Part shown: positions 1 through 33,679 of the stretch, one piece after another
Layout: every line of letters starts with the position of its first letter
Numbering within the stretch: position 1 is the first letter of the stretch
Assembly (NCBI GenBank): GCA_017859295.1
Contig: JAFMNI010000001.1
Coordinates: 1-33,679 of the forward strand
From: Candidatus Puniceispirillum sp.
GTDB lineage: Bacteria; Pseudomonadota; Alphaproteobacteria; Puniceispirillales; Puniceispirillaceae
Direction of reading: 5' to 3'
DNA: 33,679 bases
Notes under the pieces: generated by a model
What the model was told of the DNA's origin: nothing
Databases searched by the model: none
Seen by the model: only the letters and a program-made list of their open reading frames with translations
Made by a program: the position numbers and the translations under genes

Positions 1-670
1 CGATCACCAGCATCAGATCAACCGCACCGGCAATATCCTTGACCGCCTTTTGCCGATTGGTTGTCGCATAGCAGATATCTTCGCCGCGCGGACCCGATAT
101 ATCGGGAAAGCGGAATTGCAGAACCGAAATAATCTCGGCAGTGTCATCGACTGACAAGGTTGTCTGGGTGGCAAAGGCAAGATCGGCCCCTTTGGGCGGT
201 GTAACATGCCGTGCATCATCAACCGTTTCGATCAAGGTCACTTCGTCTGGATTCACCTGACCCATTGTGCCTTCGACTTCGGGATGACCAGCATGGCCAA
301 TCAGCAGAATATGACGGTGATTATCGGCATGACGCCGTGTTTCAATATGCACTTTGGTGACCAATGGGCAGGTGGCATCAACAGCAATCATGTTGCGGCG
401 TTCAGCCTCATCCACAACGGCACGGGCGACGCCATGCGCGGAAAAGACAACCGGGGCATCCGTTGGCACGTCGTCCAACTCATCAACGAAAATTGCGCCT
501 TTTGCGGCCAGCCCGTCAACGACCGTCTTATTATGAACGATCTCATGGCGAACATAGACTGGCGCCCCAAATTTTTCCAGGGCAACCTCGACAATGCGAA
601 CCGCACGATCAACGCCAGCACAAAACCCGCGCGGTGCAGCAATGGTCAGTTTTTTACGACTTGTTTTCAT
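1..670 (-). CDS. ispH: 4-hydroxy-3-methylbut-2-enyl diphosphate reductase, 3' end beyond window
   Basis: Last enzyme of the MEP isoprenoid pathway. It is a cytosolic [4Fe-4S] enzyme that reduces HMBPP to IPP and DMAPP. About 223 N-terminal residues are visible. They include the first cluster cysteine in [10 protein letters not shown] (C17), the substrate histidines in RHEIVHN (H46) and FSAHGV (H79), and the second cluster cysteine in [11 protein letters not shown] (C101). The third cysteine and the C-terminus lie left of the window. I chose the ATG at 670-668, which gives [15 protein letters not shown], the usual short lead before the first cysteine. Upstream sequence has no strong Shine-Dalgarno. 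The gene is divergent from the lipoprotein gene across a 72 bp gap. Family assignment is firm; only completeness is open. Confidence 0.95.
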
Positions 671-742
671 AAGTATTGTTGTTGCCCGTTTCCTGTGTTT
701 AGGTCAATTGCTGTTAAAGAAAAAAAGCTTTATGTTGGACTT

Positions 743-1198
743 ATGAAACAAATGTCATTTATGGCCTTGATTGGCTGCTCGGTTCTTTTGGCTGGTTGTG
801 CCAGCCAAGATGAGGTGGTTTTTTGCCCAACGATAAGCGCGCCCGAAGAAGGAGCGCGTGCCTTTGTGCGATCGGATAATGTCAGACAGGTTTTTGATGT
901 TCGCCTGAATGGGGTGAATGCCATCTGTACGCGGCATAATTCAGGCGGCACGATGGTGGCGTTGAGTGTTGGGCTGAAAGTAAAGCGTTTGCTGGCTGAG
1001 GGTGCGGAAAATGATGTTGTCGCTGTGCCGATGATGTCGGCGATTGTTGATGCCAATCAAACGGTTATTTCTAATCAGGAATTTGGCTATCGTGTTGGCT
1101 TTGATAAAGGCAGTGATCGCAAATTCCCAGTTACCGATATCGAACAGCTTGTTCCGGCCGAGGCAAGGCTGGTGATTAGCCTTCGGCCTGCCTATTAG
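743..1198 (+). CDS. Putative lipoprotein, function unknown
   Basis: A 151-residue protein starting MKQMSFMALIG, with a short hydrophobic signal and a lipobox LAGC at residues 16-19. The mature protein should therefore be lipid-anchored at C19. Two more cysteines (C28 in FCPT and one near residue 59 in AICTRH) could form a disulfide. The rest looks like a beta-rich domain with a conserved-looking GLKVKRL strand. Small lipoproteins of this general pattern occur in Rhodospirillales-like genomes, but I cannot name a function. The open frame extends upstream to about 206. That part is antisense to ispH and I discard it, because the ATG at 743 gives an immediate signal peptide. The gene ends in a strong terminator shared with the atp operon. 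Confidence 0.8.
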   Translation: MKQMSFMALIGCSVLLAGCASQDEVVFCPTISAPEEGARAFVRSDNVRQVFDVRLNGVNAICTRHNSGGTMVALSVGLKVKRLLAEGAENDVVAVPMMSAIVDANQTVISNQEFGYRVGFDKGSDRKFPVTDIEQLVPAEARLVISLRPAY

Positions 1199-1221
1199 GA
1201 TTCTTCCCAAACATGACGCAT

Positions 1222-1255
1222 AAAAAACGCCTGTTCAGATGAACAGGCGTTTTTT
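1222..1255. terminator. Bidirectional intrinsic terminator
   Basis: A perfect 15 bp inverted repeat (AAAAAACGCCTGTTC at 1222-1236, loop AGAT, GAACAGGCGTTTTTT at 1241-1255). It has an A-run on one side and a T-run on the other, so it can end transcription from both directions. It lies between the stop of the lipoprotein gene and the stop of atpF, which converge here. Confidence 0.93.
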
Positions 1256-1270
1256 GGGTCATTGATGACC

Positions 1271-1759
1271 TTAATTCAGTTTTTCAATCTCGGCAGCCGC
1301 ACTATCGACAAGGGCAAGACTGGCCTTTTCATCTAGATTGCTGGTGATGATTTCAGTCGCTGTGGCGACAGCCAAGGCAGCGGCCCGCTCGCGCAGTTCG
1401 GCAACCATACTGGCTTCGGCAGCTTTGATCTTGGCATCTGCCTGCTGTTCACGGCGTTTGACCGCCGCAACCGCATTTTTCTCGGCAGTTTCACGAATGC
1501 GCTGGGCAGTCGCTTCGGCCGATTGCAAAATGGCTTTTGCTTCTTCTGCTGCTTCGCGATGAAGACGCTGGTATGATTGCAGCTCTTCAAGCGCCGCGTC
1601 GCGCAATGCCGATGCTTCTTTCAGCTCACTGCTGATCTTTTCTGAACGCTCATCAAGCATGGCACCGATGGCACCGCCCGCTTTGCGCCAGACAAGGGCA
1701 ATAAAGACCACAAAGCCAACGGCTACCCATACCGATTCAAGAACGATTCCCTGTTCCAT
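1271..1759 (-). CDS. atpF: F0F1 ATP synthase F0 subunit b
   Basis: Peripheral-stalk subunit of ATP synthase, 162 residues. It has one N-terminal membrane segment (about residues 6-24, VWVAVGFVVFIALVW). A long charged alanine/glutamate-rich helix follows (LKEASALRDAALEELQSY and onward) and would pair with b'. It is the last gene of the F0 operon. Its ATG overlaps the stop of the b' gene by one base (TGATG), which suggests translational coupling. Length and layout fit the alphaproteobacterial b subunit. It is followed by the terminator at 1222-1255. Confidence 0.95.
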   Translation of the reverse strand: MEQGIVLESVWVAVGFVVFIALVWRKAGGAIGAMLDERSEKISSELKEASALRDAALEELQSYQRLHREAAEEAKAILQSAEATAQRIRETAEKNAVAAVKRREQQADAKIKAAEASMVAELRERAAALAVATATEIITSNLDEKASLALVDSAAAEIEKLN

Positions 1760-2364
1760 CAGTTTGTCTCCTGCTTGGCAAGTTTTGTCGCAATTGATGA
1801 TGCGGTTTTGCTGGCCTGCGCGCTGCTGGTTTTGATACCGGCAAGCGAGGCAACTGCTGCCATGGCAGCTTCAGCGGCAACATCATTCAAATTGGCCATT
1901 GCACTTGTTTTGGCTTCGGCCAGTTTGGCTTCGGCGGCCCCAACTTTGTCCGCCAGCTTCTTTGCAATTTTTGCATCAGCAGCTTCGGCTTTTTTGGTGG
2001 CTTCCATTGCGGCTTGCTTGGCAAATTCAGCAGCTTCAATACGCGCCTTTTCAAGGTCGCTCTCGTAATCGGCACGAATTTTGGCAGCATCAGCGCTGGC
2101 TGCACGGGCTTTTTCAAGATCGCCATCCACGGTTTGGCGACGTTCTTCGAGAACAGCACCAATGCGTGGCGTTACGATTTTGGCCATAACCAGATAGCCT
2201 GCACCAAATAGCACGACTAGCCAGAACAGCTGTGATGGCCACGTGGCAATATCAAGCTGTGGCAGACCCGGCTCGCTAGCGCCAGCTGCAAAAGCCTTTG
2301 CCGACATGAAAGCCGGAAGGGCGACTGCAATTGCGGTTAGCCGGTTTCTTGTATTTTCCGTCAT
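1759..2364 (-). CDS. atpG: F0F1 ATP synthase F0 subunit b' (second b-type subunit)
   Basis: 201 residues. The N-terminus has a hydrophobic stretch ending in AKAFAAGA, then the membrane anchor (about residues 43-64, QLFWLVVLFGAGYLVMAKIV). A long alanine/lysine/glutamate coiled-coil helix follows. Having separate b and b' genes is characteristic of photosynthetic bacteria and most Alphaproteobacteria. A good ribosome binding site (AAGGGG, about 6 nt before the ATG) supports the start. The protein is somewhat longer than typical b', with an Ala/Ser/Thr/Lys-rich tail. It is named atpG or atpF' depending on the nomenclature used. Confidence 0.93.
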   Translation of the reverse strand: MTENTRNRLTAIAVALPAFMSAKAFAAGASEPGLPQLDIATWPSQLFWLVVLFGAGYLVMAKIVTPRIGAVLEERRQTVDGDLEKARAASADAAKIRADYESDLEKARIEAAEFAKQAAMEATKKAEAADAKIAKKLADKVGAAEAKLAEAKTSAMANLNDVAAEAAMAAVASLAGIKTSSAQASKTASSIATKLAKQETN

Positions 2365-2383
2365 TTTTATCCCCTTGCCCGCC

Positions 2384-2421
2384 TGCCGGTTGTGGATCGA
2401 AAACGAACCGCAATGCCGGCA
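2384..2421 (-). promoter_or_regulatory. RNA hairpin between atpE and atpF'
   Basis: The 95 bp gap between atpE and the b' gene contains an imperfect inverted repeat. The arm at 2384-2395 pairs with 2408-2421 (12 pairs, one G-U, a 2-nt bulge) around a 12-nt loop. There is no T-run, so it is not a plain terminator. Such intercistronic structures can stabilise the c-subunit mRNA or tune its high stoichiometry; that role is inference here. Confidence 0.45.
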
Positions 2422-2459
2422 AGCAAGTCATGGAATGTTTGTTGCGAATTCGGGTCTTT

Positions 2460-2687
2460 TTACAGAGCGAACAAAAGCAACAGGGCAACAACCAGTGCGA
2501 ACAAAGCAATCGCTTCGGTCAAGGCAAAACCAAGAATGCCGATACCGAAAACTTCACCACGAGCCGCAGGGTTGCGTGCGATAGAGGTTACAAGTGCAGC
2601 AAAGATGTTGCCAATACCAACACCAACACCAGCAAGAGCGATAACGGCCAAACCGGCACCGATCATTTTTGCAGCTTCTACTTCCAT
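2460..2687 (-). CDS. atpE: F0F1 ATP synthase F0 subunit c
   Basis: Proton-translocating ring subunit, 75 residues with two membrane helices. Helix 1 carries the glycine-rich GVGVGIG packing motif. The polar loop contains RNPAARGE. Helix 2 carries the ion-binding glutamate in [11 protein letters not shown] (E58). No sodium-type residue set is evident, so it should be proton-coupled. A start two codons upstream (2693) is possible but leaves only 2 nt after the AAGGA Shine-Dalgarno (2700-2696). The ATG at 2687 has 8 nt spacing and gives [12 protein letters not shown], matching the usual alphaproteobacterial N-terminus. Confidence 0.96.
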
Positions 2688-2774
2688 AATCATAGTCCTT
2701 CCATGAGTTTCTATTTTGTTTAGTTCAATTCACACCGCTGCGATTCCCCAGCGGATTCGGGTAGGCCTCTGCGC

Positions 2775-3536
2775 CTAGTGTAGATGCAGGGCGTCGTTCA
2801 AATACATACAGGTCAAGATGGTGAAGACATAGGCTTGCAGCGCCGCGACCAGCACTTCAAGACCGGTCAGGCCAATCAGCGCAACAAACGGCAGCAATGA
2901 CCCAGCCATTGCCAGCCCACCAGCGCCAGAAATCATCACGGCCAAACCAGCGAAAACTTTCAACATGGTGTGTCCTGCCAACATATTGGCGAAAAGTCGA
3001 ACCGACAGGCTGACCGGACGCACGAAATATGAAATGACTTCGATGACAATTAAGAAGGGGATCAGCACTTTTGGCGCGCCAGCTGGAACGAAAAAGCTGA
3101 AGAAATGCAGGCCATGCTTGAACAGCGCAATGATCGTCACGCCAACAAACACAAAGGCGGCCATCGCAAAGGTCACGATGATCTGCGAGGTAAAGGTATA
3201 AGAATAAGGAATAAGCCCAAGCATATTTCCAAAAAGCAAAAACACAAAAAGCGTAAAGATGAATGGGAAATAGGGGCGGCCTTCGCTGCCAACATTGCTT
3301 CGAACCATTTCAGCAACAAATTCATACATCATTTCTGCCATGCCCTGCATGCGGCCTGGAACCATATCGGCCCGGCGCATCGCGCTGATCAGAAAAATGG
3401 CACTGACGCCAATGGCAAGCAGCATAAACAAGCTGGAATTGGTGAATGACACATCATAACCACCAAGTGACAGTTCAACCAATGATTTGATTTCAAACTG
3501 CTCGACTGGGGAATGCATTCCTTCAGAATTGCTCAT
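2775..3536 (-). CDS. atpB: F0F1 ATP synthase F0 subunit a
   Basis: 253-residue membrane subunit forming the proton half-channels next to the c ring. It has five to six hydrophobic segments. The essential arginine is R180 in SVRLFANMLAGH. Conserved surroundings include GNMLGLIPYSYTFTSQ and the C-terminal GLEVLVAALQAYVFTILTCMY segment. It sits between atpI and atpE with a 15 bp gap to atpI, consistent with a single operon. Confidence 0.97.
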   Translation of the reverse strand: MSNSEGMHSPVEQFEIKSLVELSLGGYDVSFTNSSLFMLLAIGVSAIFLISAMRRADMVPGRMQGMAEMMYEFVAEMVRSNVGSEGRPYFPFIFTLFVFLLFGNMLGLIPYSYTFTSQIIVTFAMAAFVFVGVTIIALFKHGLHFFSFFVPAGAPKVLIPFLIVIEVISYFVRPVSLSVRLFANMLAGHTMLKVFAGLAVMISGAGGLAMAGSLLPFVALIGLTGLEVLVAALQAYVFTILTCMYLNDALHLH

Positions 3537-3551
3537 TGCCTGTCAGCTCCC

Positions 3552-3908
3552 TTAATCTTCTTTGTCTGATGAGTTTTTATGCTCATCGAAATAACCTGCG
3601 GCCAATCCTCGGCCAGTAAATACACGCCAAACATTTAACATGCCAGCGATTGCTCCCATAAAAAACATCACCAACATAAATAGGGGCGATGTATCAAGCC
3701 ATCGATCCAGCGCCCAGCCGATAAAGGCACCAACCATAACACCGGCAACAAGCTCGGTGGCAACGCGTCCCATGATTGCTGCCATGCCTTCGGGAAGGGC
3801 AGATCGGCCAGGCCGGTCTTTTTCTTCCCGCTGCGCTTGCAGCTTGTCCAGACGACGGTCAATCTCCGCGAGACGTTGTTTGTCTCCTTGCGTGTCTTTG
3901 TCGTTCAT
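3552..3908 (-). CDS. atpI: AtpZ/AtpI-family F0F1 ATP synthase accessory protein
   Basis: 118 residues. The N-terminal half is charged and probably coiled (AEIDRRLDKLQAQREEKD). Two membrane helices follow (about 50-70 and 77-95), with a GWALDRWLDTSPLFML link and a GMLNVWRV end typical of the AtpI/AtpZ family. These proteins are thought to assist c-ring assembly or Mg/Ca supply; the exact role is unsettled. It is the first gene of the operon, about 140 nt downstream of the predicted transcription start. Confidence 0.9.
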   Translation of the reverse strand: MNDKDTQGDKQRLAEIDRRLDKLQAQREEKDRPGRSALPEGMAAIMGRVATELVAGVMVGAFIGWALDRWLDTSPLFMLVMFFMGAIAGMLNVWRVFTGRGLAAGYFDEHKNSSDKED

Positions 3909-4056
3909 CTGGTCGTCCCAATCCTAAAAAGCCGCGTCCGTTGCAGCAGGATATGGCGGGTTCACACGAAGCTATTCCTATGGTTATCCAATACCTAGTT
4001 AGGCAGGTGAAATGCCGCTGTTATGGACAGCGACCACCCCTACCGAAATCGCGCTC

Positions 4057-4086
4057 AAAATAGGGGGGTGGGTTGGTCTTTGTCAA
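4057..4086 (-). promoter_or_regulatory. Predicted sigma70-type promoter of the atp operon
   Basis: On the minus strand, a perfect TTGACA (4086-4081) is followed after 18 nt by TATTTT (4062-4057, 4 of 6 matches to TATAAT). The position is about 150 nt upstream of the atpI ATG and just downstream of the smc stop. This makes it the natural promoter for the five atp genes. The spacer is unusually C-rich on this strand. Confidence 0.6.
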
Positions 4087-4173
4087 GCCTTCAATGGGTG
4101 TTCTTTTGCCGCAGATTTCTGCGGATTAGCTGGCTTGCGGAAATGTTCTTGGTGAATCGCTGAAAAGCAGGGG

Positions 4174-7100
4174 CTAAGCAACCGCATTATCACGGATTCT
4201 TTCGGCTGTCTGAAGATCAACGGAAACCAATTTCGAGATGCCGCGCTGTTCCATGGTGATGCCGAAAAGCCGATCCATGCGCGCCATTGTCATGCGGTGA
4301 TGCGTAATCACCAGGAATCGGGTGTCAGTCTGGTCACAAATATCACGCAAAAGATCACAGAATCGAACCACATTCGAATCATCAAGCGGGGCATCCACCT
4401 CATCAAGAACGCAAATCGGCGCCGGATTCGTCAAAAAGACGGCAAAAATTATCGCCAGCGCGGTTAGCGCCTGTTCACCGCCCGATAAAAGCGACAGTGA
4501 TTGAAGGCGTTTACCCGGTGGGCTTGCCAGAATCTCAAGCCCAGCCTCAAGTGGATCATCGGCATTGGTCAGCTGTAATTCCGCCGTGCCGCCACCAAAC
4601 AGCTTTTTGAATAGCCGTTTGAAATGCTCATTCACGTCGCCAAAGCTTTTCAAAAGACGTTCGCGGCCTTCACGGTTCAATTGGCTGATCGCCGCGCGTA
4701 ACTTGCCAATGGCGGCAATCAAATCATCACGTTCGGTTTCCATGCTGGTGATGCGCGTTGCCACATCTTCCATTTCCGCTTCGGCGCGCAAATTGACAGG
4801 GCCGATATTATCGCGCTCGCGGATCAGGCGATGAACACGCTCTTCCAGAACATCAATACTGGCAAGCGCCTCGCCATCTTCGATGCCAGCAATTTCGGCA
4901 ACATCTTTTGGCGCACAATTCAATTTATCCGCAATGCGGTCTTTTAATTCGGCAAGGGAGGCATTGCAGCGTTCTTCGCCAGCTTCGGCGCGGATTTGGG
5001 TTTCACGCGCTGTCGCAAGGGCATTATCAGAATCGCGTTGCAGTGATTCGGCCTCGGCAAGGCTGGTTTCGGCAAGCCGAAGCGCATCCGCCGCATCTTG
5101 ACGATTCTGTTCGGCAATTTCCAGCCGATCACCAATCTCAAGACGCTGTTTGGCGATGGTTTCGGGAAGCGTTTCCAAACGGTGCTGTTCTTGATTGCCG
5201 TCAATCAGGCGTTTTTCCAATTCGGCAATGCGGCCGCTTGCGCCGTCAAGACGTTGCTGCCATGCGCTTGCTTCCTGATTACAGCTTGATTGGCGGCGGG
5301 TCGCCGTGCCAACCAGATCGGCGAGGCGTGATTCGGCCTGCATCGCCTCGGCAAGGGCAGTGCGTGATGTTTCGGCAGCGTTTCGAGCCGCCACTTCGCC
5401 AGCGGCAAGGGCGGCATCATCGGCAAGCCCCGCAATTTCAACCTCGCAATTTGCCAGACTGGTGGCTAATTCATCAAGGCTGGTATTTAGCTCGGCCGCC
5501 CGGTCGCGCCCTGCGGCCAGTTTCAAGGCGTCGGATTCAGCGCGGCGGCGGCTGTCACCAAAAGCCTGTTCGGCCTGCATGCTGGCACTACGGCAAGATT
5601 GAACATGCTCACGCGCGGCAATAAGCGTTGTTTCGCTGGTGCTGGCGATGGCACCGCTTTGATCCAGCTTTTGACCAGCCTTTGCCGCGTCATCTTGCAG
5701 AGCGTCAAGGCGGCGACGCTGGCGGATACGCTCGGCGCTTTTGTCAGATTGATTGGCATGGCGTACAAAACCGTCCCAACGCCAAAGACTGCCCGATTTG
5801 GTGGCAATGGCTTGGCCGGGAAGAAGGCTGAATTGCAAGGCTTCGGCTGTCGATGCGTCATCAACCACCCCAACACCGGCAAGTGACGCTGCCAGTGCTG
5901 GTGCCCCTGTTACAAAATCGGCAAGCGGCATCGTGCCATCTGGCGGGGACAGGCTGGCCTTGCTGCCTTCGCGCCAAAACCCCTGATTGCCGCTGCCAAC
6001 CGGTGCCGCTAATTCATCTGCAAGATAGCCGGCAAGTGCGGTTTCCATGCCATCACTGACCGAAAGCTGATCAGCAATTGGCGCAGCATCATGGTCGCCA
6101 AGATCGGCCAGAAGATATTGTAGCGCGTCAATTTCCGCCTGAAGGCGAGTCATGTGCGATTCGCTGTCACGTTTGGCATTCAGCGCAGATTCGGCAGCAG
6201 CATTCGCATCGGTGAGGGTTTGTTCGGCTGTTTCCAAGGCTGATTTGGCCGCCATGAAATCGGCTTCGGTTTCTCGTTTGGCCTGATCTGACTGGCTGGC
6301 CTCGGCAAGCAGGGTTTCAAGCGACAATTGCGCTAGCGCGGCATTTGCCGATTGAATACGATTTTCGATATCCTGTTTGCGGCTGGCCAAACTATTGCGG
6401 GTGGTCGCAGCGGCGCGAAGAGCGGCGCTAGCCTCGGCAAGGTTGGCCTCATTCTGGCTTGCGGTCAGGCGTGCCGCCTCTAAAACATCTTTCGCCGCAG
6501 CCTGTTTCGGGCTGGCTTCGGCAATTTGAACGGCTAGGGATTCGGCTTCATCGACAAGCCGCGCAACGGCTGATTTTGCATCATCAAGAAGGCTGGTTTC
6601 GCGGGCGATATCTTGGGTAAGCTGGTTTTGCCGGTTGGCAAGCTGGGTCAGGGCATCGGTAACACGCGCCTCTTCACGATCCAATTCTTCGCGGCCAAGC
6701 GCCAAGCGTTGATATTCGGCGGCTTTTTCGGCCTCGCTTGCCCGCAGGGGCGGAAGCGATGCGGCAATCTCGCTTCGGGCGGTGGCGCAACGGGCGGCAA
6801 TTTCGGCACGCGCGCCAACATCTAATTTGGCTGCACCAAGCGCCGCGGTGGCGGCATCGCGATCCTGTTCAGCGGCCATCCAGCGAGCAAGAAGGAATTG
6901 TGCTTCGGCTTTACGAATGCGATCGGCAACTGACCGGTAACGTGCCGCTTGGCGGGCTTGTTTACGCAAGGAATCACGCTGTTCGATCAGACCGGCGATG
7001 ACATCATCAAGCCGTTCAAGATTGGTTTCGGCGGCGCGAAGCCGTAATTCGGCCTCATGTCGTCGCGCGTGTAATCCGCGAATATTTGCCGCTTCTTCGA

Positions 7101-7590
7101 TCAGGGTTCGCCGGTCAACGGGTTTGGCACCAACAATCGCGCCAATGCGTCCCTGACTGACAATGCCGGATGATCGCGCGCCGGTGGCGGTATCGGCAAA
7201 CAGCAATTGCACATCACGCGCCCGCGCCGGTTTGGCATTCACATAATAGCTGCTGCCTTTGCCGCGCTCAATTTTGCGGGTGATTTCCAATTCATCAACA
7301 TCATTGAATTCGGCAGGGGCTTGGCGATGACGGTTATCAAGCTGAAGGGTGATTTCGGCAAGATTGCGCGCGGGGCGCTGTTCGGTGCCGCCAAAAATCA
7401 CATCATCCATTTCGCCGCCACGCATTTGGCGCGCCGAGCTTTCGCCCATAACCCAGCGAAGCCCCTCAACGATATTGGATTTGCCACAGCCATTTGGCCC
7501 GACAATGCCTGTTAGGCCGGAATCAATCTCAACCTCGGCGGATTCCGCAAAGGATTTGAATCCGGCCATTTTCAGGCTTCGAAAAATCAC
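4174..7590 (-). CDS. smc: Chromosome segregation protein SMC
   Basis: 1138-residue chromosome-organising ATPase. The Walker A is GPNGCGKS (31-38). The Q-loop region carries VSQGRIGAIVGAKP, followed by a long coiled coil. A hinge domain lies around residues 490-650. A second coiled coil leads to the C-terminal ATPase half, with signature LSLLSGGEQ (about 1032-1040) and Walker B VLDEVDAPLDD (about 1061-1071). The start MIFRSLKMAGFKSF is the usual one for this family. The dsbA-like gene lies 31 bp upstream on the same strand. The alanine-rich arms are normal for the lineage. It acts as a homodimer, usually with ScpA and ScpB, which are not in this window. Confidence 0.97.
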   Translation of the reverse strand: MIFRSLKMAGFKSFAESAEVEIDSGLTGIVGPNGCGKSNIVEGLRWVMGESSARQMRGGEMDDVIFGGTEQRPARNLAEITLQLDNRHRQAPAEFNDVDELEITRKIERGKGSSYYVNAKPARARDVQLLFADTATGARSSGIVSQGRIGAIVGAKPVDRRTLIEEAANIRGLHARRHEAELRLRAAETNLERLDDVIAGLIEQRDSLRKQARQAARYRSVADRIRKAEAQFLLARWMAAEQDRDAATAALGAAKLDVGARAEIAARCATARSEIAASLPPLRASEAEKAAEYQRLALGREELDREEARVTDALTQLANRQNQLTQDIARETSLLDDAKSAVARLVDEAESLAVQIAEASPKQAAAKDVLEAARLTASQNEANLAEASAALRAAATTRNSLASRKQDIENRIQSANAALAQLSLETLLAEASQSDQAKRETEADFMAAKSALETAEQTLTDANAAAESALNAKRDSESHMTRLQAEIDALQYLLADLGDHDAAPIADQLSVSDGMETALAGYLADELAAPVGSGNQGFWREGSKASLSPPDGTMPLADFVTGAPALAASLAGVGVVDDASTAEALQFSLLPGQAIATKSGSLWRWDGFVRHANQSDKSAERIRQRRRLDALQDDAAKAGQKLDQSGAIASTSETTLIAAREHVQSCRSASMQAEQAFGDSRRRAESDALKLAAGRDRAAELNTSLDELATSLANCEVEIAGLADDAALAAGEVAARNAAETSRTALAEAMQAESRLADLVGTATRRQSSCNQEASAWQQRLDGASGRIAELEKRLIDGNQEQHRLETLPETIAKQRLEIGDRLEIAEQNRQDAADALRLAETSLAEAESLQRDSDNALATARETQIRAEAGEERCNASLAELKDRIADKLNCAPKDVAEIAGIEDGEALASIDVLEERVHRLIRERDNIGPVNLRAEAEMEDVATRITSMETERDDLIAAIGKLRAAISQLNREGRERLLKSFGDVNEHFKRLFKKLFGGGTAELQLTNADDPLEAGLEILASPPGKRLQSLSLLSGGEQALTALAIIFAVFLTNPAPICVLDEVDAPLDDSNVVRFCDLLRDICDQTDTRFLVITHHRMTMARMDRLFGITMEQRGISKLVSVDLQTAERIRDNAVA

Positions 7591-7621
7591 ATTAACAACC
7601 TGTCATTAGTGACGTCTGAAA

Positions 7622-8257
7622 TCAGGCGTCCGTTGCATTTATCTTGGCAGCAAAATCTTCATATGACAGATCGCCAGAAATGATGGTTTTGTCATTGACC
7701 ACAAAAGATGGTGTCGATTGTATTTCCCAGCTTTTATAGGCTTTTTGACGCATTTCAACAATCGCTTCAAGAAGAGGCCTATTACCCATAACGGCGTCAA
7801 AATCGGCGGCGCTCATTCCGGCAAGCCGCGCCATTTGCGACAAGGCGGCAAGCGGATCCGGATTGCGCGCCCAGCGATCAATATCTTTCAACAGCATCGA
7901 AATCATTGGGAAATATTTATTTTTTGGCAAAGCCCGTGCCAGCGCATGGCCGCGAAGCGCAATTTGATCAAGCGGGAAGGGCTGCATCTCAAACCGCACC
8001 ATGCCAGTGTCAATCAACCGTGTTTTCACATTGGGAAAGGTGTTGTTGTGAAAGCTGGCGCAATGCGGACAGGTCATTGAAAATAATTCAACAACTTTGA
8101 TCGGGGCATCACCCTTGCCAAGAACGCGCGGTGAGGTCACATGCGCGATCGTTGGCTCAAGGGCAAAGGCAGCGGTTGGCAAAAGCGATATCGCAGCACC
8201 CCCCAGCAGGATAGCGCGGCGATCAAGGGCGAAATTCATTTGGTTTTGTTTCATCAT
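7622..8257 (-). CDS. DsbA-family thiol:disulfide oxidoreductase, exported
   Basis: 211 residues. A thioredoxin-fold domain carries the active site CPHC (63-66) in FSMTCPHCASFH, and a cis-proline loop STPSFVV near the end. The N-terminus has paired arginines (DRRAILLGG, R13-R14), a hydrophobic stretch and an AFA|LEP cleavage-like site. Export, possibly by the Tat route, is therefore likely. Starts: a TTG at 8275 is possible; the tandem ATGs at 8257 and 8254 are preferred, though no strong ribosome site is seen for any. The family oxidises or isomerises periplasmic cysteines. Location between smc and dciA is a common alphaproteobacterial arrangement. Confidence 0.85.
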   Translation of the reverse strand: MMKQNQMNFALDRRAILLGGAAISLLPTAAFALEPTIAHVTSPRVLGKGDAPIKVVELFSMTCPHCASFHNNTFPNVKTRLIDTGMVRFEMQPFPLDQIALRGHALARALPKNKYFPMISMLLKDIDRWARNPDPLAALSQMARLAGMSAADFDAVMGNRPLLEAIVEMRQKAYKSWEIQSTPSFVVNDKTIISGDLSYEDFAAKINATDA

Positions 8258-8353
8258 GGGGCAATCATAATCCAAGGGGAAAAGCGGGGCAATGCACGAT
8301 TTTAGGACAATAGCATTTAATTTGGGCGTCGATCCTTTGTCTGATCTTTTGCG

Positions 8354-8851
8354 CTAATTCTTTGCGCCTTCATCTTCGCCAACCGGCCCGCCTAGCCGCC
8401 GAAGCGCCGCGCGCAGTTCGGGTGATTTGATATGTTTCAGTTTTTCATCAAGCGTCCAAATATCAGGCGCATCCGAAATTGTAGCCGGTTTTTTGGGCGG
8501 CGTTTTGGGGGTTGATGGTGGCAAATTCTGCACAAGGGTGATGCGGCCAACAGCCTGATATCCAAAGGCGGCATTTACCTGATCAATGATTTGGGCTGAC
8601 ATGGCCTGGGCTTGGGGGCCGCGGCCCGAGGCGATTTGCAATTTCAATGTTCCGTTATTGCGGCTGCCACGCGGAAAGTGAATATCTGCCGGTCGGCACC
8701 ATGCAGCCGTATCACCAACAATATCATGCCAATGCGAAATAAGGCGGCTAATCGCAAAACCACGCTCGTTCGCCGATGGCGCGACCATAGGTTCGATCAT
8801 GGTCGATAGCCGCCGCATTTTATTTAATCGGTTTTTGGGCGGTTTCACCAT
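8354..8851 (-). CDS. DciA-like DUF721 protein (helicase loader/associated factor)
   Basis: 165 residues beginning MVKPPKNRLNKMRRL. The N-terminal half carries the DUF721 pattern: ISRLISHWHDIVGDTAAWCRPADIHFP (quoted in parts: HWHDIVG, then a W-C-x-P stretch) and then LKLQIASG. The proline-rich linker (PPSTPKTPPKKP) and short C-terminal helical segment (LRAALRRLGGPVG) resemble alphaproteobacterial members. DciA-type proteins interact with replicative helicase DnaB in bacteria lacking DnaC/DnaI; assignment of that role here is by family. The frame is open back to 8986, but the longer start runs into the mutY upstream region. A strong Shine-Dalgarno is lacking for either. Confidence 0.78.
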   Translation of the reverse strand: MVKPPKNRLNKMRRLSTMIEPMVAPSANERGFAISRLISHWHDIVGDTAAWCRPADIHFPRGSRNNGTLKLQIASGRGPQAQAMSAQIIDQVNAAFGYQAVGRITLVQNLPPSTPKTPPKKPATISDAPDIWTLDEKLKHIKSPELRAALRRLGGPVGEDEGAKN

Positions 8852-9025
8852 GATTTGCTGTGCCGGTTCAATTGTTTGTTGATGAATAAGAATAAAGGGT
8901 TTTGGGCGACTTGACCCAATTACCGAATACACTAGCATGACCGATCCCTGTTGCAAAATATGCCAAATAAAAAGATAGACATTCACAACGCCAAATCAGT
9001 TTTTCGGATAACAGGATATAATCGC

Positions 9026-10132
9026 GTGGGTAACAATAAATCGCAAACATTCCCAACGGCCGCTTTGTTTGGATGGTATGACAAGCATGGTCGCGATTTA
9101 CCATGGCGTCGCCGCTGGCCAGATTTAGCCCCTGCCTATCATGTTTGGCTGTCGGAAATCATGCTTCAGCAAACCGTTGTGGCAACGGTGATTCCCTATT
9201 TTCTCGATTTTACCCGCCGCTGGCCAACCATCAATGATCTTGCCTCAGCACCGCTTGATGATGTGTTGGCGGCATGGGCCGGCCTTGGCTATTACGCCCG
9301 CGCGCGCAATCTGCATAAAGCGGCGGTGATGGTGGCGACTGAATGGGGCGGACAATTTTCCGGTGATCATCGCCATGCCAATGATGTTGCTGATTTGCGC
9401 GCTCTTCCGGGGGTTGGCCCCTATACTGCCGGTGCGATCGCTGCCATCGCGTTTGGCCAGCAGGCTGTAGTTGTTGATGGTAATATCGAACGGCTGTTCA
9501 GCCGCTATTTTGCGATTACAACCCCGCTACCAGCGGCCAAAACCGAAATTGCGGCTGCCTATGCGGCTATTTTGCCGGTTGATCGCCCATCGGATTGGCC
9601 GCAAGCCTTGATGGATTTTGCCAATGCGGTCTGCACACCGAAACAGCCGCTTTGTGATGGCTGCTGTTTTGCCGAATCATGTCAGGCTTTGGCGCGCGGT
9701 TTGGTTGATCAATTGCCGGTCAAGCCGGTCAAAACACCCAAGCCGGTTCGGCGGGCGATTGCCTTTGTGGCGGTCAATGATCAAGGCGAAATATTTTTGC
9801 ACCGCCGCCCCGATAAAGGGCTTCTTGGCGGTATGCTAGCCTTTCCTGAAATTGGCCTTGCGTCAAAACAGGCGGATCAAAATCTTGATCAGACAATGGC
9901 ACCATTTGCCGCTGATTGGGTTTTGCGCGATGAACCTGTTTTGCATGTTTTTACGCATTTTGCGCTTGAGATGAAAATTTGCCTTGCCAGCATTGAGGGG
10001 ACACCGCAACCAATCATAGATGATATCAAAGGCCATTGGGCAAAGCCGCGTCCAGCTGATTTGCCAAGCCTGATGCGTAAAATATGGAAAGCCGCCGCGG
10101 CAATGCCGTTACCGCCACATGCCAGCCGCTAG
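9026..10132 (+). CDS. mutY: A/G-specific adenine glycosylase MutY
   Basis: 368 residues. Removes adenine mispaired with 8-oxoguanine. Visible features: WYDKHGRDLPWR near the start; catalytic glutamate E44 in LSEIMLQQT; helix-hairpin-helix LPGVGPYTAG (about 127-136); catalytic aspartate D151 in VVDGNIERL; [4Fe-4S] cysteines C203, C210, C213, C219 (C-x6-C-x2-C-x5-C). A NUDIX-like C-terminal domain for 8-oxoG recognition follows (about 240-365). I prefer the GTG at 9026 because AGGA lies 9 nt upstream (9013-9016) and the N-terminus then has family length. An ATG at 8960 and TTG at 8951 are alternatives. It is divergent from dciA. Confidence 0.95.
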   Translation: MGNNKSQTFPTAALFGWYDKHGRDLPWRRRWPDLAPAYHVWLSEIMLQQTVVATVIPYFLDFTRRWPTINDLASAPLDDVLAAWAGLGYYARARNLHKAAVMVATEWGGQFSGDHRHANDVADLRALPGVGPYTAGAIAAIAFGQQAVVVDGNIERLFSRYFAITTPLPAAKTEIAAAYAAILPVDRPSDWPQALMDFANAVCTPKQPLCDGCCFAESCQALARGLVDQLPVKPVKTPKPVRRAIAFVAVNDQGEIFLHRRPDKGLLGGMLAFPEIGLASKQADQNLDQTMAPFAADWVLRDEPVLHVFTHFALEMKICLASIEGTPQPIIDDIKGHWAKPRPADLPSLMRKIWKAAAAMPLPPHASR

Positions 10133-10145
10133 CGGCGGCCTTTGA

Positions 10146-10210
10146 TGATTGCGCTTTAAATGGTTGCGCTTTTGGTGATTGCCCCTTTAGTGATTGCCCC
10201 TTTAGTGATT
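10146..10210. repeat. 15-bp tandem repeat, about 4.3 copies, between mutY and purH
   Basis: Four consecutive 15-bp units (10146-10160, 10161-10175, 10176-10190, 10191-10205) plus five bases. The last two full units are identical (TGATTGCCCCTTTAG); the first two are diverged. The array covers the purH stop codon (10202-10204). Read on the purH strand, the unit repeats the terminal Asn-His-stop codons downstream of the real stop. Confidence 0.9.
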
Positions 10211-11785
10211 AAAGTGGCGCATGCCGGTAAATACCATGGCAATACCAGCCGCATCAGCCGCCGCAATCACGTCATTATCCTTGACCGATCCGCCAGGTTG
10301 AATCACCGCTGTTGCCCCCGCTTTGATCAAGGCTTCAAGACCATCGGCAAATGGGAAAAACGCATCTGACGCCGCGACTGATCCAATCGTACGGGATTGT
10401 GGCCATCCATGAATTTCGGCAATGTCCGACGCCTTGTGAACGGCGATGCGGGCGGCGTCAACACGGCTCATCTGGCCGGCGCCAATGCCGGCGGTACTGG
10501 CGTCTTTCACAAAAACAATGGCGTTTGATTTCACATGTTTGGTGACTTTCCACGCAAACAGCATATCGGCAATTTCCGCTGGGCTTGGGGCGCGTTTGGT
10601 GACAATTTTCAGATCGTCAGCACTGACCATGCCGCCATCGCGGGATTGCGCCAAAAACCCACCCGCAACCGATTTGATTTTGATGCTGCTTGTGCTTCGA
10701 TCGGGCATGTCGCCGGTGATCAACAGCCGCAGATTGGGCTTTGCCGCCATAATGGCCTTGGCCTCATCGCTGGCATCAGGGGCAATCACCACTTCGGTAA
10801 AAATGCTGGCAACGGCGGTGGCGGTTTCGGCATCAAGTGGCCGGTTCATGGCAATGATACCGCCAAAAGCGCTAACAGGATCAGCCGCCAATGCGGTTTG
10901 CCACGCCGCCGCAAGATTTTCACCGCTTGCCACACCGCACGGATTGGCATGTTTGATAATGGCAATCGTTGGTTTGTCGAATTCGGCAACAAGTTCAAAC
11001 GCCGCATCGGTATCATTAATATTGTTATAGGATAATGGCTTGCCCTGAATTTGCAAAGCCGAGGCAACCCCGGGTCGGTTCTGGCCGGTTTTATAAAGGG
11101 CGGCTTGCTGATGCGGGTTTTCGCCATAGCGCAAATCAATGATTTTCCGGCCAGCGGTTGATGTGATTTGCGGCAGGTCTTCACCAAGGCTTGTTGCCAT
11201 CCATCCTGAAATGGCGCTGTCATAAGCGGCCGTGCGGGCAAAGGTTTTTGCCGCCAGACGCCGGCGAAGCGCAAGGTCTGTTCCGCCCTGATTTTCGATG
11301 GCATCAGCAACATCACCATAATCGGCAGGGTCACAAAGAACGGTTAAAAAATCATGGTTTTTAGCCGCAGCGCGCAGCATTGCAGGCCCGCCAATATCAA
11401 TTTTTTCAACAAGCGAATCATGGTCACTGGTTTGCGCTAATGTATCTTCAAACGGATAGAGATTTACCACCAGAAGGTCGATCCCCTCGATGCCTTGTGC
11501 CGTCATGGCGGCAACATGGTCATCAAGGTCGCGCCGCGCCAGCAAACCGCCATGAATTTTGGGGTGAAGCGTTTTGACGCGCCCGCCCATGATTTCAGGA
11601 AATCCGGTTACATCGGCAACATCGGTAACGCGAAGACCGGCATCGCGAAGCAGGCTGGCTGTCCCGCCGGTTGATAAAAGATCAATCTTGGCCGCGGCAA
11701 GCCGTGTGGCAAGTTCGACAAGGCCGGTTTTGTCTGAAACCGAAAGAAGGGCGCGGCGAATAGGAACAGATGAAGAAGAGGTCAT
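10202..11785 (-). CDS. purH: Bifunctional AICAR transformylase / IMP cyclohydrolase
   Basis: 527 residues; the last two steps of purine synthesis. The N-terminal MGS-like IMP cyclohydrolase domain shows [43 protein letters not shown] and VVNLYPF. The C-terminal AICAR transformylase domain shows [18 protein letters not shown] (catalytic Lys-His) and the terminal GMRHFNH. The ATG at 11785 ([12 protein letters not shown]) is preferred over an in-frame TTG at 11800. The last residues are FNH where FRH is common, and the 3' end lies in a 15-bp tandem repeat (10146-10210), so the very end may have been remodelled. The chrA gene lies 131 bp upstream. Confidence 0.97.
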
Positions 11786-11890
11786 GATATGGCTTGCCAA
11801 TCCTGCCTAGCAGAAAGGTTGAATTTACGGCGGTCTTTATGGCCGAGCTTGGCTGGAAAGGCAATTGCCGATCGCGATAAAACCGCCTTT

Positions 11891-11928
11891 AAGCAATCTA
11901 GCCAAGCCGAAGCAATCTAGCCAAGCGG
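11891..11928. repeat. 19-bp tandem duplication at the 3' end of chrA
   Basis: Two adjacent 19-bp copies (11891-11909 and 11910-11928), starting AAGCAATCTAGCCAAG, that differ only near the end. The right copy contains the chrA stop codon (11917-11919) and its last codons. The left copy lies just downstream of the gene and repeats the stop. Confidence 0.9.
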
Positions 11929-13230
11929 GATGAGATGCATCATCGCGCCAGCCAAGGCGGCCAATCCCAAAAGCCAGAAAAGCCCAAGCCCGCGCCCAAA
12001 GGCCAGAAATGCACAAACCAGCGTAATCGCAATCACCCGCAGGTCAAGGCTTGCCAGATCGGGGGTCAGAATATGGATCATGCCAAAATCGGTCATGCTG
12101 GTTTCGGCAAAAAACAAATGCAGCGCAAACCATGCAAATAAATTGGCAATCACACCAACAACGGCGGCCATAATGCTGGCTAATGCGCCTTGCAAACGTG
12201 GTTGATATGTTAGCCAGTCAAGATAGGGCGCACCGGCAAAGATCCATAAAAAACAGGGAATGAAAGTTGCCCAAAGCGCAATGCCGGCACCGGCGACCCC
12301 ATGGGCAATGCCCGCTGTTTTAAACGCCGCCAGAAAACCGACAAACTCAGTCACAAGGATTAAGGGCCCGGGGGTGGTTTCGGCAAGGCCAAGCCCGTCC
12401 ATCATTTCAGCCGGTTGCAGCCAACCAAGCTGGCCAACGACATCTTGTGCCATATAGGCAAGCACCGCATAGGCACCCCCAAAAGTCACCACGGCAAGCT
12501 TGCTAAAGAAATAGCCGATTTCGGCAAGCAAAGGCGCATCGGCAAAAAGATCAATTGCCAATAATGGTCCCCACCAAATTCCAACCCAAATCAAAATGGT
12601 TTTGGCGGTGTCTTTGCTGTTTGGCAAAGGCGGCAATGTGGTCGATGCTTGGGGTTGGCGATTGCTGACAAAACCATAGATTGCTGCCATTGCAATGATC
12701 AAGGGAAAGGGCAGGGCAAGAATGAAAATGCCGCAAAAGCCGATGATGGCAATCACCCATTGATGCGGTTTTTGCAAGGCTTTTTTGGCAAGCCGGATCA
12801 AGGCCTGTAAAACAATGACGACAATCGCCGCTTTCACCCCTAAAAACAGCGCGCCAATAATGCCGAATGTACCGAAATAAACATAGGCAATGCCAAGGCA
12901 AAGCATGATCAAGGCACCGGGCAGAACAAATAACAAGCCAGCAACCAGCCCGCCAAGAACGCCATGAATCCGCCAGCCAGCATAGGTGGCAAGCTGCATC
13001 GCTTCGGGGCCTGGAAGCAACATGCAGAAACTAAGCGCATTCAAAAATTGCGCTTCGCTAAGCCAGCGTCGTTCGGCAACAATCAGCCGGTGCATCAGCG
13101 CAATCTGTGCAGTTGGCCCGCCAAAGGATAACAGCCCGATCTTGCCCCAGATGGCTGTTGATTGCACAAGCGGTGGCGGTGTCGTTTTGCCGATCTGATC
13201 TGGTCTGGATTGGGGTGGGGTCTGGGTCAA
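11917..13230 (-). CDS. chrA: Chromate transporter, two-domain ChrA type
   Basis: 437-residue inner-membrane protein with two homologous CHR halves, each with several membrane segments. The first half has the signature GLLSFGGPTAQIALMHR and LPGPEAMQLATYAGW. The second half has the matching VVTFGGAYAVLAYMAQ and LAETTPGPLILVTEFVGFLA. Family members export chromate; others may carry other anions, so the substrate here is inferred. The frame starts at a TTG (13230); a GTG at 13167 is an alternative. It sits between purH and the heparinase-like gene, which are often direct neighbours of rsmB in related genomes. A tandem duplication marks its 3' end. Confidence 0.9.
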   Translation of the reverse strand: MTQTPPQSRPDQIGKTTPPPLVQSTAIWGKIGLLSFGGPTAQIALMHRLIVAERRWLSEAQFLNALSFCMLLPGPEAMQLATYAGWRIHGVLGGLVAGLLFVLPGALIMLCLGIAYVYFGTFGIIGALFLGVKAAIVVIVLQALIRLAKKALQKPHQWVIAIIGFCGIFILALPFPLIIAMAAIYGFVSNRQPQASTTLPPLPNSKDTAKTILIWVGIWWGPLLAIDLFADAPLLAEIGYFFSKLAVVTFGGAYAVLAYMAQDVVGQLGWLQPAEMMDGLGLAETTPGPLILVTEFVGFLAAFKTAGIAHGVAGAGIALWATFIPCFLWIFAGAPYLDWLTYQPRLQGALASIMAAVVGVIANLFAWFALHLFFAETSMTDFGMIHILTPDLASLDLRVIAITLVCAFLAFGRGLGLFWLLGLAALAGAMMHLIPLG

Positions 13231-13308
13231 AAATGCAAACTTTCAATGACGGTCAAATTCTTGAGTCAAACATATGCTGCAACGACTGTTACTCGCCAAG
13301 ATGGTGTT

Positions 13309-14892
13309 TTACAACGGCTCGTTCCGCTGAAATGCCCATTTGACGTCAATCGCGCCGATTGACCGGAGATCGGCGAGCGGAACATTAATAACAATCTGCT
13401 GACAATTCTTGCGCCCATCAATATCAAAAAACAGGGATGTATCCAACGCGACCGATGCGCTTGCGCGAAACACCCAACCGGCGCGATTGCCACGAATCTT
13501 GATCAAAACCCGCTGGTCGCGAAGCATGGCAACAGTTACGCGGGGGTGTAAATGAAACCGAATAACCGCCATACGGGCAATTTCACCCGGCGCGCCGGAA
13601 TATTCTAGCCGATCAGCCCCGCGAAGATTGCCGCCGCCGGTTGATAGATATAATTTGCGATGATGAATAACGCCATGCGATGCCTCATAGCCATTATGGC
13701 TGGCAACTGCGAGCAGCCCGCCTTCGGCTGGCCCCATTTCAACATCAGATATTTTGGCAAGACGGCCGGTGGCAAAATCAGATGAATTCTGGCCATCAAG
13801 GGTCAGGGTCGAATGCGCTTTGGTCGAGCTTAGCAGGCGCTGAAGGTTAACATCGCCGGTTATCTGCCCTGGATTTACCACCAATAGATTCTGCCCAACG
13901 GCAAATTCGAAACCAAGCGTGCCAAGCCCCGTCACATCAGCATGTTCGGCCGGTTGTCCAACATCCATGATTACGGTTGATCGTCCAGATGAAAATCGCA
14001 AAAAACCGCTATAGGGGGCTTGTTGCAACAGTTTGCCTTTTTGCCCTGCGCGCGCCAGCGTTTCTTCGATGATCTCAGGATCGGAAAGGCCGGCACCGTT
14101 AAAGCGGGCAAATTGCCCATCAGCATGACGCCACATGCGGCAGATTGCGCCCATTTTGGCAATGATTGTATCAAGCCAAGCAAGCTGTTCAAGCTGGTTT
14201 GCAATGCCGCTGTTCCGAATTTCGATCAGGTCGCGCATGATGGCTAGATGCCTATCAGGCATACGGCTTTTATGGCCGCCATCAGCATGAATCATACCGT
14301 CAATCAGCGGCACCAGAAATTCCATCAGATTATCAAGGTCGCTGGCCTCGGCACCAAGTGCGGCCTCGGCAATGATCAGCCCGCGTAACGCGCCAACGCG
14401 GGCATCATGATTATAGAGCCGCTTCCAATCAATCGCCAAACAGCGTGCCTGCAACCCGATTGAGTCGCTAATTTGCTGCTGGAATGTTTCATCGGCAGAA
14501 CTGCCATACCAATCATAGCAAAAAACCAGATTTGCCAGACGTTTTCCCATGGTATCAGGTTGCCAGCTTTTGGCGTTCCAGCGACCATTGACCTTAAGCC
14601 AGTTGCTGATCAGGCTTCGCGCCCGACTGCGTGCCTGACTGCCACCAAATGTGCGTAAATCACGAAGCCACTCAAAATCGTCAAAGCCGTCACTGCTGAT
14701 CCGCCAGCTGGAACCGCTGGTCATAATTTGCGATCCCTTGCTTGCCGCGCCGCGCCAATGGTCGGAATAGCCGGTGATGATCACATTTGGCTTGCTGCCG
14801 CGCAAACTCCACAAAAACAGGCCTGTGTGCCGGAATAGCTGTTCAAGCTTGCCAACACGCCATGAGTCAGGATTTTTGCCGCGCTTCGCCAT
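13309..14892 (-). CDS. Heparinase II/III-family protein
   Basis: 527 residues. The N-terminal half is helical (FEWLRDLRTFGG, ARSLISNWLKVNGRW, FCYDWYGSS), resembling an alpha/alpha toroid. The C-terminal half is beta-rich with blocks such as SGFLRFSSGRSTVIMDVG, SHNGYEASHGVIHHR and EYSGAPGEIARMAVIRFHLHP, as in the heparinase II/III domain. No signal peptide is apparent, so it may be cytoplasmic. Next to rsmB and purH this gene is widespread in Alphaproteobacteria, which suggests a housekeeping cell-envelope or polysaccharide role, not use of external heparin. Substrate unknown. The ATG at 14892 gives MAKRGKNPDSWR; it is 44 bp from rsmB. Confidence 0.82.
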   Translation of the reverse strand: MAKRGKNPDSWRVGKLEQLFRHTGLFLWSLRGSKPNVIITGYSDHWRGAASKGSQIMTSGSSWRISSDGFDDFEWLRDLRTFGGSQARSRARSLISNWLKVNGRWNAKSWQPDTMGKRLANLVFCYDWYGSSADETFQQQISDSIGLQARCLAIDWKRLYNHDARVGALRGLIIAEAALGAEASDLDNLMEFLVPLIDGMIHADGGHKSRMPDRHLAIMRDLIEIRNSGIANQLEQLAWLDTIIAKMGAICRMWRHADGQFARFNGAGLSDPEIIEETLARAGQKGKLLQQAPYSGFLRFSSGRSTVIMDVGQPAEHADVTGLGTLGFEFAVGQNLLVVNPGQITGDVNLQRLLSSTKAHSTLTLDGQNSSDFATGRLAKISDVEMGPAEGGLLAVASHNGYEASHGVIHHRKLYLSTGGGNLRGADRLEYSGAPGEIARMAVIRFHLHPRVTVAMLRDQRVLIKIRGNRAGWVFRASASVALDTSLFFDIDGRKNCQQIVINVPLADLRSIGAIDVKWAFQRNEPL

Positions 14893-14937
14893 TACTGCCT
14901 GTCGTTTGTCACGATTACGAAATGAATGCGTTCCCGC

Positions 14938-16536
14938 TTATTCTAAAGACATTAACCGCGCGATGAAAAAACCATCAACCCCGCCAATATCAACATAGTC
15001 GCTTGGCAGGATGCGGATACAGCCTGTTTCGGTGATTGATTTGGCAAAGATGCCAGCCTGATCGGCGGTAATGGGGTCAATGCCAAAGCGCCCATCAGCA
15101 GCATCAATGACCGCACTGATGATATCTTCACCTTCTTCGGGTTGTAATGAACAGGTGGCATAGACCATGCGGCCACCCGAACGAAGCCAGCCAAGCGCAT
15201 TTGTTACCAGATCCCATTGGATTTGCTGTAAGGCAATAATGTCTTCGGCTTCGCGCTGGTTCAAAATATCGGGCCGTCGCCGCACCGTGCCGGTTGCCGA
15301 ACAAGGCGCATCGACAAGAACCGCATCAACTGGCGCATCGGGGCTGTAGCTGGCACCATCGGCAAGCACAAGATCAGCCGGTAGTTTCAGGCGTTTCAAA
15401 TTGCGCCGTAACCGATCGAGCCGTTTGCGGCTGTTGTCAATCGCGGTGACGCGGCCACCAGCGGCAATCAATTGCGCGGTTTTGCCACCTGGCGCGGCGC
15501 ATAAATCAATAACGGCTTCGTCCTTGACGATATTTAACAGGCGAGCTGGCAAGGCAGCGGCGGCATCTTGCACCCACCATGCGCCTTCATCGAAACCCAC
15601 CAGTAAAGATGGGTCGCCATCAAATTCACGGCGCAGGCTGTGATTGCCAATCAGGCGGGCGTCAAGCTTGTCCGCCCATCCGGCAGCATCATCTTTGACG
15701 GAAATATCAAGTGGCGGTGGCAGCATCGCAAGATCGGCAATGGCGGTGGTGGCTTCCTCACCCCAATAATGCCGCCAGCTTTGTTGCAGCCAGCTTGGCA
15801 GATTATCCATATGGCTGGTCGCTTCAAACAAGGCCTCGCCTTCACGGGTAAGGCGGCGCATCACCGCATTGGCAAGCCCGCACAACCGGTCAAATCCAGT
15901 TTGGCGCATCAGCTCGACCGTGCTGTCAACGGCGGCATGCGCCCCTGTTTTCAACAGCAAAAGCTGCGCTGCGCCCATCAGCAGGATAAGATTGGCATTG
16001 GCTTGTGCGCCAAAGGGTTTGCGCGCAACAAGCGGGGCAAGCACGCGTTCCAACTGGCCGCGATGGCGAAGGCTGGTTGTCGCCAGCAAACGAACAAAAC
16101 GGCGATCACGATCTTCTAATTTGGGTAAGTCATGATTGGATGAAAGCGCCTTATCAAGCTGGATGCCTTCATCAACGGCGACCAGAAGATCATAGACGAT
16201 ACGGCGGCTTGTCAGCGATGTTGGAACGGCTTTTTTCGGAGCTGACTCTGGGCGCTTGCCTGCTGGCTTTGCCGGTTTGCCGCCGGTCTTTGCCCGCGAT
16301 GCGGCGTTGGCTGTTTTATCGCCAGTCGGGTGCGGGGCTGGCCGATTGTTATTTGCCGATGATTTTCCTGAAGATGGTTTGCCCCCCGAAAATGATTTTC
16401 CCGAAGATGGATGATCGGCGGCTTTGTGCTCGCCGCGGTTTGCTGGCCGCGGCTTTGCGGCGCGTTTCGGCGTTTCCAAACGCAAAAGCGGCTTGTCGAG
16501 GCGGGTCGGTGTCGATGGGGTTTTGCGATCAGGCAT
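14938..16536 (-). CDS. rsmB: 16S rRNA m5C967 methyltransferase RsmB/Fmu
   Basis: 532 residues. From about residue 105 it has a NusB-like RNA-binding domain (SRRIVYDLLVAVDEG, DRRFVRLLATTSLRHRGQLE). A Rossmann methyltransferase domain follows with SAM motif VIDLCAAPGGKTAQL, AIDNSRKRLDRL, VDAPCSATGTVRRRPDIL and the catalytic cysteine region VYATCSLQPEEGED (about residue 460). The first 100 or so residues are an unusual basic, Ser/Gly/Lys/Pro-rich, probably disordered extension. It contains a 33-bp-period coding repeat (16358-16410). I chose the ATG at 16536 (MPDRKTPST); the frame extends to a TTG at 16611. Divergent from the DUF1674 gene. Confidence 0.93.
   Translation of the reverse strand: MPDRKTPSTPTRLDKPLLRLETPKRAAKPRPANRGEHKAADHPSSGKSFSGGKPSSGKSSANNNRPAPHPTGDKTANAASRAKTGGKPAKPAGKRPESAPKKAVPTSLTSRRIVYDLLVAVDEGIQLDKALSSNHDLPKLEDRDRRFVRLLATTSLRHRGQLERVLAPLVARKPFGAQANANLILLMGAAQLLLLKTGAHAAVDSTVELMRQTGFDRLCGLANAVMRRLTREGEALFEATSHMDNLPSWLQQSWRHYWGEEATTAIADLAMLPPPLDISVKDDAAGWADKLDARLIGNHSLRREFDGDPSLLVGFDEGAWWVQDAAAALPARLLNIVKDEAVIDLCAAPGGKTAQLIAAGGRVTAIDNSRKRLDRLRRNLKRLKLPADLVLADGASYSPDAPVDAVLVDAPCSATGTVRRRPDILNQREAEDIIALQQIQWDLVTNALGWLRSGGRMVYATCSLQPEEGEDIISAVIDAADGRFGIDPITADQAGIFAKSITETGCIRILPSDYVDIGGVDGFFIARLMSLE
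16358..16410. repeat. Degenerate 33-bp-period repeat inside the rsmB N-terminal extension
   Basis: A 20-bp block at 16358-16377 recurs at 16391-16410 with two mismatches (core TGATTTTCC/TGAAGATGG-like), giving a period of 33 bp. On the rsmB strand it encodes the repeated SSGKS peptide elements of the disordered N-terminus, so the extension has grown by in-frame tandem duplication. Confidence 0.7.
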
Positions 16537-16613
16537 TGAAAATTCCGATGGTTCATCTGCATAAAGCGGCTGATGACTTGTTTTTGGGCGTTTAAAGGGG
16601 CATATACCCAATT

Positions 16614-16802
16614 ATGGAAAGAGACAAGAAAAACACGCCCGCAGCGGCCGTTGAACCGATCGATAAAACCGCGCAAAATAGTGATAATCTGCCGGAAAAG
16701 GCGGTTGATGGTGAAATGCCACCCGAGGTGAATGGCCCCAAAGGACCCGAGCCAACGCGCTATGGCGATTGGGAACAAAAGGGACGTTGCACCGATTTTT
16801 AA
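16614..16802 (+). CDS. DUF1674 / succinate dehydrogenase assembly factor 4-like small protein
   Basis: 62 residues. The N-terminal half is variable. The C-terminal half carries the DUF1674 signature: GPKGPEPTRYGDWEQKGRC, ending in TDF. Eukaryotic SDHAF4 belongs to this family and helps assemble the flavinated SDH catalytic subunit; a similar role in this bacterium is inferred from the family. The start is an ATG at 16614, close to and divergent from rsmB, a common alphaproteobacterial arrangement. It is followed after 60 bp by the DUF1491 gene on the same strand. Confidence 0.88.
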   Translation: MERDKKNTPAAAVEPIDKTAQNSDNLPEKAVDGEMPPEVNGPKGPEPTRYGDWEQKGRCTDF

Positions 16803-16862
16803 GCCATATGGTTTTGGCGGGATCGGGTTTCCGGTCTGTCAGCTAGCAAATGAGGCGTTGTG

Positions 16863-17189
16863 ATGACACGGGTGAAATCTGGCATATTGGTGAGTGCGGC
16901 GCTTCGGCACGCCAGCGCGAATTTTATCGATTGCGTTCTGGCGCGCCGCGGCGACGCCGATGCTGGTGCCATTTTTGTGCATATTGATGCGCTTGACGGG
17001 CGTCATAAATTACTGGCGCGAAGCCTTGATTTTGAAGGCAATTACGCGTGGCAAATCATCACCAGCACCGAATGGGTAGATGGCGAAACCGCCACAAGCC
17101 GTCTTGCTGCTGAAACGAAGATGGATCACGATGCCTTTATTATTGCGGTATCTGACGCCAAGGCGCGAAACCCGTTTGACGCGCTGTGA
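16863..17189 (+). CDS. DUF1491 family protein
   Basis: 108 residues, matching the alphaproteobacterial DUF1491 pattern. It begins with a basic start MTRVKSGILVSAALRHASANF. VLARRGDADAGAIFVHIDAL follows (in parts: RRGDADAGA, then VHIDALDGRH), then a tryptophan-containing middle and a C-terminal DHDAFIIAVSDAKARNPFDAL-like end. Function unknown. The ATG at 16863 lies 7 nt after GAGG (16852-16855); an overlapping GTG at 16860 would leave 4 nt. It is probably co-transcribed with the DUF1674 gene. Confidence 0.82.
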   Translation: MTRVKSGILVSAALRHASANFIDCVLARRGDADAGAIFVHIDALDGRHKLLARSLDFEGNYAWQIITSTEWVDGETATSRLAAETKMDHDAFIIAVSDAKARNPFDAL

Positions 17190-17344
17190 GTTGGCTTTAG
17201 CTGGTTATGTGCGATGCGCCAATACCGCAATTGCTCCCTAGAAACGATGTCAAATCCGATATATTTTTTAGTAACATGCGACAACTTTATATGCTGCAAT
17301 GGCAATCAGCACTTTCCATCAAAGAAATCCAAAGAAAGTAATAG

Positions 17345-18052
17345 ATGTCAGATACATATCAGATTGATGAAAATAGTTTTCAACCGATAGATGGCGAGCG
17401 TCTACGCAACTCTGAACAAGTAAGCCACAAGCCAAAGGTGCTTCTTTTATATGGCTCTTTGCGAGAACGCTCATTTAGCCGGCTAATGACCGAAGAGGCT
17501 GCGCTCGTTTTATCCAAGCTAGGGGCTGAAACAAAAACATTTAATCCAACTGGACTGCCGTTACCGGATGATGCTGAACCAACACATCCTAAAGTTGCCG
17601 AGCTTCGAGATTTAGTCAGTTGGAGTGAGGCAATGGTTTGGTGTTCCCCTGAAAGGCACGGCGCAATGACCGGCATAATGAAAGCGCAAATTGACTGGAT
17701 TCCGCTGTCTCTTGGCGCTGTCCGCCCGACACAGGGCAAGGTCTTGGCGGTTATGCAGGTTAATGGAGGTTCACAAAGCTTCAACGCGGTTAACCAGATG
17801 CGGATATTGGGGCGTTGGATGCGGTGCGTAACCATCCCAAATCAATCGTCAGTGCCAAAGGCATTTCAACAGTTTGATGAAAATGACCGAATGAAGCCAT
17901 CGGCATTTTACAACAGAATGGTCGATGTGATGGAGGAGTTGATGAAATTCACACTATTGACCCGTTCTTGTTCAGATTATCTTACGGATAGATATAGCGA
18001 GCGTGTCGAAACGGCGGAAAAACTTATCGCCCGTGTCAACGCCACTGATTGA
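17345..18052 (+). CDS. arsH: ArsH-type NADPH-dependent FMN reductase / organoarsenical oxidase
   Basis: 235 residues with the flavodoxin-like fold of ArsH. The FMN phosphate loop is GSLRERS (37-43). The conserved [17 protein letters not shown] and [21 protein letters not shown] regions and the [17 protein letters not shown] block are diagnostic. ArsH oxidises trivalent organoarsenicals to the less toxic pentavalent form. No arsR, arsC, arsB/acr3 or arsM is in the window, so it stands alone. Leucine codons TTA, CTA and CTC are more frequent than in neighbouring genes, and the flanks are AT-rich and gene-poor. Both points hint at lateral acquisition. The ATG at 17345 has only a weak upstream AGAAAG. 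Confidence 0.93.
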
Positions 18053-18080
18053 CGCTATATAGTCGCCAATTCTTTCGGCA

Positions 18081-18191
18081 TTAACTGCGCCTAATCGTCT
18101 CAGCCGCAGCCCGCAAAGCTGCGATATAGGCTTGCCCGCCCGCTGGTGACGACGTCCACCTTAGCCTTGCTCGAGCAAAGTTTGAGATGCA
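18081..18191 (-). pseudogene. Possible C-terminal remnant of a lost gene
   Basis: A 36-codon stretch on the minus strand, closed upstream by an in-frame stop and downstream by TAA (18083-18081). Its last 20 residues include an amphipathic, coding-like helix (QAYIAALRAAAETIRRS). I cannot identify the parent gene, and chance cannot be excluded. Confidence 0.2.
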
Positions 18192-18370
18192 TTAGATTCA
18201 TCAGCTTTTGCGATGGCGCATTTCAATCGGTTATCGCGCGGGACAAGTTTGACCGCGTTTTAGACCAATGCTCAGCGTCACTCTTTGATGAAAATGTTTT
18301 GGACTGTGAGTGTTGGAATTTTCTACCTCGGCGGCGAATTGCTGCCATTAATTGGTGCTATGGTTAAATC

Positions 18371-18426
18371 GTCACAAATCTGTTAGGTAATAAATTGCTA
18401 TTATGTGACATTTTGTGACAAGTCAC
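18371..18426. promoter_or_regulatory. Cluster of GTGAC/GTCAC half-sites upstream of dusA
   Basis: TGTGACA occurs at 18404-18410 and 18414-18420, exactly 10 bp apart. GTGAC-AA-GTCAC forms a perfect palindrome at 18415-18426, and another GTCACA lies at 18371-18376. The helical-turn spacing suggests a dimeric regulator binding site about 45-100 bp before dusA. The regulator is unknown. Confidence 0.35.
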
Positions 18427-18468
18427 TTTGAATGCTACATGTAATAATTTTGTTAAGTGCTGAAACTT

Positions 18469-19467
18469 ATGAAGAAAAATACCGACAGCATTGACCGCCG
18501 CCTTTGTGTGGCACCGATGATGGATTGGACTGACCGGCATTGCCGTGTCTTTCACCGCCATCTTGTGCCTGATGCGTTGCTGTTTACCGAAATGGTAACC
18601 GCTGAGGCGGTTATTCATGGTGATCTTGACCGGCTTCTTGGCCATGATGAAATCGAACATCCGCTGGTGCTTCAGCTTGGTGGCAGCCAGCCCGACCGTC
18701 TGGCGATGGCGGTTGAACGCGCTGCCGACAAGGGATTTGCCGAAATTAACCTGAATGTTGGCTGCCCATCTGATCGGGTGCAATCTGGCCGGTTTGGTGC
18801 CTGTTTGATGGCCGAACCACAATTGGTGGCCGATTGCTGTTCGGCGATGATGGCGGCAAGCGATTTGCCGGTTACGGTTAAATGCCGCATTGGCATTGAT
18901 GATATGGATCCTGAAGCGGGGCTTGATCAATTTGTTGATCGGGTTGCAGATGCTGGGGTTAGAATATTCTATCTTCACGCCCGCAAAGCATGGCTAAAAG
19001 GCCTAAGCCCAAAGGAAAATCGTGACATTCCGCCGCTTGATTATGATCGTGCGCGCCGTCTTGCCATGCGCCGTGATGATCTTGGGGTGATCTTGAATGG
19101 TGGGTTGGAAACCAAAGCGCAAATCGCCACTGAAATTACCGGGTTTGCCGGGGTGATGCTTGGCCGTGCCGCCTATCGCACGCCATATGTTTTGACCGAA
19201 ATCGCCAATGATGTTTTTGGCGCAACCCCGCCAAGCCGTCGCCAAGTGGCCGAAGCCATGGCCGATTATGCCGATCGGATGATGGCAAATCATGTGCCGC
19301 TTCACAGCATAACACGGCATATGTTGGGGCTTTATGCAGGCCAACGTGGTGCCAAACATTGGCGTCGCCAATTGGGGGAACAGGCGCGGCTTGCCGATGA
19401 TGGTGGCGGGTTTATTCGCAAGGCCGCCGATGAATGCGAAAATTTGGCAGCAAGGTTGGCCGCATAG
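18469..19467 (+). CDS. dusA: tRNA-dihydrouridine synthase A
   Basis: 332-residue FMN-dependent enzyme that reduces uridines in the tRNA D-loop. TIM-barrel features: VAPMMDWTDRHCR near the N-terminus; catalytic cysteine C99 in NLNVGCPSDRVQSG; VKCRIGIDD; FYLHARKAWLKGLSPKENR; NGGLETKAQ; and FMN-phosphate-binding GVMLGRAAYRTPYV. The DusA-specific RAAYR and GRFGACLM elements separate it from DusB and DusC. The frame opens with a GTG at 18457; I prefer the ATG at 18469 (MKKNTDSIDRRL). Confidence 0.95.
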   Translation: MKKNTDSIDRRLCVAPMMDWTDRHCRVFHRHLVPDALLFTEMVTAEAVIHGDLDRLLGHDEIEHPLVLQLGGSQPDRLAMAVERAADKGFAEINLNVGCPSDRVQSGRFGACLMAEPQLVADCCSAMMAASDLPVTVKCRIGIDDMDPEAGLDQFVDRVADAGVRIFYLHARKAWLKGLSPKENRDIPPLDYDRARRLAMRRDDLGVILNGGLETKAQIATEITGFAGVMLGRAAYRTPYVLTEIANDVFGATPPSRRQVAEAMADYADRMMANHVPLHSITRHMLGLYAGQRGAKHWRRQLGEQARLADDGGGFIRKAADECENLAARLAA

Positions 19468-19511
19468 TTGAAATCACGTTGGGATCGCGTTGGAGTCGCG
19501 TTGGATTTAAG
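19468..19511. repeat. 11-bp tandem repeat directly after dusA
   Basis: Four diverged 11-bp units begin one base after the dusA stop codon (19468-19478, 19479-19489, 19490-19500, 19501-19511). Units 2 and 3 are TTGGGATCGCG and TTGGAGTCGCG. Confidence 0.75.
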
Positions 19512-19554
19512 GTAAATGATGGGGCGTCGCCGTCACGCTTGGCGATAACTGTCC

Positions 19555-19590
19555 GGCAATATCTCGATGTTTGGTAATATCTCGCTTTTT
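19555..19590. repeat. 18-bp imperfect tandem duplication upstream of yciB
   Basis: Two adjacent 18-bp copies (19555-19572 and 19573-19590) share the core AATATCTCG. They lie between the dusA and yciB genes, about 30 bp before the yciB start. Confidence 0.6.
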
Positions 19591-19621
19591 TAGAATTTTT
19601 GAAATGATTGGATGATGAAAC

Positions 19622-20215
19622 ATGAATGATCAGACCCCGTCGGGCAAAACCAAGGACGATGAAACCCCGCCATCAAATGGGCGGCGCATGCTTCTTGATT
19701 TTGGCCCACTTTTGCTGTTTTTCGGTGCCAATTATCTCTATAGCGACCTGATGTTCAGTGTGAAGGTGTTGGTGGTGGCAACGATTGTGTCGCTTGCGGC
19801 AAGCTGGGTTCTTGAACGCCGGATTCCGATGATGGCGGCATTTGGTTGTGCGGCGCTGGTGTTTTTTGCCGGATTGACCCTCTATTTCGATAATGAATTA
19901 TTCATCAAGATCAAACCGACAATCCTGACTTTGATGTTTGCGGCGGCGATTGCTGGTGGGCGTGCCATGGGCCGTAACCCGCTTGCCGCGATTATGGGAT
20001 CGCAGGTCAAGCTGACCAATGATGGCTGGCGGATCATGAGCTGGCTATGGGTGGCGATGTTTGTCTGTTCGGCGCTTGCCAATGAAATTGCCTGGCGAAC
20101 CCTTAGCACCGATTCATGGGTGACTTTCAAGGTGTTTGGCCTGACTGGTATTTCGCTTGGCTTTGTGATGCTAAGCTTGCCGATCATCCAAAAACATCAG
20201 ATCAATGATCAATGA
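19622..20215 (+). CDS. yciB: Inner-membrane protein YciB / septation protein A family
   Basis: 197 residues with a short polar N-terminus and about five membrane segments. Family marks: LLDFGPLLLFFGANYL, LERRIPMMAAFG with a following hydrophobic helix, FIKIKPTILTLMFAA, WRIMSWLWVAMF and NEIAWRTLSTDSWVTFKVFG. The family (also called IspZ in older naming) affects cell-envelope and septum integrity in several bacteria; the molecular role is not settled. The ATG at 19622 is the first in frame. Confidence 0.9.
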   Translation: MNDQTPSGKTKDDETPPSNGRRMLLDFGPLLLFFGANYLYSDLMFSVKVLVVATIVSLAASWVLERRIPMMAAFGCAALVFFAGLTLYFDNELFIKIKPTILTLMFAAAIAGGRAMGRNPLAAIMGSQVKLTNDGWRIMSWLWVAMFVCSALANEIAWRTLSTDSWVTFKVFGLTGISLGFVMLSLPIIQKHQINDQ

Positions 20216-20304
20216 CCATGATCATTTTTGATGACGAAATATGACAAAATACGACCTTTTGTCGATCCAAGCACAAATTCAGTCGTCTTGACTTTACATT
20301 CAAT

Positions 20305-20333
20305 AAGACAGTTTCTCCAAAACTTTTGATAAT
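20305..20333 (+). promoter_or_regulatory. Candidate promoter of the corrinoid C1 operon
   Basis: AAGACA (20305-20310, 4 of 6 matches to TTGACA), a 17-nt spacer, then GATAAT (20328-20333, 5 of 6 matches to TATAAT). Predicted transcription would start near 20340 and give a leader of about 145 nt. No other promoter in the gap is clearly better; a TTGACT at 20288 lacks a matching -10. Confidence 0.4.
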
Positions 20334-20358
20334 GGGTTTGAATTAACGCCTATTGCCT

Positions 20359-20419
20359 TGTCGCATTTTGGATTGTCAGATTTAGATTTGGCACTAGACT
20401 GCGACGCTGAAATGTCTAG
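20359..20419 (+). promoter_or_regulatory. Possible H-type pseudoknot in the leader of the C1 operon
   Basis: Stem 1: GTCGCA (20360-20365) pairs with TGCGAC (20400-20405), extended by one T-G pair. Stem 2: CTAGAC (20394-20399) pairs with GTCTAG (20414-20419). The strand order S1-S2-S1'-S2', with S2 directly abutting S1', is that of a coaxially stacked pseudoknot. Loops are 28, 0 and 8 nt. It begins about 20 nt after the predicted transcription start and ends 64 nt before the gene. Small H-type pseudoknots include SAM-II-like riboswitches, but I could not match a known consensus. Confidence 0.3.
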
Positions 20420-20483
20420 GATCCGGCGGAAGGCTGGACTTACATGATTGCACGCAAAGACGTGTCGATGAAAAGGAATGATC

Positions 20484-21188
20484 ATGGCTGATGAAGATGA
20501 AATTATCCTAGCTGATTTGGACGATGATGAACTTGTCCAGCAGATGCATGACGACCTTTATGACGGCATGCAGGATGAGATTGTTGAAGGTGTCAATATT
20601 CTGCTTGAGCGGGGTTGGACACCTTATGAGGTTTTGACCAAAGCGCTTGTCGAGGGCATGACGATTGTCGGCATTGATTTCCGCGATGGTATTTTGTTTG
20701 TTCCCGAAGTCTTGATGGCAGCGAATGCGATGAAGGCTGGCATGGGTATTTTGCGGCCGTTGCTTGCTGAAACAGGCGCACCACGGGTTGGCACGATGGT
20801 GATCGGCACGGTCAAGGGTGATATCCATGACATTGGCAAAAACCTTGTTTCGATGATGCTTGAAGGTGCTGGTTTTGACGTGATTGATCTTGGGATCAAT
20901 AACCCGGTCGAAAACTATCTTGATGCGCTGGAAAAACACAAACCCGATATTTTGGGCATGTCAGCCCTTTTGACAACAACAATGCCTTATATGAAAGTTG
21001 TTGTTGATGCGTTGGTCGAAAAAGGAATCCGTGACGATTATATCGTTCTTGTCGGCGGCGCGCCGTTGAATGAGGCCTTTGCCGAATCAGTTGGTGCCGA
21101 TGCCTATTGCCGTGATGCGGCGGTTGCGGTGGAAACAGCCAAGGAAATGATCAAGGCTAAATTGGAACGTGAAAAAGCAGCTGGCTAA
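20484..21188 (+). CDS. Corrinoid (B12-binding) protein of a methyltransferase system
   Basis: 234 residues. The N-terminal helical cap domain (about 15-100, EIVEGVNILLERGWTPYEVL, FVPEVLMAANAMKAG) covers the cofactor. The Rossmann domain carries the B12 signature D113-I-H115-D-I-G118 in GTVKGDIHDIGKNLV, then GMSALLTTTMP and LVGGAPLN. H115 should be the lower cobalt ligand. This is the MtbC/MtmC/MttC-like type that shuttles a methyl group between a substrate methyltransferase and an acceptor enzyme. Start: ATG at 20484, 6 nt after AGGA; the ATG at 20478 directly abuts that site and is unlikely. The DUF1638 gene overlaps its 3' end by 20 bp. Confidence 0.95.
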   Translation: MADEDEIILADLDDDELVQQMHDDLYDGMQDEIVEGVNILLERGWTPYEVLTKALVEGMTIVGIDFRDGILFVPEVLMAANAMKAGMGILRPLLAETGAPRVGTMVIGTVKGDIHDIGKNLVSMMLEGAGFDVIDLGINNPVENYLDALEKHKPDILGMSALLTTTMPYMKVVVDALVEKGIRDDYIVLVGGAPLNEAFAESVGADAYCRDAAVAVETAKEMIKAKLEREKAAG

Positions 21189-21783
21189 ATCGGAACAGCC
21201 AGCACGCCTACAGATCATTGCTTGTGGGGCGTTGGCGCGTGAATTGCTGGTGCTGATCGATCAATTGCCGGATGGCGCGGTTGCCTTAACCTGTCTTCCG
21301 GCATCTTGGCATAATCACCCTGAAAAGATTGTCCCTGGCGTCAAACGGAAAATTGCGGCTGCCCGTCGTGCCGGAATGGATATTGCCGTTGCTTATGGTG
21401 ATTGTGGCACGGGTGGCGCGCTTGATCACCTTCTTGAGGCGGAAAATATCCCCCGTATCGCTGGGCCGCATTGTTATGAGATGTTTCTTGGCAAACCCGA
21501 ATTTGACGCCGAAATGGAAACCGCGCTTGGCACGTTTTTCCTGACCGATTACATGGTTCGCCATTTTGAACGGATTGTGATGAAAGGCATGGGGCTTCGC
21601 CAGCACCCGCAATTGCGCGACATGTATTTTGCGCATTACACGCGGGTTCTTTATATTGCCCAAACCGAATCTGAATCGCTTCAGGAAAAGGCGCGCCAAG
21701 CGGCAATCGAACTTGGGCTAGACTACGAGTATCGCTATACAGGCTATGGTGATTTTAACGGATTTTTACACAAGCTGGCGTGA
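21169..21783 (+). CDS. DUF1638 protein of the corrinoid gene cluster
   Basis: 204 residues, cytoplasmic (no signal or membrane segment). Its conserved-looking elements are rich in cysteine and histidine: IIACGAL (C19), CLPASWHNHPEKI (C42, H48, H50), YGDCGTGGALD (C79) and GPHCYEMF (H101, C102). These could bind a metal or contact a corrinoid. The family has no established function that I know of, but it recurs beside corrinoid methyltransferase genes in methanogens and Alphaproteobacteria. It begins at GTG 21169 inside the end of the corrinoid-protein gene. This overlap suggests translational coupling and a functional link. Confidence 0.85.
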   Translation: MKKQLAKSEQPARLQIIACGALARELLVLIDQLPDGAVALTCLPASWHNHPEKIVPGVKRKIAAARRAGMDIAVAYGDCGTGGALDHLLEAENIPRIAGPHCYEMFLGKPEFDAEMETALGTFFLTDYMVRHFERIVMKGMGLRQHPQLRDMYFAHYTRVLYIAQTESESLQEKARQAAIELGLDYEYRYTGYGDFNGFLHKLA

Positions 21784-21830
21784 GATAAGCACATAATCTC
21801 AAGCATGGTATTTTTCAAAGGAGCGCCGTG

Positions 21831-22145
21831 ATGGCAAATCTGATTACCCTTTATTGGCGCGATATTCCGGCGCAGGTGATTGCCGAGCGCGGCCGTGGCC
21901 GCCAGCGTGAGCAGGCCAAGGTTGAATTGCCACGGCGCTTTTCAATTGCCATTGACGCGGCAGCGATGCGCGATGGTGCAGATTCGACCGATGATTATCT
22001 TGCTGAATGGCGACGCTCAGAGCCAGCGCCATGTGGTGAAGATCTTGACGCCGAAGCGGCAGCGCATGCGGCGGCGCTTGATGCCGAATATACGGCTGAT
22101 CGCGTTCGGGCATTGGTGGAAAATGGTGGTAAGGCCGCCGAGTAA
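21831..22145 (+). CDS. Small PF13769-like ('virulence factor' domain) protein in the C1 operon
   Basis: 104 residues. The N-terminal half, ITLYWRDIPAQVIAERGRG then KVELPRRFSIAIDAAAM, resembles the domain named 'virulence factor' in databases (shared with the C-terminus of CvfC). A Trp-containing acidic middle (DDYLAEWRRSEP) follows. No catalytic motif is seen. The domain name comes from other organisms and should not be read as a pathogenicity claim. Ribosome site AAGGAG (21818-21823) is 7 nt from the ATG at 21831; an overlapping GTG at 21828 would be 4 nt away. It lies between DUF1638 and the reductase gene, so a role in the corrinoid pathway is inferred. Confidence 0.75.
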   Translation: MANLITLYWRDIPAQVIAERGRGRQREQAKVELPRRFSIAIDAAAMRDGADSTDDYLAEWRRSEPAPCGEDLDAEAAAHAAALDAEYTADRVRALVENGGKAAE

Positions 22146-22263
22146 GGCATCTTAAGCGCGGATCAGTCTGACGATGTCGTAATCGGCAAATTGTAAGACG
22201 TTGGCAAGCCATCTTGTTTCGGATCAAGCGGCCATTCTGCCCAGCATTAGGTCAATGGAAATT

Positions 22264-22301
22264 AGCGTGAACCCTGCCAGCGTGAACCCTGCCAGCGTGA
22301 A
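22264..22301. repeat. 15-bp tandem repeat in the leader of the MTHFR-like gene
   Basis: Two identical 15-bp units (AGCGTGAACCCTGCC at 22264-22278 and 22279-22293), plus the first eight bases of a third. They lie 32 bp before the chosen start at 22333. They are in frame with the gene and would encode repeated NPASV if an upstream start were used. Confidence 0.88.
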
Positions 22302-22332
22302 TGGGGTGAAGATGGGTAAAATGAGGATTGAT

Positions 22333-23238
22333 ATGACAGCGAATATCCAACAGATCCAGCAAGCAGCGCAAGGGTGGTCAATCGAGGTAACGCCAGCAGG
22401 TGCCACTAAAATTGACAGTTTTGCCGCTTGTCTTGCACCTGAAACGACCGTCAATGTCACCTTTCTGCCCGGAACCGACCCGATGGACACCGTGGCGGTC
22501 ACAAAGCGGTTGCATAATGAAGGCATGAAAGCGGTACCACATCTAGCCGCACGTTCGTTAAAAGATGTCGATCAACTTGATGGGTTGCTTGCCGCTTACC
22601 GCGCCGAAGCTGGCGTCGATGAGGTTTTGATCATTGGCGGCGGTGTCGACAAGCCGGTTGGCGCATTTGATAATTCAATGCAGATTCTGGAAACCGGTCT
22701 GTTGCAAAAACATGGCATCATGCGTGCCGGTGTTGCAGGCCATCCCGAAGGCAGTCCTGATATCAGCGATCTTGAAATTGCCGATGCGCTTGCCGCCAAA
22801 AATGCCTTTGCCAAACGCGAAGGGATGAAGCTTTACATCGAAACACAATTCTGTTTCGAGGCACCAATTGTGTTGGATTGGGAAAAGCGCGTTCGCGCTG
22901 CGGGCAATGAATTGCCAATTCGGATTGGCATTCCGGGGCCAGCAACGATCAAAACGCTGTTCCGCTTTGCCCAAATTTCTGGGATTGGCCCGTCAATGCG
23001 ATTTATTTCAAAACAGGCGCGCAATGTCGCAAAATTGATGACCGTTCAATCGCCGCATATGCTGTTATCTGACTTGGCATATGGCATGGCGCATGATCCT
23101 GATTGCCTTATTGAACATTTCCATTTTTACCCGTTTGGCGGATTTGGGAAAACCGCTGCCTATGCGAATGCAATTGCGGCAGGCGATATCCAGCTTTTGC
23201 CCAAAGGCGGGTTTGACGTTATCGGCACCGCGGCCTAA
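22333..23238 (+). CDS. Divergent methylenetetrahydrofolate reductase-like protein
   Basis: 301 residues, single TIM-barrel flavoprotein domain related to MetF. The N-terminal SIEVTP (E18) occupies the place of the catalytic FEFFPP glutamate of MetF. VPHLAARS matches the HLTCR-type strand. GVAGHPEGSPD (133-143) is a strong family mark, as are TQFCFEAP and GIPGPATIKTL. In this cluster the likely direction is oxidation of methyl-THF to methylene-THF; the electron acceptor is unknown. The frame is open to 22201, but the ATG at 22333 has TGAGGA 5 nt upstream, and the extra N-terminus would be the tandem repeat. Named MetF-like only, because biosynthetic MetF is usually encoded elsewhere. Confidence 0.85.
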   Translation: MTANIQQIQQAAQGWSIEVTPAGATKIDSFAACLAPETTVNVTFLPGTDPMDTVAVTKRLHNEGMKAVPHLAARSLKDVDQLDGLLAAYRAEAGVDEVLIIGGGVDKPVGAFDNSMQILETGLLQKHGIMRAGVAGHPEGSPDISDLEIADALAAKNAFAKREGMKLYIETQFCFEAPIVLDWEKRVRAAGNELPIRIGIPGPATIKTLFRFAQISGIGPSMRFISKQARNVAKLMTVQSPHMLLSDLAYGMAHDPDCLIEHFHFYPFGGFGKTAAYANAIAAGDIQLLPKGGFDVIGTAA

Positions 23239-23264
23239 GGTGGCGGCATTCTTAGGAGCATTTT

Positions 23265-24167
23265 ATGACAAAGACCCTTATTTCGTCGCATAAGCAGGAA
23301 ATCACCATCGGCTTTGACTCGCCATTTTGTGTCATTGGCGAGCGCATCAACCCAACCGGACGCAAGCTTCTTGCCGCTGAAATGGCCGCTGGCGACTATT
23401 CGCGCGTTCTGTCTGATGCATTGGCACAAGTCGAGGCGGGTGCCACGATGCTTGATGTGAATGCTGGCATTCCGATGGCGGATGAGCCGGCCATTCTTGC
23501 CAAGGCCATTCAGCTTGTTCAAGAGGTGGTTGATGTGCCGCTGGCGATTGACAGTTCAATCGTTGCCGCGCTTGAGGCTGGCTTGTCTGTTTATAAAGGC
23601 AAGCCGCTGGTCAATTCGGTAACGGGTGAAGAAGAACGTCTGGAAGTTGTTTTGCCGCTTGTCAAAAAATATGGCGCGGCTGTTGTGGCGATTTCAAATG
23701 ATGAAACCGGCATTTCCGAAGATCCAAATGTGCGTTATGAAGTTGCCAAGAAAATCGTCGAACGTGCCGCTGATTACGGCATCCCGCGTGAAGATGTTGT
23801 TGTTGATCCATTGATCATGCCGGTTGGTGCCATCAATATGGCTGGCCGGTCAGCGCTTGATCTGATCATTCGTCTTCGCAACGAATTAAAGGTGAATACA
23901 ACTTGTGGCGCGTCAAATATTTCGTTTGGCCTGCCTAACCGTCATGGGATGAATGCCGCGTTTCTGTCAATGGCAGCGGGGGCGGGAATGACCTCGGCAA
24001 TTATGAACCCGCTTCACGCCGAAGAAATGACTGGCATCATGGGCGCGAATGTGATGAACGGAAATGATCCAGAATGTCGTCGTTGGATTCAAAAATTCCG
24101 CGAACCTGTTGTGCCAGGTGAAGGTGGGCGCGAACGTCGCCAGACTCGCCGCCGCCGCAACGCTTAA
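23265..24167 (+). CDS. Methyltetrahydrofolate:corrinoid methyltransferase (MeTr/AcsE-like, pterin-binding)
   Basis: 300 residues with the dihydropteroate-synthase-like TIM barrel of methyl-THF:corrinoid methyltransferases. Pterin-site elements in order: IGERINPTGRK (24-34), MLDVNAG (D64, N66), IDSS (D96), NSVTGEE (N117), DPLIMPVGA (D181) and CGASNISFGLPNR (N218). It should move methyl groups between the corrinoid protein and THF; in this operon probably corrinoid to THF. It is longer than typical AcsE, with a C-terminal tail of arginines (GGRERRQTRRRRNA). Ribosome site AGGAG is 6 nt before the ATG. Followed after 24 bp by the activator gene. Confidence 0.93.
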   Translation: MTKTLISSHKQEITIGFDSPFCVIGERINPTGRKLLAAEMAAGDYSRVLSDALAQVEAGATMLDVNAGIPMADEPAILAKAIQLVQEVVDVPLAIDSSIVAALEAGLSVYKGKPLVNSVTGEEERLEVVLPLVKKYGAAVVAISNDETGISEDPNVRYEVAKKIVERAADYGIPREDVVVDPLIMPVGAINMAGRSALDLIIRLRNELKVNTTCGASNISFGLPNRHGMNAAFLSMAAGAGMTSAIMNPLHAEEMTGIMGANVMNGNDPECRRWIQKFREPVVPGEGGRERRQTRRRRNA

Positions 24168-24191
24168 CCGTCGCAAATTGGTGGCAAGGTG

Positions 24192-26252
24192 ATGAGCAAA
24201 AGCAAAGGTGAAGCTGCCACAACATCCGATAAGGCAGCCACTGATCAGGTGAAAGTGGTGTTTACCCCATCTGGCCGGCAAGGGTATGTTCCAGTTGGAA
24301 CGCCGGTTTTGACCGCGGCACGCCAGCTTGGTGTCGATATTGACTCGGTATGTGGCGGACGGGCCATGTGCGGCCGCTGTCAGGTCGATGTTGGCATTGG
24401 TGAATTTGCCAAACATGGTTTGAAATCGGGTGCTGATCATCTGGCTGCGGTAACGGCTGTTGAAACCCGATATGCCGACAAGCGCGGCATGATTGATGGG
24501 CGGCGATTGTCTTGTCAGGCAAAATTACTAAATGATGCGGTGATTGATGTTCCGCCTGAAAGTCAGGTTCATAATCAACTTGTTCGCAAAGAGGCCGATG
24601 GCCGTTCAATCGAAATGGACCCGATTGTGCGTTTGTGTTTTGTCGAGGTGCGCGAACCCGACATGCATGAACCATCAGGCGATTTACGCCGCCTGATCGA
24701 AGCCTTAGAGGGGCAATGGCCAGATCGTGTGACGGGTGATATCACTTGTGATCTACATGTTATCCAGCGGTTACAGCCGGTTCTGCGTCAAGGTAAATGG
24801 CATGTAACAGTGGCGCTTCGTGACGGGCACCAGATTGTGGCCATTTGGCCCGGCCTGAAGGACCAGATTGCCGGTGTTGCCATTGATGTGGGGTCGACCA
24901 CCATGTCGGCGCATCTGTGCGATATGGTCACTGGTACGGTGCTGGCCTCAACCGGGGCGATGAATCCGCAAATCAGATTTGGTGAGGATTTGATGAGCCG
25001 CGTCTCATACGGCATCATGAATCCGGGCGGTGCGGCCGAAATGACCAAGGCGGTGATTGCCGGATTGCAAACGCTGATTGATGGTGCGGCAAAACAGGCT
25101 GGCTTGAGTGGTGAAGATATTGTCGAGCTGGTTTTGGTTGGCAATCCGGTGATGCATCACCTTCTTCTTGGCATTGATCCGGTTGAGCTGGGCGGGGCGC
25201 CTTTTGCCTTGGCGGTTGATGCGGCGATGGATGTTCGGGCGGCTGAATTAGGCCTTGCCATTAATCCGGGTGGGCGGGTTTATATCCTGCCATGCATTGC
25301 TGGTCATGTTGGGGCTGATGCGGCGGCTGTGGTGCTTGCCGAAGCGCCGCAAAAGGCCGATGAAATGACCTTGATCGTTGATGTTGGCACCAATGCCGAA
25401 ATCGTTGTTGGCAACAAGGATCGTCTGTTAGCGGCATCATCGCCAACCGGCCCTGCTTTTGAGGGTGCGCAAATTTCATCAGGACAGCGCGCCGCGCCGG
25501 GGGCGATTGAACGGATTCGCATTGACAAGGACACGCTTGAGCCAAAATTCCGCGTTATCGGTGTTGATCTTTGGTCGGATGAAGATGGGTTTGATGCGGC
25601 GGTTGAAAAAACCGGTGTGACCGGCATTTGCGGATCGGGAATCATCGAGGTGCTTGGCGAGATGTATCTTGCTGGAATCATCACGATGGATGGGGTGATT
25701 GATGGCAGCAAGGCGGCGCAAAATAGCCGGATCGAAGCTGATGACCGCACCTTTTCCTATCGCATTACCGATACGGTTAGCGTGACGCAAAATGATGTTC
25801 GGGCAATCCAGCTTGCCAAGGCCGCGCTGTATGCAGGGTTCCGCCTGTTGATGGATAAAATCAATATTCGCAAGGTTGACCGTGTTGTTTTGGCCGGGGC
25901 GTTTGGCACGCATATTGACCCGAAATATGCGATGGTTTTGGGCATGATTCCTGATTGTTTGCTGGCCAATGTGCGGGCGGCAGGCAATTCAGCCGGTGCG
26001 GGGGCGCGGATGGCCTTGTTGAATCAGGCGGCGCGCCGCGATATTGAAGCGGTTGTCAGGCAGATTGAAAAAATTGAAACAGCGGTCGAAGCGTCATTTC
26101 AAGACCATTTTGTCAAGGCAATGGCGATTCCACATAAAAGCGACCCCTATGCCAATCTGGCAGCGGCAGTTGATTTGCCCGTAAGGATTCTGACAGATGA
26201 AGATGCACCGGCGCTGGCGGGTGGCAGGCGTCGCGGCGGGCGGCGACGCTAG
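24192..26252 (+). CDS. Corrinoid reductive activator with [2Fe-2S] and ASKHA domains (RACo-type)
   Basis: 686 residues. The N-terminal plant-type [2Fe-2S] domain has C54-x5-C60-x2-C63 (CGGRAMCGRC) and C108. A linker domain (about 130-225) follows. The DUF4445/ASKHA ATPase domain shows AIDVGSTTMSAHL (phosphate 1), MNPQIRFGEDLMSRVSYG, GNPVMHHL, IVDVGTNAEI (397-401), ICGSGIIEV (480-483) and VVLAGAFGTHI. Such enzymes use ATP to return accidentally oxidised Co(II) corrinoid to Co(I). It resembles RACo more than RamA, whose clusters are C-terminal [4Fe-4S]. The tail is arginine-rich (GGRRRGGRRR). Start: ATG 24192, with an overlapping GTG at 24189; the ribosome site (AAGG) is very close, so the start is slightly uncertain. 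Confidence 0.92.
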   Translation: MSKSKGEAATTSDKAATDQVKVVFTPSGRQGYVPVGTPVLTAARQLGVDIDSVCGGRAMCGRCQVDVGIGEFAKHGLKSGADHLAAVTAVETRYADKRGMIDGRRLSCQAKLLNDAVIDVPPESQVHNQLVRKEADGRSIEMDPIVRLCFVEVREPDMHEPSGDLRRLIEALEGQWPDRVTGDITCDLHVIQRLQPVLRQGKWHVTVALRDGHQIVAIWPGLKDQIAGVAIDVGSTTMSAHLCDMVTGTVLASTGAMNPQIRFGEDLMSRVSYGIMNPGGAAEMTKAVIAGLQTLIDGAAKQAGLSGEDIVELVLVGNPVMHHLLLGIDPVELGGAPFALAVDAAMDVRAAELGLAINPGGRVYILPCIAGHVGADAAAVVLAEAPQKADEMTLIVDVGTNAEIVVGNKDRLLAASSPTGPAFEGAQISSGQRAAPGAIERIRIDKDTLEPKFRVIGVDLWSDEDGFDAAVEKTGVTGICGSGIIEVLGEMYLAGIITMDGVIDGSKAAQNSRIEADDRTFSYRITDTVSVTQNDVRAIQLAKAALYAGFRLLMDKINIRKVDRVVLAGAFGTHIDPKYAMVLGMIPDCLLANVRAAGNSAGAGARMALLNQAARRDIEAVVRQIEKIETAVEASFQDHFVKAMAIPHKSDPYANLAAAVDLPVRILTDEDAPALAGGRRRGGRRR

Positions 26253-26256
26253 AAGT

Positions 26257-26286
26257 TTTCCATTTCGGATGTTTCCATTCCGGATG
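26257..26286. repeat. 15-bp tandem duplication in the convergent gap before ccmD
   Basis: Two 15-bp copies (26257-26271, 26272-26286), TTTCCATTTCGGATG and TTTCCATTCCGGATG, with one mismatch. They fill nearly all of the 37 bp between the stops of the activator gene and ccmD. Confidence 0.9.
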
Positions 26287-26289
26287 TTG

Positions 26290-26466
26290 CTATTCTGAGG
26301 TCTTTGGGCTTGCATGCGTGCCAGATTGTAATATGGCAAGCTGTTCTGCCTTGGTTTTGGCCTTTCGCCAGCTCGCATAATTCAGCCAGCCAAGGCAAAT
26401 GACGGCAAAGCCGTAACTGCCCCAAATATAGTTTCCAAAACCGCCCATATCGAAAAATTCAGCCAT
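26290..26466 (-). CDS. ccmD: Heme exporter protein D
   Basis: 58 residues found by reading downstream of ccmC. The start MAEFFDMGGFGNYIWGSYGFA leads into one membrane helix (about 13-34) and then a basic, positive-inside segment ASWRKAKTKAEQ. GGYGxYVWxxYG-type beginnings are typical of CcmD, which helps release holo-CcmE from the CcmABC complex. The ATG overlaps the ccmC stop (TAATG), so translation is coupled. It is the last gene of the ccmABCD set and converges on the corrinoid activator gene. Confidence 0.92.
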   Translation of the reverse strand: MAEFFDMGGFGNYIWGSYGFAVICLGWLNYASWRKAKTKAEQLAILQSGTHASPKTSE

Positions 26467-27188
26467 TAGTCGCCTCCCGGGCGAAGCATCAGCGCGGCAA
26501 GGCGGCGTTCGGTCAAAAGCGCGCGCATCCGCAAAATCACCAGAATGGCAAAATAGGCATGGGCGGCAATAAGCGTAAGAATCAGCGGTGTTAGCATTGA
26601 TGAATCAATCGCTGGACCACCACTGCGAAGAAGGCTTGCCGGTTGGTGAAGCGTATTCCACCAATCAACCGAAAATTTGACAATCGGAACATTGATCATG
26701 CCAACAAGCGCCAATAGGGCGGCTGGGCGACTGCCGCGTTCGGCGCGGTCAAACCCGTTGGCCAAGGCAATAAAACCAAGATAGAAAAAGAACAGGATCA
26801 ACATTGAGGTCAGGCGGGCATCCCAAACCCACCATGCGCCCCACATCGGTTTTCCCCATAACGCGCCTGTCACCAGCGTCAAAAGGGCAAAAACCGCCCC
26901 AACCGGGGCAATTGCCCGCGCGGCAATATCGGCAAGCGGGTGCCGCCAAACAACATAGAAAAGGCCGCACAGCCCCAGCCCAACATAGCCGAACAGGGCC
27001 AGCCATGCTGATGGAACATGAATATAGATGATGCGAACCGTATCGCCTTGCTGATAATCGGCAGGCGCAACAAACAGACCAAGATATAGACCGATTATAC
27101 CGGTGATTACGCTAAGGATCACAAGCGGCAAAAGTAACCGATTGGCAATGCGCATGAAACGCGACGGATTGGCAAAATAATCAAACAT
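26466..27188 (-). CDS. ccmC: Heme exporter protein C
   Basis: 240 residues with six membrane segments. The periplasmic heme-handling WWD motif is WGAWWVWDARLTSML (W119-D123). Candidate axial histidines are H57 in IYIHVPSAW and H181 in NTLHQPAS. CcmC loads heme onto the chaperone CcmE in System I cytochrome c maturation. A 72 bp gap separates it from ccmB; ccmD follows with overlapping codons. The start MFDYFANPSRF is typical. Confidence 0.96.
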   Translation of the reverse strand: MFDYFANPSRFMRIANRLLLPLVILSVITGIIGLYLGLFVAPADYQQGDTVRIIYIHVPSAWLALFGYVGLGLCGLFYVVWRHPLADIAARAIAPVGAVFALLTLVTGALWGKPMWGAWWVWDARLTSMLILFFFYLGFIALANGFDRAERGSRPAALLALVGMINVPIVKFSVDWWNTLHQPASLLRSGGPAIDSSMLTPLILTLIAAHAYFAILVILRMRALLTERRLAALMLRPGGD

Positions 27189-27260
27189 AATGGCAAGATA
27201 TATCCTGTTTTTCCGGTGGTGAAAAGATGCTCAATTGCTGAATGATGGCGTCCATTAATG

Positions 27261-27932
27261 TCAAAGACCGGTCTCGGTTTCGCCAATTTCCAAGGCACTT
27301 GCCGCGACCAGCGGTGCCAAGGCCAAAAGCAACGCAAAAACGGCACCTAAAAGCATTAGATGCGGGCTGATGATGCCACGATCACTTTGCGAGGCAAGCG
27401 TGCCGAAAATCAGCAATGGCACCGCCAGCGGCAGGATCAATAAAGCCATCAATGCGGTGCCGCGCCGCGCCCCTTCGGCAAGGGCTGCGCCAATCACGCC
27501 AAGAAGGGTCAATCCCATGCTGCCAATCAATAAGGCGATTAAAAGGGGTGGCCATTGCTGCAACGGAATATTCAGCATCATTGCCATTAACGGGGTCATG
27601 ATCAAAAGCGGTAATCCGGCGGTAAGCCAATGCGAAATGGCCTTGGCGAGCGCATACCAGCCCAACCCCAGCTGGCTAAGGGCGATCTGATCAAGCCAGC
27701 CATCGCGAACATCTTGGGCAAATAGCCGATCAAATCCGGCAAGAATGGCAAGCAGCGCCGCAATCCAAATCACCGGCACGCCAAGCGGATCAAGAACCGA
27801 GGCATTGGCACCAATCGCCAGTGGGAAAAGCGCAATGATGATCACAAAAAAGACCAGCATCACCCCAAGATCTTGGCGGTTCTGCCATGCGATCAGAAGA
27901 TCACGTTCGATTTGTGCAAAAAACGGTTTCAT
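27261..27932 (-). CDS. ccmB: Heme exporter protein B (ABC permease)
   Basis: 223-residue permease with six membrane helices, partner of the CcmA ATPase. The N-terminus (QIERDLLIAWQNRQDLGVMLVFF, seen as RDLLIAWQN then hydrophobic) and IWIAALLAILAGFDRLFAQD are conserved in CcmB. The C-terminal half shows GVIGAALAEGARRGTALMAL and LPLAVPLLIFG. Its ATG overlaps the ccmA stop (ATGA), showing tight coupling. Confidence 0.95.
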   Translation of the reverse strand: MKPFFAQIERDLLIAWQNRQDLGVMLVFFVIIIALFPLAIGANASVLDPLGVPVIWIAALLAILAGFDRLFAQDVRDGWLDQIALSQLGLGWYALAKAISHWLTAGLPLLIMTPLMAMMLNIPLQQWPPLLIALLIGSMGLTLLGVIGAALAEGARRGTALMALLILPLAVPLLIFGTLASQSDRGIISPHLMLLGAVFALLLALAPLVAASALEIGETETGL

Positions 27933-28579
27933 GTCACCAGCCCGGGCAAATGCAATGATCGCGGCTTTGCCGCCGCGGCAAAATCAAGATGCGTTGCTGC
28001 CAGCACCATGCCGCCAGCCATCGCGTGTTTTTGTACAATATCGTCAAGAATGCGGCTTGATGCCTGATCTAGGCCGGCATTGGGTTCGTCCAAAAGCAAG
28101 AGGCTGTCAGCCGGTGCCAGCGCCAATCGGGCAAGTGCTAACCGGCGGCGCTGGCCGCGTGATAAAACCCGCACCGGCAGATCGGCAAACCGGTTGGTGG
28201 CAAAGCTGGATAGCGCTGTATCAATGGCAGTTTCTGTTGTCGAAAACCCATTAATTTTTGCCCAGCCAGTCAGATTTTCCCGCCCGCTAATAGCGCCTGA
28301 CAACCCATCAGTATGACCAACATAAATAATTGGCACCGGGCAAGCGATGTGACCACCCGCCGCGGGAAGGCGGCCAGCGATGGTACGAAGCAGGGTCGAT
28401 TTTCCAGCCCCGTTCGGACCGGTCAAACAGCAAATATCGCCAGCATTTTGTTGATGTGACAAATTGCTAATGACCAGAACCATGCCGCGAAGCACGCTTA
28501 GCTGGTTGATCTGCAGGGAATGATCTGCCGTGTTTGGCGCTGCTTTGCGTGCCGTTTTTATGTGGTCATTATTTGTCAT
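27929..28579 (-). CDS. ccmA: Heme exporter ATP-binding protein A
   Basis: 216-residue ABC ATPase of the CcmAB complex, which frees holo-CcmE. Walker A is TGPNGAGKST (53-62); the signature is VLSRGQRRRLALARL; Walker B is LLLLDEPNAGLD; the switch histidine is in AATHLDF. YVGHTDGLSGAISGRENL is typical for CcmA. The start is the ATG at 28579; a GTG at 28585 is also in frame and neither has a clear ribosome site. Divergent from acnA, a frequent arrangement in Alphaproteobacteria. Confidence 0.95.
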   Translation of the reverse strand: MTNNDHIKTARKAAPNTADHSLQINQLSVLRGMVLVISNLSHQQNAGDICCLTGPNGAGKSTLLRTIAGRLPAAGGHIACPVPIIYVGHTDGLSGAISGRENLTGWAKINGFSTTETAIDTALSSFATNRFADLPVRVLSRGQRRRLALARLALAPADSLLLLDEPNAGLDQASSRILDDIVQKHAMAGGMVLAATHLDFAAAAKPRSLHLPGLVT

Positions 28580-28643
28580 AGTCACTATCTAGCCGCGCTT
28601 GCCCCTTTGGGTCTAGGGGCTTTGGTGTCGCAATGTCATTTTC

Positions 28644-28691
28644 GCCCCGTGAATAGCCCCGTGAATAGCCGCGTGAACCGCCGCGTCAAAA
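28644..28691. repeat. 12-bp tandem repeat, four units, between ccmA and acnA
   Basis: Units at 28644-28655, 28656-28667, 28668-28679 and 28680-28691. The first two are identical (GCCCCGTGAATA); the others keep GCC-CGTGAA or similar. The array ends 15 bp before the predicted acnA -35 box. Confidence 0.9.
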
Positions 28692-28706
28692 GGCGTAAAT
28701 ACCCTC

Positions 28707-28735
28707 TGGAAACTTCGCGTTATTTTGGCTATAAC
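28707..28735 (+). promoter_or_regulatory. Predicted promoter of acnA
   Basis: TGGAAA (28707-28712, 4 of 6 matches to TTGACA), a 17-nt spacer, then TATAAC (28730-28735, 5 of 6 matches to TATAAT). It would give a leader of about 75 nt before the acnA ATG. Confidence 0.5.
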
Positions 28736-28815
28736 AAGGGCTGACCACTTTGAGGCACCCCTCGAGTTGGCCGTTTCATTTTATTGTAGGGTTCGACCTT
28801 GAAAAGGAGAACGCC

Positions 28816-31488
28816 ATGTCAGAGACATTGCGCGATGCATGCCGTGCCAGCCTAGATGCAGCCGGAAAAACATATCACTATTATTCGCTTGCCGCGCTGG
28901 CAAAGACCTATCCGGCGCTGGAAAAGCTGCCTTATTCGTTGAAAGTTCTGCTGGAAAATCTGCTTCGCAATGAAGATGGCGGTTCGGTCACCAAGGCCGA
29001 TATCGAAGCATTGGCAAATTGGGCGGATAACGGCCAGAAGGGCGAGATTGCCTTTCGCCCGTCGCGGATTCTTTTGCAAGATTTCACCGGTGTTCCTGCT
29101 GTTGTTGATTTGGCGGCGATGCGTGATGCCATGCAGACGATTGGCGGCAACCCTGAAAAAATCAATCCATTGTCACCGGTTGATCTGGTGATTGACCATT
29201 CGGTCATGGTTGATCATGCTGGCGGCAAAGACGCTGCGGCGAAAAATGTTGCGTTGGAATTTTCGCGCAATAAGGAACGTTATGAGTTTTTGCGCTGGGG
29301 TGCAGGCGCGTTTGATAATTTCCGCGTTGTGCCACCAGGAACTGGCATTTGCCATCAGGTCAATCTTGAATTTTTGTCGCAAACCGTTTGGACGCGCGAC
29401 GAAGATGGCAAAACCTATGCCTATCCTGACTCAGTTGTCGGCACTGACAGTCACACAACAATGGTCAATGGTCTTGCCGTTCTTGGCTGGGGTGTTGGCG
29501 GTATTGAAGCCGAAGCGGCGATGCTTGGTCAGCCAATCTCGATGCTGGTACCAGATGTCATTGGCTTCCGCCTTGACGGCAAATTGCCCGAAGGGGCAAC
29601 GGCCACCGATTTGGTGCTGATGATTGTCGAGTCGCTTCGCAAACGCGGTGTTGTTGGCAAATTTGTTGAATTTTTTGGCCCGGGACTTGACCAGCTATCT
29701 TTGGCTGATCGTGCCACAATTGCCAATATGGCACCTGAATATGGCGCGACCTGTGGCTTTTTCCCGATTGACGAAGAAGCGATCAATTATCTTCGTCTGA
29801 CCGGCCGTGATGATGATCGTGTTGCACTTGTTGAAGCCTATGCAAAAGCACAGGGCATGTGGCGCGAATCAAATGCGGCTGATCCACAATTTACCGATAC
29901 ATTGTCACTTGATCTTGGCGCTGTTGTGCCATCACTTGCCGGACCAAAGCGCCCCCAAGACCGTGTTGCTCTGCCTGATGTTGCCGCTTCATTCGCCAGC
30001 ACATTGGCCGACAGCACCGGCCGGTCAGCGCCAAAATCAGTTGCGGTTGCCGATGCCAATTATGAAATCGCTGATGGTGATGTGATGATTGCCGCGATTA
30101 CATCATGCACCAATACCTCAAACCCATCGGTTTTGGTGGCGGCTGGTCTTGTTGCCAAGGCAGCGCATGAAAAGGGACTTACCGTCAAGCCGTGGGTGAA
30201 AACATCGCTTGCACCGGGAAGTCAGGTTGTTTCAGCCTATCTTGATGCGGCTGGTTTGACCGAACATCTTGACGCGCTTGGGTTCAATACGGTTGGTTAT
30301 GGATGCACAACTTGTATTGGTAACTCAGGCCCGCTTGACGAAGCGATTGTTAATGCCATTGACCAAAATGAGCTTGTTGTCAGCGCAGTTCTGTCAGGTA
30401 ACCGAAATTTTGAAGGCCGGGTCAGCCCACATGCGGCCGCCAATTATCTGGCATCACCGCCATTGGTTGTGGCCTATGCGCTTGCCGGATCGGTTACTAA
30501 AGTATTGAGTGACGAGCCCCTTGGTACGGATCAGGACGGCAATGACGTCTATCTAAAAGATCTGTGGCCAAGCAATGAGGATATCCGCAAAGTTGTTGAT
30601 CAGGTTATTTCGGCCGAAATGTTCCGGTCACGCTATGCCAATGTGTTTGAAGGCACCAAGGAATGGCAGGCAATCAACACATCTGGCGGTCTTACCTATG
30701 ATTGGAATGATGGCTCGACCTATGTTCAGAACCCGCCTTATTTCGAAGGAATGACCCGCGAAATTCCGGAAACAGCAAGTGATATTACTGGCGCGCGCAT
30801 TCTGGCGCTTCTTGGTGACTCGATCACAACAGATCATATTTCGCCAGCTGGCGGCATTGCCCGCGATACACCGGCTGCTGATTTCTTGACCGACCATCAG
30901 GTTCGTCCGGTTGATTTCAACTCATTTGGCGCACGCCGTGGCAATCATCAGGTGATGATGCGCGGTACCTTTGCCAATATCCGGTTGAAAAACATGGCGG
31001 CCGCTGGAACGACAGGCGGATTTGCGCGTCATGTGCCATCGGGCGAGGTTGCACCGCTTTATGATGTTGCGTCACGCTATGCTGATGAAGGTACACCGCT
31101 GATCATTGTTGGTGGCAAGGAATATGGCACTGGTTCAAGCCGTGACTGGGCTGCAAAAGGCACCTGTTTACTTGGCATCAAGGCGGTTATTGTCGAGAGC
31201 TTTGAGCGGATCCACCGGTCTAATCTGATTGGCATGGGGGTTTTGCCATTGCAATTCCCAGCCGGTGTTAGCCGTGAAACCTTGGGCTTGACTGGCGATG
31301 AAGAAATCAGCCTGACCGGTCTTGCCAATGGGGTGACACCGGGCATGGCGGTCAAGGCGGTCTTTACCTTTGCCGATGGGCGAAGCGAAACAATTGACCT
31401 GTTGGCGCGTATCGACACCGATGGTGAGGCAACCTATTTCAAGAATGGTGGCATTCTTCAATATGTGCTTCGCCAGCTTGCAGCATAG
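28816..31488 (+). CDS. acnA: Aconitate hydratase A
   Basis: 890 residues, the long IRP1/AcnA-type aconitase of the TCA cycle that interconverts citrate and isocitrate. The [4Fe-4S] ligands are C431 in [11 protein letters not shown] and C497/C500 in [12 protein letters not shown]. Other marks: [30 protein letters not shown], the swivel-domain [15 protein letters not shown] and [13 protein letters not shown], and [21 protein letters not shown] chose the ATG at 28816 because AAGGAG lies 6 nt upstream (28804-28809); the frame is open to 28750. A terminator follows. Confidence 0.97.
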
Positions 31489-31509
31489 CTAGCTGATTTT
31501 GATCAGCAT

Positions 31510-31544
31510 AAAAAACAGGTAAGGGCAAATCATCCTTGCCTGTT
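31510..31544. terminator. Stem-loop downstream of acnA, terminator-like on the minus strand
   Basis: An 11-bp stem (31514-31524 with 31534-31544, one G-U pair) and 9-nt loop. It is preceded on the plus strand by an A-run (31510-31515), so its T-run lies on the minus strand. On the acnA transcript it would only be a stabilising hairpin. Confidence 0.55.
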
Positions 31545-31551
31545 AGGTTGC

Positions 31552-31587
31552 AAACCCTCGCCATGATCATCTCTGGCGGGGGTTTTT
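31552..31587 (+). terminator. Intrinsic terminator of acnA
   Basis: Arm AAACCCTCGCC (31552-31562) pairs with GGCGGGGGTTT (31575-31585) with one G-U pair and a 12-nt loop. The arm leads into a short T-run (31583-31587). It lies 64 bp after the acnA stop and before the helicase gene. Confidence 0.75.
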
Positions 31588-31705
31588 CATAATGGGTTTC
31601 GCTTATCACAAAAAAGGCGAGCTATTTGGCTGGATTTCCGTGGCTGGGGCTGCCTATAGTGGCAGGCACTAATTTTCTCCGGCGATACAGAAAAACCAGT
31701 TTCAT

Positions 31706-33679
31706 ATGTCGATTCATTCTTCGCAAAACCTGACACTGGTTCTTGGCCCGACCAACACTGGTAAAACCCATTTGGCGCTTGAACGCATGACCGGCTATGC
31801 CAGTGGCATGATTGGCTTCCCGCTGCGGCTTTTGGCGCGGGAAAATTATGACCGGCTTGTTCGCAAGCTTGGCGTTGGCAAGGTTGGGCTGCTGACAGGC
31901 GAAGAACGTATCTTGCCAGTCGGTGCGCGCTATCTTTGCTGCACGGTTGAATCGATGCCGCTTGATGCCAACGCCGATGCCGAACTTGCCAATCGCCGGT
32001 TTGACTTTGTCGCCGTTGACGAGGTGCAGCTTGCCGGTGATCGTGAACGCGGGCATGTTTTCACCGACCGTATTTTGCATGCAAGAGGGGCATTTGAAAC
32101 CATGTTCATGGGGGCAGAAACGGCTGCGCCCTTGTTGAAGGCATTATTGCCTGACGCGAAATTCGAATTTCGTGATCGCATGTCGAGGCTTGCCTATGCT
32201 GGTCCGAAAAAACTAACCCGCCTTCCGCGCCGAAGTGCGATTGTTGCCTTTAGCGCGGCCGATGTTTACCAGATTGCCGAATTTGTGAAACGTCAACGCG
32301 GCGGGGCGGCGGTGGTGATGGGACGGCTAAGCCCACGCACACGCAATGCACAGGTTGAGCTCTATCAAAATGGTGATGTTGATTTTCTGATTGCCACAGA
32401 TGCGATTGGGATGGGGCTGAACCTTGATCTTGGGCATGTGGCCTTGTCGGCTGATATGAAATTTGACGGGCGGCAAATGCGTAAGCTATTGCCATCGGAA
32501 ATGGCACAAATCGCCGGTCGGGCTGGTCGTCACATGAATGATGGCAGTTTTGGCGTTACGGATGGATGTCACGCGCTCGAACCTGAGATGATTGATGCGA
32601 TTGAACAGCATCGTTTTGCCCCGCTTCGGGCTTTTTACTGGCGAAGCCGTGACCTTACCTTTTCATCAATTGATCAATTGCTTGGCTCGCTTGAAGCACC
32701 GCCGCCATTGCCGTTTCTGTTTCGCAAAGGTGATGCGCTTGACCATCAGGCGCTAACCGCGCTTGCCAGCCGCGATGACATTCGGAGTGCGGTGTCGGGT
32801 GCGCGTGATGTGCGCCTGCTGTGGGCGGTTGCGTCGATTCCTGATTTCCGGCAAAGCCTTCATGAAAACCATTATGACATGCTTGCCAATATTTTTCTGA
32901 CGCTTGTGGCAAAAGGTGTGCTTGGCAATGATATGGTTGCAAAAGCGATGGCGCAGCTTGACCGGGTTGATGGCGATATTGATACATTAATGACGCGACT
33001 TGCGTATATTCGGACTTGGACATACATCACACACCGTTCTGACTGGACAGACAACCCCATCGAGTGGCAGGATCGTGCCCGGTCAATTGAAGATAGGCTG
33101 TCCGATTGCCTGCATGGCAGGCTGTCCGAACGATTTGTGGATAAACGTGCCGCGCATTTGAGTAGAAGATTGAAGGAAACGAAAAATTTGATTGCCTCTG
33201 TAAAAGATGATGGCACGGTTCTTGTTGAAGGTGAGGAGGTCGGACGGCTTGACGGTTTTACCTTTCATCCGACGCTTGCCGATGGCGAAGATAAAGCTCC
33301 CATTCTAGCGGCTGCACGGCGCGGCCTCCCCGACGAGATTGAACGTCGGGTTCGTGCCTTTGTGGCATCGGCTGATCCGGCATTCCGGCTTGGCGCTGAT
33401 GGCGTTGTGAAATGGCGTGAAGCCGAGGTTGCGCGACTTGTCAAAGGTGACGGTCTTTATGTGCCACGCCCCGAACTTGTGTCCAGTGATCTGTTGTCAA
33501 TCGATCAGACCCAGCGAATGGCGCAGCGTTTGGTGGGTTTCACCGCCGCACATGTCGAAACGATTTTAGGCCGGTTGATTGTTCTGGAAACACCTGATGC
33601 CGCGCCTGTTGGCGATCATAAACCCAAAACAGAACCAAAATCAGCGGCAGTGCCAGCCGATGCGCCAATTACTGATGCG
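31706..33679 (+). CDS. Suv3-like DEAD/DExH RNA helicase, 3' end beyond window
   Basis: 658 codons visible, open at the window edge. Motif I is LGPTNTGKTHLALERM (GPTNTGKT at 14-21). Then GFPLRLLARENYDR, LTGEERI, motif II DEVQLAGDRERGHVF (DEVQ at 105-108), ATDAIGMGLNLDL and motif VI QIAGRAGRH (268-276). The motif set and order match mitochondrial Suv3 and its alphaproteobacterial relatives, which unwind RNA and act in turnover. After about residue 600 it becomes Pro/Ala/Lys-rich (PVGDHKPKTEPKSAAVPAD), probably a linker to a further basic C-terminus. The ATG at 31706 (MSIHSSQNLTLVLG) places motif I at the usual distance. No strong ribosome site is visible. Confidence 0.9.
   Translation, partial: MSIHSSQNLTLVLGPTNTGKTHLALERMTGYASGMIGFPLRLLARENYDRLVRKLGVGKVGLLTGEERILPVGARYLCCTVESMPLDANADAELANRRFDFVAVDEVQLAGDRERGHVFTDRILHARGAFETMFMGAETAAPLLKALLPDAKFEFRDRMSRLAYAGPKKLTRLPRRSAIVAFSAADVYQIAEFVKRQRGGAAVVMGRLSPRTRNAQVELYQNGDVDFLIATDAIGMGLNLDLGHVALSADMKFDGRQMRKLLPSEMAQIAGRAGRHMNDGSFGVTDGCHALEPEMIDAIEQHRFAPLRAFYWRSRDLTFSSIDQLLGSLEAPPPLPFLFRKGDALDHQALTALASRDDIRSAVSGARDVRLLWAVASIPDFRQSLHENHYDMLANIFLTLVAKGVLGNDMVAKAMAQLDRVDGDIDTLMTRLAYIRTWTYITHRSDWTDNPIEWQDRARSIEDRLSDCLHGRLSERFVDKRAAHLSRRLKETKNLIASVKDDGTVLVEGEEVGRLDGFTFHPTLADGEDKAPILAAARRGLPDEIERRVRAFVASADPAFRLGADGVVKWREAEVARLVKGDGLYVPRPELVSSDLLSIDQTQRMAQRLVGFTAAHVETILGRLIVLETPDAAPVGDHKPKTEPKSAAVPADAPITDA

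Follow-up and report, generated by a model that had tools for sequence, protein, structure and literature searches.

The window analysed here, a 33,679-nucleotide stretch from Candidatus Puniceispirillum sp., carries an operon (20484–26252) that, judged by homology, is a known system: the MtgBCDE-type split methionine synthase/glycine-betaine demethylase of an SAR116 bacterium (Table 1). SAR116 is named among mtgC carriers (PMC12478193), and activity of the operon's enzymes on glycine betaine and homocysteine is predicted from their homology with those of Ruegeria pomeroyi. The NCBIfam models nearest to the corrinoid protein are those of MtgC/MtbC, with scores below cut-off. Two models built on MtgC of anaerobes gave 211 bits against a cut-off of 370 (NF047996) and 177 against 310 (NF047995), and marine MtgC has been described as a branch distinct from that of anaerobes (PMC12478193). 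In the activator, the 2Fe–2S ferredoxin, linker, and middle and C-terminal ASKHA domains are all present, with four Pfam models above their cut-offs; the match to the AcsV model NF040756 did not reach its cut-off.

Table 1. Genes and features of the operon, with positions in the window
Feature	Position	Strand	Basis and remarks
MtgC-type corrinoid protein	20484..21188	+	Pfam B12-binding, B12-binding_2; alternative ATG 20478
Acidic N-terminal stretch of MtgC, residues 1–36, proposed docking site	20484..20591	+	Charge, model, homologue alignments
DUF1638 protein	21169..21783	+	PF07796; no Arg tail, in-operon control
PF13769 'Virulence_fact' small protein	21831..22145	+	Pfam; no Arg tail, in-operon control
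MetF2-like methylenetetrahydrofolate reductase	22258..23238	+	PF02219; no Arg tail, in-operon control; start uncertain
MtgD, methyltetrahydrofolate:corrinoid protein methyltransferase	23265..24167	+	PF00809; NCBIfam NF005719 above cut-off
Arg-rich C-terminal tail of MtgD, residues 287–300, GGRERRQTRRRRNA	24123..24164	+	Sequence, conservation, disorder in model
RACo/RamA-like reductive activator of corrinoid protein	24192..26252, or GTG start 24189	+	PF14574, PF17651, PF17650, Fer2
Arg/Gly C-terminal tail of activator, residues 677–686, GGRRRGGRRR	26220..26249	+	Sequence, conservation

The operon's MtgC is the only match in its genome assembly, which also holds one MtgD, four MttB-family proteins, one MtgE-type and one MmuM-type protein, all as separate genes. 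No fused classical MetH was found in this assembly, in which only single-domain matches appeared (open frames of 238, 351 and 330 aa); because the assembly is 94% complete, the absence of a fused MetH is not certain. Around 70% of MtgBCDE carriers lack the fused classical enzyme (PMC12478193).

Arginine-rich tails on MtgD and the activator

The initial annotation had pointed to arginine-rich C-terminal tails on two adjacent enzymes, and both are real: MtgD ends in GEGGRERRQTRRRRNA and the activator in GGRRRGGRRR. We scored a tail as at least 5 Arg in a 12-residue window within the last 35 residues. Frames open at a contig end, weak matches and alignments that fell short of the C-terminal end (MtgD query position <255, activator <600) were left out of the counts, as were rows with identical last-35 residues, because duplicate species are frequent among the genomes and contigs of relatives. 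Close orthologues share the feature, with tails on 96/100 distinct C-terminal ends of RACo and on 110/114 of MtgD, a count that may include one row (L197, 8032–9231) resembling a frame-shifted second copy. Tails occur on both enzymes in SAR116 and further Alphaproteobacteria, in two MAGs labelled as gammaproteobacterial and on a plasmid of a betaproteobacterium. Among the four activators scored as lacking a tail, one ends in a K+R-rich stretch, two have Arg runs that stop short of the C-terminus and one (L214) has no tail at all. The four MtgD misses include a fused protein (L227); this and a second MeTr relative on clostridial plasmids (L226) are tail-less, MetH-like fusions, and were set aside as lying outside the split systems. 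Weaker MtgD tails were seen in S. meliloti, Paracoccus and one further genome (L224, L228, L291).

Nor do many unrelated proteins carry such an end. In a 400-kb sample of a complete genome of the same genus, 3 of 315 proteins had a window with at least 5 Arg, one of which we take, by sight, to be ribosomal S12, and none of the 315 had a window with at least 6. Proteins encoded in the same operon were also tail-less, with no Arg tail on the distinct C-terminal ends of MtgC (0/64), the MetF2-like reductase (0/71), the DUF1638 protein (0/51) or the PF13769 protein (0/87).

What is conserved in the tails is composition rather than sequence. Mean pairwise identity in MtgD falls from 0.78 in the core to 0.50 in the tail, and to 0.28 once R=R pairs are removed; all 39 tails compared nevertheless contain at least 5 Arg each, and we therefore rejected a fixed sequence motif. 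The tail codons of 17 near relatives showed 856 synonymous against 183 non-synonymous differences over 120 pairs, which are not independent of one another; because the differences are mostly synonymous, the protein sequence of the tail is being kept. This count covers MtgD only, the activator ends being of different lengths. AlphaFold2 assigned residues 286–300 of MtgD a pLDDT below 50, which points to a disordered tail.

Tails on other enzymes that use the corrinoid protein

Confining the Gly-Arg feature to MtgD and the activator proved too narrow, because MtgB/MttB at the N-terminal end and MtgE at the C-terminal end, both encoded outside the window, carry one too. All four MttB/MtgB paralogues of the same genome have an Arg-rich N-terminal end, one of them rich in R+K instead of R. 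Starts of MttB were set by rule, either at the closest ATG lying a fixed distance ahead of the core or at the most distant one within 70 residues, and the counts depend on the rule chosen: under the strict rule 59/76 distinct N-terminal ends bear a tail and 65/76 contain at least 4 Arg, rising to 72/76 under the looser one. Under the strict rule, Arg-rich N-terminal ends were absent from MtgD (0/112), RACo (0/92), MetF2 (0/79) and MtgE (0/14). At the C-terminal end, 17/19 distinct MtgE proteins are tailed, as expected if tails serve for docking (an expectation recorded after the result), and the remaining two are K+R-rich. The corrinoid-independent paralogue of MtgE, MmuM, has a tail in 0/9. 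Together, the tailed MtgE and MtgB/MttB and the tail-less MmuM suggest that a tail is the hallmark of enzymes obliged to interact with MtgC.

Paralogous alphaproteobacterial operons that encode another corrinoid protein (three loci) have tails on 0/3 MeTr and 0/3 activators, and no comparable acidic start was seen on their corrinoid proteins. Of three distant MttB proteins, each encoded with its own corrinoid protein alongside, two (L350, L353) keep Arg-rich N-terminal ends next to corrinoid proteins without a clear acidic extension, and the third has no such end. Separately, a Halomicrococcus MttB has neither a tail nor a visible corrinoid partner.

The acidic start of MtgC and a proposed docking mechanism

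Only MtgC carries a charge opposite to that of the tails. As the initial annotation had observed, its start is very acidic: the first 36 residues have a net charge of −14, within a whole protein of net −24 and pI 4.26. Across 66 distinct relatives, the first 22 residues range from −4 to −11. In the structural model, residues 1–3 have a pLDDT below 50, residues 1–10 average 65 and a helix spans residues 14–26; alignments to the solved homologues 1y80, 4jgi, 7xcn and 3ezx begin after the first 17–21 residues. More generally, the solved structures among MeTr, RACo, MtgB and corrinoid-protein homologues stop or start short of the tail or acidic stretch, the exception being S. meliloti MttB (4yyc). 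A strong match to MtgC (E <1e-90) occurs in 35 genomes, 34 of which have one copy, and MttB is often multi-copy.

Across these marine and soil Proteobacteria, enzymes of unrelated fold that work on one shared B12 carrier each bear a short, probably disordered, Arg-rich tail. We reason, with a probability of roughly 60%, that the tails are docking tags for a single shared partner, MtgC, acting as an electrostatic tether. In the SAR116 bacterium, a single MtgC would have to exchange methyl groups or electrons with no fewer than seven distinct enzymes, namely the four demethylases of the MtgB/MttB family, MtgD (for tetrahydrofolate), MtgE (for homocysteine) and RACo (for re-activation). The disordered cationic tail of each client could attach loosely to MtgC at its acidic N-terminal stretch and first helix, through weak electrostatic contacts that would raise the local concentration of enzymes around MtgC without a fixed pose, permit quick exchange of partners and thereby speed methyl transfer.

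The earlier proposal that the corrinoid protein is the common acidic partner agrees with where tails occur: they are conserved, extend to MtgB and MtgE, and are missing from operon neighbours, MmuM and operons with other corrinoid proteins. The correlation between tails and an acidic N-terminus holds as presence or absence, but not in size, as the acidic charge of MtgC did not covary with tail charge (n=63; Spearman −0.21, p 0.10 for MtgD; 0.13, p 0.30 for RACo), which counts against a docking tag. So do the two tailed MttB proteins beside their own corrinoid proteins, the tail-less activator and the three weaker MtgD tails. In the accessible part of one study, Bmt, the MtgE of Phaeobacter inhibens, works alone in vitro (PMC12366255), and MtgE therefore need not be an obligate client.

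Other readings of the tails were weighed against the same observations. Compositional drift, in which high GC would by chance give protein ends their Arg and Gly, is scarcely credible: tail codons are indeed mostly GC-rich CGN and GGN, but the charge of MtgD and RACo tails does not increase with GC (correlation −0.26 in both cases), tails persist at 32–40% GC, with some Lys added there, and operon neighbours in the same genomes are tail-less. The tails are not a product of chance. Disordered charged ends are common on proteins in general, and the tails might be elements of solubility, stability or membrane association with no specific partner; their confinement to a single functional group, where they occupy different ends of proteins with unrelated folds at a frequency far above background, makes this decidedly unlikely, as does the lack of a tail on a paralogue of MtgE.

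It is also unlikely that the pathway enzymes are brought together not by MtgC but by a common polyanion, with the tails binding RNA, DNA, polyphosphate or ribosomes. Gly-Arg runs resemble RG/RGG-type nucleic-acid-binding tails, so the composition fits, and the charges can equally be read as binding another polyanion; yet the hub MtgC should then be tailed too, whereas it is acidic at the opposite end, and there would be no reason for the MetF2, DUF1638 and PF13769 proteins to be left out. Very unlikely, in our judgement, is a further protein of the system acting as an unrecognised hub, such as the DUF1638 protein, tied to the system by mutant fitness in P. inhibens in the portion of that report available (PMC5764234), or the PF13769 protein, tied to it by operon position. 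In the window, neither end of these proteins is strongly acidic (net charge −2 for DUF1638 and −6 for the PF13769 protein, whose first 36 residues are basic), and many tailed loci have no DUF1638 match beside the operon.

If MtgC is indeed the docking partner, the tails of MtgC-type systems may amount to a client code, in which a short Arg-rich tail gained at either end makes any enzyme a partner of the single MtgC, an extension to which we give somewhat less than even odds. Were it true, a cell could put new demethylases, in the form of MttB paralogues acting on different osmolytes, at the service of one carrier, and no new interface would have to evolve. Electrostatic attraction by the tails would stand in for the covalent linkers of MetH, and genome scans for such tails would reveal unknown clients. 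The tails bear on the way in which a single corrinoid protein can work with many different methyltransferases as well as with an acceptor and an activator. At 10–15 residues they are a concrete and cheaply tested feature from which new clients might be predicted by sequence, and they may also suggest a design rule for other multi-enzyme systems built around a shared carrier.

Comparison with known systems

The tails share Gly-Arg composition and predicted disorder with RG/RGG-type tails. Unlike those, they sit on enzymes of metabolism whose common protein partner is acidic.

The operon resembles MtgBCDE of R. pomeroyi, a dual methionine synthase and glycine betaine methyltransferase (PMC12478193), and the split MetH of P. 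inhibens (PMC5764234); judged from the accessible parts of these reports, the three have in common a corrinoid protein, a pterin methyltransferase, MttB, a homocysteine module, a RamA-like activator, DUF1638 and MetF2. Neither tails nor a docking mechanism are described in those parts, the words 'arginine' and 'tail' do not occur in the main text of PMC12478193, and the open-access literature searched, a scope outside which most subscription papers fall, yielded no description of the tails. The pathway is reported to be highly expressed across the ocean (PMC12478193).

In the available account of MtaBC and MttBC of Methanosarcina, the methyltransferase docks on the corrinoid protein, as we propose for the clients of MtgC, and an extra N-terminal domain of MtaC helps to hold MtaB (PMC9842639). 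That arrangement involves one dedicated pair and a folded interface, whereas the operon system would have many clients with disordered cationic tails. RACo/AcsV and RamA activators (3zyy, 4c1n) have the same domains throughout as the operon activator; after the last aligned position, however, 3zyy continues for 9 residues and the operon activator for 37, including the Arg tail. The multidomain cobalamin-dependent methionine synthase MetH performs the same chemistry with homologous modules. In MetH these modules are covalently joined, whereas in the operon system each is a protein of its own, the role of the MetH linkers perhaps falling to the tails.

An operon of the MtgBCDE split methionine synthase type

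The window is part of contig C57 in a genome of 1.84 Mb, and its closest relatives carry the labels Candidatus Puniceispirillum and SAR116. Its operon runs, in order, through genes for a corrinoid protein (MtgC), DUF1638, PF13769, an MTHFR-like protein (MetF2-like), a methyltetrahydrofolate:corrinoid protein methyltransferase (MtgD or MeTr) and a RACo-like reductive activator. These modules are the set of MtgBCDE, reported from Ruegeria pomeroyi as methionine synthase and glycine betaine demethylase in one (PMC12478193); the split methionine synthase reported from Phaeobacter inhibens has the same ones (PMC5764234). The genes for the demethylase (MtgB, MttB family) and the homocysteine module (MtgE) are located outside the operon, elsewhere in the genome, which encodes four MttB-family proteins (one on the same contig at 48744-50246), one MtgE-type protein and one MtgC; no MetH-sized match was found in this genome, which is 94% complete. 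The small PF13769 protein is a constant member of this B12 methyl-transfer operon, and its family name, 'Virulence_fact', looks misleading. Many related operon loci, unlike the window, have no DUF1638 match alongside; in P. inhibens, methionine synthesis is reported to require DUF1638 (PMC5764234).

Positions of the operon features, an upstream gene and two arginine-rich MttB proteins of relatives
Feature	Sequence	Positions	Remark
ArsH-type FMN reductase	window	17345-18052	upstream of operon; TIGR02690 score above cut-off
Corrinoid protein MtgC	window	20484-21188	
DUF1638 protein	window	21169-21783	adjoins mtgC
PF13769 'Virulence_fact' small protein	window	21831-22145	
MtgD methyltransferase	window	23265-24167	
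MtgD Arg tail	window	24123-24164	GGRERRQTRRRRNA
RACo-like activator	window	24192-26252	
Activator Arg tail	window	26220-26249	GGRRRGGRRR
Arg-rich distant MttB	L350	1178-2959	adjoins second corrinoid protein
Arg-rich distant MttB	L353	2971-4629	adjoins second corrinoid protein

Arginine-rich ends of the Mtg enzymes

The initial annotation described Gly-Arg tails on the methyltransferase and the activator, and both are present as described. We collected tails from 30 and 40 loci of relatives (in partly overlapping places) and from 80 loci on named contigs, counting as tailed any end with at least five Arg per 12-residue window within its last 35 residues. The tails are kept in orthologues: 96 of 100 distinct activator ends pass this threshold, as do 110 of 114 distinct MtgD ends, pooled from all the loci gathered. 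MtgD occurred in 35 of 190 genomes searched class-wide, and a match in 31 of 299 searched phylum-wide; among the tails listed for the latter set, 27 of 28 MtgD tails have at least five Arg in 12. Every one of 39 MtgD tails contains at least five Arg, and pairwise identity fell from 0.78 in the core to 0.50 across the tail, and to 0.28 once Arg–Arg pairs were left out of the tail comparison; the tail letters vary freely and Arg is retained. One locus (L197, 7017-9231) holds two tandem MtgD-like copies, the second with an odd C-end, frame-shifted in appearance. The activator gene of genome AG-447-A06 (loci L082 and L039) is split into forward and reverse pieces, probably an assembly or amplification artefact.

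An Arg/Gly N-terminus, first noticed on the MttB of a relative (L072), is found on all four MttB paralogues of the window's own genome. At least five Arg occur in 37 of 43 distinct MttB N-ends, and most of 40 more paralogues from deeply diverged subfamilies share the feature; some of these 40 fail our strict start-codon rule, several of them because an ATG falls within or downstream of the tail. By the strict rule, 59 of 76 MttB N-ends have at least five Arg and 65 of 76 at least four; a looser rule, which reads sequence upstream of the gene, gives at least four in 72 of 76. N-ends of MtgD (0/112), RACo (0/92), MetF2 (0/79) and MtgE (0/14) are untailed by the strict rule (3/112 MtgD and 1/92 RACo pass the looser one), indicating that the tailed end is family-specific.

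A tail that marks MtgC partners would be expected on MtgE and not on its paralogue MmuM, which uses S-methylmethionine as methyl donor and needs no corrinoid protein. Among 19 distinct MtgE ends, 17 reach the threshold and the remaining two are rich in Lys and Arg, whereas none of nine MmuM ends does; it was a short sequence string and the best phmmer query, rather than activity, that told the two families apart. The expectation for MtgE arose from PMC12478193; the family search preceded sight of any such end, and the prediction was written down after the result.

Specificity and exceptions

Hardly any other proteins share the tail: in 400 kb sampled from a complete genome of the same genus, 3 of 315 proteins pass, none with at least six Arg. 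No C-end passes among MtgC (0/64), MetF2-like (0/71), DUF1638 (0/51), PF13769 (0/87) or MttB (0/43) proteins. GC content does not account for the tails: tail charge shows no rise with GC, and tails persist, with some Lys, in genomes at 32-40% GC.

Three alphaproteobacterial operons (L348, L349 and L351), which are distinct from the Mtg system, encode another corrinoid protein with its own MeTr and RACo-like activator. Neither the MeTr (0/3) nor the activators (0/3) are tailed, the highest value being 4 of 12 (L349), and an acidic start like that of MtgC is missing from their corrinoid proteins, although the start in L348 is poorly defined. Three distant MttB adjoin another corrinoid protein; one (L354) has no tail, and the N-ends of two (L350 and L353) are Arg-rich. 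The latter are the clearest exceptions to the pattern, but because their genomes also encode MtgC, they might still be served by it.

Proposed charge-based tethering to MtgC

The corrinoid protein had been noted for a very acidic start, and this is borne out (MADEDEIILADLDDDELVQQMHDDLYDG): with an alternative start, its first 36 residues carry a net charge of -14 and its pI is 4.26. In 66 distinct MtgC sequences, the N-terminal 22 residues carry a net charge between -4 and -11, which is -6 or lower in 65 of them. A strong MtgC match (E < 1e-90) was found in 35 class-wide genomes, as a single copy in 34. MttB is often multi-copy per genome (at most seven candidates were scored in each), and on these copy numbers MtgC looks like a hub serving many clients.

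Solved chains largely stop short of these ends. The closest MeTr chains (4o0q, 2yci and 1f6y) end 8, 1 and 6 residues past the last aligned position and the RACo chain 3zyy 9 residues past it; the MtgB chain 9yce starts 5 residues ahead of position 43 in the SAR116 protein, and the corrinoid proteins 1y80, 4jgi, 7xcn and 3ezx start at about positions 13-19 of the window's MtgC (P0003), by extrapolation. These chains are presumably from anaerobes. Chain 4yyc agrees with the tail of Sinorhizobium meliloti MttB (L224) across the aligned stretch. AlphaFold2, run on 39 MtgD sequences, gave a mean pLDDT of 87, with residues 286-300 below 50; run on 33 MtgC sequences, it gave a mean of 88, with residues 1-10 averaging 65 and a first long helix at 14-26. 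On these values, the MtgD tail is predicted to be free, and the MtgC acidic stretch to be a loose terminus that leads into the cap domain's first helix.

On the simplest reading of these sequences, the tails would act as weak, exchangeable tethers whose charge draws each enzyme to MtgC. The suggested correlation between tails and acidic start stands in part: both are missing from the L348, L349 and L351 operons, but MtgC acidic charge and tail charge do not covary in size. This lack of covariation counts against tethering, as do the L350 and L353 exceptions and the reported activity of a P. inhibens MtgE homologue alone in vitro (PMC12366255). It is possible that the tails instead bind nucleic acid or another polyanion; however, MtgC is itself acidic and has no tail, which favours direct tail–MtgC pairing.

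The enzymes are already known, and the tails as their common mark may be new: searches of an open-access library turned up no description of them, and neither 'arginine' nor 'tail' occurs in the main text of PMC12478193. Docking through the MtgC start would have a precedent in MtaC, a corrinoid protein whose extra N-terminal domain is reported to help hold its methyltransferase (PMC9842639). In MetH the modules are covalently linked, whereas the Mtg enzymes are separate, and their tails may stand in for those links.
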